A stretch of 64,000 nucleotides of DNA from Thermococcus pacificus. Its GTDB lineage: Archaea; Methanobacteriota_B; Thermococci; Thermococcales; Thermococcaceae. Of the stretch, positions 1-64,000 are shown one piece after another (positions within the stretch are counted from its first letter, which is position 1; every line of letters starts with the position of its first letter). The stretch covers positions 1,054,001-1,118,000 of the forward strand of contig NZ_CP015102.1 of the NCBI RefSeq assembly GCF_002214485.1, read 5' to 3'. A program made the translations under genes and the position numbers. Below the pieces are notes generated by a model, which had not been told where the DNA came from, searched no databases, and was given only the letters and a program-made list of their open reading frames with translations.

Positions 1-1
1 C

Positions 2-949
2 TCAGACCTTAATTCCACCCATAACCAGTGCCATGAGGGCCTTCTGGGCGTGGAGCCTGTTCTCGGCCTCGTCGAAGACAACGCTGTTCGGGCTGTCAAC
101 GACATCATCCGTGACCTCTTCCCCGCGGTGGGCCGGGAGGCAGTGCATGAAGATGTAGTCTGGCTTGGCGTGCTTGACGAGATCCCTGTTGACCTGGAAG
201 GGCATGAATATCTTTCTCCTCTCCTCGGCCTCGGCTTCCTGGCCCATGCTCGCCCAGACGTCGGTGTAAATGACGTCTGCATCTTTGACGGCCTTGACGG
301 GGTCGTGGAGAAGCTCGAAGCTTCCGCCGCTCTCGGCCGCGTTCTGCTCCGCCCACTTGACGACCTTCGGGTCGGGTTCATAGCCTTCCGGCGTGGCGAC
401 AACAACGTTAGCCCCAAGCTTGGTTCCGGCTATCATGAGGGAGTGTGCCACGTTGTTTCCGTCACCGACGTAGACGATTTTAAGACCAGCAATCCTGCCC
501 TTCTTCTCGAGTATGGTCTGGTAGTCAGCGAGGGCCTGGCACGGGTGGGAGAAGTCGCTGAGACCGTTTATGACCGGAACGCTCGCGTACTTTGCGAGGT
601 CCTCAACGTCCTTGTGGGCGTAAACCCTCGCCATTATCCCATCCACATAGCGGCTGAGAACCCTGGCGGTATCGGCTATCGTCTCACCGCGCCTGAGCTG
701 AAGGTCCTGGGCGTTGAGGTAGAGGCCGTAGCCGCCGAGCTGATAAATGCCGACCTCGAAGGAAATCCTCGTCCTCGTCGAGGGCTTCTGGAATATCATG
801 GCGAGGGTCTTGCCCTCAAGAACACGGTGCGGCTTGCCTATCTTGTTCCATATCTTCATCATCTCGGCCGTCTTGAGAATAGTTTCAATTTCTTCCCTTG
901 TGAAGTCCTGAAGGCAGAGAACATCCCTTCCTGCGAGGCTAACCACCAT
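2..949 (-). CDS. argF: Ornithine carbamoyltransferase
   Basis: Transfers a carbamoyl group from carbamoyl phosphate to ornithine to give citrulline, a cytosolic step of arginine metabolism. The carbamoyl-phosphate motif STRTR is at residues 57-61, and the family motifs HPCQ and HCLPAHRG are present downstream. The length, about 315 residues, is normal and the stop codon lies just inside the left edge. I chose the ATG that gives MVVSLAGRD because upstream in-frame Met codons precede the conserved N-terminus. A TATA-like stretch (TTATTAAAT on the minus strand) lies near 980. No other arginine genes are in view. Confidence is high. Confidence 0.96.
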
Positions 950-1191
950 GTGCATCACCGTCTAAAGCTGGGGGGCGAATTTAATAACCCTTTCGTCGGC
1001 AGAATAACCTGAACACTGGAGAGTTTTAACTCAAAGGCCCAATAATGTTTCCAAACGTAAGGACAGTGTGGCAAGGTTCCCGGTTATGGTTTTGCACATC
1101 AGACCATCAAACCCACACTTCCTGTCAGTGGTTCAAAAGTGGGGCAGAAATCATAATAAGAGTGGGGGCACCTTGAGATGCGGTGAAGAAT

Positions 1192-1929
1192 ATGAACGAT
1201 AAAATCCGCGTGACTCTTGTCAATTATACAAAAAAACCGCTCGAAACTGTCACATGGGCGGCTCTGATAAGCTACTGGGACGGATGGGAGACAGAGGCCT
1301 TCGAGCGGATGGGTGAGAAGGACGTCGAGATGCACCTGCCGAGGGTTCTCGGCTACGGCCACGAGTCTATTCTGGAGCACGCGACGCTGACCTTCGCAAT
1401 AGAGGGCTGCTCTCGCGTTTGCAGTCATCAACTTGTAAGGCACAGGCTTGCGAGCTACACCCAGCAGTCACAGCGCTATATCAAATTAAACCCAAATGAT
1501 GTGGAAGAGACCTTCGTGATCCCCGAGAGTGTCAAGGAAAAGCCCGAGCTCTACCAAAAGTGGAAGGAGTTCATGAAAAACGCCATCGAGCTCTATGAAG
1601 AAACTTACAAGGCCGGAATCCACCAGGAGGACGCGCGCTTTATCCTGCCTCAAGCAGTCCGGACAAAAATCGTCGTCACGATGAACCTCCGCGAGCTCAA
1701 GCACTTCCTTGGTTTAAGGGCCTGCGAGAGGGCCCAGTGGGAGATAAGGGAGATAGCTTGGAAGATGCTGGAGGAGATAGCGAAGAACGAGGAGCTTAGG
1801 CCGATTATAAAGTGGGCCAAGCTGGGACCGCGGTGCATCCAGATCGGCTACTGTCCAGAGGGTGAGCTCATGCCCCCCGGCTGCTGGAAAAGGACGAGGG
1901 AGAAGTGGAAGAATGTAGCCAAAGAGTGA
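1192..1929 (+). CDS. thyX: Flavin-dependent thymidylate synthase
   Basis: Makes dTMP from dUMP using FAD, NADPH and methylene-folate-type carbon donors. The family signature RHRx7S is seen as R83-H84-R85 to S93. Length is about 245 residues, typical of ThyX. The ATG at 1192 is preferred over the in-frame GTG at 1183 because GGTGA at 1182-1186 is well placed as its ribosome-binding site. It stands alone, with about 240 bases to the left and a T-rich stretch after the stop that could end transcription. Confidence 0.96.
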   Translation: MNDKIRVTLVNYTKKPLETVTWAALISYWDGWETEAFERMGEKDVEMHLPRVLGYGHESILEHATLTFAIEGCSRVCSHQLVRHRLASYTQQSQRYIKLNPNDVEETFVIPESVKEKPELYQKWKEFMKNAIELYEETYKAGIHQEDARFILPQAVRTKIVVTMNLRELKHFLGLRACERAQWEIREIAWKMLEEIAKNEELRPIIKWAKLGPRCIQIGYCPEGELMPPGCWKRTREKWKNVAKE

Positions 1930-2036
1930 ACCTATTTTCATAAATTTTTGGGGCAGAACACTCAAGACCAGGAAAAATACTTGGGTAACACACGTCCAAA
2001 GATTACGCTAATGTTGCTTTAGTTACTTTCCGACCC

Positions 2037-2059
2037 ATTGTGTAGCAATTCGTCACAAT
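2037..2059. repeat. Inverted repeat upstream of the antiporter promoter
   Basis: ATTGTG and CACAAT form a perfect 6-base inverted repeat with an 11-base spacer, about 40 bases before the TATA box of the NhaC-like gene. It could be an operator for a dimeric regulator. No matching regulator was identified. Confidence 0.35.
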
Positions 2060-2093
2060 ACATGGATAAAGAAGTGCAAAAACGTTCTAAAAA

Positions 2094-2107
2094 GGCTTTT
2101 ATATATG
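2094..2107 (+). promoter_or_regulatory. TATA-type promoter of the NhaC-like gene
   Basis: CTTTTATATATGG is a strong archaeal TATA element. A transcript start about 25 bases downstream would leave a leader of roughly 45 bases before the ATG at 2175. A short perfect hairpin, GTGAC-TGAT-GTCAC at 2123-2136, sits at the expected transcript start. The 245-base gap between thyX and this gene holds only this promoter and the upstream inverted repeat. Confidence 0.6.
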
Positions 2108-2174
2108 GACGGAGAAACTATGGTGACTGATGTCACTTTAAGGCACAGCAAGGTACAATGGGGAGGTTTAGAAC

Positions 2175-3869
2175 ATGACGGACTATGGTATACTTTCCCT
2201 CCTGCCCCCTCTGGTGGCGATTGGCTTGGCGATAGTAACCAAAAGGGTTCTGCTCGCTTTGTTTTCTGGGGTGTGGGTTGGCGGACTTTTGGTGGCCGGT
2301 GGCAACCCCATAGAGGCTACCACAGAAACGCTGAAATGGATAGTCCTCAACATAGCGGCGGCATGGGAGGAAGACGGCCACCTTGTGACCGACCTGTGGA
2401 ATACTAGGATTCTCGTATTTGATGCTCTGATTGGAGCAGGGGTTGCCCTCATATACAAAGCCGGTGGGATGAACGCCATAGCCAAGGCCGTGACGCGAAA
2501 GATAAGAACCAGCAGGGCAGCCTCGCTCATGGCGGCCGTCTTCGGTACGCTCATCTTTTTCGACGACTACACCAACACCATTATAGTAGGCAACACAATG
2601 AGGCCGATAACGGATAGGGCTAGGGTTTCAAGAGAGTTCCTTGCCTACGCCGATGATTCCACTGCCGCGCCCGTGGCGGTTCTTGCGGTGGTCTCGACGT
2701 GGATAGGCTACGAGCTTGGCCTCCTGAAGGACGCGATAGCGAGCGTGGGGGAGAGCATAAGCGCCTACTCTGCCTGGTTTGCGAGCTGGCCTTACAGGTT
2801 ATACCCGATTCTGGCGGTACTTCTGGTCTACATCGTTGCAGTTACTGGCAGACATTACGGCCCAATGCTTCGGGCAGAATACCGCGCGCGCACTACCGGT
2901 AAGGTTCTACGTGATGGTGCCCAGCCGATGATGACTACAGAGGTAGATGTCGGAATGCCGATTGAGGGCAAGGAAAACGTGTGGGTCTTTGTGCTTCCCG
3001 TCCTAACGCTGATCCTCATGACCTTCCTGGGCCTGTGGGTCACCGGTGGTGGAAGCGCCACCTACGCGCAGGGTGGCTTCCAGGAGGTTCTCTCCCATGC
3101 GGACTCGACGTGGGCTCTCGTTTGGGGTTCCTTCTCAATGCTTGTAGTGGCAATGGCCCTGATCCTCGGGCGGAGGATAATGAGCCTCGAAGAGGTGGAG
3201 AGCACAATAGTTTCGGGTATGAAGCAGATGCACTTTGCCATGATGATACTAATCCTTGCATGGAGCATCAAGAGAGCGTGTGATGCTGTTGGAACTGCCG
3301 ATTATATAGTGAGGGTTGCCTCCAATGTCCTTTCCCCAAGCCTGGTTCCATTAGTGGTGTTCGTTGTGGCGGCGTTCATATCCTTTACGACGGGAACGAG
3401 CTGGGGAACCTTCGCCATAATGATGCCAATAGCGGTTCCGCTCGCCTACAATCTCAGCGGTGAATTCGGCCCCGTGGTCTACGCCAGCATAGCCTCAGTC
3501 TTCTCAGGGGGAGTCCTCGGCGATCACTGCTCCCCGATAAGCGATACGACCATCATGAGTTCCATGTTCAGCGGTTGTGACCACTTGGATCACGTTAACA
3601 CCCAGATACCTTACGCCCTCACCGCTGGCGTCGTCAGCGTCATAATGTTACTCCTCTTTGCCGCGGGACTTCAGAACGGCTGGTTACTCCTTGCCATGGC
3701 GGTGCCGCTCTTAGTAGTGTTCCATCGCCTCCTCAGTGAATGGTATGGGGCGAGGATCGGCATTCCCGGGGGCAGAGTACCAGTCTACGTGGTTGGAGAT
3801 GATTACGGGGAGACACTCGGGGAAGAAACGGAAAGTGAGGGAGGAGCCCTCACCTATGCCGTGGAGTAG
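2175..3869 (+). CDS. NhaC-family Na+/H+ antiporter-like transporter
   Basis: A polytopic membrane protein of 564 residues whose alternating hydrophobic segments span nearly the whole length. Its best fit is the NhaC/ArsB-like ion transporter group, exchanging Na+ for H+ or for organic anions. The segments FFDDYTNT, TSWGTFAIM and GDHCSPISDTT are typical of this family and contain the conserved polar residues within membrane helices. A GGAGGT ribosome-binding site precedes the ATG. The substrate cannot be read from sequence; some NhaC relatives move lactate/malate or amino acids. Single-gene unit with its own promoter. Confidence 0.85.
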   Translation: MTDYGILSLLPPLVAIGLAIVTKRVLLALFSGVWVGGLLVAGGNPIEATTETLKWIVLNIAAAWEEDGHLVTDLWNTRILVFDALIGAGVALIYKAGGMNAIAKAVTRKIRTSRAASLMAAVFGTLIFFDDYTNTIIVGNTMRPITDRARVSREFLAYADDSTAAPVAVLAVVSTWIGYELGLLKDAIASVGESISAYSAWFASWPYRLYPILAVLLVYIVAVTGRHYGPMLRAEYRARTTGKVLRDGAQPMMTTEVDVGMPIEGKENVWVFVLPVLTLILMTFLGLWVTGGGSATYAQGGFQEVLSHADSTWALVWGSFSMLVVAMALILGRRIMSLEEVESTIVSGMKQMHFAMMILILAWSIKRACDAVGTADYIVRVASNVLSPSLVPLVVFVVAAFISFTTGTSWGTFAIMMPIAVPLAYNLSGEFGPVVYASIASVFSGGVLGDHCSPISDTTIMSSMFSGCDHLDHVNTQIPYALTAGVVSVIMLLLFAAGLQNGWLLLAMAVPLLVVFHRLLSEWYGARIGIPGGRVPVYVVGDDYGETLGEETESEGGALTYAVE

Positions 3870-3962
3870 CCCTGTGCCCCTTTTACAGTTTTTTCAGTTC
3901 TAAACCCAAGGTTTAAGAAACGCTTTTTTGAGGCACTTTTCTTTCTAAATCGGTGGACAGGC

Positions 3963-4649
3963 ATGAAAACGAGGAGCTGGGAAGTTGAAGTTTCCGCTGA
4001 CTGGGAGACACTCAGAGTGATCCTCAGCGACCCCAAAAAGACCCTGCCGTTCTTCCCGTACTTCGGGAGTATAGAGGGTGACGTCGTTCGCTTTAAAGTC
4101 CCGAGGTTCGTCTTCAACTTTGGCTACGAGTTCGAGTTTGACGTTGGTTTTGGAGAAAGGGAAGCAATATACACTTTCAGAGGGGAGCGCGGTATCCTCA
4201 CGGTTACCTTCAAGATGATCAGGGAGAAGCTCAGGGTAACGGCCAGCTGGGCGGGCTTCGGGGAAGCTTTGATGGGAAAGCCCCTGGAGAACTTTGCCAA
4301 AGGCATAGCGGAAGCGATAAAGGAGTTTTGCTCTTCTATGAAGTGTCCCGGCGTGAAGATTGAGGGCGAAAGCGGAGAAGTTGAGCACATTACACCCGAG
4401 ACGGCGCCAGCGTTTCTCAAAAGGCTTGTCGTCGAGCTAGGGACGGATTTCGTCATTGAGGGAAGGGCCGAGGATGGTACTTATCTCTCGGCAAGAATAG
4501 AGGGTGGAAGGCTGAAGAGCCTCAAGGTGAGGACGGACAAGGGTGAGTCGGTAATAGAGGCAGATGTCCCCGTGGTTGAGCTCGGGAGCGAACTCTTTGA
4601 GGGTCTTCCACTGGAGAAGGAGTTCAAAATAATGGTAAGAAAGATGTAG
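3963..4649 (+). CDS. SRPBCC/CoxG-like protein of unknown function
   Basis: A 228-residue soluble protein without a signal peptide. The N-terminal 130 residues look like an SRPBCC (START/CoxG) helix-grip domain: an opening VEVSADWETLRVILSDP, alternating beta strands, then a long C-terminal helix (FAKGIAEAIKEFC). Such domains bind small hydrophobic ligands. The last 100 residues are a second, unrecognised alpha/beta part. A GTTTAAG-type TATA element lies near 3910. Convergent with the TRAM gene, 5 bases apart. No specific function can be given. Confidence 0.7.
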   Translation: MKTRSWEVEVSADWETLRVILSDPKKTLPFFPYFGSIEGDVVRFKVPRFVFNFGYEFEFDVGFGEREAIYTFRGERGILTVTFKMIREKLRVTASWAGFGEALMGKPLENFAKGIAEAIKEFCSSMKCPGVKIEGESGEVEHITPETAPAFLKRLVVELGTDFVIEGRAEDGTYLSARIEGGRLKSLKVRTDKGESVIEADVPVVELGSELFEGLPLEKEFKIMVRKM

Positions 4650-4654
4650 GGAGG

Positions 4655-4879
4655 TCAGCCAACGACCTCCCCGAAAGCAAAGCGCTCTTTCACGTTTTTT
4701 ATTTCAATCTGAACCTCGTCTCCCACGTTCGTCTTCGGCACAAAAATCACAAAACCTTTAATCCGGGCGATGCCGTCACCGCCCTTACCGAGGGTCTCAA
4801 TCCGGACCTTGTAGCGCTCACCCCTCCTTACGGGGGGCTTCTTGGAGGGAACGCTTTTCCTCTCCAACTCAGACACCAC
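4655..4879 (-). CDS. Small TRAM-domain RNA-binding protein
   Basis: A 74-residue protein that is essentially one TRAM domain (about residues 15-73: GERYKVRIETLGKGGDGIA...V-P-T-VGDEVQIEIKNV...AFGEVV), an OB-like fold that binds RNA in tRNA-modifying enzymes. Free-standing archaeal TRAM proteins are thought to be general RNA chaperones. The start is uncertain: tandem GTG codons at 4879 and 4876, or a TTG at 4867 placed after GGTGGT. A strong minus-strand TATA box (CTTTTTATACCC) at 4911-4923 implies a very short leader. Confidence 0.88.
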   Translation of the reverse strand: MVSELERKSVPSKKPPVRRGERYKVRIETLGKGGDGIARIKGFVIFVPKTNVGDEVQIEIKNVKERFAFGEVVG

Positions 4880-4910
4880 CAGGGAGTTATCAGGAAGAAA
4901 AGGAAGTTAT

Positions 4911-4923
4911 GGGTATAAAAAGC
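4911..4923 (-). promoter_or_regulatory. TATA box of the TRAM gene
   Basis: Minus-strand CTTTTTATACCC, about 35-45 bases before the candidate starts of the TRAM gene; the expected transcript start is near 4888, giving little or no leader. Confidence 0.55.
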
Positions 4924-4952
4924 TTGCCCTTAAAAGGAACCAAGAGAAGGCG

Positions 4953-5447
4953 TTAAATCTCGCCCTCAACTTCTTCTATTGCCTTTTTCAGCTCGTTGTA
5001 GGCCTCTTCTAGGGACTCTGGGATGACCTTCGTGTCAGCTATAACCGGCATGAAGTTCGTATCTCCGTTCCACCTTGGCACTATGTGGAGGTGCACGTGG
5101 TCGTCTATGCCGGCCCCGGCAACGCGGCCGAGGTTAACTCCTAGGTTAAAGCCGTCCGGGTTCATGGCCCTCTTGAGGGCCTTTATCATTAGCTGGGAGA
5201 GCTTCATAATCTCGAGGAGTTCCTCGTCGGTGAGGTCTTCCCACTTCCCCACATGCCTGTAAGGGGCTATCATGACGTGGCCAGGGTTGTAGGGGTAGTT
5301 GTTCATTATCACGAAGCTGTGCTTTCCGCGGTAGAGGATGAGTCTCTCCTTATCCCGGTTCTCCTTTGGAAAGTCGCAGAATATGCAGCCTTTGTGCTTT
5401 GGTGAGCGGATATACTCAATGCGCCACGGTGCCCAGAGGACCTTCAT
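4953..5447 (-). CDS. HIT-family hydrolase
   Basis: Histidine-triad nucleotide hydrolase of about 164 residues. The catalytic motif HVHLH is at residues 117-121, followed by the usual IVPRW. An N-terminal CIFC pair (C21, C24) suggests a zinc site, as in Ap4A-phosphorylase-like HIT proteins of archaea. The ATG at 5447 (MKVLWAPWR) is chosen over tandem GTG codons upstream, which form its GGTGGTG ribosome-binding site. Substrates are probably dinucleoside polyphosphates or nucleotidyl adducts; this is inferred from the family. Confidence 0.92.
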   Translation of the reverse strand: MKVLWAPWRIEYIRSPKHKGCIFCDFPKENRDKERLILYRGKHSFVIMNNYPYNPGHVMIAPYRHVGKWEDLTDEELLEIMKLSQLMIKALKRAMNPDGFNLGVNLGRVAGAGIDDHVHLHIVPRWNGDTNFMPVIADTKVIPESLEEAYNELKKAIEEVEGEI

Positions 5448-5488
5448 TCTCACCACCAGAGGGGGAGAGAGAGGGGGGTTTAAAAATC

Positions 5489-6421
5489 TTACAGCTTTAC
5501 CCCAGAGAAAATCAGAACCAGATAGAGGACGTAGAGGGCAAGGAAATAAGCACCAACGCGCCTGTCTATTCCCCCAGCTTTTCTCAGCGAGGCTATCATG
5601 GGAATCATTGCAAAGAGTACCAAAACGACCGTCAGAACGGAAGCGTCTGTGGGGAGGGGCCTTATCAGTGAGGCAATGCCGAGAACAACGAGCGCGTTCA
5701 TGATGTTCGCCCCTATTATGTTGCCCACGCTTATGCTCCCGCGTTCCCTCACTGCCCCATAGAGGGCGTTCGTCATCTCCGGCAGGGACGTCCCTATCGC
5801 AACAACCGTGGCCCCTATAACGAACTCCGATATACCAAGGGCCCGGGCTATGTTCTTACCGCCAAAGACGACCATCTCGGCACCGCCCACGAGGAAGAGG
5901 CCGAGGGCTATTAGGATGATGTAATCGAGGACTTTAACGTCTCCGCTCGGCTCCCACTCAACCTCACTCCTCGCGTGCTTCTTCAACAGCCAGCGGAGGT
6001 AGACCGCGTAGGCGAGGAGAAGTAGGAGACCATCCAACCTGCTCAACGTTCCATCGATGGAGAGGAGTATCAGGAAAACGAGGGATGCGAGCATTATAAG
6101 GGAATTTTCGTAAGCGGAACGGCCCGCTTTCAGCGGCCTAATCATGGATGCCAGGCCCAGAATCAGGGCTATGTTGGCAAATATGCTCCCAAGGGCGTTC
6201 CCGAGGGCTATTCCGTTGGCCCCCTGGTAGCTCGCAATGGCACTGGTAGTTATCTCGGGTAGCGTCGTTGAAAGGCTAACGAGGACGATGCTTATCACCA
6301 GGGTGGAGATACCTGCCTTTCTGGCGACCTCCACTATCTTGTCCGAGAGTTTATCGCCAACTACCACCAGGATGGCGATACCGGCAAGGATTGATAGCGA
6401 CCATAATGCAAACTCGAGCAT
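5489..6421 (-). CDS. Na+/Ca2+ exchanger family (CaCA) membrane protein
   Basis: A 310-residue integral membrane protein with the two inverted alpha repeats of the CaCA superfamily: SLSTTLPEITTS near the N-terminus with GNALGSIFAN, and GTSLPEMTNA with GNIIGANIMNA in the second half. Roughly ten membrane helices with a short hydrophilic link around residues 140-160. It should exchange Ca2+ (or another cation) for Na+ or H+. Size and architecture match prokaryotic YrbG-type exchangers. It is divergent from apgM. Confidence 0.92.
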   Translation of the reverse strand: MLEFALWSLSILAGIAILVVVGDKLSDKIVEVARKAGISTLVISIVLVSLSTTLPEITTSAIASYQGANGIALGNALGSIFANIALILGLASMIRPLKAGRSAYENSLIMLASLVFLILLSIDGTLSRLDGLLLLLAYAVYLRWLLKKHARSEVEWEPSGDVKVLDYIILIALGLFLVGGAEMVVFGGKNIARALGISEFVIGATVVAIGTSLPEMTNALYGAVRERGSISVGNIIGANIMNALVVLGIASLIRPLPTDASVLTVVLVLFAMIPMIASLRKAGGIDRRVGAYFLALYVLYLVLIFSGVKL

Positions 6422-6512
6422 TTTCTCCCCCAGAATTGCCTTTCAAAGGGCCTTTAAAAAGTTTCCAACAAATCTTTTAACCAACAGTGCATACTCACTC
6501 ATGGTGATAGAC

Positions 6513-7748
6513 ATGAAGCAGAGGAAAGGACTGCTCATAATTCTCGACGGACTCGGAGACAGACCGATCAAGGAGTTCGGCGGGAAGACGCCGCTTGAAT
6601 ACGCCAACACGCCGAACATGGACAGGCTCGCCAAGATGGGAATCCTGGGCCAGCAGGACCCGATAAAGCCCGGACAACCGGCGGGAAGCGATACCGCTCA
6701 CCTCAGCATCTTCGGCTACGATCCCTACAAGGTCTACAGGGGAAGGGGGTACCTCGAGGCGATGGGTGTTGGCCTCGACCTCAGCGAGGACGACCTGGCC
6801 TTCCGCGTCAACTTCGCCACCATAGAGAACGGCATCATAACCGACAGGCGCGCCGGCAGGATAAGCACGGAGGAGGCCCACGAGCTGGCCAAGGCCATCC
6901 AAGAGAACGTCAAGATACCGGTTGATTTCATCTTCGTCGGAGCAACCGGTCACAGGGCCGTTCTCGTTCTCAAGGGCATGGCCAAAGGCTACCGCGTCGG
7001 AGAGAACGATCCGCACGAGGCCGGCAAGCCGCCGCACAGGTTCAACTGGGAGGATGAGGAAAGTAAGAAAGTGGCGGAAATCCTTGAGGAGTTCGTCAGG
7101 AAGGCCCACGAGGTTCTCGACAAGCACCCGATAAACGAGAAGCGCAGGAAGGAAGGGAAGCCGGTTGCCAACTACCTCCTCATTAGGGGTGCTGGCACCT
7201 ACCCAGGCATACCGATGAAGTTCACGGAGCAGTGGAAGGTTAAGGCGGGAGCGGTTATAGCGGTCTCGCTCGTCAAGGGTGTCGCCAGGGCCATAGGCTT
7301 CGACGTCTACACGCCGGAGGGAGCAACGGGCGAGTACAACACCAACGAGATGGCCAAGGCGAGGAAGGTCATCGAGCTTCTCAAGGACTACGACTTCGTG
7401 TTCCTCCACTTCAAGCCGACCGACGCGGCCGGCCACGACAACAACCCCAAGCTTAAGGCTGAGATGATAGAGAAGGCCGACAGGATGATAGGCTACATCA
7501 TGGACAACATCGACCTTGAAGATGTCGTCATAGCGATAACCGGCGACCACTCAACGCCGTGCGAAGTGATGAACCACAGCGGTGACCCGGTTCCGCTCCT
7601 TATCGCTGGCGGCGGCGTCAGGCCCGACTCGACGGAGGCCTTTGGCGAGCGCGAGTGCATGCGCGGCGGCCTCGGAAGGATAAAGGGCCACGACATCGTT
7701 CCGATTATGATGGATCTGATGAACAGGAGCGAGAAGTTCGGGGCCTGA
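6513..7748 (+). CDS. apgM: Cofactor-independent phosphoglycerate mutase (archaeal)
   Basis: Interconverts 3- and 2-phosphoglycerate in glycolysis and gluconeogenesis using two metal ions, without 2,3-bisphosphoglycerate. It belongs to the alkaline-phosphatase-fold ApgM type: metal-binding D12 in LLIILDGLGD, the SDTAHLSIFGYDP segment with the catalytic serine region, and GDHSTPC near the C-terminus. The 411-residue length is typical. The ATG at 6513 has GGTGAT five bases upstream; the reading frame is open further left but that part has no family similarity. Confidence 0.96.
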   Translation: MKQRKGLLIILDGLGDRPIKEFGGKTPLEYANTPNMDRLAKMGILGQQDPIKPGQPAGSDTAHLSIFGYDPYKVYRGRGYLEAMGVGLDLSEDDLAFRVNFATIENGIITDRRAGRISTEEAHELAKAIQENVKIPVDFIFVGATGHRAVLVLKGMAKGYRVGENDPHEAGKPPHRFNWEDEESKKVAEILEEFVRKAHEVLDKHPINEKRRKEGKPVANYLLIRGAGTYPGIPMKFTEQWKVKAGAVIAVSLVKGVARAIGFDVYTPEGATGEYNTNEMAKARKVIELLKDYDFVFLHFKPTDAAGHDNNPKLKAEMIEKADRMIGYIMDNIDLEDVVIAITGDHSTPCEVMNHSGDPVPLLIAGGGVRPDSTEAFGERECMRGGLGRIKGHDIVPIMMDLMNRSEKFGA

Positions 7749-7752
7749 AGGC

Positions 7753-8733
7753 CTATCTCCCATTCTCCATTTTGTCCTCAACTTCCTTCAGCGCCCTAAC
7801 AAGCATTTCGTTCTCCTCTGGCCTTTTCACCGAGAAGCGGATGTACTCGGGCAGGCCGAAGCTCTCGCAGTTTCTCACGAGGATTCCCTGCCGTTTGAGG
7901 GCTTCGACGACTTTTTTGGCATCTCCAACGCGCTTGATGAAGAAGTTGGCGTCGCTTTTAACACCCAAGGCCCTCTCGATTCTCTCCTTCTCGCGCCAGA
8001 TCAACGGCATCGTTCTCCTCAGATGCTCGAAGCCGTCCTCCAGCAAAAACTCAAGGAAAGCAAGGCCGGTCGAGCCTATGCTCCAGGGCATTCTAACGCT
8101 CCTGAAAGCCTCCGGGAAGCCGATTATGTAACCGACTCTTATTCCCGGCAGACTGTAGCTCTTGGTGAAGGTTCTGAGCTTCACAACGTTCTCCCCTTCT
8201 GGGCTTTCAGGGTTCTTAACGAAGTCAATAAACGCTTCATCCAAAACAAGTAGGGCGTTTTTATCTTCAACCGCATCTAGAAGAGGCTTAAGCTCCCTAA
8301 CGTGGTAGAACCTCCCGTTAGGGTTGTTTGGGTTGCAGAAGAAGACCACCGAGTCCCTCTCAACAAGCTCGGCCAGCTTTTCAGGCCCGTTCGGACCCTT
8401 GACCACTTTCGCCCCGAAGATGCGCGCGGCTCTCTCGTACTCGCCGTAGGTGTGCTCTGGAATTACCACCTTCCTCCCGCGGAGCGCGAGGATTCCGAGG
8501 AGGTAAAGGGCTTCGGTAATACCAGCCGTTACGGTGACTTCCTCGCCGATTAGCTCCGAAAGGCCCTCTTCAAGCTTTTCGTAGTAGGGATAGCGGTCGC
8601 TTATTTCCTTAGCACGCTCAAACATCTCATCGAGCCATTCGGGAGGATAGGGGTTGAGCGATGCCGAGAAGTCGAGCAGACCTTCTTCCCGGGCACCTCC
8701 GTGGTATGTGGAGAACTTTACGGGCTCAAGCAT
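7753..8733 (-). CDS. cobD: L-threonine-O-3-phosphate decarboxylase-like aminotransferase
   Basis: PLP-dependent fold-type I enzyme of about 326 residues, similar to histidinol-phosphate aminotransferases; the PLP lysine is K191 in [10 protein letters not shown], with NPNNPNG and LDEAFIDF motifs. Its opening HGG...[12 protein letters not shown] is typical of CobD, which decarboxylates threonine phosphate to the aminopropanol phosphate that CbiB attaches to cobyric acid. Start codons 5' of ATG 8733 are disfavoured because GGAGGTG sits just before this ATG. The reading frame begins inside the end of cbiB (16-base overlap), supporting CobD over HisC. Confidence 0.88.
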
Positions 8734-9602
8734 GGACACACCTCCGTTGCGAGCAGTAGCGAGAGGATTACCACCCATTCGGCAACGACAATCCAGTAGA
8801 CTCTTAGAGCGCGCTTAATATCTTTGTCTCTTGGTGCTCTGCCTGGAAAACGATAAACGCCGGGCTTCTCAAGCCAGACGCCCAAAACGGCACTCATCAC
8901 CGCTATCGGCTTGTCGGAGTTTATTTTAAACTTGGCGAGACGGTAGTAACGGAAAACATTCCTCCCGCCGAGGGGGAGGTAGAGAAGAACCGTCAGCCTG
9001 GCAGGGATGAAGTTGAGAACGTCGTCAAGTCTTGCCGAGAACTTCCCAAAGTATTCGTAGCGCTCGTTTCTATAACCTAACATCGCGTCGAGCGTGTTGA
9101 TGGCGCGGTAGACCAAAGCACCGGGCAGGCCGAAGAGGATGAAGTAGAAGAGCGGCGCTACAACGCTGTCGTTGAGGTTTTCTGCGAGGCTTTCTATTGC
9201 TGCGGAGTTGAGGTGGGGCTCGTCGAGCTTACTAACGTCCCTGCTGACGATCATCGAGACGGCCTTCCGCTTTTCTTCAACATCCCCAGTTATCGTCCTC
9301 GCTACGTGCTCATGCAAACTCCTCACCGCGAAAGAGCTTTTCAGGAAGTAAACCGCGAGGAGGTAGTTCAGGGGATAAGGGACAAAGAACGGTAAGATGG
9401 AAAGAAGAAACGCGAAGGCTACGACCAGCAAACCCGTAACCGTCCCGGCCAGAAAATCAAGTGCTGGAGAGCGTCTTTTGTAGCGAAAATCTATTAATCC
9501 CGCGAGCTTCCCGAACCACACGACGGGATGGGCCAGCACCGGCGGCTCTCCCAAAAGCAGATCCCAGAGGAGGGCCAGAGCAAAGACGATTAAAGCGTCC
9601 AT
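8718..9602 (-). CDS. cbiB: Adenosylcobinamide-phosphate synthase
   Basis: Integral membrane enzyme that joins adenosylcobyric acid to aminopropanol phosphate. It has 294 residues and several hydrophobic helices. Visible family segments are [18 protein letters not shown] near the N-terminus, [27 protein letters not shown] and [20 protein letters not shown] ribosome-binding site precedes the ATG at 9602. A minus-strand TATA-like element (CTTTTTATCC) at 9661-9671 is a likely promoter, back-to-back with that of the plus-strand salvage genes. Overlaps cobD by 16 bases. Confidence 0.95.
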
Positions 9603-9702
9603 TCTCCAGAGACCTCCTTTATCGCCGAGAGCTTGAGCCTTTCAAATCTCAGGAGCATAATGGATAAAAAGTCCATGGAGTTTATATCTTTGGTGGTCGC
9701 TG

Positions 9703-9951
9703 GTGGAGACTAGAAAATGCCCCCTCTGTGGAGGAACCATGATAAGGGGAAAGAACTACCAGTCGGGATACGCCAGGTACTTCTGGGAGGCCCCCTGGAA
9801 GCACGGTATAAAGGCCGCACTGAAAGGACCCGCTCCCGCCTACCCCTGGCTCTGCCTTGACTGCGGGGTTGTCTTACCCTACGTGGAGGAAGCGGAACTC
9901 CAGAGGATAAGGGAAGAGTATGAGAGGGCCAAGACGGGTGACACGCTTTGA
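9703..9951 (+). CDS. Small zinc-ribbon protein in the cobamide cluster
   Basis: An 82-residue protein with two CxxC pairs (KCPLCGG near the N-terminus and CLDCGVV near residue 52) that should form a zinc ribbon, separated by a basic, aromatic-rich stretch, and a charged C-terminal helix. The GTG start at 9703 follows GGTGGT. Its stop overlaps the start of the next gene (TTGA), so the two are likely co-translated. Function unknown; position suggests the cobamide pathway or a partner of the PP-loop ATPase. Confidence 0.75.
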   Translation: METRKCPLCGGTMIRGKNYQSGYARYFWEAPWKHGIKAALKGPAPAYPWLCLDCGVVLPYVEEAELQRIREEYERAKTGDTL

Positions 9952-10589
9952 AAGGGGTCGCCTTCTTCTCGGGCGGCAAGGACGGGTTCTATGCACTCTA
10001 CCTCGCCGAAAAATCGGGAATTAAAGTTCCCTATCTTTTGGCCTTAAAAACAACCATCGGCCTCTCACCGCACTGGGAGAACTTAGATGCCTTAAAAACA
10101 CTCGCCGAAGCGATGGGAAAGGAGTTGCTTACCTTTGATATGTCCCGCGGAAGCGACGCTCTGGCCGAGTTCATAGCTTCTCTCGGCGTAGATTATCTCA
10201 TAGCTGGTGACGTCCTCCTCGAAGATCACAAAAAGTGGGTTGAATGGCTTGCGGAGAAAGCAGGGGTTGAGGCCCTCGAACCGCTCTGGGGAAGGAATAC
10301 CCTTGAGCTGGCCAGAGAAATGCTCCGGGAGGGCTTTGAGTGGGCGGTAATAGCCGTTGACAAGAAGAAGCTACCAAAAGAAGCGCTGGCCTACACATTC
10401 CGCTCACAAGAAGACCTGGATAACTTTTTGGAGGCTTACCCTGGCGTTGCTCCTGTGGGAGAGTTCGGCGAGTTCCACACGGTGGTTTTGGCCTCACCCA
10501 TCTTCGAAGGGCGCTTTGAGCTTGAGGTGAAGTCCGTCGAGGAGAGCGAGAGGTACCACTGGATCCGCTTTGGGCTGGTGAGAGCATGA
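9948..10589 (+). CDS. PP-loop ATP pyrophosphatase of the diphthamide-synthase-like family
   Basis: A 213-residue N-type ATP pyrophosphatase with the PP-loop SGGKDG at residues 8-13 and GDVLLEDHK mid-protein, as in Dph6/MJ0570-type proteins that adenylate a carboxylate and amidate it. The TTG start at 9948 overlaps the upstream stop and has GGTGA nine bases before it. It is locked into the cobamide salvage operon (next gene overlaps by 4 bases). Dph6 itself would not be expected here, so an amidating or activating role on a corrinoid intermediate is my inference, untested. Confidence 0.8.
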   Translation: MKGVAFFSGGKDGFYALYLAEKSGIKVPYLLALKTTIGLSPHWENLDALKTLAEAMGKELLTFDMSRGSDALAEFIASLGVDYLIAGDVLLEDHKKWVEWLAEKAGVEALEPLWGRNTLELAREMLREGFEWAVIAVDKKKLPKEALAYTFRSQEDLDNFLEAYPGVAPVGEFGEFHTVVLASPIFEGRFELEVKSVEESERYHWIRFGLVRA

Positions 10590-11002
10590 AAGCCGAAGAA
10601 CTCCTCCAAAGGCTTGAAAAACACGGCATAACGCTGGAGAAGATGCTCGACACCGCGATGGGGCTCTACATCGGTGACAACCCAGAGGAAGCCCGGGAAA
10701 TGCTCGGAAGGCTGATGCTTCACTATTTGGGAGACATCAACGTCCAGTCTCTCCTCATGGCGGCTTTACTGCTCGAGGAGAGTTTTAAGGTCGAGGGCGA
10801 CCCCGTGAACCTCGTCGCCGATGAGCTGATTGGAATAGACATAGCTGAGTACATCGGCGGAAAGATGGCGCTCTTCAACTTCTTCTACTATGACACGAAA
10901 AAGCCCGGAATCTTGGCCGAGCTTCCGCCCTTCCTCGATGACGCGATAGGGGGGTTTATAGCCGGCTGCATGACGAAGCTCTTCCAGGAGGGCGTCGGAT
11001 GA
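10586..11002 (+). CDS. cobZ: Alpha-ribazole phosphatase, CobZ type
   Basis: A 138-residue protein related to phosphatidylglycerophosphatase A, matching archaeal CobZ, which removes the phosphate from the alpha-ribazole (or cobalamin) phosphate at the end of nucleotide-loop assembly. The [14 protein letters not shown] segment (residues about 78-91) carries the conserved acidic residues. It overlaps the PP-loop gene and cobS by 4 bases each (ATGA), so it is translated with cobS, whose product it would process. Confidence 0.88.
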
Positions 11003-11694
11003 AAAACATCCTCCCGTTCCTGACGAGAATTCCAGTTAAGGGGGACTTTGAAAAGGCCCGCAAAGAGCTCTGGGCCTTTCCGCTTGTCGCTCTGGTCAGC
11101 TCAGTCCTTCCTTCTGCCATTCTCTACCTTGAGCTACCGCTGGCCAACGTCCTCGCCCTTCTGGAGCTCTACTTCACGATAGGCCTCCTCCACCTTGACG
11201 GCCTGGCTGACTGGGCCGATGGAATAATGGTCAAAGGCGACCGCGAGCGAAAAATCAAGGCCATGAAAGATTTAAACACCGGGATAGCGGGCCTCTTCGC
11301 CGTCGTGATGGTTCTCTTCCTCCAGGTTTACTCTCTTCCGCTGGTTCCCTTCTACTCAATCTACCTCGCAGAACTCAACTCGAAGTTCGCCATGCTCCTC
11401 GGGCTTTCGACGAAGAGGCCGCTGGGGGGAGGATTGGGGACTTATTTCATGGAGGGGATGAATGGAAAACAGCTCGCCACCGGGACAACCCTCTACGCGC
11501 TCCTCTACCTCCCGGTTGCGCTCTACAACCCTCCGGCGGTTATTGGGTTGGCGGGCCTTCTCTTTGCCGCATACGTCATAAAGCTCTCCCTTGAGAACTT
11601 TGGCGGAATAAACGGGGACTGTCTTGGAGCCATAGCGGAGATAACGAGGGCCGGGACGTTGCTCGTTCTGGCGTTTGCGCGGTGGTGGGCGTGA
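10999..11694 (+). CDS. cobS: Adenosylcobinamide-GDP ribazoletransferase (cobalamin synthase)
   Basis: Integral membrane enzyme of 231 residues that couples adenosylcobinamide-GDP to alpha-ribazole (phosphate). Family hallmarks are the N-terminal LTRIPV, the acidic metal-binding motif [12 protein letters not shown] around residues 63-74, and [10 protein letters not shown]. Several hydrophobic helices follow, and NGDCLGA lies near the C-terminus. Overlaps cobZ upstream by 4 bases and cobY downstream through a GTGA overlap. Confidence 0.95.
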
Positions 11695-12230
11695 TAATTG
11701 TCATGGCTGGCGGAAGATCAACGCGCATGGGGAAGGAAAAGCCCGTCCTGAGGGTTGGAGGAAAGCCGATGCTTCTCAGGGTTTACGGCGAGGCCGAAAA
11801 GGCTGGAGAAACCCTCGTTACCCTCTCGAGGAACACGCCGAAGACTAAAGAGTGGTGCCTCAGGGAAAGAATTCCGTTCGTTGAAACGCCTGGGCGGGGC
11901 TACGTTGAGGACGTTAGGTGGCTCCTCCGGGAGTTCGGGCCCTTCGTGAGTGTCTCCTCAGACCTGCCCTTCGTCAGGGCCTCCGATATTGGCTCAATCG
12001 CCAAAGCCTTCGACGGGAAGACGAGCTTAACCGGCGTCCTCCCCCTTGAAAGGGTTCCGGGGGATTTGAAGCCTGTCGTTTACAGGGGCTATGCAGTAGT
12101 CGGACTGAACGCCGTTGGGGCTGAGGGGGAGAATTTTTTCGAGCTTAGCAACCCCCTTTTAGCCCTCAACGTGAACACGCCGAAGGATTTAAAGCTCGCG
12201 GAGAGAATAGCAAAGCTGGTGGGAAGATGA
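11691..12230 (+). CDS. cobY: Adenosylcobinamide-phosphate guanylyltransferase
   Basis: Archaeal replacement for bacterial CobU: transfers GMP from GTP to adenosylcobinamide phosphate. MobA-like nucleotidyltransferase fold, with the N-terminal [17 protein letters not shown]-binding loop and VSSDLPFV metal-binding segment. I chose the GTG at 11691, which overlaps the cobS stop (GTGA) and has GGTGGT at 11681; an in-frame GTG at 11682 is possible. Length about 179 residues. Confidence 0.93.
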
Positions 12231-12442
12231 AAGGAGGGGAAATAAAGGGCGCCCTTGCCTTCGTGGGTATTTTAATACTTGGCCTTCTGTTCTTCTTCGG
12301 CTTCCTCGTTATAGCGCTGGCCTTGATTTTAGCGGGTCTTCTCCTCTTCCTTGGGTTTTACGCCTACCTCCGCCTGAAGCTCTGGTGGGTAAGGAAGCAC
12401 CCGCCGAAGGAGCTTGAGGGGCCGGAGGATTACCTCTTTTAA
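12227..12442 (+). CDS. Small two-helix membrane protein
   Basis: A 71-residue protein with two closely spaced hydrophobic segments (about residues 9-27 and 28-48) and a basic, proline-containing tail ending PEDYLF. It overlaps the end of cobY by 4 bases, so it belongs to the same transcription unit. No family recognised. It could help hold CobS/CbiB at the membrane, but that is a guess from position. Confidence 0.65.
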   Translation: MKGGEIKGALAFVGILILGLLFFFGFLVIALALILAGLLLFLGFYAYLRLKLWWVRKHPPKELEGPEDYLF

Positions 12443-12498
12443 CTTTTGGTTTAGGAAAGGGTTAAATCCTCAGGCAGGAACTTTGGATGGAGGTTCTC

Positions 12499-12930
12499 AT
12501 GGGGGGCTGGTTTCCGCTGGTGGTAGTCCTGACTCCAATAGTAGTCATCGCCTTAGTAGTGGCCGTGAAGATAAAGGGCTATATGGATGCCTACGTCCCC
12601 TGGAGCATAGTGGTGGCCAAGAACGGAACCGTCCGGTTGATCATAAAGACAAAGGCGGGAGAAAGGGAGATTTTGGTCAGGGATTTTGATGTTAAAGAGT
12701 CCTCTGAGGTACTTGAAGTGAGGATAAACGGGCTGGGCTTCGGCCGCTATCAGCTCGGGGAGTACAAAGGTCCCTTCGGCTACGTCAAATCCTACGCGGT
12801 CTCGAGGAAGGGCCTTCTCGTGACCGATGTGAGGGGCAAACGATACTACCTCGCCTTCGAGAAGGTAGACGACGTCCTAAAGGCCCTCAGGGGTGGCCCC
12901 GGAAAGACTGAGATAAAGGTGAGAGGCTAA
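12499..12930 (+). CDS. Membrane-anchored protein with PH-like C-terminal domain
   Basis: About 143 residues: an N-terminal membrane helix ([20 protein letters not shown]) followed by a beta-rich domain with regular strands ([52 protein letters not shown]), reminiscent of bacterial PH domains. The ATG at 12499 follows GGAGGT by 4 bases; an ATG four codons earlier overlaps that site. It converges on cbiP, overlapping it by 4 bases. Function unknown. Confidence 0.7.
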
Positions 12931-14378
12931 AGGCTGAGTTCACCTAAAATCCTCTCCACGTCGAAGTTCTCCCCCACAACCCTTGCGAACCTTTCGATTT
13001 CCTCCTCTATGCTCCAGCCCTCTATCGAGAGGGGCTCAAGGCCCTTTTCAGCCCTCAGAAAGTTGAGGAACCGCTCTGTGAAAGCGAAGTTATGGAAGAT
13101 GCCATGGAGGTAGGTTCCGAAGGCCCTCTCGCCGATTGCTCCCTCTGGCTCGAAGGTTTTTGCTCCGTTCACGGACGTTATGACTGAGAAGGGCCTCTCC
13201 GAGAGGGAACGGCCCATTCTTATCTCGTAGCCTTCCACGCCCATACCCCCAGCTGGCCCCCAGAGGACATTTGCTTTGAGATGGTTCGTTCGCTTTTTCC
13301 TCGTGAAGACCGTTTTCGCCGGAAGAAGACCGATACCCTTTACATTCCCGCGCTTCGACTCGACTTCGTCTATGATCTCCCTCCCGAGCATCTGGAAGCC
13401 CCCACAGATACCGACGACGAAAGCGCCCTCGCGGTGGGCTTGAAGGATGGCGTCTTCAATTCCGTTCTCGCGCATCCAGAGTAAGTCCTCGACAGTGTTC
13501 TTGCTTCCGGGAATTATGATGACGTCTCCAGTTATTTCCTCCGCCTTTGTGACGTAGTCAACGCCGTTGGCCCAGTGGAGCGGCTCAAAGTCCGTGAAGT
13601 TGCTTATGTGGGGGAGCTTGATTATTTGAATGTGCAGCTCGCCCTTAACTTTCGGGAACTCTGCTAAAGAGTCCTCCTCGGGCAGGCGGTGCTCGACGTA
13701 GGGGACAACGCCGAGGGTCGGCTTTCCGTAGCGTTTCTCAAGGTAGTCGAAGCCCGGCCTTAGGAGGGAAGCGTCGCCGCGGAACTTGTTGAAGACGAAG
13801 CCCATAACGAGCTCCCGCTCCTCCTCGCTCAAAAGCTCCATCGTGCCGACTATCGAGGCGAAGCTCCCGCCACGGTCTATGTCGGTGACGAGGATTACTT
13901 TAGCGTCTGCGTGCTTTGCCACGCGCATGTTGGCTATGTCGTAGTCCTTCAGGTTTATCTCGACCGGACTGCCGGCGCCTTCGATTATGACGAGGTCATG
14001 CCCCTCCTTCAGCTCATCTAGGACCTTCATGGCCTTTTTGAAAAGCTCCTCCTTCCGCGAGAGCATGTAGTCCTTGGCGGAGACGCTTCCGATGGGCTTT
14101 CCCATAAAGACTACCTGGCTTCTCATCTTTCCCTCGGGTTTGAGCAGAATCGGATTGAACTTCACGCTCGGCCTCTTTCTGCAGGCTATCGCCTGGAGGT
14201 ATTGGGCACGGCTTATCTCGCCGCCTTCGATGCTCGGAGCGGAGTTAAGGCTCATGTTCTGGCTCTTGAAGGGAACGACGTCGTAGCCGAGGTTCGAGAA
14301 GATTCTACAGAGTGCGGTAACGAGGAGAGACTTGCCGGCCCCTGATGATGTCCCCTGAACCATCAACGCTTTCCCCAT
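12927..14378 (-). CDS. cbiP: Cobyric acid synthase (glutamine-dependent amidase)
   Basis: Amidates the corrin side chains of adenosylcobyrinic acid a,c-diamide to cobyric acid using glutamine and ATP. The N-terminal DTBS-like ATPase half opens with [12 protein letters not shown] (P-loop-like), followed by a class-I glutaminase half with the catalytic Cys in [12 protein letters not shown] and a late histidine in TYLHGIFHN. The length of 483 residues is standard. It is divergent from cobT across a 68-base promoter region. Confidence 0.95.
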
Positions 14379-14405
14379 CTTCCCACCGGGGAACGTTCGT
14401 CGAAG

Positions 14406-14418
14406 GCCATATAAACCC
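14406..14418. promoter_or_regulatory. Shared TATA region between cbiP and cobT
   Basis: CCATATAAACCC works as a TATA box for cobT on the plus strand (about 30-40 bases before its ATG). The minus strand of the same 68-base gap carries GGTTTATCC and GGGTTTATATGG, suitable for cbiP. The two promoters are therefore nearly superimposed. Confidence 0.45.
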
Positions 14419-14446
14419 TTGGATAAAACCTCCAGCGGTGGTTGGA

Positions 14447-15451
14447 ATGGAGAGCCTCTTCCTGCTCGTTTTGGGGAACGCAGAGATAAGCACCGTTCCG
14501 GGAATTAGCGTCGCCGGGGCAACGCCTGAATTGACTAAGCTCACCCCGGTCGCCGATGCCGAGTACCTCTTCCACGAGAGGCCCCTGACCATTGACGTAA
14601 TTCCTGTAACGCCCGAGGGCCATCCGACTCCTGCCATAATCACAAAGGCCGCGAAGGAGCTGGCAAACTTTCCGGTTCTGGTTGTGAGGGGCGGGACTTA
14701 TTTAGCCCCGCTCGTCCCGCACGTCCACATCAGCAACGCCGTCGGGAGGGACTTCAGGAAAGGACCGGCTTTGCCGGAGTTCGGCGAGATAATCAAGCGC
14801 GCAAAACTCTTTGGTGAGGAGCTTAACAAACTGCCAATCAAAGAGCTTGTCATAGGTGAATCTACCCCCGGCGGGACTACCACCGCCCAAGCGGTTCTCT
14901 GGGCGTTCGGCTACGATGCCAAAACTTCCTCGGCGTCGCCAGACAATCCGCAGAGCCTCAAGGGGATGGTAATTACCGAGGCCTTTCAGAGGGCAGGAAT
15001 AGAAAAGGGCCAGCTGAGGGACAACCCGCTCGAGGCCTTGAGACAGTTCGGCGACCCGATGATGGCGACTGTGGTTGGATTATCCCTCGGCTTCAGGAAG
15101 GATATAGTTCTGGCAGGCGGAACTCAGATGCTCGCCGTTGCAGCCCTTCTGAAAGCCCTCGACGAAGATCTGAGCCGCTTCATGATAGCAACGACTAAGT
15201 GGGTGGTTAAAGACAGGAGCGCCACGTTCCTCGACACGGCTAAGGAGATAGGGGTAATAACCTACGCCGCAGATCTGGACTTCTCGGAGAGCAAATTCAA
15301 GGGTTTGAGGGACTACGAGCGCGGTTACGTCAAGGAAGGTGTCGGTGCTGGAGGGGCTACTTGGCTCGCGATTAAGGCCGGCTTCTCGCCGGAGGAAGTG
15401 AGTGAAAAGGTGGAGGCGCTTTACCGGAGATTAATGGGGATGAAGTCGTAA
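14447..15451 (+). CDS. cobT: Archaeal nicotinate-nucleotide:base phosphoribosyltransferase (UPF0284)
   Basis: A 334-residue protein of the UPF0284 family, distant from bacterial CobT, that should make the alpha-ribotide of the lower-ligand base for cobamides. Recognisable features are the glycine-rich [23 protein letters not shown] and [11 protein letters not shown] segments. The ATG at 14447 has GGTGGT five bases upstream; the reading frame extends further left through the promoter, but that part has no similarity. Convergent with cbiZ. Confidence 0.88.
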
Positions 15452-15465
15452 AGCCCAGCCCTTCC

Positions 15466-16053
15466 TCAGGCTCTCGTCTTTTCCCATTTCCTTAAACTCT
15501 CTTCCAGCGCCTTCCTCACGGCTCTGCCAATGTTTATCCCGAGTTCCGTTGCGGTTCCCGCCCACTCCTTCTCCCCCTCAAAGGCAAAAATTCCAATGCC
15601 ATCGCTAGTTGTCCCGGTGGCTTTATAGCCGAGCCGCAAAAGGGTGTAAGTTTTGGCTTCAGTTGCAGTCATTATCGCGTTGGCCATCGCGCCGACCGTT
15701 AAGCCCTCATCAATGACGAGGGCAATGTTTATTGTTCCCGGCCTCCACGGCGGTGGGACTTCTCCCGCTATCGCCGGGTTGGTTATTCCCGCTGTTATGT
15801 AGGCAGAGACGCTCCCGCTTTTGGCAGTGGAAAGGACCGCCCCTATGTCCGCGGCAGTCATAAAGCCAACAAAGTTCTTTAACCCCTGCTCCCGTTCAAA
15901 GGCCAGGCAGTCCGCCTTGTAGTCGCCGGAGTAGTTCTTCGGGACCATCATGAAGAAGAATCCGTCGGCTCTGGTTAGGCCTCCCCTATGGGGCGCGTTG
16001 CTGAGTGAAAGCATTAGACGGCCAAATGGAAGGATGAAGTGCTTAAACTTCAC
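15466..16053 (-). CDS. cbiZ: Adenosylcobinamide amidohydrolase
   Basis: Hydrolyses adenosylcobinamide (or pseudocobamides) to adenosylcobyric acid so that scavenged corrinoids can re-enter the pathway at CbiB. The CbiZ family is recognised by LSNAPHRGG, GFMTAAD, ITAGITNPA and ATGTTSDGIG. 195 residues; GTG start with GGGGAG upstream. Its presence identifies the cluster as a salvage rather than a de novo pathway. It lies 48 bases downstream of the MBL hydrolase on the same strand. Confidence 0.94.
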   Translation of the reverse strand: MKFKHFILPFGRLMLSLSNAPHRGGLTRADGFFFMMVPKNYSGDYKADCLAFEREQGLKNFVGFMTAADIGAVLSTAKSGSVSAYITAGITNPAIAGEVPPPWRPGTINIALVIDEGLTVGAMANAIMTATEAKTYTLLRLGYKATGTTSDGIGIFAFEGEKEWAGTATELGINIGRAVRKALEESLRKWEKTRA

Positions 16054-16101
16054 TACGTCTCCCCCTTTGCCTTAAATGTCCTGGGAGGCGGCAATGGCCC
16101 C

Positions 16102-16707
16102 TCAAAGGCCAAGCCGCTCCACGAGCTCCCTAAGCTTTTCTTTCCCATTCCCTAACAGAGGCTCTCCGTGCGCCGGTAAGAGGTTCTCGAAGTCAACCTC
16201 GAGGAGCTCCTTTATCCTTATCCTGTTCATCTCCGGGTCGAGAGAATATTGGTGCGGCACCTCCTCGAGCTTTCCCCCGCGCTCTACGACGAGGTCGCCG
16301 ACGAAGAGGCTTTTGCTCTTTTCATCGAGGAGACAGATGCTCCCCATCGTGTGGCCGGGCTTGTGGAGAACCCTAAAATCCTCGAAGACATCCCCATCCT
16401 TGAGCTTCACATCGGGCTCAAGTCCCGTCTTCTCCTTTATGAGTTCCACCTCGTCCACGTGGGCGGCTACAATGGCGTTTGTCCTCTCCTTCAAGCACTT
16501 CAGCGAGCCGGTGTGGTCGAGGTGGCCGTGGGTAAGGACTATCGCCGTCAGGGGCTTTCCAATTTCCTCAACGGCATCGAGTATCTTCCCGCAGGTGGTG
16601 TCTACGCCTGTATCCACAGCCACGAGGTGGTCTCCCCCCTCAACGAGGTAAACGTTAACGAACTTGTCGAATATCCTGTGAATTCCGGGAAGGACTTCCT
16701 CATGCAT
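16102..16707 (-). CDS. Metallo-beta-lactamase fold hydrolase
   Basis: About 201 residues with the zinc-binding motif T59-HGHLDH65, a later histidine in HKPGHTMGS, an aspartate in FVGDLVV and a C-terminal PAHGEP: all ligands of a two-metal site are present. The ATG at 16707 follows GAGGTG by six bases. Glyoxalase II-like; the substrate is unknown. It precedes cbiZ in the same direction and could be co-transcribed with it. Confidence 0.9.
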   Translation of the reverse strand: MHEEVLPGIHRIFDKFVNVYLVEGGDHLVAVDTGVDTTCGKILDAVEEIGKPLTAIVLTHGHLDHTGSLKCLKERTNAIVAAHVDEVELIKEKTGLEPDVKLKDGDVFEDFRVLHKPGHTMGSICLLDEKSKSLFVGDLVVERGGKLEEVPHQYSLDPEMNRIRIKELLEVDFENLLPAHGEPLLGNGKEKLRELVERLGL

Positions 16708-16801
16708 GAAGTCCACCTCATTCAGGTTTTCATCTTAACCCTAAAATCATTTTCGGATAAACTTATTAAGCCACACTTCGAAATTATTTGTAGGTGATAG
16801 T

Positions 16802-17638
16802 ATGAAGCATGTTCCCATTTTTGACGACCTCAAGCGAATAGGCGATGATAGGGTTACCGCCATAGGCATGGGCACGTGGGGAATAGGGGGCTATGAGAGC
16901 CCCGACTACTCGAGGGATAAGGAGAGCGTTGAAGTCCTCATGCACGGCCTTGAACTCGGAATAAACCTCATCGATACCGCTGAGTTCTACGGGGCCGGCC
17001 ACAGCGAAGAGCTCGTCGGAGAGGCCATAAAGGACTTTGAACGCGAGGAGATATTCATCATAAGCAAGGTCTGGCCGACTCACTTCGGCTATGAGAGCGC
17101 GAAGAAGGCAGCGAGGGCGAGCACGAAGAGGCTGGGAACATACATAGACCTCTACCTCCTCCACTGGCCCGTTGAGGACTTCAGGAGGATAGAGGAGACC
17201 CTCCACGCGCTGGAGGAACTCGTTGACGAGGGGCTCATACGCTACATAGGCGTGAGCAACTTCGACCTTGAACTTCTCAAGCGCTCTCAGGAGGCGATGA
17301 AAAAATACGAGATTGTGGCCAACGAGGTCAAGTACTCCCTCAAAGACCGCTGGCCCGAGACAAGTGGCCTTCTCGACTACATGAAGAAGGAGAAGATGGC
17401 GTTGATAGCATACACCCCGTTGGAGAAGGGGACGCTGGCAAGGAATGAATGCCTCGCCGAGATTGGGAAAGCCTACGGAAAAACGGCCGCTCAGGTGGCC
17501 CTCAACTACCTGATATGGGAGGAGAACGTTGTTGCGATACCAAAAGCCGGAAGCAAGGCCCACCTCGAGGAAAACTTCGGTGCTATGGGATGGCGCCTCT
17601 CGAAGGAGGATAGGGAAAAGGCAAGGAGGTGTGTCTGA
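16802..17638 (+). CDS. Aldo/keto reductase
   Basis: A 278-residue (beta/alpha)8 NAD(P)H-dependent reductase. The catalytic set is visible: Asp in LIDTAEFYGAGHSEE with the active-site Tyr, a lysine in ISKVWP, and the histidine in LLHWP; GVSNF and AIPKAGSKAH mark the cofactor end. GGTGAT lies 4 bases before the ATG. Its stop overlaps the start of the tungstoenzyme gene (TGATG), so aldehyde reduction to alcohol and oxidation to acid are encoded together. Confidence 0.93.
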   Translation: MKHVPIFDDLKRIGDDRVTAIGMGTWGIGGYESPDYSRDKESVEVLMHGLELGINLIDTAEFYGAGHSEELVGEAIKDFEREEIFIISKVWPTHFGYESAKKAARASTKRLGTYIDLYLLHWPVEDFRRIEETLHALEELVDEGLIRYIGVSNFDLELLKRSQEAMKKYEIVANEVKYSLKDRWPETSGLLDYMKKEKMALIAYTPLEKGTLARNECLAEIGKAYGKTAAQVALNYLIWEENVVAIPKAGSKAHLEENFGAMGWRLSKEDREKARRCV

Positions 17639-19494
17639 TGTACGGCTACCACAACAGGATTGCACGTGTCAACCTGACTGAAGGAAAGGTTACATACGAA
17701 GAACTGCCGGACGAGGTCATAAGGAAGTTCATAGGCGGAAAGGGCCTCGGCTACTACCTTATCTACCGCGAGGTTCCGCCGGGGACAGACCCCCTCAGCC
17801 CGGCCAACAAGTTCGTCTTCGCACCGGGTGGAATGGCCGGCTTAGTTCCGGGTTCGAGCAAGGTAATAGCGGTGAGCAAGAGCCCGGAGACGAGGCTCAT
17901 CAGCGACTCCAGCGGCGGCGATGCCTTCGGTCCAAAGCTGAAGGGACACTTTGACGCGCTAATAATCGAGGGCAAAGCCGAGGAGCCGGTCTATTTGTAC
18001 ATCCACGACGGAAAGGTTGAGATTCTCTCGGCTGAGCACCTCTGGGGAAAGGGCAACTACGAGGTCGCCAAGGAAATCTGGAAGGAGCACCCGAAGGCGA
18101 GCATGGCGATGATAGGACCAGCCGGCGAAAAACTGAGCAGGATAGCCAACGTTGTTTACGACACGGAGAGGGCGAGCGGCAGAGGTGGACTCGGTGCGGT
18201 TCTAGGTAGTAAAAAAGTCAAAGCCGTCGTCGTTGAGCCGGGGGAGAAGCCGAAGGTGGCCAACCCCGAGGAGTTCCAAAGGCTGTGGCAAGAGTACTAC
18301 AACGAGTTCGCGACGAATCCAAAGTACGAACACACGAGGAACTATGGAACCACTGACGGCATGAGGGGCTCCGCCTCCGTTGGAATGAGTCCGGCCTACA
18401 ACTTCTCAAGGCCCTACATTCCGGATGAGCTCGCCTCAAAGCTCGCCGGCGACGAGGTCAAGAAGTATGAGGTCGAGCCGGAATGGTTCGTCCACGGCAA
18501 GAGCTGCCCGATAAAGTGCGCCCGCTACGTTGAGGTGGAATATAAAGGCAGGAAAATCCGCGTAAAGCCAGAATACGAGAGCATAGCCATGCTCGGCGCT
18601 GCCACTGGAGTCTTCAACTTTCCAGCGGTTGCTTACTTCAACTGGCTCGTCAACAACCTCGGCCTGGACAGCATAGCGACCGGAGCAACGATAGCCTGGC
18701 TCTTCGAGATGGTGGAGCGCGGTCTTATTGGCGAAGACGAGATAGGCTTTCCGGTAAAGGGCTTTGGCGACGAGGAAGCAGAGGAGAAGCTTATCAAACT
18801 AATGGCAGAGCGGAAGGGCATCGGTGCAATCCTTGCCGACGGCGTGAAGAGGGCCTGCGAGAGGCTTGGCAGGGGATGTGAGTTCGCCGTCCACGTCAAG
18901 GGAATGGAAAGCCCCGCCTGGGACCCGCGCGGTAGGAGGACATACGCGCTGAGCTACGCGACAGCCGACGTTGGCGCTTCCCACCTCCGCGGCTGGCCGA
19001 GGCCGCACCAGTTGCCAAACCAGGGGCCGGCAAAGGAACTCGTGCCTTCCCTCATAGAGGGTAGGGACGAGAGCTACATCACCGATATGCTTGGGACATG
19101 TAAGTTCGTGCCCTACAAGCTCGAAGACCTCGCGAGGCTCTACAGCATCGTGACCGGCGAGGAGTGGACGGTTGAAGAACTTCGCAGAAGGGCATGGGGC
19201 GTTGAAAGCATCGCCAGAATACACAACGCCCTCGACTGGGTTACGCCTCCGCTCGACGACACAATTCCACCGCGCTGGTGGGAACCGGAGTCGGATGGGC
19301 CTGCAAAGGGCAACGCGGCCTTCATAGACTACAACGACTTCCTCGAGGCGAGAAGGGAATTCTACAGGCTGAGGGGCTGGCACGAGGAACTCGGCGTCCC
19401 ACTGCCGGAGACGATGGAAGAGCTCAGCCTCCCGGAGTTTAAGGAAGATGCGGAGAAAGCATTGGAAGTTGTAAAGAAGAGGATGGGGATTTGA
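17638..19494 (+). CDS. Tungsten-containing aldehyde ferredoxin oxidoreductase family, WOR4-like
   Basis: A 618-residue tungstopterin enzyme of the AOR family, expected to oxidise an aldehyde-like substrate and reduce ferredoxin. Domain 1 holds the N-terminal FIGGKGLGYYL pterin-binding region; the pterin motif DVGASHLRG is near residue 444. Only three of the four usual cluster cysteines are seen: C290 and C294 in KSCPIKC and C488 in LGTCKF; the expected first cysteine (about 287) is Gly. This and the coupled aldo/keto reductase suggest the WOR4 type rather than AOR or FOR. ATG 17638 follows GGAGGTG. Confidence 0.88.
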   Translation: MYGYHNRIARVNLTEGKVTYEELPDEVIRKFIGGKGLGYYLIYREVPPGTDPLSPANKFVFAPGGMAGLVPGSSKVIAVSKSPETRLISDSSGGDAFGPKLKGHFDALIIEGKAEEPVYLYIHDGKVEILSAEHLWGKGNYEVAKEIWKEHPKASMAMIGPAGEKLSRIANVVYDTERASGRGGLGAVLGSKKVKAVVVEPGEKPKVANPEEFQRLWQEYYNEFATNPKYEHTRNYGTTDGMRGSASVGMSPAYNFSRPYIPDELASKLAGDEVKKYEVEPEWFVHGKSCPIKCARYVEVEYKGRKIRVKPEYESIAMLGAATGVFNFPAVAYFNWLVNNLGLDSIATGATIAWLFEMVERGLIGEDEIGFPVKGFGDEEAEEKLIKLMAERKGIGAILADGVKRACERLGRGCEFAVHVKGMESPAWDPRGRRTYALSYATADVGASHLRGWPRPHQLPNQGPAKELVPSLIEGRDESYITDMLGTCKFVPYKLEDLARLYSIVTGEEWTVEELRRRAWGVESIARIHNALDWVTPPLDDTIPPRWWEPESDGPAKGNAAFIDYNDFLEARREFYRLRGWHEELGVPLPETMEELSLPEFKEDAEKALEVVKKRMGI

Positions 19495-19534
19495 TGTAGT
19501 GACCCCATTCTTTATTTTCTGTTGTTTCAGTTGA

Positions 19535-20317
19535 TCAGGGGTTATTGTCCTCTTTGTGAAACGTCAGCTTCCCGTTGCAGTAGGTGGCGTAGCCATCGTA
19601 CAGCCCAAATGTCGCACAGCCGTTTCCATCTATTTTCCCCCAGCCTGGGATGATGTAGCAGAGACAGCTTGGGTCGTTAATCTGGAAGGTTCTGCTCCAG
19701 ACGACCTTGGTTCCGTTCAGAATCATGACGTAGCCGGACATTGGAGAACCATCTGGCTGAGGCCTTTCAAAGCCAGTGAGGACATAGCTACCGTTAGAGA
19801 CGAGGAACGCGTTTCTGAGGGAAAGGAAGCCCCGTCCGAGATCAAACTTTCTAACCGTTCCGTTTCTTCCGAGGACGTAGAAGTAGTCGTCCGGGACGTT
19901 AGTTTCTGAATTCAAGATAGAACCTCGGTGCTGTCTGATAAACGAGAGCGTAAAGGTAGTCGCCTGAGAACGTAAGGTTCCAGAGGGGCTTCCCATCGAG
20001 GCCCCTGGCGCATAAAACCACAACGGCACCTCGGCGGTTAATTCTTCCGTGCTCACGTTGGTTCTGCCGTGGATGTCAACGCTGAACTTCACGAAGGGAT
20101 CGCTTCTAACATCACTGGCGTTTTCAAGAAACACGGTGCCCCAGCTGAGGAAGAATCTCTAACCGCTGAAGGCCGTTGAGGGGCACTGCACGGAACTGTC
20201 GTTTTGGGCGGGGGGTAAGTTTGAGCCGTTTTCCCCTCCAGAACCATGATAATGGACCGCGAGCACCCCTATGATAACGGTGAGCAGGAAACCCAGAACG
20301 ACATGGGAACGCTTCAC
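19535..20317 (-). pseudogene. Disrupted secreted PQQ/beta-propeller-like protein
   Basis: From a GTG at 20317 (GGAGGG upstream) the frame encodes a signal/membrane segment MKRSHVVLGFLLTVIIGVLA and a Ser/Asn-rich stretch, then an in-frame TAG at codon 53 (20159-20161), after which the same frame continues to 19535. Within roughly 19900-20040 that frame uses rare codons (TTA, CGT, CGA, TTG), while the next frame reads a propeller-like stretch containing GLDGKPLWNLTFSGDYLYAL before a stop at 19899-19901. So the gene seems to carry a nonsense codon plus two compensating frameshifts. A TATA element lies near 20380. Confidence 0.7.
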
Positions 20318-20466
20318 GGGGATCCCTCCAGCCAGACATCTTACTCCGTTGGTTTAGTAATTCGTATGACATTAAGATATATTTACAGCCAGTTGGATAT
20401 ATAGTTAGGTCAAACCATCAGTGGAACCAGAAGCGGGGCAAAAAGAGTGGGGGTTAACCCCAAACT

Positions 20467-21192
20467 TCAACCCTTCAGAAACGCCTCGACCAAATTCCGC
20501 GTCTCGTTGAAGGCCTCAAGCGGGATTCCCTTAGGCAGGCCGCCGATTTCTCCCTTGACATCCTTGAGGACGCCTTCTCCAGCACCGAGGAACATTCCCT
20601 CGCTGACTATTCCGCGGAAGTTCGCCGGCGGGAGTAAAGCGACTGCCACGCGGTTGCCTTCCTTCACAGTGAGGTCGTTGGTGACGACGGTGATAGCCCT
20701 GTCGCCGATGTTGACGTTCGTGACGAGCAAGCGGTCAGCGTTCGGGTGTTTGGCGACGCTCATCACTTCACCGACTTTTATGTCCACCGCTATGACCGGG
20801 TCGTTTATCTTTCCAAGGGCTAAGCGTCTGTCGAGGCCGAGTATCGTGTTGAGAAAGAAGCGAACCTTAGCGACAGCCTCTTCAACCTTCTCGCGCTCGC
20901 TTTTATCGGCCAAGCTGAGAAACTTGTGGTGCCAGTCTTCCCCACCAAGGGCCTCGATTATGCCATTGGCCTTTTCCTTCAAGGCTTTCATCTGCGGAGT
21001 CTCAATCAGCTCCTTGGGCTCGACGTAGGAATACCTCATCGCCTGTATCTCAGGGAGCATCTCCTTCGCCAGCTGCTGTGCTCCCTTCTTGTTCCACTTC
21101 CCCTTGAACTTCGCGTGCTCTATCGTCTTCAGGAAAAGCTCCACGCTCTTCTCCGCCACCAGTAAGCGGTAATCCTTGCTCGTGTCCCACAT
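20467..21192 (-). CDS. tRNA-binding (EMAP-II/Arc1p-like) domain protein
   Basis: About 241 residues: an N-terminal helical part (to about residue 120) and a C-terminal OB-fold tRNA-binding domain ([37 protein letters not shown]...GMFLGAG), as in the C-terminal domain of methionyl-tRNA synthetase and in CsaA-like proteins. It probably presents tRNA to synthetases. ATG 21192 follows GGAGGG. The preceding gene overlaps it by about 143 bases. Confidence 0.85.
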
Positions 21193-22234
21193 AACTCCCA
21201 CCCTCCAGTTCCTTTAAAACGCGGTTCTTAACGCTTTCGTCCATTATGCCCTCGGCTATCGAGCGGGCCTTTGCCTTATCGCCCCAGCGGGCGTAGGCCA
21301 GGGCAACCTCCCCGAGGAGTTCGGAGGACAGCTTCTCATCCCTGATAACCCCTGCCAGGGTGAGGGGCTCCTCAAGGGAGCCTATCCTGAGGAAGCGCCT
21401 CGCTATCGCGGCTATCTCGCCGTCCCAGGGTTTGAACTTCCCAACTAAGACCATCTCGAGGGCGTCGTCAAAAACCCTGCTCCCAAGTTTGGGCTGCTCG
21501 TGGAGGTGGAACCAGTAGGAAAGCTCGAGCATCACCACTGCCCTCTCTTCCAGCGGAAGGAAGCGGGCCATCTCGATGGCAAGCTCAACCTCGCCGGTCT
21601 CTATCAGTCCCTCCACTGCCGGTTTCCCGCGCTTCAGAACTTCCTCGGCGAGCTTTATCTTGTTCTCAAGGTGCTTGGCCTGCAGGCTGAAAAAGATCGA
21701 GGAGTAGATGTCGCGTGCGAGTCTGTAGAAGTCCAGCGCCCTCTCGTTTGGTATCTCATCGGCGCTCCTCTCGACGAGCCTTGCCACCTTAATCAGCGCC
21801 TCCGTCGCGTAGGAGGAAAGCCCCCTCGCCGTTTGGAGGAGTTCAACAGAGTGCCTGAAAAGCTTGAGGGCATCCCCGTACCTCTCTGAAAGAACGAGGT
21901 TCCGGGCTATTGCAGCCAGAACCTCCCCCTTAACCCTCGGCGACCTGAGCGATTGGGCCGTTTCAAGCGCCCTCTCGAAGTACACCTCTGCCTCCCTGTC
22001 GCGGTCAAGGGAGTAGAGTGCGCGGCCGATGACGGAGTAAGCCACGGCCTTCTCAGGCTTTCCCCTGATCGAGTTCAGAGTTTCAAACATGCGTGCGAGA
22101 ACCTCATCCCTCGGGAAGGCCGTCAGAACCTCCGTGAGTGCCAGGAGGCGCTTAATTGGATCTTCTATCCTCAGTACGTTATTCAAGGCGTTTTTATAGT
22201 CTCCCTTTGACAGGTAAAGCTCCACGGCCTCCAC
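21050..22234 (-). CDS. TPR-like helical repeat protein
   Basis: A protein of about 394 residues made of paired helices resembling tetratricopeptide repeats (for example [25 protein letters not shown] and [24 protein letters not shown]). No catalytic motif, no signal. GTG 22234 is preferred: GGTGGT lies 4 bases upstream. The helical part ends near LKELEGG around 21195, but the frame stays open 143 bases into the next gene, giving a low-complexity G/E/R-rich tail that is probably not ancestral. A minus-strand TATA-like element (CCTTTTTACTTTA) lies near 22270. Confidence 0.75.
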
Positions 22235-22351
22235 GAGAACCACCAACCGCTAAGAATATGTTGGTAAAGTAAAAAGGCTATCGCCAGCATGGCATGTTAA
22301 TCAAACCGTGCGGTGGTTGCATGTTTTCATAATGAAAATTAAAAGGGAGTG

Positions 22352-23528
22352 CTAATCAACGTTAAAATACAGAACAGGTACCGTAGATATGTCCGTGCTC
22401 TCCCCCCTCCAGACGTGGTGGCTTGTTTGCACACCCGAGTCTAGAGAAAGGTCAAAGTCGAACGCTTTCATGTTGTCGTATTCAAAGCCCACATCGATAA
22501 AGAGGCCGATGAGAGTCGCCTTCTGGGCCGCAGTTTCGCTGATTTTCCCCATTAGTTCAAGGACATCGATGAACTTCAGGACGTCCATCGCAAAATCACT
22601 CGTATCTAAATCCCATATGTGAAACGCATAATACCCAATGTCCCCTGTGGATTCATAAACTCCCTCATCTATCCATCTATCAATCGGCGGAACTTGAGCG
22701 TTCGATGGTTTTGACGTTCCCCCGCTTATCGTGCTGGGATAGAAGTCCTTAACGTACACATACTCCTCGTACCACACCCAGCCGGCGCTGTAAACCCTCC
22801 ATCTCTCGTAACGGTACGTAACGTTCATCCAGATGTAATACGGGCTACCCACTGAAAAACCGCTAGCATGCTTGCCACTCTCATCCTTCTGAATTATGTT
22901 GTACGAAGTCAGTCGGGTCCAGTCTGTGTCCACAAACGCGTTGATGCTGAACCCAACTTTCTTGTTGATGAAGTATGTGTATGAGATGTACCCCTTAGTT
23001 GAACTGTCCGGGATTACCTGGGCCACTATGGTTGGTGCCGTCCACTCGTAGGAGTCCACCAACGTGCGGCTGTAATAGTAGAGGGGATGCACGTCGTTTG
23101 TCTGCTTGGAGGACGTCTTCACGGCGTTCTTTAATGTCCTGAACTTTGGAGTCACCACCCAGGACTGGGGCATTCTGTCCCACTCAAAGCCGACGCTCTC
23201 GATGGAAACGTTTCCGTCTTTCGTGACTATTGTGAGAAGAATAAGCGGCTGTGACAGCCTTTTGTTTTTCCTATACTCATCATCCCAGGCCTTCCTGAGG
23301 TCGCCGAGGTTTAGTGTGATCCTCCCGCTGTTTTTGATGTCGTATTCGGCAATCTGTCTGAACCCTTCGGGATAAAGGGCCGAAACAAAGACGTGTGCCT
23401 CCCCTGCATTCTGGATGTTCACACTTGCCAGGTTCCTGAAATACGGCAGCTGCACATCACTCGCTGTTACGAAAAAGCCAAACAAAAATCAAACCCACCA
23501 GAAGCATTGCAGGAATTACTTTTTTCAT
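22352..23528 (-). pseudogene. Secreted protein with frameshift inside its signal peptide
   Basis: The main frame (22352-23485) encodes a 370-residue Tyr/Trp-rich extracellular-looking protein with no start of its own and a truncated signal (FGFFVTASDVQLPYF). Upstream, an ATG at 23528 with GGTGAT before it encodes MKKVIPAMLLVGLIFV in another frame and stops at once. Removing one base from the A5 run at 23484-23488 would join them into a perfect signal peptide. A minus-strand TATA box (ATTAATATAAAAG) lies at 23556-23572. No family recognised. Either a real frameshift or a sequencing error. Confidence 0.75.
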
Positions 23529-23555
23529 AGTATCACCAACAGAAATATCCCATGA

Positions 23556-23572
23556 ACTTTTATATTAATTTT
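23556..23572 (-). promoter_or_regulatory. TATA box of the frameshifted secreted-protein gene
   Basis: Minus-strand AATTAATATAAAAGTTC, about 30-40 bases before the ATG at 23528; the expected transcript start is near 23540. An intact promoter suggests that loss of the gene, if real, is recent. Confidence 0.5.
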
Positions 23573-23656
23573 TTGGAATGTCGGGCATTTGGGGCTAATC
23601 ACCATTTTAACCTGCACATTCAGTTCCAGGAAATGTGAAAAATTAGCGGGCCTCTC

Positions 23657-23998
23657 CTACGCTCTCTTCCGCGTCACCTTCTCATCCCACTGCTCGAGCA
23701 GCGTATCGAGGGCAAGGAGGCTGTTGAGCCTGAGGCGGACCTTTTTGTTCTCCCAGTCTATCGAGCCTTTGAAATCGTTTAGAAGCTCGAAGACTTTCTC
23801 TGCTTCCTTCTCAGGAAGGTTCCTGCCGTAGAACTCCTCGCCACAGTGGGGGCATTTAAAGACGAACTCCCGGAAGGCGCTGAGGAAGCGCTCCCTGTCC
23901 AAGAGAAGCTCGCGCATCTCCGTGCCCTTCTCCTCAATCATCTGTTCAATAAGCTCGCCCCAGTCGAGGGACTTTCCGCAGAGGGGACACCTGGCCAC
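23657..23998 (-). CDS. Zinc-ribbon containing hypothetical protein
   Basis: A 113-residue protein with one CxxC pair at the start (RCPLCGKS) and another at about residue 49 (FKCPHCGEE), which together should bind zinc, followed by a helical C-terminal half rich in charged residues. It lies 1 base after the DHH phosphoesterase stop on the same strand and so probably belongs to that operon. Function unknown. Confidence 0.75.
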   Translation of the reverse strand: MARCPLCGKSLDWGELIEQMIEEKGTEMRELLLDRERFLSAFREFVFKCPHCGEEFYGRNLPEKEAEKVFELLNDFKGSIDWENKKVRLRLNSLLALDTLLEQWDEKVTRKRA

Positions 23999-23999
23999 T

Positions 24000-24983
24000 T
24001 CAATCTACCTCCCTCAAAAACTTTTCAATCTCCTTCAGTATGACTTTAATAGCCTCGTCGAGGTTCTTCTTCCCGTTAGCACCGGCGGCACCGGCGTGTC
24101 CGCCACCGGAGCCTTCTATAATCGGCCCCACCTTCTCCATAATCCTTCCCAAGTGGAGACCCTTCTTAACGAGGCTCTCCTTTGCCCTCGCTGATATCCT
24201 GACTCCCTTCTTCTCGCTCCCCACTATTGCCACATCCGCGCCGAGGTTGAGGAACGTCTTGCAGGCGAGTGATTCATAGGCAGAAACCTTTGAGACCGCT
24301 ATGATGTACCTGCGGAACTTCTTGATCTCAAGCCTCTGACAGGCCTTCAGCATTGCCATCCTCTTCGCCTGGTCAATGTTCTCGTCGCTCACGGGTGCGA
24401 CTAGCTGGAATATCCCACCCATCTGGAGCGGGAAGCGCTCGAGCATCTCGGAGACGGCCTTAAATGTTTTCGCATTGGCGAAGCGGAAGTTTGCAGTATC
24501 GGTAACGATTCCAGCGAGTAGGGCCTTGACAGCGGTCTCGTTATAGAAGCCGAGGTATTTGAAAAGCTCCCAAACTATTTCGGCCGTCGAAGTTCTGGAG
24601 GAATCAACCACTGCTATCTGGGCTTTAATTGGCTTTTCCTTCTCGACGTGGTGGTCGATGACTATCACCGTCTTTCCCCTGGGAATCTCAATCGGCTCGA
24701 GCTGCTCGAGCGATGACGTGTCGAAAATCATCACAACGTCTTCTTTAACAACAGGATCCCTCTCAACGGGGACCGGGGAGAAGGTGAGAAGCCTCTTCGC
24801 GTAGGAGGAGACGCTCTGGGCAACGCCTATCTTAACTTCCTCAACACCGAGCGATTTGAGGTAGATGGCGAAGGCTATGGCCGAGCCGAGGGAATCCGGG
24901 TCGGCGTTGTGGTGGCAGAGGAGGAGAAAGGATCTGCCCCTTGAACTTTCGAGGAAGCGCCTGAGCTTGATTTTACCCTTCAT
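24000..24983 (-). CDS. DHH-family phosphoesterase
   Basis: A 327-residue RecJ/NrnA-like phosphoesterase. DHH-domain metal ligands are visible: HHNADPD at residues 24-30, D88 in FDTSS, and D110-H111-H112. The DHHA1 domain near the C-terminus has GSGGGHAGAAGA. Members degrade short oligonucleotides or cyclic dinucleotides; which one applies here is not clear. The start overlaps the stop of the shortened HEPN gene (ATGA), so this intact gene is translated behind a dead toxin-antitoxin pair. Confidence 0.9.
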   Translation of the reverse strand: MKGKIKLRRFLESSRGRSFLLLCHHNADPDSLGSAIAFAIYLKSLGVEEVKIGVAQSVSSYAKRLLTFSPVPVERDPVVKEDVVMIFDTSSLEQLEPIEIPRGKTVIVIDHHVEKEKPIKAQIAVVDSSRTSTAEIVWELFKYLGFYNETAVKALLAGIVTDTANFRFANAKTFKAVSEMLERFPLQMGGIFQLVAPVSDENIDQAKRMAMLKACQRLEIKKFRRYIIAVSKVSAYESLACKTFLNLGADVAIVGSEKKGVRISARAKESLVKKGLHLGRIMEKVGPIIEGSGGGHAGAAGANGKKNLDEAIKVILKEIEKFLREVD

Positions 24984-25195
24984 CTCAGTTCCTCCAGGGC
25001 TTTTTCAATCCTCTCCACGAAGGCCTTGGCATCCTCAACGAGCTCCCTAGCTTCCTCTTCACCAGGCTGAAACGTGGCATCGTAGTCGGCCCTCTCCCTA
25101 AGGCTCTCTGCAAAGAACCCTTTTTCAAGCAGAAGCTCCGCCGCACCAAGGGACTCGTGGGAATTGCTGAGCAGAAGGCTTATTTCATCATCCAA
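24980..25195 (-). pseudogene. HEPN-domain protein with internal deletion
   Basis: A 71-residue remnant of a HEPN toxin-type protein. The first part (DDEISLLLSNSHESLGAAELLLEKGFFAES) and the last part (RERADYDATFQP...EARELVEDAKAFVERIEKAL) match the two ends of typical HEPN proteins of about 125 residues, but the middle helices and most of the active-site region are missing, with the frame kept. Starts at TTG 25195, overlapping the preceding nucleotidyltransferase remnant by 8 bases. Probably non-functional as a nuclease. Confidence 0.75.
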
Positions 25196-25358
25196 TGAGT
25201 ACTCCCTCCCGCTGGATGTTCCTGTAAAACGCGGTGTTGAGGTTCTTCATCAGCTCAAACTCCTCGACGCTTAGGACCTTGGCCGACACGTAAACACCGT
25301 AGCCCAGACGTTTTTTAACGTCCTCTGCAAAGCGTCTCGCCACCTCGCGATAATCCAT
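25188..25358 (-). pseudogene. MNT-type nucleotidyltransferase with internal deletion
   Basis: A 56-residue reading frame (ATG 25358, GGTGAG upstream) that joins the N-terminal helix of a minimal nucleotidyltransferase (MDYREVARRFAEDVKKRLG) directly to its C-terminal part (YGVYVSAKVLSVEEFELMK...NIQREGVLIG). The catalytic GSxARG...SDID segment that belongs between them is absent. It is the antitoxin partner of the following HEPN gene, and both have lost their cores without losing frame. Confidence 0.75.
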
Positions 25359-25391
25359 CCCTCTCACCGGATAAATTTAGACCTTGAAGGT

Positions 25392-25703
25392 TTAATCCTT
25401 TGCGGCCAGCCCTTTCAACCTTCTCTCAACAACCTCGTAGGCCTTCTCAACGGCTTTATCTATCAGCTCATCGACGTCGGCCTTGACGAAGATGGGAACC
25501 TCAAGGTAGACCTCGATTTCAAGGTCGAGGGTCTCATCCCGGTTTATCCTCGTTGTAACTTCGATGTCCTTGACGTCGCTCCTGTTGAGGACGTCGAACA
25601 CTTCCTTTATTATCGTCTCCTGTGCAAGCTCGCCGATTTCAATAAGCTCCTCCTCACCCAGCTCCGGAAGACCTATGTGAATTACCCTTTTACCCTCTGC
25701 CAC
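25392..25703 (-). CDS. DUF3194 family protein
   Basis: A 103-residue acidic alpha/beta protein (VIHIGLPELGEEELIEIGELAQETI, then ...VEVYLEVPIFVKADVDELIDKAVEKAYEVVE). It matches the archaeal DUF3194 family, small proteins commonly next to prefoldin beta, as here (33 bases downstream of pfdB on the same strand). No biochemical role known to me; the context suggests a protein-folding or translation link. Confidence 0.8.
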   Translation of the reverse strand: MAEGKRVIHIGLPELGEEELIEIGELAQETIIKEVFDVLNRSDVKDIEVTTRINRDETLDLEIEVYLEVPIFVKADVDELIDKAVEKAYEVVERRLKGLAAKD

Positions 25704-25736
25704 CGCTCACTCACCTCCAAATGAAGAAAAGGGAAA

Positions 25737-26090
25737 TCAGCCCGCGGTGGGCGGCCTGAGGGCGCTCTGGATCTGGGCGGTGAGCTCCTTGAGCTTCTCG
25801 TTGAGCTTCTTCTCCTGCCTCTCGAGGGCATTGAGGCGAACCTCAAGGGTCTCGACCTTCTCCTTGAGCTCCTCAACGGCCTTCGCCTTCTCGGTCTTGA
25901 CTATAAGCGTCCCAACGGTCTTGTAGATGGTCGTTCCGTCATCGACCTTCTCGATCTCCTCCAAGGCTTTCTTTGCCTCGGTAAGCTCGAGCTGGACCTT
26001 CTGCTTCTGCTGGACAACGAGCTGGAGCTGCTGCTGGTAGCTCTCAAGCTGGCCGAGCATGGCCTGAACCTGCGGCGGAATATTCTGCAT
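25737..26090 (-). CDS. pfdB: Prefoldin beta subunit
   Basis: Forms the alpha2beta4 jellyfish-shaped chaperone that hands unfolded proteins to the thermosome. A 117-residue protein with two long coiled-coil helices (about residues 5-45 and 70-110) linked by the beta hairpin DDGTTIYKTVGTLIVKT. The ATG at 26090 (MQNIPPQVQ) is conserved in the family and follows GGAGGTG; an in-frame codon three residues earlier is unlikely. A minus-strand TATA element (CTATTTAAAG) lies near 26140-26150. Confidence 0.95.
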   Translation of the reverse strand: MQNIPPQVQAMLGQLESYQQQLQLVVQQKQKVQLELTEAKKALEEIEKVDDGTTIYKTVGTLIVKTEKAKAVEELKEKVETLEVRLNALERQEKKLNEKLKELTAQIQSALRPPTAG

Positions 26091-26139
26091 CCCAAACACC
26101 TCCGTAATCGTAATTCCGGGTTAGAATAAGGGGCTGGCT

Positions 26140-26478
26140 TTAAATAGTTTCGGTGGGGGATAACAAGTCAAAAATCACCCTGATGAATAAATTAATTACT
26201 GAATGGGGTCTGCCAGTCAACCTACATATCACGGCTCCAGCCAGGAAGCCCAAGATGACCAGTGCCGTTGGGATGAACCATACCACCTCATCGTCACAGA
26301 TTGTGGGGGTACAGTTTATTGTGAAGAGTGGATAGGTGGCGATGGATACGAATGTTACGGTAGCCATTGAGATTGCCCAGAAAAGCCCCGGAGGCATTTT
26401 CTTTTTCCTGAGGAAGATGAACGTGGGGATTGCCGGCACGACAACCCCGAGGATAACGGGTAAGAAGTTTATTATCAA
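26140..26478 (-). CDS. Small membrane protein beside an IS relic
   Basis: A 112-residue protein with three predicted membrane segments (INFLPVILGVVVPAIPTFIF, LFWAISMATVTFVSIATYPL, and FIPTALVILGFLAGAVI) and a cysteine pair between the second and third. The only start available is TTG at 26478, 4 bases from the end of the IS982 relic, so the true N-terminus or promoter may have been altered by the insertion. No family recognised. Confidence 0.5.
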   Translation of the reverse strand: MIINFLPVILGVVVPAIPTFIFLRKKKMPPGLFWAISMATVTFVSIATYPLFTINCTPTICDDEVVWFIPTALVILGFLAGAVICRLTGRPHSVINLFIRVIFDLLSPTETI

Positions 26479-26481
26479 ACC

Positions 26482-27338
26482 CTAGTTCCCACCACCTGTG
26501 AGGTTGTACAGTCTATCAAGATTAACCGCTAGAATTGCTCCTAGAATCCTGACGGCTAAACCCTTCAGACTAACGGCCCAACTGGATCTTAACAGAAAAG
26601 CATCCAACTTCGAAAACAGTGTTTCAATCCTCCTCCTGAAATCAGAGAGGTACTTGTAGAACTTCTTCTCTCCCAGATTACTAATCTGATTCTCCCTCTT
26701 TACCGGAACATAAACAACCCCAAACCTCAAAAACTCCTCCCCAAGTTCTCCACTCATATACCCCTTATCCAGGGCAGGAAGCAACCAGTGAAATCCTCAA
26801 CAATTCCCCAGAATTTCTCCCTGACGACCTTCACGTCATGCTTATTCGCTGGATCAACGGACAGTACGGCCAGAAGATTCCCGTCAGAATAACAGGTCAG
26901 CTTGTAACCGTAGCAGTGCTTTTTAGATGGGACAAAACCAACTGCAGGTTTCCATTTATGACTTTTGAAGAACCCTTCTTTTGTTTCCTGTTTTCTGGCC
27001 ACTTCTTTCGTCGGGATGGGTTTCGAGTCCAGTATTCTGACGTGTTCTCCAGCGTGGTTTTTGAATAGTCTTTCCTGCGCCAGGAGCAGGAGTTTCTCAT
27101 GCCTGTTCAAGCGTTCTGTTAGTTTGCTGTGCCTGATTTTTGGGAAGAGTTTCATTTCCTCAATTAAGACCCTGTAAGCGGGCTTGTAAACTCCCCAAAG
27201 TGCAGGTGTGTCAGTACTGCAAATGTTATCAGGTCGTAGAGGCTAAGTACTTCCCTGCGGGTGTTTTTCGGGTAGTGTTTGCTGATTATTGGACAGATCT
27301 CAGAGTCTTATGATCATGAGTTCCTCCTGAAAGTCCAT
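26482..27338 (-). mobile_element. Decayed IS982-family transposase gene
   Basis: Reading on the minus strand from ATG 27338 (MDFQEELMIIR), IS982 transposase similarity passes through at least three frames: an N-terminal part to about 27310; KHYPKNTRREVLSLYDL and LITFAVLTHLHFG in a second frame; VYKPAYRVLIEEMKLFPKIR...RILDSKP...GYKLTCYSDGN...DPANKHDV in a third (to about 26760); then LDKGYMSGELGEEFLRFG...RRRIETLFSKLD...NLDRLYNLTGGGN to 26482. Frameshifts near 27310, 27195 and 26760 make it inactive. I could not identify terminal inverted repeats with confidence. Confidence 0.85.
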
Positions 27339-27383
27339 CCCAACCACCAATCAGTCAAAAAACTCAAGAACTTAATAACATTG

Positions 27384-27393
27384 CTTATATACT
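27384..27393 (+). promoter_or_regulatory. TATA box of the valine/proline-patterned gene
   Basis: CTTATATACT lies about 31-40 bases before the ATG at 27424, with GGTGGTT at 27413-27419 as ribosome-binding site. The promoter is intact although the gene behind it is frameshifted. Confidence 0.55.
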
Positions 27394-27423
27394 TTAGATT
27401 CCATTTGCTCTTTGGTGGTTGCA

Positions 27424-28070
27424 ATGGAGTCCAAACTGACTTATGTCTTGTTGGTGCTGGTGATTATCTCACTATTGCTCAATGGGGTTTTGTTATATGC
27501 GCTGTTTCAGGTGAGGAACATTGCAACGAGGGAGATAGACAACGTAGTTGAGATGGTTGAGGGTGTGAAGGAGCAGAAGATAACATTCGACTATCCAGTA
27601 GATCAGGAGACGAGGTACCTATAAGCAAGCAACTGGAGGTTCCAATTGTCATGGTCATAGATGTGCCCATTCATGAAGAGATCGAGACGGAAGTGCCACT
27701 AGATACCTACGTTACGGTTCCAGTGAAGCTCGTCACACGGGCCAGAGTTGTTCAAAATATAACAACCACTGTTGATATAAATGGGGAGCAGAAAGAGATC
27801 ATTGTGCCCCTGGACACTTATGTTGACGTCCCCATTGACACAGAGGTAAGAGTCCACTTCAAGGACACTTTCCCGGTGACGGTGCCCTTGGACATGACCG
27901 TTGAAGTCCCTATAAACAAAACGGTGGTCGTTCCATTTGATGAGACCTTTAAGGTGCCGGTCCACATGGAGGTTAAGATCGAGAAGACACTTCAGGAGCT
28001 TGGCCTTGGGGACTTGATTGACCAGATTGTGGAAATACTGTTAGACGTCAAAAGCGCACTTGGTGGCTAG
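27424..28070 (+). pseudogene. Frameshifted membrane-anchored VPL/VPI-patterned protein
   Basis: The ATG at 27424 opens a frame with one membrane helix (LTYVLLVLVIISLLLNGVLLYAL) and a short linker, ending at a TAA at 27622-27624. From 27612 another frame continues with EVPISKQLEVPIVMVIDVPIHEE to 28070. Joined near 27600-27612 by a one-base change they make one protein of about 215 residues: a helix, then a long beta-rich stretch with a repeating V-P-[LI]-x-x pattern (VPLDTYV, VPIDTEV, VPLDMTV, VPINKTV, VPFDETF), then an amphipathic helix. Function unknown; extracellular location inferred. Confidence 0.7.
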
Positions 28071-28472
28071 AGGTGTTTTATTTTTTCTTTGAAAAGTTTG
28101 CAGTTCACTGTAGAAAGTCTCTCTAAAAAGGTCCTTAAAATATTTCCCTGGGAAGATGAATAGGGCAATAAGTAGGCATGGGCAGGCCGAAACATCGCTA
28201 TGGAATTAGGGCTATTATCAAACTGGGCTCCTCACCGGAGAGGGGAAGGCGAATAAGCCCGAATATAACGATTAAATACCGGCCATATATGGTCAGGGCA
28301 AAGACTGGAGTTGAGCGGGGGAATCCAAACCCCATTTCCTTTCCCACTAATTATCACGCAACTTCTCTTATAAGATCTGTTCTTTCGATAGGTGTGTGAA
28401 GGGCCGTCAGAAATCGGGGGAACCCAATGCAAAGTTATCCACTGCAAACCGATGCATCCAACGACCAAAAAA
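28071..28472. other. 400-base stretch without a convincing gene
   Basis: A T-rich run (TTTTATTTTTTCTTT, about 28076-28090) right after the preceding gene looks like a transcription terminator. The rest holds only short overlapping reading frames on both strands, none of which I recognise or which has a good start context. A perfect palindrome CCATATATGG is at 28283-28292. Confidence 0.4.
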
Positions 28473-28757
28473 CTAAACTTCCAGCGAATCTATAGCCACT
28501 TTAATCCACCGGAGATACGAGTTCAGCGTTCCTCTAAGGGCGGAGTTGTCCTTTGCTAAAAAGCGGATTACTACCTTTTTTCCATCCCTCAGAAACTCAA
28601 TCCTGCTCCTCCTGTAAGGAACGCTCTCGTGCTCGTAGAGAACGCTCTCGTAAACGACCCTGGCGGTCTCTTCGTCCGGAAAAGAAAGCTCTATCACTCC
28701 CTCGATGGGCCAGGTCTCCTCTGCGCCTTTATCCCCAAGGCCTCCTTGTAGTCCCAT
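28473..28757 (-). CDS. pcc1: KEOPS complex subunit Pcc1
   Basis: Pcc1 is the dimerisation/tRNA-binding subunit of KEOPS, which makes t6A37 in tRNA with Kae1, Bud32 and Cgi121. The family core is clear: IELSFPDEETARVVYESVLYEHESVPYRRS and DNSALRGTLNSYLRWIKVAIDSL. The start is uncertain: ATG 28757 (after GGAGG) or ATG 28781, both inside the end of the Brix gene, giving a 64-base or longer overlap; the first 15 residues are unlike the family. It follows the Brix, rpoP and rpl37ae genes on the same strand. Confidence 0.88.
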   Translation of the reverse strand: MGLQGGLGDKGAEETWPIEGVIELSFPDEETARVVYESVLYEHESVPYRRSRIEFLRDGKKVVIRFLAKDNSALRGTLNSYLRWIKVAIDSLEV

Positions 28758-29341
28758 CTCCGACCGTCCTCCATTATCCATATCTTGACGCTTATGAGCG
28801 GGCCGACCGGGTTCTCCTTATCAACATCGAAGCGATAGAAGTTGACCGCCATCCCGCGCGGGTGCCTCTCGATAACGCCGAGGACGTCCGTGTTGTACCT
28901 GTCGGCTATGCCGTGAAGGGAGCGCTCCCGTCTCGGGACGAATGTTCCGCCGGTGAGTTCTGCAAAGGCCTGGGCAAAGGCGACGTGGTCGAGCCCAACG
29001 CGCTTTGCAGTTGTAACCACGAAAGGCATCTCCTCACGGATGGGCCTTATATCCCTGTACCCCATCTCGCGCTGGAGCTTTATGCCGTGGAGATAGAGGT
29101 AGCCCATGTAGCCCCAGTCCTCGGGGTCGACCTTGATGAACGTCATCTTGAGCGGGTTCCCCTTCCAGACGTTGACTATCAGAAGACGCTCGTAGTTCCT
29201 GTCGTAGGCCTCCATGAGAAGGTCCTGGACGGTCTTCTTTCCCCTGGTTAAGTAGAGCGAATTGGGGAAGACCTTCTCCAGATCGTGGCCGAAGCTCCTC
29301 GTCCTCCTCGTCGGTCGGTGGGAAGTCGTTATCAGCATCAT
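28694..29341 (-). CDS. Brix-domain ribosome biogenesis protein
   Basis: An archaeal Brix/Imp4-like protein of about 215 residues, expected to bind rRNA during ribosome assembly. The sequence begins MLITTSHRPTRRTRSFGHDL (Brix sigma70-like motif) and contains LTRGKKTVQDLLMEAYDR, KRVGLDHVAFAQAF and WIMEDGRRWDYKEALGIK. Start at ATG 29341 or 29338, just after GAGGG. It sits between rpoP and pcc1 in the conserved archaeal order rpl37ae-rpoP-brix-pcc1. Confidence 0.92.
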   Translation of the reverse strand: MMLITTSHRPTRRTRSFGHDLEKVFPNSLYLTRGKKTVQDLLMEAYDRNYERLLIVNVWKGNPLKMTFIKVDPEDWGYMGYLYLHGIKLQREMGYRDIRPIREEMPFVVTTAKRVGLDHVAFAQAFAELTGGTFVPRRERSLHGIADRYNTDVLGVIERHPRGMAVNFYRFDVDKENPVGPLISVKIWIMEDGRRWDYKEALGIKAQRRPGPSRE

Positions 29342-29394
29342 AGCCCTCACTCAAAACCCGCTTTGCTCACTAAAAAGCTTTCGAAACGAAAGAA

Positions 29395-29544
29395 TCAGAT
29401 GGCCTTAACGCGCCTGGCCACCCTTGGCCTGGGCTTGTAGAGTATCTTGCTGCCGCAGTAGGGGCAGCGAACCTCCCTGGTGTTCTCGAGGTCGAGTTCG
29501 ACCTCCCTTCCGCACTTTGCACAGCGGTAAACGGCCATCACCAT
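29395..29544 (-). CDS. rpoP: DNA-directed RNA polymerase subunit P
   Basis: A 49-residue zinc-ribbon subunit of archaeal RNA polymerase (counterpart of eukaryotic Rpb12). Two CxxC pairs are visible: YRCAKCGRE and VRCPYCGSK, followed by the basic C-terminal tail ILYKPRPRVARRVKAI. The ATG at 29544 has GGTGAT upstream with a 4-base spacer; a second ATG at 29538 is possible. The gene lies between rpl37ae and the Brix gene. Confidence 0.95.
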   Translation of the reverse strand: MVMAVYRCAKCGREVELDLENTREVRCPYCGSKILYKPRPRVARRVKAI

Positions 29545-29571
29545 AACTATCACCTGAATAGAAGGAAGGGA

Positions 29572-29832
29572 TCAGGCCTTGGAGGCCGTAACGCGCTTGG
29601 CGACCTTGCCTGCCGGAGTGGTCGGCAGGTAGGCACCGCCGGCAAAGGTGGCACCGCACTTCTGGCACTGCCAGATTCCTGTGCTTATCCTCCGGACGGC
29701 ATTCCTTCCGCAGACCGGGCAGACGTGCTTCTGCTTCATCTTGGCCTCAACGGCCGCAACCCTTCTCCTTATCTTGAGACCATACCTCGGACCGAACCTT
29801 CCAGCGGAACCGACCTTAGTAGTCCTTCCCAT
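29572..29832 (-). CDS. rpl37ae: 50S ribosomal protein L37Ae (eL43)
   Basis: An 86-residue zinc-finger ribosomal protein: basic N-terminus [18 protein letters not shown] and two CxxC pairs (HVCPVCGRN and WQCQKCGA). The ATG at 29832 follows GGTGATG; three extra in-frame codons upstream include that ribosome-binding site. First gene of the rpl37ae-rpoP-brix-pcc1 unit, with its TATA box at about 29888-29903. Confidence 0.97.
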
Positions 29833-29887
29833 GAGCATCACCCCTAATTATCAGCGATTTTCACGACTGGAAAGTGTTTCCGGAGAC

Positions 29888-29903
29888 GTTTTATAAACCT
29901 TTG
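29888..29903 (-). promoter_or_regulatory. TATA box of the rpl37ae operon
   Basis: Minus-strand AAAGGTTTATAAAACG, with expected transcript start near 29865, about 33 bases before the L37Ae ATG. It abuts the first hairpin of the adjacent hairpin-rich region. Confidence 0.6.
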
Positions 29904-29908
29904 CATAA

Positions 29909-30307
29909 CAAGCTTTGCTGACGCAAAGCTTGACCAAAGGGATTTAGGCCATTTAAACTCCAAACCGGGTGCGTGCACCCCGAGAATTTAAAGCTTTCTG
30001 TGGGTTCTCTGTTATGCACGCCTACTTCATCTTTTGGTTTCCACTGTTTCCACTTATATCTTTGGCGTCCTTTGGACGCCGTTTGTGCAGCGAAACACTC
30101 ACCAAAGGGGCAAGTGAGTAAAACCCCTTCCAAAATTTGGACATTATAAGAAAGTACATAATTTTCCGCCAGCGCTTCGTGGGAAGCTAAGCTTCCCGAC
30201 GTGTTGAGACCGTGTCTCAACATGCGAAGCAAAGGACTGAAAGGGGGCCATTGAGGATGTCGGCCCCCTGGGGGTCCCGACGTCATCGCAACCCAATACT
30301 CGTCGGG
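29909..30307. other. Hairpin-rich region without a gene
   Basis: About 400 bases between the rpl37ae promoter and a DUF3201 gene contain at least eight perfect or near-perfect inverted repeats: 29909-29932 (10-base stem, loop TGAC), 29967-29980 (GGGTGC/GCACCC), 30064-30080 (GGCGTCC/GGACGCC, loop TTT), 30097-30119 (ACTCAC/GTGAGT), 30181-30197 (GGGAAGC/GCTTCCC), 30200-30224 (11-base stem, loop CGT), 30243-30268 (GGGGGCC/GGCCCCC) and 30276-30307 (CCCGACG/CGTCGGG). GCTTCG 30174-30179 pairs with CGAAGC 30225-30230 to enclose two of them as a three-way junction. A candidate structured RNA or cruciform element; identity unknown. Confidence 0.55.
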
Positions 30308-30367
30308 CGTTTGGCCTTACTCGCAAAGCCTTATAACCCTTAACCCAACCCCCTAATGGTGCGAAAG

Positions 30368-30868
30368 ATGACTGGAACGGTAAGCAAGATAATCCACTTT
30401 CACGATGAAGAGGAGTTCCTCGACGACATGAGTGCGGCTATGGAGCGCTTCTCCTACCTGGCGAGCAAGTACGGCCACAACCCCATCGAGGGTGTTCTTC
30501 TGTGGGACTACGTTGGGGTTCGTGACGAGGAAGGCATAAAGATATTCCGTGTTGGTGAGTTCCCCTACTTCGAGGGCACCCTGAAGGTCGACCTCGAAAC
30601 TCTCCGCGTTATGGAGCGCTACTTCGACGAGATGGAGAGCAAGTGGGACGAGCTCCGCGTTGAGGACATAGCCTACTTCGTCGAGATGCTCAACGAGGCT
30701 TTGGGAGAGGAGCGCGTTTACTACGAGGCCTACGACCTCGGTCTGGACAGGAACACGGCCTACATAATCCTCAACATCGCCAACCTCCACTACCTTGAGA
30801 GCGTCCTTGACGGGAGGGACAGGGAGATATTCGAGGAGGCCGTCGAGCTGCTGATGAGATATGTGTAA
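30368..30868 (+). CDS. DUF3201 family protein
   Basis: An acidic 166-residue soluble protein (TGTVSKIIHFHDEEEFLDDM..., ending FEEAVELLMRYV) of the Thermococcales DUF3201 family, mostly helical, with no known activity. The ATG at 30368 has GGTG seven bases upstream; an in-frame ATG at 30356 is possible. A TATA-like CCTTATAACC near 30329 would place the transcript start close to 30355. Confidence 0.75.
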   Translation: MTGTVSKIIHFHDEEEFLDDMSAAMERFSYLASKYGHNPIEGVLLWDYVGVRDEEGIKIFRVGEFPYFEGTLKVDLETLRVMERYFDEMESKWDELRVEDIAYFVEMLNEALGEERVYYEAYDLGLDRNTAYIILNIANLHYLESVLDGRDREIFEEAVELLMRYV

Positions 30869-30930
30869 TTGGACAAGTGCTTAAACCTGCAATTCGGTAA
30901 TTATGTGATTACTTAATTGGGGGTGAGAAC

Positions 30931-31191
30931 GTGCTCTTCAAGAAGAGGGGCGTCTTTACGGAGGAGGACGCGAGGAAAGTGGTGGAGTGGATGAGCACTC
31001 ACCCGGAGGAACGGGAGCTTATAGTGATGGCTGAGAGCGTCACTGCCGAGGCCAAAAGGCGCCTCTGGGACTATGCAAGGGCGGTTCAACTCATGGCGGA
31101 CATGACCGGCGAGGACAGGAGCGTTAAGGTCGAGGTACTCGAGGGTTTTGTGAGCGATAGGGTAAAGGGGCTTAACGTGGAGGAACTGTGA
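30931..31191 (+). CDS. Small hypothetical protein upstream of queE
   Basis: An 86-residue helical protein starting at GTG 30931 after a GGGGGTGA ribosome-binding site. It contains no cysteine motif, signal or membrane helix. The first half (EEDARKVVEWMSTHPEERELIVMAE) and the second (VLEGFVSDRVKGLNVEEL) look well ordered. It ends 9 bases before queE, so they are probably one operon. Function unknown. Confidence 0.65.
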   Translation: MLFKKRGVFTEEDARKVVEWMSTHPEERELIVMAESVTAEAKRRLWDYARAVQLMADMTGEDRSVKVEVLEGFVSDRVKGLNVEEL

Positions 31192-31200
31192 GGTGGTAGA

Positions 31201-31962
31201 GTGAGGCTCATAATGGCCGAGGTCTTCAACAGCTGGCAGGGCGAAGGGGGAAGCGTTGAAGGGAGTGCCTTTGGGAGAAGGCAGATTTTTGTCAGATTCG
31301 CCGGCTGCGACCTTCATTGCCAGTGGTGCGACTCCAAGGAGTACATCGATGCATCCCGCGTCTCCCGCTGGCGCTACGAGGTCGAGCCTTTCACAGGGAA
31401 GTTCGAGTACAGGCCAAACCCTGCGAGCGTTGATGAAGTCGTTGACGCCGTTCTGAGGCTTGATACGGGGGACATACACTCGATAAGCTACACCGGCGGC
31501 GAGCCGACCCTCCAAGTGAAGCCGCTGAAGGCCCTCATGGAACGCATGAAGGAGCTGGGCTTTGACAACTTTCTTGAAACCCACGGCGGCCTTCCGGAGC
31601 TGATTAAAGAGGTCGCTCACCTCGTCAACTACGCGAGTGTGGACATAAAGGACGAGAGTGCCGGAGCAACAGATGACTGGAAAGACCTCGTTCTTAGGGA
31701 GGTCGAGAGCATAAGAATCCTGAAGGAAGCCGGCGCGAAGACCTACGCCAAGCTCGTCGTTACTTCCGAAACGAAGCTCGAAAACGTCCGCTGGTACGCG
31801 GAACTGTTAAATGGATTGGCCCCGCTCGTCATCCAGCCGAGGGAGCCAATCGATGTCCCCCAAGAGAGGCTTATGGAGTTCTACGGCGAGGCGGCCAGGA
31901 TAATGGGCAGGAAGAACGTCGGCCTGAGCTTCCAGGTGCATAAGTACCTCAACGTTCTTTGA
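31201..31962 (+). CDS. queE: 7-carboxy-7-deazaguanine synthase
   Basis: Radical SAM enzyme that contracts CPH4 to the 7-deazaguanine ring on the way to archaeosine in tRNA. The cluster motif CDLHCQWC gives C36, C40 and C43 (Cx3Cx2C), preceded by SWQGEGGSVEG, the substrate-binding start of QueE; YTGGEPTLQ is the SAM-binding GGE motif. 253 residues; GTG start with GAGGTGGT upstream. Other 7-deazaguanine genes are not in this window. Confidence 0.94.
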   Translation: MRLIMAEVFNSWQGEGGSVEGSAFGRRQIFVRFAGCDLHCQWCDSKEYIDASRVSRWRYEVEPFTGKFEYRPNPASVDEVVDAVLRLDTGDIHSISYTGGEPTLQVKPLKALMERMKELGFDNFLETHGGLPELIKEVAHLVNYASVDIKDESAGATDDWKDLVLREVESIRILKEAGAKTYAKLVVTSETKLENVRWYAELLNGLAPLVIQPREPIDVPQERLMEFYGEAARIMGRKNVGLSFQVHKYLNVL

Positions 31963-32119
31963 GAGGGTTTTTAAGCCCCTTTTCCAACTCCTCCTGGCGA
32001 TGATGACATTGGCCTTTGGGGTGAGTGATGCCCGGGATCGACGGCCTGAGCCTCCGTCAAATTTTTAAATCCTCCTCTTTTAGTAACCTTCGGAAAGATT
32101 AAGCGCTGGGGGTGAGTCC

Positions 32120-33442
32120 ATGCCGGTCATCGAGGAGGTTGCGAAGAGGACCTTTGAGAGGATTGGAAGCCACTCCCACATAAAGGGCCTTGGACTCGAC
32201 GAGAACGGGAAGGCCCTTTTCATGGCCGACGGCATGGTCGGACAGGTCAAGGCGAGGGAAGCGGCTGGAATAGCGGTCGAGCTCATCAAGCGCGGCAAGC
32301 TCGCCGGAAAGGGAATCCTCCTCGTCGGCCCGACCGGCAGTGGTAAAACTGCCATCGCTATGGGCATAGCGAGGGAGCTTGGTGAGGACGTCCCCTTCGT
32401 CCAGATAGCGGGCAGTGAGATTTATTCAGCTGAGATAAACAAGACCGAATTCCTCAAGGAGGCCCTCAGGAGGGCCATAGGTGTCAGGATAAGCGAGGAG
32501 AGGAAAGTCTACGAGGGCGAGGTCAAGGAGGTCAAGATCAACAAGACGAAGCACCCGTTCAACCCCTATGTCGAGGTTCCAGAGAGCGTTCTCATAACCC
32601 TCCGCACGAAAGACGACGAGAAGACCGTCAGGGCCGGCAGGGAGATAGCCTACCAGCTCATGGAGCTTGGTGTAGAGGAGGGCGACGTCATACAGATCGA
32701 CGCCGAAACCGGCAGGATCTCCAAGGTCGGCACCACGAAGGAAGAAGAGGGGCTTTTCTTCAAGAGGAAGGTCAACCTTCCGAGCGGGCCGGTGCTCAAG
32801 ATAAAGGAGTTCACCTACACAGTTACCCTTCACGACTTGGACGTTGCCAACGCCCGCGGAAACATCTTCGGCCTGCTCTTCAGCACCGGCGCGGAGATAA
32901 GCGACGAGATAAGGCAGCGCGTTGATGAGATGGTCAAGCAGTGGATCGAGGAAGGCAAGGCCACGCTCGTCCCGGGAGTTCTCTTCATCGATGAGGTCCA
33001 CATGCTCGACATTGAGGCGTTCTCATTCCTCGCGAGGGCTATGGAGAGCGAGCTGGCACCGATACTTATCCTGGCAACCAACCGTGGAAGGACAAAGATA
33101 AGGGGAACCGACATTGAAGCCCCGCACGGAATGCCTATCGACATGCTTGACAGGCTGCTGATCATCAACACTGAGCCTTACAAGAAAGAGGAGATACGCG
33201 AGATCGTCAAAATCCGCGCAAAGGAGGAGAAGATAGAGGTCAGCGATGAGGCGATAGAGTATCTGGCTGAACTCGGCGAGAAGACCAGCCTGCGCTATGC
33301 AGTCCAGCTCCTGGCACCGGCGAGCGTCTTGGCCAGGGGCGGAAGAGTTGAGAGGGAGCACGTTGAGAAGGCCAAAGAGTACTTCGCCGACCTCAGGAGG
33401 AGCACTGAGTTTGTGGAGAAGCTCGAGGGAATGCTGCAGTAA
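32120..33442 (+). CDS. TIP49/RuvB-like AAA+ ATPase
   Basis: A 440-residue relative of eukaryotic RuvBL1/2 (TIP49). Walker A is GPTGSGKT at residues 70-77, Walker B LFIDEVHMLD around residues 288-297, sensor 1 LATNRG, and an arginine-containing SLRYAVQLL sensor 2 region. Between them an insertion (about 120-240) resembles the OB-fold DII domain of TIP49. Likely a hexameric helicase or remodeller. TATA-like ATTTTTAAATCC lies at 32058-32069. Confidence 0.93.
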   Translation: MPVIEEVAKRTFERIGSHSHIKGLGLDENGKALFMADGMVGQVKAREAAGIAVELIKRGKLAGKGILLVGPTGSGKTAIAMGIARELGEDVPFVQIAGSEIYSAEINKTEFLKEALRRAIGVRISEERKVYEGEVKEVKINKTKHPFNPYVEVPESVLITLRTKDDEKTVRAGREIAYQLMELGVEEGDVIQIDAETGRISKVGTTKEEEGLFFKRKVNLPSGPVLKIKEFTYTVTLHDLDVANARGNIFGLLFSTGAEISDEIRQRVDEMVKQWIEEGKATLVPGVLFIDEVHMLDIEAFSFLARAMESELAPILILATNRGRTKIRGTDIEAPHGMPIDMLDRLLIINTEPYKKEEIREIVKIRAKEEKIEVSDEAIEYLAELGEKTSLRYAVQLLAPASVLARGGRVEREHVEKAKEYFADLRRSTEFVEKLEGMLQ

Positions 33443-33533
33443 ACGGTTCTCCCCCTTTTCTTCATTGTCAGCCCTACGAATTCAGCCCACAACCTTTTTA
33501 AGTTTTGGTGTTTTAACCTCTGTCGGTGGGAAT

Positions 33534-34139
33534 ATGGGGAAGACTCCACCTTGGAAAGCCCTCTTCACGTTTCCGGCCGCACTGGCGATTCTGGGACTCC
33601 TGTGGGGGACAGGCCCCTCAGTCACTTACGTTCAGGTCAACGGTACCTTCTCAGGGGGGATGGTGGTGCCCTCCACAATAGCGGACGAGGTTGAGGACTA
33701 TTTCTCGAATGTTAACGCTACCCTCTATAGCTTTGAAGCAAAGGTCGTCGGGGAGATGAACGCCAGCATAACCACCTATGCCCTAAAGGTTACCCCTCCC
33801 TTTGACCCGGACGGTTTTGAGATAATCATAAACGCGCACCCTGTTAACGGAACCACCTACGTCCCCTATGCCGAGGGCATACCCGTCAGCGTTAGGTACA
33901 TGGGGCACAGCTATCGGTCGGTTCTCACCGTCCGCCCGACGAGGAGCGTTGGATCCTTCGGAGAATGGAGTGAGGAATACCTCGGCGGTGCAAATGGCAG
34001 CAGGCTCCTCAAAGTCGACAGTCTGACGCTGGTGGTCGACGTTGTGGAACCCGGCCACTATGACTTCGTGATCGTTAAGGAACCGGAGAACCTCGAGATC
34101 AGCAGGGACGGTCTAATACTCGAGGGGAATACGTCATGA
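33534..34139 (+). CDS. Membrane-anchored extracellular protein, unknown
   Basis: About 201 residues with one N-terminal membrane helix (ALFTFPAALAILGLLWG) and an extracellular beta-rich remainder with many N-x-S/T sites (VNGTF, VNATLY, MNASITT, NGTTY, ANGS). ATG 33534 follows GGTGGG; the frame is open further left inside TIP49 but that part is unrelated. Overlaps the next gene by 4 bases (ATGA). No known family. Confidence 0.7.
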   Translation: MGKTPPWKALFTFPAALAILGLLWGTGPSVTYVQVNGTFSGGMVVPSTIADEVEDYFSNVNATLYSFEAKVVGEMNASITTYALKVTPPFDPDGFEIIINAHPVNGTTYVPYAEGIPVSVRYMGHSYRSVLTVRPTRSVGSFGEWSEEYLGGANGSRLLKVDSLTLVVDVVEPGHYDFVIVKEPENLEISRDGLILEGNTS

Positions 34140-34438
34140 GGCGGCTCTACTGGGCAGTTCCGTTCCGCCTCTTCCTGGCGGCTTACCTCTTCTGGAGCCT
34201 CACACTTCCGGCCTTGGTTGTAACGCTCCTTAACTGGGGGACGTTCCTTCTGGAATACAGATGCGGTGGGGAGTCAAAAGAGGCTGAAGAGCTGGTAGTT
34301 GTTGGTCTGGTGACGTCCTCTGCACTGATAGTCTTAGAAGAGGAGCTGTTTAGGGTGCTCGCCGTTGTTGAGGCGTTCTCGCTCTTCCTCCTTGAGTTCA
34401 CCGCAGCGTTCTTTAAGTTGAAAGTGAGGGGTTCATAA
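34136..34438 (+). CDS. Small membrane protein paired with the preceding gene
   Basis: A 100-residue protein with several hydrophobic segments (FRLFLAAYLFWSLTLPALVV, LVVVGLVTSSALIVL, LAVVEAFSLFLLEFTAAFF). Starts within the stop of the preceding extracellular protein and ends convergently with the PIN gene (6-base overlap). Probably an interacting membrane partner; function unknown. Confidence 0.65.
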   Translation: MRRLYWAVPFRLFLAAYLFWSLTLPALVVTLLNWGTFLLEYRCGGESKEAEELVVVGLVTSSALIVLEEELFRVLAVVEAFSLFLLEFTAAFFKLKVRGS

Positions 34439-35431
34439 GCCCCCCATTATCTCCATCAGCTTCCTGCTCAGCTTGAGGTGGAACTCGAACTCGTGGTAGG
34501 TTCTGCTCTCGGCAGGAAAGACCACCTTGAGCTCGTTCAGCCCCTGCTTCCCCCTGAACTCCCCGAATATTAGAATCCCGTTGACCTCGATGACGCCGAA
34601 GACCGCCGCGAGGTTGAAGAGGAGCGTCCTCAGCTGGTAGGCAGAGACATCGTGCCGTCCGAGCTTCTCCCTCGGGTATTTGAACAGGAAGTACTCCAGC
34701 CCCTCCATCTCGGCGACATCTGTAACAGCTATGTCAGCGGTCAGGAAAACCAGGAGCGTCGGCGTCATCCTGTCGTAGCGCTTCAGACTTTTCACGATTA
34801 TCTCGTCGTTGTTGTGGGCAGGCTCATTGACGCTCTCGGCTATGATTATCCTGCTCTTCAGGGCCTCAAACTCCTTAAGGGCTATGTATGCCGCCTTCCG
34901 GCTCTTCTTCGTCCTCCTGTTGCTGAACTCCCTCAGGAGGGCGGCGTTTCTTACCTCGCGCCTCATATCATCCAGCTGTTTGTTCCTGTACTTGTAGTTC
35001 ATCGCGTCCTCTATCTCCTTCTTCACGCCCTCGGCGACGACTATCTGGTAGCCGTTGAGGGGCCGGAACGAGGAAATGAAGCGGTGGTAGAAGAGGTTCG
35101 TATCTGGGGCGAAGACAACGCCCTTCTTCAGCCTCTCATAAAGCTCAAGGTTCTGAGCGAACTCATCAACGTTCTCGTAGCGGATTATGCCGGAGGATAT
35201 GAAGCACTCGTAGAAGTCCGTGTACGTTGGAAGCTCGTTTGAAAGGCGCTCCGGAACCCTTTCGTTGAATTCGTGTCGGTTCACTGTCACGCTGACCCTG
35301 TAGCCGGTCTCTATTGGCTTTGCCCTCAGTAGCTGGAGGCCGTAGAGAGGATAGCTCACCCTTATCTCGGGCAGAAGGTTGAGCAGTATCTGGAGTTCAG
35401 GCTTCTCTATGACCTCACTGGTTCCCCACAT
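34433..35431 (-). CDS. PIN-domain ribonuclease-like protein
   Basis: About 332 residues. A PIN domain occupies roughly residues 106-245 and retains all four acidic positions: D110 in FAPDTNLFYHR, E139 in VKKEIED, D209 in NNDEIIV and D233 in FLTADIAVTD. The first 100 and last 85 residues are unrecognised and may confer specificity. ATG 35431 follows GGTGATGGGG. The gene overlaps the CARF-like gene by 17 bases, so the two are likely translated together. A signal-controlled RNase is an inference from this pairing. Confidence 0.8.
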   Translation of the reverse strand: MWGTSEVIEKPELQILLNLLPEIRVSYPLYGLQLLRAKPIETGYRVSVTVNRHEFNERVPERLSNELPTYTDFYECFISSGIIRYENVDEFAQNLELYERLKKGVVFAPDTNLFYHRFISSFRPLNGYQIVVAEGVKKEIEDAMNYKYRNKQLDDMRREVRNAALLREFSNRRTKKSRKAAYIALKEFEALKSRIIIAESVNEPAHNNDEIIVKSLKRYDRMTPTLLVFLTADIAVTDVAEMEGLEYFLFKYPREKLGRHDVSAYQLRTLLFNLAAVFGVIEVNGILIFGEFRGKQGLNELKVVFPAESRTYHEFEFHLKLSRKLMEIMGGL

Positions 35432-35900
35432 CCCCATCACCGAGGAAGTTCTTAATCGGCTGCATGTGGGTCGGTATCATCATGTAGGGCCTGTCCGGGA
35501 AGTCCGGATCGAGGAGCCCCATGTAGACTATGAACTCCACGGGGAACTTCCTTACCTGGACTATCGCTGCCGCTACAAGCGCCTTTCTCCCAGAGGTTAT
35601 GTCCAGCCCTATCCTGTAGCCTTCCCGCTCCAGCCTTGAGAATAGCTCTCGAAACTTCTTATCCGCCACGAAGAAGCCGTAGTTGGGCACTACTTCCGTC
35701 TCTATGATCGGATCTAAGTTGTATGCCTTTGAAATTGTCTCGAGGGCCTTCACCACCTTGGGTAGGTTGTCTTTGTACCTCTCCTCCGTGAAGACGTATA
35801 TCCTGTCCGCCTTCTTGCCCATCGTTAAAAGCTTGTAATAAGTGTTCACGACCGCCCACGGAAAGCGGCCCAGCAGGGTTATGTAAGCAACCTTCGTCAT
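35415..35900 (-). CDS. Small CARF-like Rossmann-fold protein
   Basis: A 161-residue alpha/beta protein. The N-terminal strand and loop (KVAYITLLGRFPWAVVNTYY) and the DITSGRKALVAAA segment at 100-112 resemble the two ligand-binding signatures of CRISPR-associated Rossmann-fold (CARF) domains, in which the second motif reads D-[ILV]-T-G-G-[TR]-K. No effector domain is fused; the neighbouring PIN gene could supply it. Start overlaps the membrane gene by 4 bases. No cas genes or repeats are in the window. CARF assignment is moderately sure. Confidence 0.65.
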   Translation of the reverse strand: MTKVAYITLLGRFPWAVVNTYYKLLTMGKKADRIYVFTEERYKDNLPKVVKALETISKAYNLDPIIETEVVPNYGFFVADKKFRELFSRLEREGYRIGLDITSGRKALVAAAIVQVRKFPVEFIVYMGLLDPDFPDRPYMMIPTHMQPIKNFLGDGDVGNQ

Positions 35901-36349
35901 GTTAAACTCCCCCAGAGGTAAGTAATAATCCAGTAGGTGGCTGCGAGGATAGCTGGCCTCCAGCCGGCCTTTCCCAGAACCGCCTTGTATGCGAGTGTGT
36001 AGGGTATGAGGGCCATGACTAAGTATTCCAACCCCCGGGTCTCTCCTATCCCGATCCCCGTCACGGCGAAGAGGGAGATTAAAGCTCCCGCCACCCCAGC
36101 AGGAACCGTTAAAACTGTCAGCATTAGCAAATCAGCAGCTTTCGCGGAACTCCCCTCAGGGATTAGAACCAGCCAGAAGAGGAAGCTCAGGACAAGGAAA
36201 TGGAGCAGCAGCTGCCAGAACCCCACCTCAAGGCCGGGCTCCCCTCTCGAGGGGAGGTAGTAGAAGTAGGCCGCCCCAAAGGCATAGGCAAGGGTCATTA
36301 TGAGGGAAACCCCCCACTTCATCTGGGCGGGGGTGATGTTCTCTTTCAC
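35897..36349 (-). CDS. Multi-spanning membrane protein in the CARF/PIN operon
   Basis: About 150 residues with four or five hydrophobic segments (GVSLIMTLAYAFGAAYFYYL, WQLLLHFLVLSFLFWLVLI, LLMLTVLTVPAGVAGALISLF, YLVMALIPYTLAYKAV, AILAATYWIITYLWG). I choose GTG 36349 with GGTG six bases upstream; the frame is open further 5' across the DUF2284 gene. Its stop overlaps the CARF-like start (ATGA). Unknown family; it may anchor the pair to the membrane. Confidence 0.65.
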   Translation of the reverse strand: MKENITPAQMKWGVSLIMTLAYAFGAAYFYYLPSRGEPGLEVGFWQLLLHFLVLSFLFWLVLIPEGSSAKAADLLMLTVLTVPAGVAGALISLFAVTGIGIGETRGLEYLVMALIPYTLAYKAVLGKAGWRPAILAATYWIITYLWGSLT

Positions 36350-36360
36350 GTTCCGCACCG

Positions 36361-36822
36361 TTAGTTTATTAGCACCATCCCGTACAAAACGCTTTCGGAG
36401 AAGTCGATTTTCACCAACTTGCCTATCTCTATTCCGATCGCGTTGATGCTCGGTCTCACCGTGGTCGGGAACCTGCATGCTTGACCGTGCTCAAAGGGGC
36501 AGTCGTCGCAGAGGTTGCAGCTGCCGGGGAAGAGCGCCATCGCGTACATGTGGCCCTCCTTGAACAGTTCCTCCTCCCTTTTGAGCAGATAAAGGAGTGC
36601 CTTCCTCTTTTCCCCCTCGAAGTTCTCCATGTCTATCTCGAACTTTATCAGAAAGGCCCTCCTGAAGTGTCCCACCCAGTCCTTCGCCTCCCTCCAGTTG
36701 GGAGCATAGGGCGGGCAGCTCGGTCTCTTACCGTACATCGGACAGGCGCGGCACTTCCAGACGGGCCTCGGCGAGACGACTATTTCCGAGGCGTCAATCT
36801 CCCTTTCCCAGAGCACTCTCAT
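36361..36822 (-). CDS. DUF2284 cysteine-rich metal-binding protein
   Basis: A 153-residue protein with the DUF2284 signature: KCRACPMYGKRPSCPPYAPN near the N-terminus and GSCNLCDDCPFEHGQACRFP in the middle, eight or more cysteines likely to hold one or two Fe-S clusters. It often accompanies corrinoid or redox proteins, with no set function. It ends 12 bases before the membrane gene and may be in that operon. Confidence 0.85.
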   Translation of the reverse strand: MRVLWEREIDASEIVVSPRPVWKCRACPMYGKRPSCPPYAPNWREAKDWVGHFRRAFLIKFEIDMENFEGEKRKALLYLLKREEELFKEGHMYAMALFPGSCNLCDDCPFEHGQACRFPTTVRPSINAIGIEIGKLVKIDFSESVLYGMVLIN

Positions 36823-36858
36823 GGGGCATCAAGAAGAGAAGGAAAGAATCCTTAAAAA

Positions 36859-37581
36859 TCAATCCATGAGCCTTCCACCGTTGACGTCTATGAGTTCTCC
36901 GGTTATGTGGTCGTTCTCCAGCAGGAAAATCACCGCGTGGGCTATCTCCTCCGGCTTGGCTATCTCCCCCGTCAGGGACAGTTTCTTGAGCTTCTCCTTT
37001 ATGTCGGGGCTTATTAGCTCGGTGTCTACCGGGCCGGGAGCGACAGCGTTGACGAGTATGTCCGGCGCCAGGTGCCTCGCGAGGTTGAAGGTGAGGGCTA
37101 TGAGGCCGCCCTTCGAGGCTGCGTAGTGGGGCCCAACGGTTCCTCCATCCTTCCCGGCTATGGAGGCTATGTTGACTATCTTGCCCTTCTTCATGTACCT
37201 CAGAACTTCCTGCGTCACTATGAAGGCCCCCTTGAGGTTTACTCCAAGAACCGCGTCCCAGTCCTCATCGGTAACTTCCATCGGCCTCAGGGCCTTCCCG
37301 AGTATACCGGCGTTGTTCACCAGTATGTCTATCCTCCCAAAGTGCCCAACGACCTCCTCCACCATCTTCCTGACTTCCTCCCGGTTGCTAACGTCCGCCT
37401 TAACTGCGATGGCATCGACGCCGTGGGAACGGCAGAGCTCGACGGTTTTCCAGGCCCCTTCCGCGCTGTGGGCGTAGTTTACAGCCACGTTTGCCCCCTT
37501 CCGGGCAAGGGCAACCGCTATGGCCCTCCCTATTCCTCTCCCAGCTCCGGTAACGAGGGCAACCTTTCCGGCCAGCTCCAT
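36859..37581 (-). CDS. Short-chain dehydrogenase/reductase
   Basis: A 240-residue classical SDR of FabG type. Cofactor loop TGAGRGIG near the N-terminus, NNAG motif, catalytic YAASK preceded by NIASIAG. The ATG at 37581 follows GGTGGTTCCC. Reduces a ketone or oxidises an alcohol with NAD(P); no fatty-acid synthesis neighbours, so the substrate is open. It is divergent from the PEBP lipoprotein gene and 36 bases upstream of the DUF2284 gene. Confidence 0.92.
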   Translation of the reverse strand: MELAGKVALVTGAGRGIGRAIAVALARKGANVAVNYAHSAEGAWKTVELCRSHGVDAIAVKADVSNREEVRKMVEEVVGHFGRIDILVNNAGILGKALRPMEVTDEDWDAVLGVNLKGAFIVTQEVLRYMKKGKIVNIASIAGKDGGTVGPHYAASKGGLIALTFNLARHLAPDILVNAVAPGPVDTELISPDIKEKLKKLSLTGEIAKPEEIAHAVIFLLENDHITGELIDVNGGRLMD

Positions 37582-37665
37582 GGGAACCACCGGTTAAACT
37601 TATGCCCTTCGGTTAATAAAGCCTAACGCCGAAATATTTTTACGTTTGAAAAACCATCTATTCAT

Positions 37666-38223
37666 ATGAAGCGTGTCCTGGTAGTGCTGCTCTTGGCCTT
37701 TGGGATGGTGGTCTCCGGCTGCATTGGGTCGGAGAAGGAGAAAGGAGGGGTTAGGATGGATTTGGAGATAGGTTCGGTATTTCACGACGGTGACTACATA
37801 CCCGTCGAGTTCACTTGCGACGGGGAAGATGTGAACCCACCGATATTCATCGGGCACATCGACCCCAACGTGAAGAGCCTCGTCATCATAATGGACGACC
37901 CGGATGCGCCAATGGGTACGTTCACCCACTGGATAGCGTGGAACATCCCGCCGCTCGGGGAGATTCCGAAGGGCGTTCCTCCGAAGGGCGTCGTAGAGGC
38001 TCCCGTGAGGATGGTTCAGGGAAGGAACGACTTCGGAAAGATCGGCTACGGCGGTCCCTGCCCCCCGAAGGGGCACGGCGTCCACCACTATCACTTCAAG
38101 ATCTACGCCCTAGACACGGTTCTTGAGCTCGATCCCGGGACGAGCAGAAAAGAACTGGAAAAGGCCATGGAAGGCCACATCATTCAGATGGGAGAACTGG
38201 TGGGGCTCTACGAGAGGAAGTGA
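37666..38223 (+). CDS. PEBP-family lipoprotein (YbhB/YbcL type)
   Basis: A 185-residue phosphatidylethanolamine-binding-protein fold. The lipoprotein-type signal MKRVLVVLLLAFGMVVSGC places the lipobox cysteine at C19. Family motifs are DDPDAPMGTFTHWIAWNIP and the CPPKGHGVHHYHF segment. Probably anchored on the outer face of the membrane, ligand unknown. It converges on the SemiSWEET gene. Confidence 0.92.
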   Translation: MKRVLVVLLLAFGMVVSGCIGSEKEKGGVRMDLEIGSVFHDGDYIPVEFTCDGEDVNPPIFIGHIDPNVKSLVIIMDDPDAPMGTFTHWIAWNIPPLGEIPKGVPPKGVVEAPVRMVQGRNDFGKIGYGGPCPPKGHGVHHYHFKIYALDTVLELDPGTSRKELEKAMEGHIIQMGELVGLYERK

Positions 38224-38230
38224 TTCTCCC

Positions 38231-38506
38231 TTAATGGGAGGATTTTATCTTTCCCTTCAGTTCCATGAGCTTTACCACGAGGTTTATCGCACTCTGGAGC
38301 GCCGACAGGAAGTTCAGCGTGAAGAATATCCAGTCCCCGATTATGTAGGAGTACACTGTCAGCATGCTCGCCGCGGTCACATATATCACGATGAACTCTA
38401 GGTTCAGCGGGCAGTGCCTCTTTCTCACGGTCTCCAGGGTCTGGGGAACCCATGAACCGACCAGCAATAGCATTCCAATGAGTCCTATTATCTCTCCACC
38501 GTTCAT
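38231..38506 (-). CDS. SemiSWEET-like PQ-loop transporter
   Basis: A 91-residue protein with three membrane helices, the PQ motif at P21-Q22 (GSWVPQTLETVRKR) in helix 1, and INL in helix 3: the minimal triple-helix bundle of bacterial SemiSWEET sugar transporters, which act as dimers. The ATG at 38506 follows GGTGAG. A minus-strand TATA element (GCTTTTTTATGCC) is near 38535-38547. Archaeal members are uncommon; substrate unknown. Confidence 0.8.
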   Translation of the reverse strand: MNGGEIIGLIGMLLLVGSWVPQTLETVRKRHCPLNLEFIVIYVTAASMLTVYSYIIGDWIFFTLNFLSALQSAINLVVKLMELKGKIKSSH

Positions 38507-38606
38507 TTCTCTCACCCGGACGGGGAACGAGGGGGCATAAAAAAGCCTTGTGGCGTGGTTAGTGTTAAAACCATGGTGCTGAAAGGAGAAAATAGACAGG
38601 TTTAAG

Positions 38607-39071
38607 CTAAAGCTGGCTTGCGAGCCGCGACATGGTCCAGGTCTTCACGTCATCGTCCATTATGCCGTTGATTATCTCCATTGCCTCTGAGACGTTCCCC
38701 CTCTTCGCGAGGGCCAGTGCCACCTCGGCCTCGACCTTGGACTTGTTCGAGAGGTCCGTTATGTAGCCCGCTATGCGAAGCGCCTCCTCCGGGTTGCCCA
38801 TGTTCAGGAATTCGAAGGCCAGACTCATGAGCGCCTTTGTGCTCTCTTCCCTGCTATCTATGTCGAGGGCGGCCTTTATAGCCCTCTCCAGCGCGTCTGA
38901 ATAATCCCTCCCGGACTTTGCAACCTCGACCGCTATGTTCGAGAAAGCCTTCGAGCGTATCACTCTGTCGGGTATTCCGTCCGCCATGGCGAGGGCTTCG
39001 TTTATCTTCCCGGATTCGACCAGCTTCATGACGGCCTCGTAGAGAGCCCGGGAACGGTACCATTCCTGCAT
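38607..39071 (-). CDS. Small TPR-like helical repeat protein
   Basis: About 154 residues in repeated helix pairs (EAVMKLVESGKINEALAMADGI, ALRIAGYITDLSNKSKVEAEVALALAKRGN, EAMEIINGIMDDDVKTWTMSRLA). The C-terminal INGIMDDDVK pattern resembles the [11 protein letters not shown] segment of the larger TPR-like protein ending near 21050, so the two are probably paralogues. ATG 39071 is preferred. Partner unknown. Confidence 0.75.
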   Translation of the reverse strand: MQEWYRSRALYEAVMKLVESGKINEALAMADGIPDRVIRSKAFSNIAVEVAKSGRDYSDALERAIKAALDIDSREESTKALMSLAFEFLNMGNPEEALRIAGYITDLSNKSKVEAEVALALAKRGNVSEAMEIINGIMDDDVKTWTMSRLASQL

Positions 39072-39186
39072 GGTGACCCCCAAGGTTATTTCATCCCCCT
39101 GGATTTAAGGCTTCTGTTCTATTATTTTGCCGCTCCAAGGAGCAGGGTTTATAACCCATGCCGAGAACCTCTAAGAGGTGATATGG

Positions 39187-39729
39187 ATGAAAAAACTTGG
39201 AATGGTGCTTTTGCTCATGCTCCTCATCGGTTTTGCGGCGGGCTGCATCTCGAATTCAAACACTTCCACACAGTCCCAGACGACCTCAACGGGCCCCGAG
39301 TACGTGGTCATCAACGGGACGAAGATCTATCTCAATCAGATACACTTCTACATGTACGGCCTGAAGACCTGCCCCCACTGCAGGGCAATGAAGGAGGAGA
39401 TACCCAAGGTCTACGGCAATGACAGCCTGACATACTACGAGCTCATGAACAACGAGACGAACATGAAGCTCTTTGAGACGCAGTACACCTACACCGGGAT
39501 AAGCGGTGTCCCCGCGATAGCCATAGCCTACGGTGGGAACCTTACGGCCATCATTGAGGGCGAATACAACGTCTCCGCCACACCCAAAATAATATACACC
39601 TCGATGGAGAACAGGGCGGTGGTACTCTTCGTCGGCGGCAAGGCCTACCTGCTCAAGAACCAGACTATAATAAGCACCTTAAAGGCCATATACATCGAGC
39701 ACAGGCTCCCTGAAAACGAAACCGGATGA
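39187..39729 (+). CDS. Thioredoxin-fold lipoprotein
   Basis: A 180-residue lipoprotein: signal MKKLGMVLLLMLLIGFAAGC with lipobox cysteine C20, a Ser/Thr linker, then a thioredoxin-like domain with the active site C62-P-H-C65 and a cis-Pro loop SGVPAIAI. A cell-surface disulfide oxidoreductase. GAGGTGATATGG precedes ATG 39187; TATA-like GTTTATAACC near 39147-39156. The next gene is a CcdA-like electron carrier, which could keep it reduced. Confidence 0.88.
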   Translation: MKKLGMVLLLMLLIGFAAGCISNSNTSTQSQTTSTGPEYVVINGTKIYLNQIHFYMYGLKTCPHCRAMKEEIPKVYGNDSLTYYELMNNETNMKLFETQYTYTGISGVPAIAIAYGGNLTAIIEGEYNVSATPKIIYTSMENRAVVLFVGGKAYLLKNQTIISTLKAIYIEHRLPENETG

Positions 39730-39795
39730 TAGAACCTCCTGTTCTCAACCTTTTGTTTTAGAAACGCAGAAAAAGGGCTCGGCATACTTTTCATC

Positions 39796-40524
39796 ATGAG
39801 GAGCGAGCTCAAAGGCCTGGCAATAATACTTCTTGTGTCCTTCGGGATAAGCTCACTGGCGCTCTGGGCGCTGGATATGGTGAGTTTTCTGCCGACGTTC
39901 TTCACGCTGGCGCTGACGGACTCGATAAACCCCTGCACCTTTGTCATATACACCATGCTCCTCATAGCCCTCTCCGTCAGGGAAATCTCGCGCAGACGGC
40001 TTTACCTTGTGGGTATGTCCTTCGTAGTGGCAGTCTACATCTCCTACTACCTCCTCGGCGTCGGTCTGCTGTACCTCGGGTCTTATATCCCCCTTTGGGC
40101 CGCAGGAGTCTTCGCGGTGGCCTTCGGCCTGTACACAATAGCCACAGGGCTGATGGAGAGATCGAGGGTTGGGGGAAAGAGCAAGGTCCGGAGAAAGATA
40201 TTCAGCAGCGACGCGACGCTCGCCGGCGCGTTTCTCCTCGGCATAGTTGTCTCAACCACGCTCCTCCCCTGCTCGGCCGGCAGCTACCTCGTCTACGCCA
40301 CGATAATCGCCCACACCAGCAGGGCTATGGCGTTTCTCCTGCTGGGGCTTTACAACTTGATCTTCGTCCTGCCGCTGGTCATGATACTCGTGGCTATGGG
40401 CAGTGTGACGGAGAGCAAGAGGTTCTCTCAGGCTATGGTGAGGCACAGCAGGGAGCTCTCCGTTATAGCAGGGATACTGCTGATAGCCATTGGAATCTGG
40501 GTTCTAACGGGAGTCTCACTTTGA
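39796..40524 (+). CDS. CcdA/DsbD-like membrane electron transfer protein
   Basis: A 242-residue integral membrane protein with six or seven helices and one redox cysteine in each half: C47 in DSINPCTF and C159 in TTLLPCSAG, as in CcdA. It should carry reducing equivalents from a cytosolic thioredoxin across the membrane to the lipoprotein encoded just before it. Converges on a broken CPYC protein gene with a 9-base overlap. Confidence 0.88.
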   Translation: MRSELKGLAIILLVSFGISSLALWALDMVSFLPTFFTLALTDSINPCTFVIYTMLLIALSVREISRRRLYLVGMSFVVAVYISYYLLGVGLLYLGSYIPLWAAGVFAVAFGLYTIATGLMERSRVGGKSKVRRKIFSSDATLAGAFLLGIVVSTTLLPCSAGSYLVYATIIAHTSRAMAFLLLGLYNLIFVLPLVMILVAMGSVTESKRFSQAMVRHSRELSVIAGILLIAIGIWVLTGVSL

Positions 40525-40862
40525 GCTGAGCCTTTCCCTCACCTTCCTCTCAAACTCCACGAAGTTCGGGACGCCTATGAACTCCATCCGATTGTCTATG
40601 AGAACCGTGGGTGTTCCGAGGATGTTGTGCTCCACCACCTTCCTCTGTCCCTCCAGGGTTGCGACGCTGAGCTCTCTCGCAACGACCCTCTCTTACTTTC
40701 TCTCCGGCTCCCTGGCCATCACGACCGCCATTGGGCAGTAGGGGCAACCTGGGGTTATGACCTCCATGACGACCTTTGGCTCCCGGGGTTTGACCTCAAT
40801 CATTGCGGCCCATTCATGAGCTCGAGCATCTTCTTTCTCCTTATCATCTCCAGCTCGTCCAT
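40516..40862 (-). pseudogene. Broken thioredoxin/glutaredoxin-fold CPYC protein
   Basis: ATG 40862 (GGTGAG upstream) opens MDELEMIRRKKMLELMNGPQ and then a stop. A neighbouring frame continues with IEVKPREPKVVMEVITPGCPYCPMAVVMARE, hits a TAA at 40693-40695, and continues ERVVARELSVATLEGQRK...LGTPTVLIDN to a stop at 40516. Restoring one C in the CCC at 40809-40811 and reading the TAA as a lysine-type codon gives one protein of about 115 residues with active site CPYC. It could be the cytosolic electron donor for the CcdA-like neighbour, now lost. Confidence 0.75.
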
Positions 40863-40945
40863 CCTCTCACCCGAATGGGGGAGCAAAACGGAGGTTTAAA
40901 AATTCATCTTTGATGGAGAGTTCATAGAAAAGAGAGAAAAGAGAA

Positions 40946-41758
40946 TCAAAAATCGCCCCCTCCAAGGCCGCAGATGTTTGCGAAGGGGCAGATGGAGCAG
41001 TCCTCGGTGTAGGGCTTGAGATATGGCTCACCCTTGATGGATTTCGTTATTTCCTTGGCCTTTTCCATTGCCTCATCTTCCCCCTCAAGGACGAGGGTCA
41101 CGCTCCCCTCAGCCCCTCCAGCGCCGCCAGCGGCTATCGGAATCGCCTCAACCCCCGCGAGTATCCTGTAGGCCTCAACCTCGGTCACAGGGTGGGCGTG
41201 GGGTATCGGCACGAGCGCCGCGTAAAGCCCCGTCCCCCAGTCGAAGGAGTATATGCCGGTCAGCTTCGCGCTCTCTTCTACCGGTGTCGGCACGAACTTC
41301 TCAAGGCTCACCGGCGTTATCGTGAAGACCCCTTTCGTTATCGTCCACCCGAAGGTCTTGCCTATCGTCCCGCCGTCTGGAGCGGCAGCAAAGACAGCCA
41401 CGTTCCAGTTGATGTCTATCGCGTTGGCCCCCTTGATGAACACATCCTTCGGCCCCATCCGTTTGAGCGCCTCGAGGGGGTCGTCAAAGGGCTCGCCCTT
41501 ATAGAGGACGAGGTGCTTCGGCCATGTTGCCTTTGGCGTAACGCAGGTTCTTCCTTTGCTTATAATCCCAACTGTCCACTTCTCCTTCTCTATCTTCTCT
41601 CCGAGGAGCTCCTCGGCCACATAGGCGGCAGTTGTCCCCGTGGCGACGTAAACGAAGCCGTGCTTGAGGGCGTGCTGAACCTCGGGCATGGCGGCGACGG
41701 CTTTCGCTATGAGGCGCTTGCTTTCCGGGGGCGTTAAAGTGACGAGTGCCCTTTTCAT
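40946..41758 (-). CDS. Conserved hypothetical protein with C-terminal cysteine triad
   Basis: About 270 residues, alpha/beta, glycine-rich (VYVATGTTAAYVAEELLG, GTIGKTFGWTITKGVFTITPVSLEKF, PIAAGGAGGAEGSVTLVLEG), ending with CSICPFANICGLGGGDF, which could hold metal. ATG 41758 follows GGTGATCCAG. No signal or membrane helix. I do not recognise the family. Its own TATA-like element (GTTTAATACC on the minus strand) lies near 41795. Confidence 0.6.
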   Translation of the reverse strand: MKRALVTLTPPESKRLIAKAVAAMPEVQHALKHGFVYVATGTTAAYVAEELLGEKIEKEKWTVGIISKGRTCVTPKATWPKHLVLYKGEPFDDPLEALKRMGPKDVFIKGANAIDINWNVAVFAAAPDGGTIGKTFGWTITKGVFTITPVSLEKFVPTPVEESAKLTGIYSFDWGTGLYAALVPIPHAHPVTEVEAYRILAGVEAIPIAAGGAGGAEGSVTLVLEGEDEAMEKAKEITKSIKGEPYLKPYTEDCSICPFANICGLGGGDF

Positions 41759-41851
41759 CTGGATCACCAGGATAAAATGGGTGTCGAAAGGTATTAAACC
41801 TTCCCTTAGAGGAACCGAGAAGCCTTAGGGAGCCCAAAAACCAAAGGGGCC

Positions 41852-42313
41852 TCAAAACACTCTCGCGAAGCCCCACTTGCGGACACTGGTCAATATAGAG
41901 GTTTCTGTGCTCCTTATCCCTTCTACCTTCCCCAATTTTTCGATGAGAAAGTTCTCAAGCTCGTAGAGGTCCCTAACTGTAACCTGCATGAGGATGTCGT
42001 GTGCCCCCGTGGCTATGCCGAGGACGTCCACTTCAGGGAGCTTGCTCAGCTCCTCAGCGGCATTCTTCACCCTGCTTGGCTCTACGTCGACCGCTATGAA
42101 CGCGACTATCGAATAGCCTGCTTTGAACGGGTTTATCAGGGCAGCAAACTTTCTTATGACTCCGCTCTCGACCAGCTTCTTCACCCTGAGCCTGACCGTT
42201 GATTCCGGCACCTTCAGCCTTCTCGCTATCTCCGAGTAGCTTGCCCTCCCGTCCTCTTGGAGGATATGGAGTATCATCCTGTCGAGGCCGTCAAGCTTTC
42301 CCTGATTCCGCAT
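41852..42313 (-). CDS. Lrp/AsnC-family transcription regulator
   Basis: A 153-residue feast/famine regulator: N-terminal helix-turn-helix (LDRMILHILQEDGRASYSEIARRLKVPESTVRLRVKKL) and C-terminal ligand-binding RAM domain (AFIAVDVEP...GAHDILMQVTVRDL). ATG 42313 follows GAGGTGATATA. Divergent from an amino-acid aminotransferase across 117 bases, so it probably controls itself and that gene in response to an amino acid. Confidence 0.93.
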   Translation of the reverse strand: MRNQGKLDGLDRMILHILQEDGRASYSEIARRLKVPESTVRLRVKKLVESGVIRKFAALINPFKAGYSIVAFIAVDVEPSRVKNAAEELSKLPEVDVLGIATGAHDILMQVTVRDLYELENFLIEKLGKVEGIRSTETSILTSVRKWGFARVF

Positions 42314-42430
42314 TATATCACCTCGATTTTTGCTTTATTGTCCAATTATTTTTAAAGATTTTTACGGAATTAGCAAAATTTGGGCGAAATCTCTATTAGT
42401 TTCAAATACATATAGCAGTATGGTGAGAGC

Positions 42431-43774
42431 ATGGAGTACCCAAGGAGTAAGGAGGAGGTAGTGGAGCGCTATTCCCGCGTTTTTCCCAGGTCTGCCCGGG
42501 TAACCTATGCCCCGATAGCTGCCGTGAGGGCGGAAAACGCCCGTGTCTGGGACATCGAGGGTAGGGAGTACATTGATTTTCTCAGCGATGCCGCCGTTCA
42601 GAACGTTGGCCACAACAACCCCCGCGTTGTGCAGGCCATAAGGGAACAGGCCGAGAGGCTGGTTCACTTCACCTTCATCTATGGTTTCCCGGTCGAGCCT
42701 CTCCTCCTTGCGGAAAAGCTTGCTGAGATTGCCCCAATCAGGGCTCCCAAGGTCAGCTTCGGCCTGAGTGGGAGCGACGCCAACGATGGGGCGATAAAGT
42801 TCGCGAGGGCCTACACTAAGAGGAGGACGATTCTGAGCTACATTCGGAGCTACTACGGGGCCACTTACGGCTCGATGAGCATAACCGGCCTTGACTTTGA
42901 GGTTCGCTCTGTAGTTGGAGAGCTGAGCGACGTCCACTACATCCCCTACCCCAACTGCTACCGCTGTCCCTTTGGGAAGGAGCCGAAGAGCTGCAAAATG
43001 GAGTGCGTGAGTTACCTGAAGGAGAAGTTCGAAGGTGAGGTCTACGCGGACGGAGTTGCTGCACTCTTCGCCGAGCCAATACAGGGCGACGCCGGAATGG
43101 TGGTTCCTCCAGAGGACTACTTCAGGAAGGTCAAAAGGATACTTGATGAGCATGGGATACTCCTCGTTGTCGACGAAGTCCAGAGCGGTATGGGCAGGAG
43201 TGGAAAGTGGTTCGCGATAGAGCACTTCGGCGTTGAGCCGGACATAATAACCCTTGCGAAGCCCCTCGGAGGAGGCCTTCCTATAAGCGCAATAATCGGA
43301 AGGGGGGAGATAATGGACTCCCTCCCGCCGCTGGGCCACACCTTCACCCTGAGCGGAAACCCCGTTGCCAGCAGGGCTGCTTTGGCGGTCATCGAGGAGA
43401 TAGAGGAGAAAGGGCTCCTCAGGCGGGCAGAGAAGCTCGGAGCCTACACGAAGAAGAGGCTTGAGGAGATGAAAGAGGAGCACGAGCTCATAGGAGACGT
43501 CCGCGGCCTCGGTCTTATGCTCGGCGTCGACCTCGTCAAGGACAGGGAGACGAAGGAGCGGGCCTACGAAGAGGCAAGAAAGGTCGTCTGGAGGGCCTAC
43601 GAGCTCGGCCTCGTCCTCGCGTTCCTTCAGGGCAACGTGCTCAGGATTCAGCCCCCACTCACGATAGAGGAGGAGCTCCTCGACGAGGGGCTGAACCGGC
43701 TTGAGAAGGCTATAGCTGACGTCGAAGAGGGGAAGGTTCCGGATAGCGTTCTGGCAAAGGTTCAGGGCTGGTGA
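42431..43774 (+). CDS. Class-III PLP aminotransferase / amino-acid racemase-like
   Basis: A 447-residue fold-type I class III aminotransferase. Visible: [34 protein letters not shown], and the PLP lysine in [13 protein letters not shown] cysteine-rich insertion (NCYRCPF...SCKMEC, residues about 177-197) is typical of Pyrococcus/Thermococcus members, some of which are amino-acid racemases rather than transaminases. Activity cannot be decided from sequence. GGTGAG lies just before the ATG; TATA-like AAATACATATAGC near 42403-42415. Confidence 0.88.
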
Positions 43775-43860
43775 GCTTAAGTTTTTGACATTTTTCTGTG
43801 GATTTTGTCACCCTCCAAAAACTTTTTAAACAAACTCCTACACAGGTTGAGCGGGCTTTA

Positions 43861-45162
43861 ATGGAGAACGTCGAGGTAATGGAAAAGCCGGTTTTGAAGG
43901 TTGGAATTGAGGAAAAGGTTGAGCCCGCGAAGGCTTTGGTTTTTGGCCTTCAGCACGTTCTTGCGATGTTTGGAGCGACCGTGACAGTGCCGCTCGTTGT
44001 CGGCGGAGCCATAGGACTGAGCGGCGACCAGATTGCCCTCATGATACAGGCGGTCTTGCTGGCGATGGGCATAGCGACGCTACTCCAGACGACGATAGGG
44101 TCCCGCTACCCAATAGTCCAAGGGTCGAGCTTTGCCTTCATCCCGGGGCTTATATCGATAGGCTCTTCCCTCGGGATGGCCGCCGTCCAGGGTGCGCTGC
44201 TCATCGGTGGCCTGATTGAGGCCATGATCGGCTGGCTCGGGATAATAGGAAAGGTCAGGAAGCTCTTTACTCCCCTGGTTACAGGCGTGACGATAACCCT
44301 CATCGGCTTCAGCCTGGCAGACGTCGCGATAAAGAACTTCTTCAACTTCTACGCCGACCCGGCCGGCGAAACACTTGTGAAGTCCAGCGCTGTGGCCCTG
44401 GTAACATTCCTCACAACTGTCTTCGTGGCGCTTAGGGCTAAGGGAAGCCTGAAGGCCATGCCCGTAGTGGTGGGTGCTCTCGTCGGCTACCTTATCAGCG
44501 TCCCGTTCGGCCTAACTGACTTCGACCTCGTGAAGAGCCTGCCGGTTCTTGGTGTTCCCTCTATCTTCCCGTGGGGGGCACCAGTCTTCGATGCCAGCGC
44601 CATAGCCCTCCTTCTGTTCGCCTTCATGGTGAGCATCATCGAGAGCGTCGGCGACTACCATGCTATAGCCACTGTAACAGGTTCGGAGATAACAGAAGAA
44701 CACATCGCAAGGGGCATAGGGAGCGAGGGCCTGGCCTGCTCGATAGCCGGCCTCCTTGGCGCCTGCGGAACGACTAGCTACTCCGAGAACATCGGCGTCG
44801 TTGCACTCACAAAGATTGGCAGTAGGCACGTGGTGCAGGTGGGCGCGGTGATGCTGATATTCCTCTCCCTCCTGCCGAAGTTCGCCGGAATACTCGCCTC
44901 GATGCCGGCTCCCGTCCTCGGTGGGCTGACTCTTGCCCTCTACGGCATGATAAGCGTCACGGGGCTGAGGCTGATAAAGGAGAAGGTCGAGTTCACCGAC
45001 AGGAACACGCTAATTCTCGCGGCGGCGCTGATAGCGGGCCTCGGGGCACCGCAGCTCCCACCAGAGTTCCTGGAGCACTTCCCAAAACTCATAGCCAGCA
45101 TTCTTGAGTCGGGGATGGCCGTTGGAGCTTTAACGGCGATAATCCTCGACAGGCTCCTCTGA
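43861..45162 (+). CDS. NCS2 family nucleobase permease
   Basis: A 433-residue purine/pyrimidine permease of the NCS2 (UraA/PurP) family with about 14 membrane segments. Typical parts: GLQHVLAMFGATVTVPLVVGGA, QGSSFAFIPG, and the SIIESVGDYHAI and GTTSYSENIG segments in the substrate site. The ATG at 43861 is likely; the frame is open 63 bases further left but includes the TATA-like CTTTTTAAAC at 43820-43830. Uracil or xanthine are likely substrates. Confidence 0.92.
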   Translation: MENVEVMEKPVLKVGIEEKVEPAKALVFGLQHVLAMFGATVTVPLVVGGAIGLSGDQIALMIQAVLLAMGIATLLQTTIGSRYPIVQGSSFAFIPGLISIGSSLGMAAVQGALLIGGLIEAMIGWLGIIGKVRKLFTPLVTGVTITLIGFSLADVAIKNFFNFYADPAGETLVKSSAVALVTFLTTVFVALRAKGSLKAMPVVVGALVGYLISVPFGLTDFDLVKSLPVLGVPSIFPWGAPVFDASAIALLLFAFMVSIIESVGDYHAIATVTGSEITEEHIARGIGSEGLACSIAGLLGACGTTSYSENIGVVALTKIGSRHVVQVGAVMLIFLSLLPKFAGILASMPAPVLGGLTLALYGMISVTGLRLIKEKVEFTDRNTLILAAALIAGLGAPQLPPEFLEHFPKLIASILESGMAVGALTAIILDRLL

Positions 45163-45167
45163 GCCTT

Positions 45168-45187
45168 CTCTTTATTTTTAAAAAAAG
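45168..45187. terminator. Bidirectional T/A-rich terminator
   Basis: TCTTTATTTTTAAAAAAAGGA lies between the converging permease and DUF996 genes and can supply a T-run to transcripts from either side, the usual signal for archaeal termination. Confidence 0.45.
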
Positions 45188-45199
45188 GAAGAGAGAAAG

Positions 45200-45832
45200 T
45201 CATGCTATATGCGAATCGAGCGGAAGTTGGGGTTTCTCCTCCAGCTCGTCGGGCATGTTGCTGAAGCCGAGGATGACGAATATTCTGGCTATGAAGATCA
45301 GGAGGAAGCCGACGAGCACGATTGCAGTTATGGCACCCCACTTGAACCAGTTGGCGGCGTCTTCGAAGGACTTCGTCCTGGTTATCTCGTACATTGCGCT
45401 CCACGCCTTCATTTCGAAGTAAGCGTTGACAACGGTTATGAGGACGACCAGCAGAAAGACCCCTGAGATTATCATCAGGGGCAAGGCTTCCGTGTACTCA
45501 TTGGTTATGCTCATGCTCTCACTCGGGGCTGCTGTTATCGGGCCGGAGAACTCCTCGTGGACGCTGAGGCCGGACATGGTGAGTCCGAATGTCGCAAATA
45601 TCACGAAGATGAACAGCACCAGAACCGCTATCCCTACGATGAATGCGAAGAGATAGTTTTTGAAAGGCCTGTCGTCACCGACCGCGTTGCCTATTCCGTG
45701 GAGTGCTACCAGAACGAGTATCGACCCGACTAGAGCCAGCACGCTCCCGATGTAGGGTACGAACCCACCAAGGAGAGCCAGGATTGAGCCCCACATTCCG
45801 AGGTTCTTTTCGCTCCTCACGTTCACGGTCAA
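45200..45832 (-). CDS. DUF996 membrane protein
   Basis: About 210 residues with five membrane segments, including an opening NLGMWGSILALLGGFVPYIGSVLALVG and a family motif HGIGNAVGDDRPFKNYLFAF. The start is a TTG at 45832 (TVNVRSEKN), chosen by alignment with the ATG of the paralogue upstream (TVNLRSERN) and because GGTGGT lies before it. Tandem with that paralogue; function unknown. Confidence 0.82.
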   Translation of the reverse strand: MTVNVRSEKNLGMWGSILALLGGFVPYIGSVLALVGSILVLVALHGIGNAVGDDRPFKNYLFAFIVGIAVLVLFIFVIFATFGLTMSGLSVHEEFSGPITAAPSESMSITNEYTEALPLMIISGVFLLVVLITVVNAYFEMKAWSAMYEITRTKSFEDAANWFKWGAITAIVLVGFLLIFIARIFVILGFSNMPDELEEKPQLPLDSHIA

Positions 45833-45896
45833 GTCGACCACCGTAAAAAATTCACCCGAATCCTAAAAAACTTTACCCAAAAAGGTGGGAAGAAGG

Positions 45897-46487
45897 TCAG
45901 GCTATTGGACTGGATATTGCCTTTTCTTTGGGTTCCAGCTCCTCAGGGAGGTTCGCGAAGGCTATTATCTGATAGATTGTGGCAACGAGTAGGAGTATGG
46001 CACCGACGAGTATTATGAGCGTTATCGCTCCCCACATCGTCCAGGTCGCAACCTTGTCAAACTCCTCGACGCCGGTGATCTCGTAGGTTGCGCGCCAGGC
46101 CTTGATGTCGAAGTATATACCAATGATGAGGGCCGCGAGCAGGAGAAGAACCGCCATGCCAATAATGCTTACTCCTACTAACCCTGTCCAGTCTCCATTA
46201 TTCACGAAGGAGGGGACCGTCAGAATTCCCACCAGGGCCATTACAGCGGCAATAATCAACGCCCCGATGACCACCACTATCGAGTACAGGTAGTACCTGA
46301 AGGGCCTGTCATCGCCGAGCTTGTTTCCGATGCCGTGGAGCGAGATGAGGATTAGTATCTGACCCACCAGCGAGGCAGTTCCCAGGAAAGTACCGATGTA
46401 GGGGATTATTCCTAGGAAGCCCCCCACCAGGACGAGCACCGAGCCGATCAATCCCAGATTCCGTTCACTCCTCAGGTTCACGGTCAT
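45897..46487 (-). CDS. DUF996 membrane protein, second copy
   Basis: About 196 residues, five membrane segments, clearly paralogous to the downstream gene (NLGLIGSVLVLVGGFLG..., HGIGNKLGDDRPFRYYLYS, and a shared WGAITLIILVG late segment). ATG 46487 follows GAGGTGATCC. The two genes are 64 bases apart on the same strand, a tandem duplication with substantial divergence. Function unknown. Confidence 0.82.
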   Translation of the reverse strand: MTVNLRSERNLGLIGSVLVLVGGFLGIIPYIGTFLGTASLVGQILILISLHGIGNKLGDDRPFRYYLYSIVVVIGALIIAAVMALVGILTVPSFVNNGDWTGLVGVSIIGMAVLLLLAALIIGIYFDIKAWRATYEITGVEEFDKVATWTMWGAITLIILVGAILLLVATIYQIIAFANLPEELEPKEKAISSPIA

Positions 46488-46609
46488 TGGATCACCTCGG
46501 CAGGTGTTAATCACGTCTACTTTAAAAAGTTGCGATTTTGGGCGGTGCCAACACGTGATCCGGGAACTCTGGTTCCAGAAAAGCTAAGGGATTAAAGAAA
46601 GGAAAAGGT

Positions 46610-47242
46610 TCACTCCTTCTTTTCCTCGGCCTTGGGCTCTTCTTTCTTCTCGGCGGGTTTGGGCTTGGCGGCGGCAGGCGGTTTAAGGCCGTAGCCCAGG
46701 ATCTTGAACTTGAACTCCGTTCCGTCCCTGAGGTAGTACGTTACCTCCTTGGTCTCTTTGTTGAACTTCATCCTCTCCACCGGGAACTTCCAGTCCCTGT
46801 AGGTCTCCTGTATCTCCCTGAACTTCTCCGGGGGTATGGGCACCCAGTCAAAGAGCTGGAGCTCCTCTTCCTTCCACTCCGTCGTGAGCATGTAGCTCTC
46901 AACGAAGCCGAGCGCGTTCGTCGGGCAGACCTCAACACAGAACTGGCAGAAGGTGCACCTTCCGTAGTCTATCTTTGGACGGGGTCTCTTCTGGCCCTCT
47001 ATCCACGTCATCTCTATTGCTCTAGCGGGGCATATCTGCCCGCACATGTTACAGCCTATGCAGGTCTTCCAGTTGAGTGTGTGGAAGCCCCTGTAGTTCT
47101 TCGCCGGCTCTATCGTCTCGTAGGGTATCTTTATCGTGACAGGTTTTTTGAAGAGGTACTTGAGGCTCATCCAGGGCTTGAGGAATGATGGCTTCTTCCT
47201 GATCTTACTCTCCTGGGCGATCTTAAAGGTAATCTCCTCCAT
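46610..47242 (-). CDS. mbxN: MbxN, ferredoxin-type (NuoI-like) subunit
   Basis: About 210 residues. Two 4Fe-4S motifs, CIGCNMCGQICP and CTFCQFCVEVCP, equivalent to NuoI/MbhN, carry electrons from ferredoxin into the Mbx (Mbs) complex. A hydrophobic region is absent; the C-terminus is a Lys/Glu/Pro/Ala-rich tail. ATG 47242 has GGTGAT with a 4-base spacer. Last gene of the 13-gene operon; start lies just beyond the mbxL stop. Confidence 0.93.
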   Translation of the reverse strand: MEEITFKIAQESKIRKKPSFLKPWMSLKYLFKKPVTIKIPYETIEPAKNYRGFHTLNWKTCIGCNMCGQICPARAIEMTWIEGQKRPRPKIDYGRCTFCQFCVEVCPTNALGFVESYMLTTEWKEEELQLFDWVPIPPEKFREIQETYRDWKFPVERMKFNKETKEVTYYLRDGTEFKFKILGYGLKPPAAAKPKPAEKKEEPKAEEKKE

Positions 47243-47247
47243 CTTCA

Positions 47248-48423
47248 TCACCTGTCTATGTCCGGCGGGCAGTTGTCAAGGCTCATCAATATGACGGGCA
47301 CATCGGCAATTCTCGCGCCAACGAGCAGCTGCTCTATGACCCTGATGCCATGGGCTATGCTCGGCCCCCTTATCTGGACTCTGTACGGCTTGTTCTTTCC
47401 ATCGCTGACTACGTAGGCACCAAAGTCGCCCTTGGTGGCCTCGACGTGGGCGAAGGCATCCCCCGCAGGAACCTTGAGCCTGGGGAGGGCCTTGAAACCT
47501 GGGTGATCCACCTTGTAGGGCCCGCTCGGCGGCCCCATGTCGAGGAGCTGCTCGAGTATGTAGAGGTCCTGCTCTATCTCGAAGCGCCTGATGAGAGCCC
47601 TCGCGAGGGCGTCGCCCTCCCTGAGGACCGGAACCTCAAAGTCAAGCTCCGGGTAGAGGAGGTACGGGTCAACGCGCCTGACATCGTAGGGGACGCCTGT
47701 GGCCCTGAGGTTGGGCCCCGTCACGCCCTCCTCAAGGGCGAACTTCTTGTCCATGACGCCTATACCCTCAAGCCTCCTGTAGGTGATGTAGTTCTCGAAG
47801 AGGATGTTGTCGAAGTCCTTGAGCTTGCCCTTCAAGTACTCGACGGTGTCCCTAAGCTGGCGGAGCCACTTATCACCCGGTATGTCCCTCCTCACTCCTC
47901 CAGGGATGGTGTAGATGTGGTAGACCCTCGCTCCGGTCAGCTGCTCAAAGAGTGCCATGAACCTCTCACGGTAGGCAGCGGCCCACTGTCCGGCGGTGTA
48001 GACACCGAGCTTGAAGCTCAGTCCCATAATCCAGAATAGGTAGGCGCTAACCCTCGCCATCTCCAGCACGGTAGTCCTAATCCACTGGGCCCTCTCGGGG
48101 ACTTCCCATCCCATTATCTCGTCCACCGCCATTGAGTATATCGCTTCCGGAACGTCGGGCTCGGGGACACATATCCTGAGGAGGAGGGCTATGTTGGTGT
48201 GCCACGGCCTGTACTCGGCGAGCTTTTCAAAGCCTCTGTGGAGGAAACCGGGGTTGGCTATGGCCTTAACGACCCTGTGGCCGTCCATCTTGAGGATCAA
48301 GCTGTAGTTCTCGGTGGCCATGTGCTGTGGCCCGAAGAACAGCTCGTAGGTGTCCTTCTCCAGCGGGAGAAGGTCCATTCCATTGGCCCTCGCTTCCCTA
48401 ATGAGCTCTTCCTGTGAGACCAT
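47248..48423 (-). CDS. mbxL: MbxL, large-subunit (NuoD-like) protein
   Basis: About 391 residues, homologous to NiFe-hydrogenase large subunits and NuoD. The four NiFe-binding cysteines are not complete: the N-terminal RIC85VPE keeps only the first, and the C-terminal C385-PPD388 has an aspartate in place of the second. This is the Mbx/Mbs pattern, in which the subunit reduces sulfane sulfur rather than protons. ATG 48423 follows GAGGTGATGATA. Confidence 0.94.
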   Translation of the reverse strand: MVSQEELIREARANGMDLLPLEKDTYELFFGPQHMATENYSLILKMDGHRVVKAIANPGFLHRGFEKLAEYRPWHTNIALLLRICVPEPDVPEAIYSMAVDEIMGWEVPERAQWIRTTVLEMARVSAYLFWIMGLSFKLGVYTAGQWAAAYRERFMALFEQLTGARVYHIYTIPGGVRRDIPGDKWLRQLRDTVEYLKGKLKDFDNILFENYITYRRLEGIGVMDKKFALEEGVTGPNLRATGVPYDVRRVDPYLLYPELDFEVPVLREGDALARALIRRFEIEQDLYILEQLLDMGPPSGPYKVDHPGFKALPRLKVPAGDAFAHVEATKGDFGAYVVSDGKNKPYRVQIRGPSIAHGIRVIEQLLVGARIADVPVILMSLDNCPPDIDR

Positions 48424-48433
48424 TATCATCACC

Positions 48434-48973
48434 TCATATCACGTAGTTCTCCTTATCCTCATCAAACCTGTCGAGGATCTTGTACTTCTTCTTCACGTAG
48501 GAGAGCATGTCGAAGTCCTTCCTGTGTGAGACTCCTGCTTCTCTGTCCTCGTCCTCGAGTATCCAAGGCATGGATAGCTTGGGGTTGCCCTCGAAGACGA
48601 CCTTGTAGAACTCGTGAGCGTCCCTCTCGTAGGTCTCCGCAACGGGATAGATGTCCATGACACTTGAGATTCTGGCGTCGTCCCTGGGAACCCTTGTCCT
48701 GACCATGGCGTGGGTGCCGTGGCTCACGCTGAAGAGCTGGTAAACGAGCTCTATCTCGCCCTCCTTGGGCCAGTCAACCGCGGTTATCTGGAGGAGGAGC
48801 TCAAAGCCGTGGGCCTTCGCCGTGCGGAGGAAGTCCACTATCCTGTCAGCCGGAACCCTGAACTCAAGCCTCCTCTCCCTTCTGACCTTCCCTTCGGCGT
48901 AGGGGGCCTTCTCAAGGAGCGTGCTCACGATTTCTTCTCCCTTGGGCCAGGTGACCTTAACCTCTTCTGCCAT
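48434..48973 (-). CDS. mbxK: MbxK, NuoC-like subunit
   Basis: About 179 residues, a 30-kDa/NuoC-type subunit of the peripheral arm. Recognisable HGTHAMVRTRVPRDDARISSVMDIYPVAETYERDAHEFYKV. It docks MbxL to MbxJ. ATG 48973 follows GGAGG; an in-frame GTG at 48979 overlaps the mbxJ stop. Confidence 0.93.
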   Translation of the reverse strand: MAEEVKVTWPKGEEIVSTLLEKAPYAEGKVRRERRLEFRVPADRIVDFLRTAKAHGFELLLQITAVDWPKEGEIELVYQLFSVSHGTHAMVRTRVPRDDARISSVMDIYPVAETYERDAHEFYKVVFEGNPKLSMPWILEDEDREAGVSHRKDFDMLSYVKKKYKILDRFDEDKENYVI

Positions 48974-48975
48974 AT

Positions 48976-49557
48976 TCACTCCTCCCTCACTCCCTTATCC
49001 TTGCCAAGCACCCAGGGTATCCATCTCCTGGCGGTCTTCTCGCGCCAGCCCTCTCCAAAGAGCTCGTCCTGGTTCTTCTTGTAGTACTCGTAGTTCTCCT
49101 TGTAGCGCTTCCAGCCGTCGGCTTTGCCCGTCTCTATGAGCTCCATCATCTTCTGAATCCCGTCCATCACTGCCTCGGGCCTCGGCATACAGCCGGCTAT
49201 GGCCACATCCACGGGAATGTACTTGTCGAGATGCTTTATTGCGTTGTAGCCATCCCAGTAGATGCCACCGTTGAGCGGGCATGAGCCGTGGGCTAAAACG
49301 TACTTCGGGTCGGGCTGCATTTCGTAGGTTATGATAATCCTCTTGAGTGTCTTTGGCGTAACGTAGCCCGTGATGAGGAACAGGTCGGCCATCCTTGGGG
49401 AGGGGTTGGGCATTATACCGAAACGCTCGAAGTCATACCTTGAGGTGGCGAGGGGCGGCATCTCTATACCGCCGCACCCCGTACAAAATGAAACAATCCA
49501 CATGCTCCTCTTTCTCGCGTATTCAAAGAGGGGTTCAAAGAGTCTCCAATCGACCAT
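48976..49557 (-). CDS. mbxJ: MbxJ, NuoB-like Fe-S subunit
   Basis: A 193-residue NuoB/hydrogenase small-subunit-like protein carrying the proximal 4Fe-4S cluster: C25 and C28 in FCTGCGG, a later Cys in GSCPLNGG and one in AGCMPRPE. Passes electrons from MbxN towards the MbxL site. ATG after GAGGTGATGAGAG. Confidence 0.94.
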   Translation of the reverse strand: MVDWRLFEPLFEYARKRSMWIVSFCTGCGGIEMPPLATSRYDFERFGIMPNPSPRMADLFLITGYVTPKTLKRIIITYEMQPDPKYVLAHGSCPLNGGIYWDGYNAIKHLDKYIPVDVAIAGCMPRPEAVMDGIQKMMELIETGKADGWKRYKENYEYYKKNQDELFGEGWREKTARRWIPWVLGKDKGVREE

Positions 49558-49568
49558 CTCTCATCACC

Positions 49569-50498
49569 TCACAGACTTGCTAAGATGGCTCCAAGCGCCG
49601 CTATTATGGTCGGCCACTTCCAGTAGAACTTCGCCGCCTGGTCTATTGTGAACCTCGGGAATATTGCCGCCATGAAAGTCGCCACAAGGAGCACGGCTAT
49701 CTGCTTGACGAGGAGGACTCCGAGGCTTGCTATTGTGTTGAGCACTGAGCTTGAGAAGGCCGTGACCACGCCGCCGCCGAGGAATATGTTGCTGAAGAAC
49801 AGCGTCTCCGCGAAGAGCGCTATGGCGTGCTGGATGTTCAGGAGGCCCATGTGCTTGCCGCCGAACTCGACCATCGGACCGAGGGATATCTCACCCGGTG
49901 CGATCATGATGTCGAAGGGCTCCTTTCCAAACATCGCCTGCAGGACGAGGTCGTACGCTATGGCCGCGAGCAGGAGCGGGAGGTGCGCAATGCTCCAACC
50001 GCTTACCTGCTGGGCCATGACTATCTGGTAGGTGCTGAAGGTGCCGTAGTATTCAGCGAGGGCCACTATCGCAAAGCCGAGCGGAACCTGTATGGCGAGC
50101 ATGGTAAGCAGGGCCCTCTGGGCACCTATACCCGCGTACGGGTTTCCAGAGCTCATTGCGGCGAACATTATACCGAGCATCGGTATCTCGAGGAGGAAGG
50201 TGATGAGGACGAGGTCACCGTAGGCCCTGAGCACACCGATGCTTCCAAGGGGTATGAACATCACCGCGAGTATCGTCGCTCCGACAGCGTAGAGGATTCC
50301 AAAGTCGTAGATGAGGCCGTGGGTTATGTTGCTCTTCTTCGAGAGCAACTTGATGGTATCGAGGATGGGCTGGTAGATTGGAGGACCGACCCTTCTGTGT
50401 ATCCTGGCCGTCACTATCCTGATTATTCCCATGAACATGAAGCCCACAAACGTCGCATAAAGAAGTATAAAGAGAGCCTTGAGTACCGTCTCGATCAT
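49569..50498 (-). CDS. mbxM: MbxM, NuoH-like membrane subunit
   Basis: A 309-residue integral membrane subunit with eight or so helices, related to NuoH/MbhM, which connects the peripheral arm to the ion-pumping module. Family parts: RRVGPPIYQPILDTIKLLSKK, LVLQAMFGKEPFDIMIAPGEISLGPMVEFGG. No gene is missing between it and mbxJ. Confidence 0.94.
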   Translation of the reverse strand: MIETVLKALFILLYATFVGFMFMGIIRIVTARIHRRVGPPIYQPILDTIKLLSKKSNITHGLIYDFGILYAVGATILAVMFIPLGSIGVLRAYGDLVLITFLLEIPMLGIMFAAMSSGNPYAGIGAQRALLTMLAIQVPLGFAIVALAEYYGTFSTYQIVMAQQVSGWSIAHLPLLLAAIAYDLVLQAMFGKEPFDIMIAPGEISLGPMVEFGGKHMGLLNIQHAIALFAETLFFSNIFLGGGVVTAFSSSVLNTIASLGVLLVKQIAVLLVATFMAAIFPRFTIDQAAKFYWKWPTIIAALGAILASL

Positions 50499-50501
50499 CT
50501 T

Positions 50502-52358
50502 TCACACCCCCCACATTGCAAGGATTAGGAGTATCAGGAGCAGGTACCAGGCGTAGCTCTGGACGTTTCCATTGTAGACGTAGTTGCGCATAACTTCTCC
50601 GAAGTCCTCAACCCATGCCCCAATGTCGCGGTATGTTCTGTCAAAGCTTATCCTGAGCCAGCCCGAGAGGGTCTCCTTAAGCGGGAGGAAGAAGTTCCTT
50701 CTTATGGTGAGGTTGTAGTCCATGGTGACGGGGTTACCCGACTGGTAGGTGTCCGTGACCGGAACCTTCCTGACCTTTGCACCGAGGAAGTAGATCACCG
50801 CGGCCACCGCAATGCCGGCTATGAGGTATGTGAGTATTGCCAGCGCGTTGTACTTTCCGAAGCCCAGGTCGAGGATGAAGAGGTCGCCGCCTATGACATC
50901 ACTGCCGAATATCTTGTTGAGCTCCCTCGCGACGAGGCCGGGGGCTATACCCAACACGACGTTGAAGAAAGCCAGTATGGCCATCGCCACCGCCAGCGGG
51001 AGCGGTGCGTCCTTTGTATCGTCGAGGTCAGTCGGCCTCTGTCCGAACCACACGGCGTAGGTGAACCTTATGAGGTAGACGAAACCTATGGCACTTCCAA
51101 AGAACACCATGCCGCCGAGTATGGGCAGGTTCTGGCTTATCACGGCCTCAAAGAGAACCCACTTGCTGGCAAAACCGACGAGCGGCGGTATTCCCGCGAG
51201 GCTGAGGATCGCCACGAACGCCATCGCGAACGTGAAGGGCATCTTCTCCGCCAGGCCTCCCATGTCGGCAAAAGTTGTTTTGCCCGTGCGGTGCAGGATG
51301 GTGGCCACTATGAGGAAGAACAGGCCCTTGAACAGGGCGTGGCTGAGGGCGTGGAACATCGCGGCCTGCATGCTTAAAGCTGTGCCCACACCGATACCCA
51401 CGAGGATGTAGCCGACCTGGCTTATGCTCGAGTATGCGAAGAGCTTCCTTATGTCCTCCTGGAGGGCCGCTAAAAGACCGCCGACTATTATGGTGAGGCC
51501 TCCGAGGAAGGCTATTATGTAGCCGAACTTTGGAGCGCTCCTGAAGGCGCCGAACTCTACGGCCAGCCTCGTGCCTATGAGAAGGTACATTAGTATGAAG
51601 CCGTAGACGCCGGCCTTGCTCAGCACACCGCTGAACATCGCGGTGTAGCTCTGGTTGGTCTCACTGTAGGCATCGGGCGCCCACACGTGGAGCGGGAAGA
51701 GCCCTGCCTTAACGCCAAATGCTACGAGGAAGAGACCGAAGAGTGCCATTAGCTCCCCTGAGCTGAAGGTGGCCTGGCCGCCGAGCATCTTCGCGTAGGC
51801 ATCCTGCGTGAGGGCGGCCTGGACCGCGCCGAAGTCAAAGCTCCCGACCTTGACGTATATGAAGGCTATGGCTATGAGCATGGCGTAGGCCCCGGCGACG
51901 CTCAGCAGGAAGTACTTGAGAGATGCTTGCTTGTTATAGTGGAGCACCATCATGAAGCTGGCGAAGGTCATGACCTCCCAGAATATGAAGAAAGTCATGA
52001 GGTCCGAGGCGAGGAAAACTCCGAGCACTCCGGTGAGGCTCATCAGGGCAAAGAGCCACTCATAGCTGTCCTTCGCCGTTGAGGCAAGTCCAAGGATCGC
52101 GCTGAAGCCAACAAGGGCGGCTATGCCGACGAAGAACCAGTTGAGCTGGCTCAGGGCGAAGGTTATGTTGAAGACGCCGAGGTTGATGGCAAAGGAGAGC
52201 CCCTCGGCGGCCCTCTCGTAGAGCATTGCCGCGTAGGCCAGCGGCACAGCCGCGCCGATGACCCCTATGGCTTCCCTGAGTCCCCTAATGTCGAGAAGCC
52301 ACGCGAGCACTCCCGCAAGGAGGGGAGTGAAGACGATAAGAGCGAGTTCGTTAATCAT
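50502..52358 (-). CDS. MbxH', second antiporter-like (NuoL/MrpA-type) subunit
   Basis: A 618-residue polytopic protein of the NuoL/M/N-MrpA/D family with about 15 or more helices. Contains the antiporter-type GLFPLHVWAPDAY and HALFKGLFFL segments with helix lysines, and ends in a long helix region. Overlaps the upstream mbxH start by 4 bases. The second copy distinguishes Mbx from the single-copy Mbh layout. Confidence 0.92.
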   Translation of the reverse strand: MINELALIVFTPLLAGVLAWLLDIRGLREAIGVIGAAVPLAYAAMLYERAAEGLSFAINLGVFNITFALSQLNWFFVGIAALVGFSAILGLASTAKDSYEWLFALMSLTGVLGVFLASDLMTFFIFWEVMTFASFMMVLHYNKQASLKYFLLSVAGAYAMLIAIAFIYVKVGSFDFGAVQAALTQDAYAKMLGGQATFSSGELMALFGLFLVAFGVKAGLFPLHVWAPDAYSETNQSYTAMFSGVLSKAGVYGFILMYLLIGTRLAVEFGAFRSAPKFGYIIAFLGGLTIIVGGLLAALQEDIRKLFAYSSISQVGYILVGIGVGTALSMQAAMFHALSHALFKGLFFLIVATILHRTGKTTFADMGGLAEKMPFTFAMAFVAILSLAGIPPLVGFASKWVLFEAVISQNLPILGGMVFFGSAIGFVYLIRFTYAVWFGQRPTDLDDTKDAPLPLAVAMAILAFFNVVLGIAPGLVARELNKIFGSDVIGGDLFILDLGFGKYNALAILTYLIAGIAVAAVIYFLGAKVRKVPVTDTYQSGNPVTMDYNLTIRRNFFLPLKETLSGWLRISFDRTYRDIGAWVEDFGEVMRNYVYNGNVQSYAWYLLLILLILAMWGV

Positions 52359-53842
52359 GCTCCCACCCCCATCAGTGGAACGTTCTTGATGTAGCCGGCC
52401 ACGTTAACTATGTCGTTTCCAGCCTTCTGTACAATGTCCCAGAGCGGCTCCGGGTAGATGCCTATGACGATGATGGCCACCACCAGGAGGAGCATTATCA
52501 CGCCGAAGACGAGGTTCTCGTTAAGCTTTTCCCCTTCGCCGGTGAACCACATGGTGTGGATGAGCCTTATGTAATAGACCGCCTCCACGACGCTTGCCGC
52601 GAGGACGAGGGCGACCACCCAGGCGTAACCAGCGCCCATCGCCGCGAGGATTATCCTCATCTTGCTCCAGAACACGTTGAAGAGCGGTATGCCCATGACA
52701 GCTACTGCACCGACGGTTATGCTGAAGGCCGTGAGCGGCATCCTCTTTCCGAGGCCCTCGAAGTTCTCCACCGCGGTCCCGCCGAGGGTTATCCCGACGT
52801 AGCCGACCGCGAGGAAGAGGAGGGCCTTCACTATGGCGTGGTTGACCATGTGGAAGACGCCGGCGCTGACGCCGTCTGCTGTTCCGAGGGCAAGGGCCAC
52901 CGCTATGAGGCCGACCTGGGCAATACTTGAGTAAGCTATCATCCTCTTGACGTCCCTCTGCCTCAACGCTGAGAGCTCGCCCACGATAACCGTGAGGGTG
53001 CCCATTATCACGAGGAGCCTCGCGATGTTCGCCCATCCTGAGGCAGCGCTGAGGACGTAGAGGATCCTCGCCATGGCGTAGAGGCCCGCCTTGACGACAA
53101 AGGCCGAGAACATGGCCGTTATCGGGTGCGGTGCAGCCTGGTAAGCATCGGGCGCCCACGCGTTGAGCGGGAAGAGCTCCGCCTCGACGGCGAGGCCGAA
53201 GATTATGAGCGCGAGACTAACTTGAGCCACGGTGGCGTTCACGCCTCCTGCAAGCTGGGCTATGTGGGCGAGGTTGAGGGTTCCGAGGGAGCCGTAGAGG
53301 AGTGCTACGCCGACGAGGAAGAAGCTGGAGCCTATTCCACCGAGGACTATGTACTTGAGCGAAGCTTCAGCTGCCTCGCCGGTCTTGTTGTACGCAGTCA
53401 GAGCGTAAGCGCTTATTGCGGTTATCTCCATGAAGACGAAGAGGTTGAAGAGGTCTCCCGTTGCTATCATTCCCGTTGCTCCGAGCATGAGGAGCAGGAA
53501 GAGCATGGCGTACTTGTCTATCGGCTCCACGTCAATGGCCTTTACGCTGAACACTGCCATGAAGAAGCTTACCAGAGCGACTATGAAAACGAAGAGCGCC
53601 GCGAAGTGGCCGAGGTAGAGGTTGATTCCAACGGGGGGCCTCCAGCCACCGGCAATGACGATTATCGGCTTTCCGGTTGAGTAGACTTCGCTGAATACCC
53701 ATCCCGCTATCCCAGTCTGGATTGCAGTTATGAGCACCAGGTAGTACTTGATAGCCTTCTTACCGAACCCCTTTATCAGGGGGACGAAGAACGCGCTGAT
53801 AAGCGGTAAAGCTATGAGGAGCGAAGCGTACTGTCCGTTCAT
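52355..53842 (-). CDS. mbxH: MbxH, antiporter-like (MrpD/NuoN-type) subunit
   Basis: A 495-residue polytopic protein of the Mrp/NuoN family: AELFPLNAWAPDAY, MIAYSSIAQVG, and HMVNHAIVKALLFLAVGYVG, with the ion-path lysines and glutamate. Overlaps mbxG and mbxH' by 4 bases each. Confidence 0.93.
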   Translation of the reverse strand: MNGQYASLLIALPLISAFFVPLIKGFGKKAIKYYLVLITAIQTGIAGWVFSEVYSTGKPIIVIAGGWRPPVGINLYLGHFAALFVFIVALVSFFMAVFSVKAIDVEPIDKYAMLFLLLMLGATGMIATGDLFNLFVFMEITAISAYALTAYNKTGEAAEASLKYIVLGGIGSSFFLVGVALLYGSLGTLNLAHIAQLAGGVNATVAQVSLALIIFGLAVEAELFPLNAWAPDAYQAAPHPITAMFSAFVVKAGLYAMARILYVLSAASGWANIARLLVIMGTLTVIVGELSALRQRDVKRMIAYSSIAQVGLIAVALALGTADGVSAGVFHMVNHAIVKALLFLAVGYVGITLGGTAVENFEGLGKRMPLTAFSITVGAVAVMGIPLFNVFWSKMRIILAAMGAGYAWVVALVLAASVVEAVYYIRLIHTMWFTGEGEKLNENLVFGVIMLLLVVAIIVIGIYPEPLWDIVQKAGNDIVNVAGYIKNVPLMGVGA

Positions 53843-54183
53843 CCTCTCAACCTCCTTATCTCCTCAACGTTGAGCGTACCGTACTTCTCGTGAATAAGTA
53901 TGGCGACGCTAAGGGCCATGGCAGTAGTTGCAACGCCTATGACTATTGCCGTTAGCACAAGGGCCTGCGGTATCGGATCAACTGCCCCGTTCGGGCCTAT
54001 TCCCTCGCTCAGTATCGGGGCGCTCCTTCCGGAGATGTAGCCGACGCTCACGAGGAGAAGGTTGACTCCTGTTTCCATTATGCTGAGACCTATGAGCATC
54101 TTAAGCACGTTCTTCTTCACGAGGACGGCGTAAAGTCCTATGAGTATGAGTGCGATGGCACCGAAGTAGTAGACGCTGATCAT
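53839..54183 (-). CDS. mbxG: MbxG, MrpC/NuoK-like subunit
   Basis: A 114-residue three-helix protein of the MrpC/NuoK family (GLSIMETGVNLLLVSVGY with the conserved membrane Glu). Overlaps both neighbours by 4 bases. GGAGGTGAGAG precedes the ATG. Confidence 0.94.
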   Translation of the reverse strand: MISVYYFGAIALILIGLYAVLVKKNVLKMLIGLSIMETGVNLLLVSVGYISGRSAPILSEGIGPNGAVDPIPQALVLTAIVIGVATTAMALSVAILIHEKYGTLNVEEIRRLRG

Positions 54184-54887
54184 TCTCTCACCTCCTCCTT
54201 GAGCATGTTATCAACGATGCCGCTGAGCTCGGTGCCGACCTTGATGCCGATTACGGTGTAAATGACCGGTATGAAGCCCCCGCTGAAGAGCCTGCCGATG
54301 TTGTTGTGTCCCCATCCCCAGGTCTGCCATATCCAGTCGAAGAGGAAGTAGCCGCCGATGGCGAGACCAATGAGGCCAACGAGGACGTAGCTCATTCCGA
54401 CCGCTCCCTCGACCTTCTCAAAGGCCTTGTGCGGTATCTCGTAGACGGTGAAGGCCATGTAGAGCAGCAGGAAGGCCGTTGCTATGGTCGCTCCTCCTGG
54501 GAAACCTCCACCCGGAGTGAGGTGTCCGTGGATGAATATGTAGGCACCGAAAAGCATGATGAACGGCGCAAGAAGCCTGGTTCCGGTTGTGAGGACTATT
54601 GAACCCTCGGTCTTGGCCGTCCTCTCCCTCTTCTTCCTCCAGAGGAGTGCTCCAACACCCGTTGAGGCTATGAACAGGACGGTGACCTCACCAAGGGTAT
54701 CGAATCCACGGTAGTTGACGACGACGGCTGTAACGGCGTTGACCGCGCCGGTCTGCTCCTTGACGTGGTCGAGGTAGTACTGGCCGACGAGCATCCTGTC
54801 CTGACCGAAGGGGACTCCAGCCAATCCCTGGGCGAGCCAGTAGCCGATTATCAGGAGGGAGATTATCGCGAGTGCGCGCTTGAGCAT
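54180..54887 (-). CDS. mbxF: MbxF, MrpB-like subunit with fused N-terminal part
   Basis: About 235 residues. The N-terminal half (GFDTLGEVTVLFIASTGVGALLW) corresponds to the C-terminal part of MrpA (the MbhE-like region), and the second half (FGAYIFIHGHLTPGGGFPGGATIATAFLL) to MrpB/MbhF; the two are fused here as in other Mbx operons. ATG 54887 has GAGGTGGTG three bases upstream. Confidence 0.9.
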   Translation of the reverse strand: MLKRALAIISLLIIGYWLAQGLAGVPFGQDRMLVGQYYLDHVKEQTGAVNAVTAVVVNYRGFDTLGEVTVLFIASTGVGALLWRKKRERTAKTEGSIVLTTGTRLLAPFIMLFGAYIFIHGHLTPGGGFPGGATIATAFLLLYMAFTVYEIPHKAFEKVEGAVGMSYVLVGLIGLAIGGYFLFDWIWQTWGWGHNNIGRLFSGGFIPVIYTVIGIKVGTELSGIVDNMLKEEVRE

Positions 54888-54889
54888 CT

Positions 54890-55174
54890 TCACCACCTCA
54901 CCCACCAGCCGGGCTTCTCCTCTTCCTCGGTTTCAAAGCGCTGGGTTCTCTTGATGGCGAATATGAACACTGCACCGCTGAGTGCAGCCCCTATGGCGGC
55001 CTCGGTCATCGCAACGTCCGGCGCCTGGAGCATGAAGAACAGGATCGAGGCGAAGAGACTAACCGCTGCCATGCCGACCACTGCCGCGAGGAGGTCTCTC
55101 CACTCGACGGCCAGGATCGCTGACAGGATCATAAGGGCGACTATTATGTACTCAACGCAGGTAATGCAGTTCAT
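54890..55174 (-). CDS. mbxD: MbxD, DUF4040-type membrane subunit
   Basis: A 94-residue protein with three helices (YIIVALMILSAILAV, LLAAVVGMAAVSLFASILFFML, MTEAAIGAALSGAVFIFAI), the MrpA C-terminal DUF4040 region found as a separate gene in Mbh and Mbx operons. An overlap of 4 bases with mbxC. Confidence 0.92.
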   Translation of the reverse strand: MNCITCVEYIIVALMILSAILAVEWRDLLAAVVGMAAVSLFASILFFMLQAPDVAMTEAAIGAALSGAVFIFAIKRTQRFETEEEEKPGWWVRW

Positions 55175-55578
55175 TCCTCACCACCTTCCTCCGGTGTTTC
55201 ACCCTCTTCACTTTCGGGGGCCCTGGTCTTGGATTCAATGTACTCGCGGTACTTGTCCATCACGCTGCCCTCCCAGAGGGGAATGCCGCTCTTGTATGCT
55301 GCCCTTATAAGGGCATGGGCACTAACTGGGTTTGTCAGCAGTAGGAAGAGTGCGATGACAATGGTCTTCGTGAGCCAGGCGACGCTTCCGAAGTCCTCGC
55401 CGAGAGCCCAGATTCCAACACCGATCATAACACCGAGCGAACCGAGTGTTGCGCTCTTGGTCGAGGTCTGCATCCTGTTGTAGACGTCGGGCATTCTTAT
55501 GAGACCCAGGGCTGAGAGGAGGTAGAAGAACGTTCCTATGAGTACGAGAACTTCTCCAATTGCAGTCAGCGCGTTCAT
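55171..55578 (-). CDS. mbxC: MbxC, MrpG-like subunit
   Basis: A 135-residue protein with three helices and the MrpG motifs (LSALGLIRMPDVYNRMQTSTKSATLG); the hydrophilic C-terminus is Glu-rich. Overlaps mbxB and mbxD by 4 bases. Confidence 0.93.
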   Translation of the reverse strand: MNALTAIGEVLVLIGTFFYLLSALGLIRMPDVYNRMQTSTKSATLGSLGVMIGVGIWALGEDFGSVAWLTKTIVIALFLLLTNPVSAHALIRAAYKSGIPLWEGSVMDKYREYIESKTRAPESEEGETPEEGGEE

Positions 55579-55829
55579 AGGCCTCCCTCCAGGTACCTTG
55601 CGAAGGCTATGACTCCTCCGAAGGCGAGTATCGCGTAGACGAGGGCCACGTCAAGGAATATCATGCGCTTGTAGTAGAGTGCGAAGAGAACCATGAGGCC
55701 CGTGGTTATGGTGGTCATGATGTCGACCGCGACGAGCCTGTCGACTGTCGTCGGCCCCCTGAAGACCCTGTACATGCTGAGAAGGGTTGCTATTGCTATC
55801 AGGGCGAGATAAACGTTTATCCCTATCAT
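55575..55829 (-). CDS. mbxB: MbxB, MrpF-like subunit
   Basis: An 84-residue three-helix protein of MrpF type (FRGPTTVDRLVAVDIMTTITTGLMVLFAL, then FLDVALVYAILAFGGVIAFARYL). Overlaps mbxA and mbxC by 4 bases. Confidence 0.94.
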   Translation of the reverse strand: MIGINVYLALIAIATLLSMYRVFRGPTTVDRLVAVDIMTTITTGLMVLFALYYKRMIFLDVALVYAILAFGGVIAFARYLEGGL

Positions 55830-56356
55830 CCGAAGATCACCTTCAGGAACTTTTCAAAGGGAACCGTTATACCCTCCGAGGCGGCCTTAACGTGCTCCTC
55901 TTCCTTTTCGGTCATGGCCTCGTCGGGGACCCATATCCAGTGTATGAAGTAGTTGTCGCCATCAACGTCGAGGGTTATGGTTCCAGGGGTGAGGGTTATC
56001 GAGTTCGCGAGGGCGAGCTTTCCAACGTCGCTGTTGAGAACGGTTTTGCAGCGGACTATTCCAGGCCTTATGGGCCTCTTGGGGTGGAGAACCCTGTATG
56101 CAACGTCGAGGTTGGCCATGATCATGGCCCAGAGGAAGTACGGCACGTAAGCTATCGCGTACGCTACTCTCTTCGGGTGGAGATTGGCCAGCCCACCCGT
56201 GCTGAATATCTCGTAGGTAAACGCTGCCACGATGAGGGACAGTATCAGCCCGAATCCGAGCTCCTGCGGGTCCAAACTGGCCGTTAGTAACAGCCATATC
56301 AAGAACAGCACGATTACCGTGTACAGGTACCTGCTTATTTTGCTTGCTTCTTCCAT
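55826..56356 (-). CDS. mbxA: MbxA, MrpE-like subunit
   Basis: A 176-residue MrpE-type protein with two or three N-terminal helices and a soluble C-terminus (SITLTPGTITLDVDGDNYFIHWIWVPDE). First gene of the 13-gene mbx operon; GGAGGTTGAT lies before its ATG. The operon runs A-B-C-D-F-G-H-H'-M-J-K-L-N without a gap of more than about 11 bases, and codes for a Na+-pumping ferredoxin-dependent sulfane sulfur reductase. Confidence 0.94.
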   Translation of the reverse strand: MEEASKISRYLYTVIVLFLIWLLLTASLDPQELGFGLILSLIVAAFTYEIFSTGGLANLHPKRVAYAIAYVPYFLWAMIMANLDVAYRVLHPKRPIRPGIVRCKTVLNSDVGKLALANSITLTPGTITLDVDGDNYFIHWIWVPDEAMTEKEEEHVKAASEGITVPFEKFLKVIFG

Positions 56357-56417
56357 ATCATCAACCTCCAGTGGTTGGTGGGGATATCCAGACAGAGTTA
56401 AGCAAGGCTAATCTTTG

Positions 56418-56426
56418 GTTTTTAAC
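56418..56426. promoter_or_regulatory. SurR half-site-like GTTn3AAC near the mbx promoter
   Basis: GTT-TTT-AAC. It lies between the mbx TATA box and the expected transcript start, a position where a bound regulator would block transcription. SurR of Pyrococcus recognises GTTn3AACn5GTT; here the minus-strand extension (AAG in place of AAC) is imperfect. Confidence 0.45.
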
Positions 56427-56429
56427 AAT

Positions 56430-56441
56430 AACTTATAAACG
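56430..56441 (-). promoter_or_regulatory. TATA box of the mbx operon
   Basis: Minus-strand CGTTTATAAGTT; the expected transcript start is near 56405, about 50 bases before mbxA. It lies between two GTTn3AAC sites. Confidence 0.55.
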
Positions 56442-56460
56442 TTATCTCTGAAGAACAAAG

Positions 56461-56477
56461 GTTTAAAACCTTTGGTT
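56461..56477 (+). promoter_or_regulatory. Full-consensus SurR-type site
   Basis: GTT-TAA-AAC-CTTTG-GTT matches GTTn3AACn5GTT at every fixed position, just upstream of the mbx TATA box. SurR is the redox-sensing regulator that switches between hydrogen and sulfur metabolism in Pyrococcus and Thermococcus, and mbx is one of its known targets. The remaining 56478-56702 is AT-rich without a gene. Confidence 0.6.
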
Positions 56478-56702
56478 AAAATAGAGGCACCAGATTTGTT
56501 CTTTAATGATGAAAAGGGTTCTTCGTGGTTCACTGCGTTATTGAAGGCGGCACTTCTCAACTTTGGTTACTTGATGTTTCTGACCTCCTCCCTCTAAAGG
56601 GCGAGACTTTCGAGAGAAAAAAAGTAAAATGTGGATAAAGATCCGAGTGCATCACGGGTTTTCGGAAGTCCAAATTTAAGAAGAAATAGAAGTTAGAAGT
56701 GT

Positions 56703-57203
56703 TCAGTAAATTGAGATCCTCTTGACGCCCTCAAGTTTGGAGAGCTCGTTGATGAGATCGCCAGGAATAGGCTTCTCGGTGATTATCGTTAGGGTCGCTT
56801 CGGGGTAGAGCTCGGGATCTTCGGCGACGACCTGGACGATGTTTACGCCCCTGTCTGCTATCTTCTGGGCTATCTTCGCCAGTATTCCAACTGCCCTCGG
56901 CTCGGGCTCGATCTCGATGACACCGTACCCAACGTGCCTCCCCACGTACTTCATGTGGACGGTCGGTTCGAGGTTGGTGTATATCTCCTTCAGCTCCGGT
57001 ATTTTGAGTATCATGCCAACGGTCTCCTTCACAACGCGTCTGTCAACGTCGAGGGCCTTGGCTATCTTGGTGTACGGAACCTCAATGTCACCGGCCTTTA
57101 TCCTGAGGTCATCGGAGACCTTGAGGCCGTACTTTAATAGCGTCTTGGCTATCTGCTTCCTTACGGGATATTCGTCAAAGTAATGCTCTATCTTTCCCCA
57201 CAT
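56703..57203 (-). CDS. ACT-domain regulator of amino acid metabolism
   Basis: About 166 residues: an N-terminal winged-helix-like part (PVRKQIAKTLLKYGLKVSDD...VPYTKIAKALDVDRRVVKETV) and a C-terminal ACT domain (AVGILAKIAQKIADRGVNIVQVVAEDPELYPEATLTIIT). Matches the archaeal family of predicted amino-acid-metabolism regulators. Start at ATG 57203 or 57206, after GGTGAGG. A minus-strand TATA-like run lies near 57240-57255. Confidence 0.88.
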   Translation of the reverse strand: MWGKIEHYFDEYPVRKQIAKTLLKYGLKVSDDLRIKAGDIEVPYTKIAKALDVDRRVVKETVGMILKIPELKEIYTNLEPTVHMKYVGRHVGYGVIEIEPEPRAVGILAKIAQKIADRGVNIVQVVAEDPELYPEATLTIITEKPIPGDLINELSKLEGVKRISIY

Positions 57204-57358
57204 CATCCTCACCCATATTAGTCCATCACTAGACTCTTTAATCCAATAATATTAAAATGTTTCCATGCCCGCATGATGCCAAAGAACCTCCCTTTAAAAA
57301 TCTTTGGTCACGAGGGTAGCTTAAAGCACTCTCATGGTCGGATTTTTTATCCATCGTC

Positions 57359-57371
57359 GGCTTTTTAAGCC
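57359..57371 (+). promoter_or_regulatory. TATA box of a leaderless radical SAM gene
   Basis: GGCTTTTTAAGCC is only about 22-30 bases before the ATG at 57392, so the transcript should begin at or within a few bases of the start codon. No GGTGA-like ribosome-binding site is present, consistent with leaderless translation. Confidence 0.5.
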
Positions 57372-57391
57372 GTGCTCCAAAACCTGCAAAC

Positions 57392-58651
57392 ATGATTGAA
57401 GTCCGCCTTCCCCATGTTACATTCCAGGATCTCGGAGACAGGATCAGGCTCATCTGGCGCGAGACTCTCTACGCCGACTTTGAGAAGGGCGAGCTTGAGA
57501 GGGCCATCTGGAGAAAGTTTAGGGTCTCACCTGAGATAACCGTCCGAGACGGTGCTCTTTTAATCGACACAGACTACGACAAGGTTGAAGGCTACATCGC
57601 CCTCTACATCCAGAATAACCTCGGCGCGCTTTTAAGGAACCGCTACACCGGTAGAAAAGTCCTCTACATCCATGAGGGCATGGATGTTCCTCTTCTCGGT
57701 TACAACGCCTTTGGATTGATTGACAGGGGAACAAACCTCCTCCAGGTGAGGGGCGTCAGTGGCTGCAACCTGAGCTGCGTCTTCTGCTCCGTCGATGAGG
57801 GCCCCTATTCGCGAACGAGGAAGCTTGACTACGTGGTTGACATCGACTACCTTATGAAGTGGTTCGACGACGTGGCCAAGATAAAGGGGAAAGGCCTTGA
57901 GGCCCACCTCGACGGCCAGGGTGAGCCTCTCATCTATCCCTTCCGCGTCGAGCTCGTTCAGGCCCTCCGCGAGCACCCGAACGTCTCCGTCATCTCGATG
58001 CAGAGCAACGGGACCCTCTTGAATGACAAGTTGGTTGAGGAGCTGGCGGAGGCTGGCCTCGACAGGGTAAATCTCTCGATACACTCCCTCGACCCAGACA
58101 AGGCCAGGATGCTCATGGGAAGGAAGGACTACGACCTTGAGCACGTTCTTGACATGGCCGAAGCCTTAGTAAACGCGGGAATCGACGTCCTCCTCGCGCC
58201 GGTTATAATCTTTGGGATAAATGACGACGAGGCTGAAGCTTTCATCGAGTTCGCTCGAAAAATAGGTGCCGGAAAGCGCTGGCCCGCCCTTGGCTTCCAG
58301 AACTACGTCCCCTACAAGTTCGGCAGGAACCCTACTATCGCAAAGGTAGTTCCCTTCAAGGAGTTCTACGCGTGGCTGAGGGCCCTTGAAGAGAAAACTG
58401 GCATGAGGCCGTTGGTCCTTAAGCCCAGTCACTTTGGGATGGAAAAGAGGGAATTCATACCCCTCGCTTTCAGGCCTGGGGAGGTCGTTAAGGCTGAGGT
58501 CGTCCTCCCGGGAAGGATAAAGGGCGAGATGCTTGCAAAGGCCAGGAACCGGCTCATAGAAGTCATAAACACAAACGCCGAAGTAGGTGATGTAATAGGG
58601 GTCAGGATCGTCAGGACGAGACACGGGATATACATCGCCACCCCTGTTTGA
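57392..58651 (+). CDS. Radical SAM protein with C-terminal TRAM-like domain
   Basis: A 419-residue archaeal radical SAM protein (COG2100 type). Cluster cysteines C125, C129 and C132 in SGCNLSCVFC, a GQGEPLIYP segment, and NLSIHSLDPDKARMLMG. The N-terminal 110 residues are specific to this family; the last 65 residues (VKAEVVLPGRIKGEMLAKARNR...VGDVIGVRIVRTRHGIYIA) resemble a TRAM RNA-binding fold, suggesting an RNA substrate. Substrate unknown. Confidence 0.9.
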   Translation: MIEVRLPHVTFQDLGDRIRLIWRETLYADFEKGELERAIWRKFRVSPEITVRDGALLIDTDYDKVEGYIALYIQNNLGALLRNRYTGRKVLYIHEGMDVPLLGYNAFGLIDRGTNLLQVRGVSGCNLSCVFCSVDEGPYSRTRKLDYVVDIDYLMKWFDDVAKIKGKGLEAHLDGQGEPLIYPFRVELVQALREHPNVSVISMQSNGTLLNDKLVEELAEAGLDRVNLSIHSLDPDKARMLMGRKDYDLEHVLDMAEALVNAGIDVLLAPVIIFGINDDEAEAFIEFARKIGAGKRWPALGFQNYVPYKFGRNPTIAKVVPFKEFYAWLRALEEKTGMRPLVLKPSHFGMEKREFIPLAFRPGEVVKAEVVLPGRIKGEMLAKARNRLIEVINTNAEVGDVIGVRIVRTRHGIYIATPV

Positions 58652-58720
58652 GCTTCTGACGAATCCCCCCACCGAAAATTATTTAACCCCCTCTGTCACT
58701 GGATACTTTGGGTAGTGGTT

Positions 58721-59407
58721 ATGAGGAGGAAACTTCTTTTGGTTGCCGGGGTCGTGATTTCCCTGCTGCTCGTCGTTTCGCTGGTAATCGCGTCTGAAAA
58801 CTCCGTACTCGCGGAGTACTCCGGAACAACGGCTCATTCAAGCTATCCCGTCGTCTATGAATCGAACGAGAGCATCAGCCTCGCCACTCCACCAAAGTCC
58901 AGCACGGTCTACATAGCCGTCCAGGCCGACGAGCCCCTGAAGTCCCTCCTTGAAAACCGCCTCTCCGAGCGGGTTCGCGAGAGGGGCTTGAGGCCCATTG
59001 TGGTAGAAGTCGGTGATCTGCCAAAGGTTCAGCTCAAAGGCCGGGTTCTCTTCGTCTACGTTTCCTCACTCAATGAGAAGGACGGTTTCCTCGTGAGAAT
59101 TGTCACCGTGGATGCCATTGCCTACTACTCCACAGCAGGCGACATCGTTGACTTCCTGAGCGCCCTCCAGAAGTGCAGCAAGGGGGTTTCATCCTCAGAC
59201 ACCGAGAGGCTGATGGAGATAGTATCACACGAAACGGAGGCGAACATGGACACAAAGAGAATCCCTGGAGATGCCGTCTTCATGTACTGGGAGGGATTGA
59301 AGGCCAAGTCAGGCATCCTCGCGAATTCTGATCCATACATGATGCTCGCCGACTATATAGCGGATGAAATCATCAGTGGAATGCGATCTGTGGGGGATTC
59401 AAAATGA
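58721..59407 (+). CDS. Secreted tandem paralogue 1
   Basis: About 228 residues with an N-terminal signal/membrane helix (KLLLVAGVVISLLLVVSLVIAS) and an alpha/beta extracytoplasmic domain. Contains VDAIAYYSTAGDIVDFLSAL, a motif shared with the next two genes. ATG 58721; TATA-like TTATTTAACC near 58678-58687 implies a very short leader. Overlaps the next gene by 4 bases. Function unknown. Confidence 0.75.
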   Translation: MRRKLLLVAGVVISLLLVVSLVIASENSVLAEYSGTTAHSSYPVVYESNESISLATPPKSSTVYIAVQADEPLKSLLENRLSERVRERGLRPIVVEVGDLPKVQLKGRVLFVYVSSLNEKDGFLVRIVTVDAIAYYSTAGDIVDFLSALQKCSKGVSSSDTERLMEIVSHETEANMDTKRIPGDAVFMYWEGLKAKSGILANSDPYMMLADYIADEIISGMRSVGDSK

Positions 59408-59985
59408 GGCGCGCCTACGCTCTGGCTCTGGTGGTGGTTGTTGCACTCTCAATCGCATTCTACTGGGGGGACTTTACCTTTGCATCTTCGAAGACGACAA
59501 GCAGTGTGAAGTTTGGTTCAGACGTCAGCACCAACGCCACCGTTAATTCGGGCTTCTGCGTTTATCCGGACTCACCCTTCGGAAAGATGGTCGCTGAAGA
59601 GCTCAGGAATAGGGGGTACAAGGTACTCCTGTTAGGGGCCCCTGTGGAGTGCGACGGCCAGTTTCTCGCGGTGTGGGTAGAGTGGATCAACGCTAGCTAC
59701 ACCCCACTCTACGCGGAGGGCTCCATCAGGGTTGGCGCGATATACTCAAGCGCCGGCGACCCAAGCCACTACCTCGGGTACAGAAACGCCACCGACAAGG
59801 AAGCGGCCCTAGTTAACTTTGAGAAAACCTCGACCCCTCAGATACGTGGCTATCTACGCATCACCGTCTCGGACAGTTCGAAGGGAATCATTGGATTCCG
59901 GGGCTACGCCAAGCACCTCATGAGGAGTGCCGCCAAGTCAATAGCCAGCTCCGTCCTCAGGTTTCCTTCGGGTGAAGAGGGATGA
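59404..59985 (+). CDS. Secreted tandem paralogue 2
   Basis: A 193-residue protein with a signal helix (AYALALVVVVALSIAFYW), then a Ser/Thr linker and a domain with CVYPDSPFGKMVAEELRNRGYKV and VGAIYSSAGDPSHYLGY, matching YYSTAGD in the preceding gene. Overlaps both neighbours by 4 bases, so the three are one operon. Unknown family; extracellular. Confidence 0.75.
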   Translation: MRRAYALALVVVVALSIAFYWGDFTFASSKTTSSVKFGSDVSTNATVNSGFCVYPDSPFGKMVAEELRNRGYKVLLLGAPVECDGQFLAVWVEWINASYTPLYAEGSIRVGAIYSSAGDPSHYLGYRNATDKEAALVNFEKTSTPQIRGYLRITVSDSSKGIIGFRGYAKHLMRSAAKSIASSVLRFPSGEEG

Positions 59986-60689
59986 GGGGCTCGGCCAAGG
60001 CCCTTGTGATCCTCATCGGAGCCGTTTATCTCATTGTCGGCTACTTTTTGCTTTCGACGAGCGTTTCCTGGGAGTCAAAAGGTGAATTTAACGCCCTCTC
60101 GAACGTCAGTTACTCAGGAAGGGTTTTCGTTGACATACCTTTAGAACTCGAATTGATGTATGATGTCTACCCAGAACTCGGCCATGATGAGTTTAAAAGC
60201 TTCCTGCGAAATGCCATTGAGGAAGTCCTCATCTCCCACAACCTTTGGCCGGACTTCACCCACGTCCGTCCGGTTGTGGTTCTCCCGGGCGATTCTCCAC
60301 CCGATAGGGTTAATGCCCCGGTTGTAGTGATTTTCACGAACTTTCAGGGCCGTGAGAACAGATTCTACTACGAAAGCTGCTATGCTAGTGTCTTAATCTA
60401 CATGAACTCCAACGGCGATGTTGGGAGCTATCTCTCGGTTGAGAGGAAGTACTCGGAGGATTCCAGCAAGACGGACGACCTCTCCAACTTTGCCCGGGAT
60501 CTCTACGAGACCGCCCGCGCCAGAGGGAATTCGACCGGGGACTACTCCCTCAAGGTCGTCTACTGGAACGTCCTCGAGGTGAGAACGGGGAAGTTCAGCG
60601 GGAAGAACTGCTGGGAAATGCTTACGGGAGAGATAGTAAAGGAAGTGGACGAATGGGCCTCCACCCTCGACTACTCAGATGAACCTTGA
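59982..60689 (+). CDS. Secreted tandem paralogue 3
   Basis: A 235-residue protein with a membrane helix (ALVILIGAVYLIVGYFLLS) and an extracytoplasmic domain with SVLIYMNSNGDVGSYLSVE, the counterpart of the YSSAGDPSHYL motif of the previous gene. Two cysteines (CYAS, NCWEM). It converges on wecB with a 15-base overlap. Unknown function. Confidence 0.72.
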   Translation: MRGSAKALVILIGAVYLIVGYFLLSTSVSWESKGEFNALSNVSYSGRVFVDIPLELELMYDVYPELGHDEFKSFLRNAIEEVLISHNLWPDFTHVRPVVVLPGDSPPDRVNAPVVVIFTNFQGRENRFYYESCYASVLIYMNSNGDVGSYLSVERKYSEDSSKTDDLSNFARDLYETARARGNSTGDYSLKVVYWNVLEVRTGKFSGKNCWEMLTGEIVKEVDEWASTLDYSDEP

Positions 60690-61808
60690 GCTCCTGACCT
60701 TCAGTTCTCCTCTTTCGTGGAGCTTGAGTAGTATCTCCGCTATCCTTTCTCCTGCCTTTCCATCCCCGAATGGATTGGGAGCACTCGCCATCTTCCTGTA
60801 GAATTCCGCGTCGTTCAGCAATTTGTTGATGTAATTTAGCGCCCGCTCCTTTTCAAGGCCAACGAGGACGTTTCCTCCAGCTTCAACCGTCTCCGGCCTC
60901 TCAGTGTTGTACCTGAGCGTCAGGCACGGCACGTTCAGGATTATAGCTTCCTCCTGAATTCCGCCTGAGTCGGTCATTATCGCGAAGGCGTTCCTTTCCA
61001 GCTTCAGGAAATCGAGGTAGCCGAGCGGCTTCGTCACGATTAGGTTCTCTATTCCCTCGACCTTCCCCAGCAGTCCGAACTCCTTCAGCCGATTCTTCGT
61101 CCTGGGGTGCATCGGGTAGATGGCCCTCATAGGAAGGCTCTCTAGGATTTCGATTAACTTTTCTAAGTTCTCCCTGCTGTCGGTGTTCTCGGCCCTGTGG
61201 GCGGTTATCAGAATGTACTCCCCTGGCTTGAGGCTGAACCTTTCCAAAACGTCGCTCTTCTTCTCAGCCATCTCAGCGTTCTGAAGAACCGCATCCACGA
61301 TGGTGTTTCCAGTAACGTAGACGTTCTCTGTTATCCCCTCGCGCTCCAGGTTTCTCCTCGCCTCTTCTGTCGGCGGGAAGAGAACCTCGCTCGCATGGTC
61401 GGCCAGAACCCTGTTTATCTCTTCCGGCATCGTCCTGTCGAAGCTTCTCAGGCCGGCTTCAACGTGGGCCACGGGGATTTTGAGCTTGACGCTTGCCAGC
61501 GCTCCCGCCAAAACCGTGTTGGTGTCCCCCTGCACAAGGGTTACGTCTGGTTTTTCGTCCATTAGAACTTTCTCAATCTTCATCATAGCCAGTCCGGTCT
61601 GTTCTGCCTGGGTTCCAGAGCCGACCTCAAGGTGGTAATCGATTTCAGGCAGTTCAAGCTCTTCCAGGAAGACCGCACTCATCTCGTAGTCGTAGTGCTG
61701 GCCCGTGTGGATCAGGAGCGGCTCAACCCCCCTCTTAATGAACGCCCTTATGACGGGTGAGAGCTTGATTATCTCCGGCCGGGTTCCGAAGACGAAAGCC
61801 GGTCTCAA
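60675..61808 (-). CDS. wecB: UDP-N-acetylglucosamine 2-epimerase (non-hydrolysing)
   Basis: A 377-residue GT-B fold enzyme that makes UDP-ManNAc from UDP-GlcNAc. Motifs: GTRPEIIKLSPV, HTGQHYDYEMS, VQGDTNTVLAGA, VEAGLRSFDR-MPEE, TAHRAENTD, MTDSGGIQEEA and LRYNTERPET. Overlaps wecC by 4 bases. Supplies a sugar for surface glycans. Confidence 0.96.
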   Translation of the reverse strand: MRPAFVFGTRPEIIKLSPVIRAFIKRGVEPLLIHTGQHYDYEMSAVFLEELELPEIDYHLEVGSGTQAEQTGLAMMKIEKVLMDEKPDVTLVQGDTNTVLAGALASVKLKIPVAHVEAGLRSFDRTMPEEINRVLADHASEVLFPPTEEARRNLEREGITENVYVTGNTIVDAVLQNAEMAEKKSDVLERFSLKPGEYILITAHRAENTDSRENLEKLIEILESLPMRAIYPMHPRTKNRLKEFGLLGKVEGIENLIVTKPLGYLDFLKLERNAFAIMTDSGGIQEEAIILNVPCLTLRYNTERPETVEAGGNVLVGLEKERALNYINKLLNDAEFYRKMASAPNPFGDGKAGERIAEILLKLHERGELKVRSSRFI

Positions 61809-63091
61809 TACTCCCCCCTCCCAATGCCCTTGAATATGAAGCCTTCCGGCGGCATCTCCACCACGTGTCTTCCATCGATGATGATCCTCGTGCGCATAAG
61901 CTTTCCCAGTTCCTCCCAGTTGAGCGATTTGAACTCCGAGTGGTCGGTTGCTATAACGGCCGCGTCCGCGCCTTCCAGCACATCCTCGATGCTTCCATGG
62001 GTCCCTTCAACAAAGGGGTCGTAGGTTCTAACCTCCGCCACATCTTCTTCTACGGCCTCCACGAAGGCTTTGGCTGGAGAGTTCCTCGTGTCGTCGCTGT
62101 CGCCCTTGTATGCCAGTCCAAGAACTGCCACGACCGCCTTTTCCGGCGGCAGGTTGACAGTTTTCAGCGCCTCGAAAAGGAGGTCCTTGGCTAAGAGGGG
62201 CATGCCGTCATTTACCTCCCTCGCGAGCCTTATCAGCCCGAAATCGTCTCTTGCGGGCCAGACGAGGAGGTGGGGGTCCTTCGGAAGGCAGTGGCCACCG
62301 ACACCGATTCCAGGCACGTGAATCTTAACGCGTGGGTGGGTGTTGGCCAGCTCTATCGCTTCGAAGGCGTCTATGCCGTACTGGTGGGCGAGGTAGGCGA
62401 ACTCGTTGGCTAAAGCTATGTTAACATCGCGGAAGGTGTTCTCCATGAGCTTTACGACCTCGCTGACGGTGGAGTTCGTTTTGAACGTCTGACCCTTCAC
62501 GAAGGAGCGGTAGAGCTTCTCCGCCAGCTCTGCACTCTCCGGAGTTATGCCCCCAAATATGCGGGAGTTGTAGACCAGTTCCTTGAAAATCCTGCCCGGC
62601 ATCACCCTCTCCGGGGCGTGAACCATGTAGAAGTCTTCCCCGGCTTTAAGACCTGTAATCTCCTCAATGAGCTTTGCCATCTTAACGGTGGTGAGCGGTG
62701 GAACCGTGCTCTCGATGACTATCAGTGAACCCCTCTTCATGGCCTTTGCAACGGTTTTAACCGCGCTCTCAAGGTAGCTCAAGTTAGGTGTTTTGTCCTC
62801 GTTGAGGGGCGTCTGGACGCAGATTATGTAAACGTCTTTGCCCCTTATGTCTTCCGGGTCAGATGTGGCCCTCAACCTTCCACTTTCGACAGCATTTTTG
62901 AGAAGCTCGTCTATCTCAGGCTCCACGATGTGGGCCTCTCCGGAGTTTATTTTATCCACTACCTCCTTCCGTATCTCGTAACCTGTGACATTGAAGCCCG
63001 CGTTGGCAAACATTATGGCCGTCGGGAGGCCTATGTATCCAAGTCCGATGACCGCTATCTCCGCAGTCCTCTTTTCTATTCCCCCTTCCAT
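61805..63091 (-). CDS. wecC: UDP-N-acetyl-D-mannosamine dehydrogenase
   Basis: About 428 residues; oxidises UDP-ManNAc at C6 to UDP-ManNAcA with two NAD+. N-terminal Rossmann GLGYIGLPTAIMF, ESTVPPLTT, and the catalytic-cysteine region GVGGHCLPKDPHLL; C-terminal LGLAYKGDSDDTRNSPA. ATG 63091 follows AGGTGG. Together with wecB a two-step route to UDP-ManNAcA for surface polysaccharide or N-glycan. Confidence 0.95.
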   Translation of the reverse strand: MEGGIEKRTAEIAVIGLGYIGLPTAIMFANAGFNVTGYEIRKEVVDKINSGEAHIVEPEIDELLKNAVESGRLRATSDPEDIRGKDVYIICVQTPLNEDKTPNLSYLESAVKTVAKAMKRGSLIVIESTVPPLTTVKMAKLIEEITGLKAGEDFYMVHAPERVMPGRIFKELVYNSRIFGGITPESAELAEKLYRSFVKGQTFKTNSTVSEVVKLMENTFRDVNIALANEFAYLAHQYGIDAFEAIELANTHPRVKIHVPGIGVGGHCLPKDPHLLVWPARDDFGLIRLAREVNDGMPLLAKDLLFEALKTVNLPPEKAVVAVLGLAYKGDSDDTRNSPAKAFVEAVEEDVAEVRTYDPFVEGTHGSIEDVLEGADAAVIATDHSEFKSLNWEELGKLMRTRIIIDGRHVVEMPPEGFIFKGIGRGEY

Positions 63092-63331
63092 TCGTTCCAC
63101 CTATCACCGCTCACTCCGGCCCAATAAAAGCCTTTTCCAGAAAACGGTTTCAAATTCGTTTCCTGGAGGGTCACCTTTTCTGGATTTGCCTGTGGAGGGA
63201 TTATCCTTTCAAATAAACTACGCCGGCATATCTTGACCAGTTCATAAAGAGAAAGCGTTGTAAACGTTCTTTCAGTTAAAACACCTTTATTAAAGCTTTA
63301 AAAAGAAGGCTTCACAACCGTTTTTGGGAAA

Positions 63332-63343
63332 CCCTTATATTGC
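63332..63343 (+). promoter_or_regulatory. TATA box of the DUF354 gene
   Basis: CCCTTATATTGC, with the expected transcript start near 63362, about 12 bases before the chosen ATG. Between wecC and this element (63101-63331) no gene is seen. Confidence 0.5.
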
Positions 63344-63373
63344 ACAGAGCTGTCCAGTAGTATGGTGGGTATA

Positions 63374-64000
63374 ATGAAGGTATGGGTGGACATCACGAAC
63401 GCGCCTCACGTTCACTTCTTCAAAGGTGTAATAAGGGAACTTGAGAAGGCGGGTCATGAGGTTCTCGTAACCACAAGGGAGTTTGACGGCCTTACCGGAA
63501 TACTCGACATGTACGGCTTCGACTACTACGTCGTCGGTAGGCACGGAGGGGCCACCCTCGAGGGCAAGCTCATAGCCGGAACCGAGAGAATGTACCGGCT
63601 CAGCAAGCTCATCGTGGAGGAAAAACCTGACCTTGCCATTTACAAGCACTCAGCCGAGGCCCCGAGGGTCGCCTTTGGCCTCCAGATTCCTTCCATCGGA
63701 TTCGTTGACAACGAGACGGCCATCGCCCAGAACAAGCTCATCCTCCCCTACACAAAGCTCCTCCTCTTCCCCAAGGCCATAGACGCTTACGACCTCCTCA
63801 AGTGCGGCGCCGATCCGAACGGGATGAGACCTGTCAACGGCTTCTCGGAACTGGCCCATCTCTACGGCTTCAGGCCGGACAGGCGGGTTCTAACGGAGCT
63901 CGGGGTTAAGAGACACGGCTACATAGTGATGCGCACCGAGCCTGTGAAGGCCAACTACTTCAACGGGCCGGAGAAGAGCGTTCTGGAGGACGTCATCCCG
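63374..64000 (+). CDS. DUF354 family protein, partial at right edge
   Basis: The first 209 codons of a DUF354 protein, a GT-B-like glycan-related family. It begins MKVWVDITNAPHVHFFKGVIREL with the DITNAPHV signature and continues HEVLVTTREFDGLTGILDMYGFDYYVVG; PSIGFVDNETAI and LPYTKLLLFP follow. ATG 63374 has GGTGGG before it; an ATG at 63362 is in frame. The neighbouring UDP-ManNAcA genes suggest a role in a surface sugar. Confidence 0.88.
   Translation, partial: MKVWVDITNAPHVHFFKGVIRELEKAGHEVLVTTREFDGLTGILDMYGFDYYVVGRHGGATLEGKLIAGTERMYRLSKLIVEEKPDLAIYKHSAEAPRVAFGLQIPSIGFVDNETAIAQNKLILPYTKLLLFPKAIDAYDLLKCGADPNGMRPVNGFSELAHLYGFRPDRRVLTELGVKRHGYIVMRTEPVKANYFNGPEKSVLEDVIP

Follow-up and report, generated by a model that had tools for sequence, protein, structure and literature searches.

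Why should 399 nucleotides between two genes of Thermococcus pacificus be packed with perfect hairpins? The region (29909–30307) is situated between rpl37ae, on the minus strand, and a divergent gene at 30356, inside the window, by which we mean the whole stretch of 64,000 nucleotides that was analysed. A sequence-only reading of this DNA had offered two answers: that it encodes a structured RNA, or that it is a palindromic element, either cruciform-forming or mobile. We find that each is right for a different part, as the hairpin-packed stretch consists of two neighbouring features and not one: the gene of the small RNA sRk28, where covariation bears out an RNA (30243–30308), and a copy of a palindromic element that is dispersed and lacks a strand bias in its wobble pairs (29909–30239). 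The RNA is already known; for the element, no description was found in the open-access papers searched. That this element moves, or has moved, is what we propose further below.

Composition of the hairpin-dense stretch

Counting non-overlapping perfect hairpins with a stem of at least 6 and a loop of 2–5, we obtain five in 399 nt, where about 0.4 would be expected; no other part of the window has as many. Sliding windows of 399 nt across the whole 64 kb hold 0.38 on average and at most 4, a maximum reached in an overlapping window, and Markov simulations average 0.41 and never exceed 3. Both strands also fold more stably than all shuffles, with z-scores of −5.5 (plus) and −6.3 (minus). The density claimed for the stretch is therefore beyond chance, although the accompanying figure of at least eight inverted repeats requires longer loops or looser rules than these. 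The arms lie at the positions claimed for them, the three-way junction is confirmed in the sequence, and both palindromes named are present:

29909–29932: hairpin arms CAAGCTTTGC/GCAAAGCTTG
29967–29980: hairpin arms GGGTGC/GCACCC
30064–30080: hairpin arms GGCGTCC/GGACGCC
30130–30140: palindrome CCAAAATTTGG
30174–30230: three-way junction, GCTTCG (30174–30179) and CGAAGC (30225–30230) around the next two hairpins
30181–30197: hairpin arms GGGAAGC/GCTTCCC
30202–30222: hairpin arms TGTTGAGAC/GTCTCAACA
30264–30274: palindrome CCCCCTGGGGG

Two stems with long loops had not been singled out, GGGGGCC (30243–30249) with GGCCCCC (30262–30268) and CCCGACG (30276–30282) with CGTCGGG (30301–30307). They are the two hairpins of sRk28, and the palindrome at 30264–30274 is simply the junction between them.

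A search with 29850–30352 in 94 Thermococcaceae genomes splits the region. Matches of its outer pieces lie at the orthologous locus; the middle, about 30043–30247, matches many other places, some of them in the T. pacificus genome itself. We reject the reading of the whole region as one RNA, because its two parts differ in conservation and history. No Rfam family reaches its gathering score in the window, and at an E-value of 10 the stretch gives chance hits only.

The sRk28 gene

Judged by its sequence, 30243–30308 encodes sRk28, an RNA with two hairpins and a length of about 66–70 nt that has its own TATA box and points away from the gene at 30356:

30243–30308, minus strand: sRk28 RNA gene, with hairpin 1 (30276–30282/30301–30307), hairpin 2 (30243–30249/30262–30268) and a 5′ end at about 30308–30309
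30331–30336, minus strand: predicted TATA box of sRk28, TTATAA, 22 nt upstream
29572–29841, minus strand: rpl37ae (Pfam PF01780), with its own TATA box at 29890–29897

sRk28 has been seen by Northern blot in Pyrococcus abyssi (Phok 2011, PMC3124441), where it is placed at 527697–527833 on the minus strand, with a 5′ start at 527798 and a size of 70/100 nt (PMC3124441). In T. kodakarensis it was detected by dRNA-seq as an orphan transcript regulated with growth phase (Jaeger 2014, PMC4247193), and the gene next to the orthologue is transcribed independently (PMC4247193). Our piece 30243–30308 matches G004:C1:527730-527797 in P. abyssi GE5 (G004); a single base separates the end of this match from the mapped 5′ start, and the strand agrees. 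These coordinates were cross-checked with SscA, which we found at 636803–636898 in the same genome, where Phok et al. put sRk33/SscA. The minus strand was deduced from the TATA box 22 nt upstream, independently of the published strand. Compared with the published RNA of P. abyssi and T. kodakarensis, the sequence core, strand, 5′ end and two-hairpin shape are the same and nothing essential differs; the gene context does differ, with the element lying directly behind sRk28 in T. pacificus.

Matches to 30238–30308 occur in all six genera among the 94 Thermococcaceae genomes, most of which carry sRk28, each in a single copy. Of 115 genomes of the class, 69 contain the exact core, always as a single occurrence; none of them lies outside the family, and the control gives 0. 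There is no match in G078, which we take to be T. sibiricus. The published list gives sRk28 for all Thermococcales except T. sibiricus (PMC3124441). Covariation analysis, a check proposed by the sequence-only reading, was positive: across 23 distinct sequences, 99.1% of the stem cells are paired and 15 have changed on both sides (CG/GC/UA and CG/GC), compensatory changes are present in both stems, and 0 of 500 shuffles reached this level. We do not claim kissing of the two loops, one of which, by eye, varies without a matching change in the other.

The neighbours of sRk28 vary and its TATA-like box is kept. The RNA gene is inverted relative to the 30356 gene at locus L062 (genome G031) and further from it at L038, L046, L054, L075 and L077, and in related loci the box stands at a similar spacing, including those that lack the divergent gene or carry the RNA in inverted orientation. 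Given these changing neighbours, sRk28 acts as an independent gene. The TTATAA at 30331–30336 is palindromic and may serve the divergent gene at 30356 too. That gene (30356–30868), earlier labelled DUF3201, has no Pfam match at 1e-3, and its homologues place the likely start of translation some 12 nt inside the listed ORF.

It could still be asked whether the entire stretch serves rpl37ae as a single long structured leader, or as a cis riboswitch of preQ1 type. The low folding energy would suit a leader, and the discoverers of sRk28 likened it to a preQ1 riboswitch (PMC3124441). Against this, sRk28 is found in differing gene contexts and once inverted, the middle part is altered or absent in related species, and rpl37ae has its own TATA box; we regard this explanation as barely credible. 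A preQ1-type cis riboswitch is unlikely here because no Rfam preQ1 class matches, at the gathering score or at an E-value of 10, and because sRk28 points at rpl37ae with its separate promoter. Nor does sRk28 occupy the 5′ UTR of a queuosine or archaeosine gene. A radical SAM protein resembling QueE is encoded at 31201–31962, two genes past the divergent gene, and this lies on the other side and strand. Its nearness seems incidental, since sRk28 points the other way.

A palindromic family behind stable-RNA genes

The hairpins of 29909–30239 belong to the element and not to the sRk28 RNA:

29909–30239, minus strand: a single copy of the dispersed palindromic element, reaching from the 3′ end of sRk28 as far as the promoter of rpl37ae, with homologous copies in the same genome and in relatives
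30234–30239, minus strand: the terminus of the element, CAGTCC where the consensus reads CAGCCC, 3 nt beyond the final pair of sRk28
30174–30230, minus strand: element end hairpin, its tip expanded by two hairpins (30181–30197 and 30202–30222) into the three-way junction
30164–30175, minus strand: conserved end box of type A, GCGCTGGCGGAA on the minus strand
30064–30080, no strand assigned: apex hairpin GGCGTCC-TTT-GGACGCC of the palindrome, with compensatory changes among 50 aligned copies
29909–29932, no strand assigned: hairpin of the type B-like end, on the far side of the unit

The unit belongs to a family of DNA elements in Thermococcus that are dispersed and non-coding, form imperfect palindromes and measure roughly 200–350 bp; they occur singly or in arrays of up to 1.8 kb. 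Each end is made of a short hairpin of variable sequence and a conserved box, either type A (GCGCTGGCGGAA) or type B (GATCAAGGTTyGTGG), and a GC-rich apex lies between the ends. On the minus strand of the window copy the order runs from CAGTCC through the hairpin to the type A box. In other copies the end hairpin is plain, as with CTTTGCTTCGCAAAG at the corresponding place in L080 and L088, and it is the window copy whose tip carries two extra hairpins. The gap between convergent tRNA-Asp and tRNA-Ala genes (L162) is filled by one single unit, about 315 bp long and with inverted ends of some 30 bp, and a 206-bp unit (L279) is one long palindrome with the apex GGCGTCC-AAA-GGACGCC. Among the copies, modules appear in shuffled combinations. 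A further dispersed module, also rich in GC, GGGGGGCTAACGCCCCC-ACACCCCC and CCCCGATGCGGGGTGAAGCCCCGC, occurs between the RNA gene and the type A end, or behind the C/D RNA sR36 (L087, L081 and L006 in T. pacificus; L266 in G031).

Further copies in the genome, which the sequence-only reading had suggested looking for, do exist. The box AGCGCTGGCGGAA has 13 exact occurrences in T. pacificus and is found in 72 of the 94 family genomes, against 0–1 per strand for the reversed box; it is absent from the nine genomes of one genus (g3), P. abyssi included. The combined pattern of box, CAGCCC and hairpin has a control count of 0 in every genome.

Elements start 1–9 nt behind the 3′ ends of tRNA genes, of sR36 (2 nt) and of sRk28 (3 nt), RNAs that have no sequence in common. 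At 79 loci in 8 genomes, picked by the element and not by tRNA, a tRNA 3′ end lies 16–22 nt before the box in 35 copies (pattern: tRNA within 60 nt), and for 65 copies there is a tRNA on the same strand no more than 1 kb away, in many cases at a distance greater by one unit (240–310 nt). Among the 46 tRNA genes of T. pacificus, about 40 of which have no tRNA or rRNA gene directly behind them, the pattern places the element behind 20 (8 type A calls and 14 type B calls, 2 of the latter spurious on inspection and 12 genuine); 2 degenerate A ends and 3 degenerate B ends recognized by eye bring this to 25. About half of the tRNA genes in this genome are thus followed, at base-pair distance, by a repeat family found in no open-access paper searched. 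The 3′ ends of RNA genes are a preference and not a rule, because there are copies next to protein genes, some following and some preceding the gene. No element is found at the SRP and RNase P RNA genes, which were examined as further targets.

Such a position might be explained if the element were a functional 3′ part of stable-RNA genes, a transcribed trailer that terminates transcription or guides 3′ processing and is kept by selection. The precise start behind mature RNA ends would fit, as would the replacement of a T-rich spacer behind sR36 and the pairing kept through compensatory change. In 50 aligned copies, the four element stems are 91.3% Watson-Crick paired, compared with 78.7% (s.d. 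0.7) when partners are permuted, and double changes occur at many positions. The mismatches tell against a trailer, however. Selection for RNA on one strand would tolerate G.U and not A.C, yet the element stems hold 27 G.T and 29 A.C, counted as cells in related copies and not as independent events, against 10 and 0 in the acceptor and T stems of 77 tRNAs used as a control. The short end hairpins of the element hold 6 and 3. A free hairpin scan yielded too few mismatches (5 against 1), so the aligned test was used. Because G.T and A.C balance in the element and stand at 10 to 0 in tRNA stems, the pairing looks like a property of DNA and is harder to reconcile with an RNA from one strand. Moreover, the element is absent from about half of the tRNA genes, from all SRP and RNase P genes and from all Pyrococcus-like genomes, and no tRNA flank of T. 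pacificus, with or without it, has a run of six or more T in its first 60 nt. We consider a functional trailer unlikely.

Turnover, possible mobility and known systems

Orthologous sites in related species are occupied, differently occupied or empty. Behind sRk28, the pattern assigns 7 of 50 listed loci to type A and 15 to type B; 28 fall to neither, several of them degenerate A or B on inspection. Orthologous tRNA-Leu-CAA genes are followed by A, B, a hybrid or something else, depending on the genome, and the stretch behind sR36 is a T-rich spacer of 39 nt in one genome (G015) and spans 188–930 nt in others. The one observation that points to mobility is this turnover. The occupied and empty sites behind sR36, the single such pair compared, show no target-site duplication, and the arrays examined hold no parent transposon or transposase with the element's ends; the longest (G022, 1.8 kb), which has inverted ends, contains no transposase. 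Copies are also carried by G019, presumably T. gammatolerans. They count against mobility, because T. gammatolerans was reported to be without transposase genes (PMC2718504).

A small HNH endonuclease gene is present behind tRNA-Val in 3 of the 94 family genomes, representing three genera (L087:1690-2166, which is G000:C1:1267850-1268323; G078:C1:1214756-1215199; G092:C1:854910-855359). It stands inside an element array in T. pacificus (L087) and lacks hairpin ends in the other two. We rejected its protein as an autonomous partner, given that the homologues are confined to two other genomes, behind tRNA-Val and without hairpin ends; it looks like a separate tRNA-Val-linked gene.

A repeat need not have a dedicated mover. 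An old one might spread by recombination or gene conversion between RNA-gene flanks, its palindrome kept perfect by template switching during replication. Shuffled modules, wobble pairs without strand bias and the lack of a transposase or target duplication at the loci examined all agree with this, as do the tRNA-Leu genes GAG and TAG (L002 and L004), which are 97% alike and have elements behind them with 95% likeness over 291 bp, as though gene and element had been converted jointly; behind other tRNA types, similarity is about 80–83%. But recombination would have no common sequence to act on between RNAs as unrelated as tRNA, sR36 and sRk28, and the element has defined ends with conserved boxes, and inverted ends. 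An origin without a mover therefore seems doubtful to us.

The explanation that we favour, with slightly more confidence than doubt, is a joint one: the sRk28 gene at 30243–30308 and, adjoining it, a unit of a dispersed palindromic family that is MITE-like and sits at stable-RNA 3′ ends. For the family as such, the evidence agrees best with a MITE-like element that has hairpin ends and is moved in trans. We propose that the units are or were mobile, that a putative enzyme acting in trans would read their folded hairpin ends as DNA, and that they may enter, or persist at, the 3′ ends of stable-RNA genes, where they would replace the native T-rich spacer. A bolder version, which we regard as a long shot, would make this a new class of mobile DNA, its hairpin ends read as folded DNA and its target being stable-RNA 3′ ends as such, for example via the RNA's own 3′ end or a paused polymerase, with copies that also give homology for tRNA-to-tRNA inversions in Thermococcus.

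If mobile, the element would represent a mobile-DNA load in a genus described as poor in insertion sequences (PMC2718504, PMC5495485). Two large inversions separate T. onnurineus from Thermococcus sp. 4557, bounded by tRNA-Leu/tRNA-Thr and tRNA-Leu/tRNA-Gly pairs. The integrase IntpTN3 is unable to recombine tRNA-Leu with tRNA-Thr, the genes being too unlike (PMC5495485). Elements behind different tRNA genes, at up to the 95% likeness of the two tRNA-Leu copies and the 80–83% between other types, could supply the homology missing for those inversions.

Like MITEs, the element is short and non-coding, has many copies and inverted ends, and turns over between species. It differs from them in the target duplication not seen and the parent transposon not found, in ends built of short variable hairpins plus a box, and in its strong preference for the 3′ ends of RNA genes. 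Terminal inverted repeats are found in the family (L162, L279) and not in the window copy, which has one type A and one type B-like end. Fungal mitochondria carry double-hairpin elements, which likewise are hairpin repeats invading intergenic space; they are organellar, of other sequence and without a claimed link to tRNA 3′ ends. The same applies to the repetitive hairpin-forming elements of sponge mitochondria (PMC2800124). The HgcC, sRk48 and sRk52 RNAs of Thermococcales share with our element that they are structured sequences repeated in the same taxonomic order, and sRk52 adjoins a tRNA gene (PMC3124441). The element does not match HgcC; a lone sub-threshold HgcC hit further along one array, behind tRNA-Trp (L003:1977-2092; 37 bits, cut-off 50), is perhaps a relic of an IS605-type right end. 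REP and BIME repeats of enterobacteria and pseudomonads, mobilized by RAYT (TnpA-REP) and marked by a GTAG-type motif beside the hairpin, are dispersed intergenic palindromic units, single or arrayed. Our element resembles them in forming such units and in having a hairpin next to a conserved motif, but its units are longer (200–350 bp), its boxes are different, and it is archaeal and tied to RNA genes.
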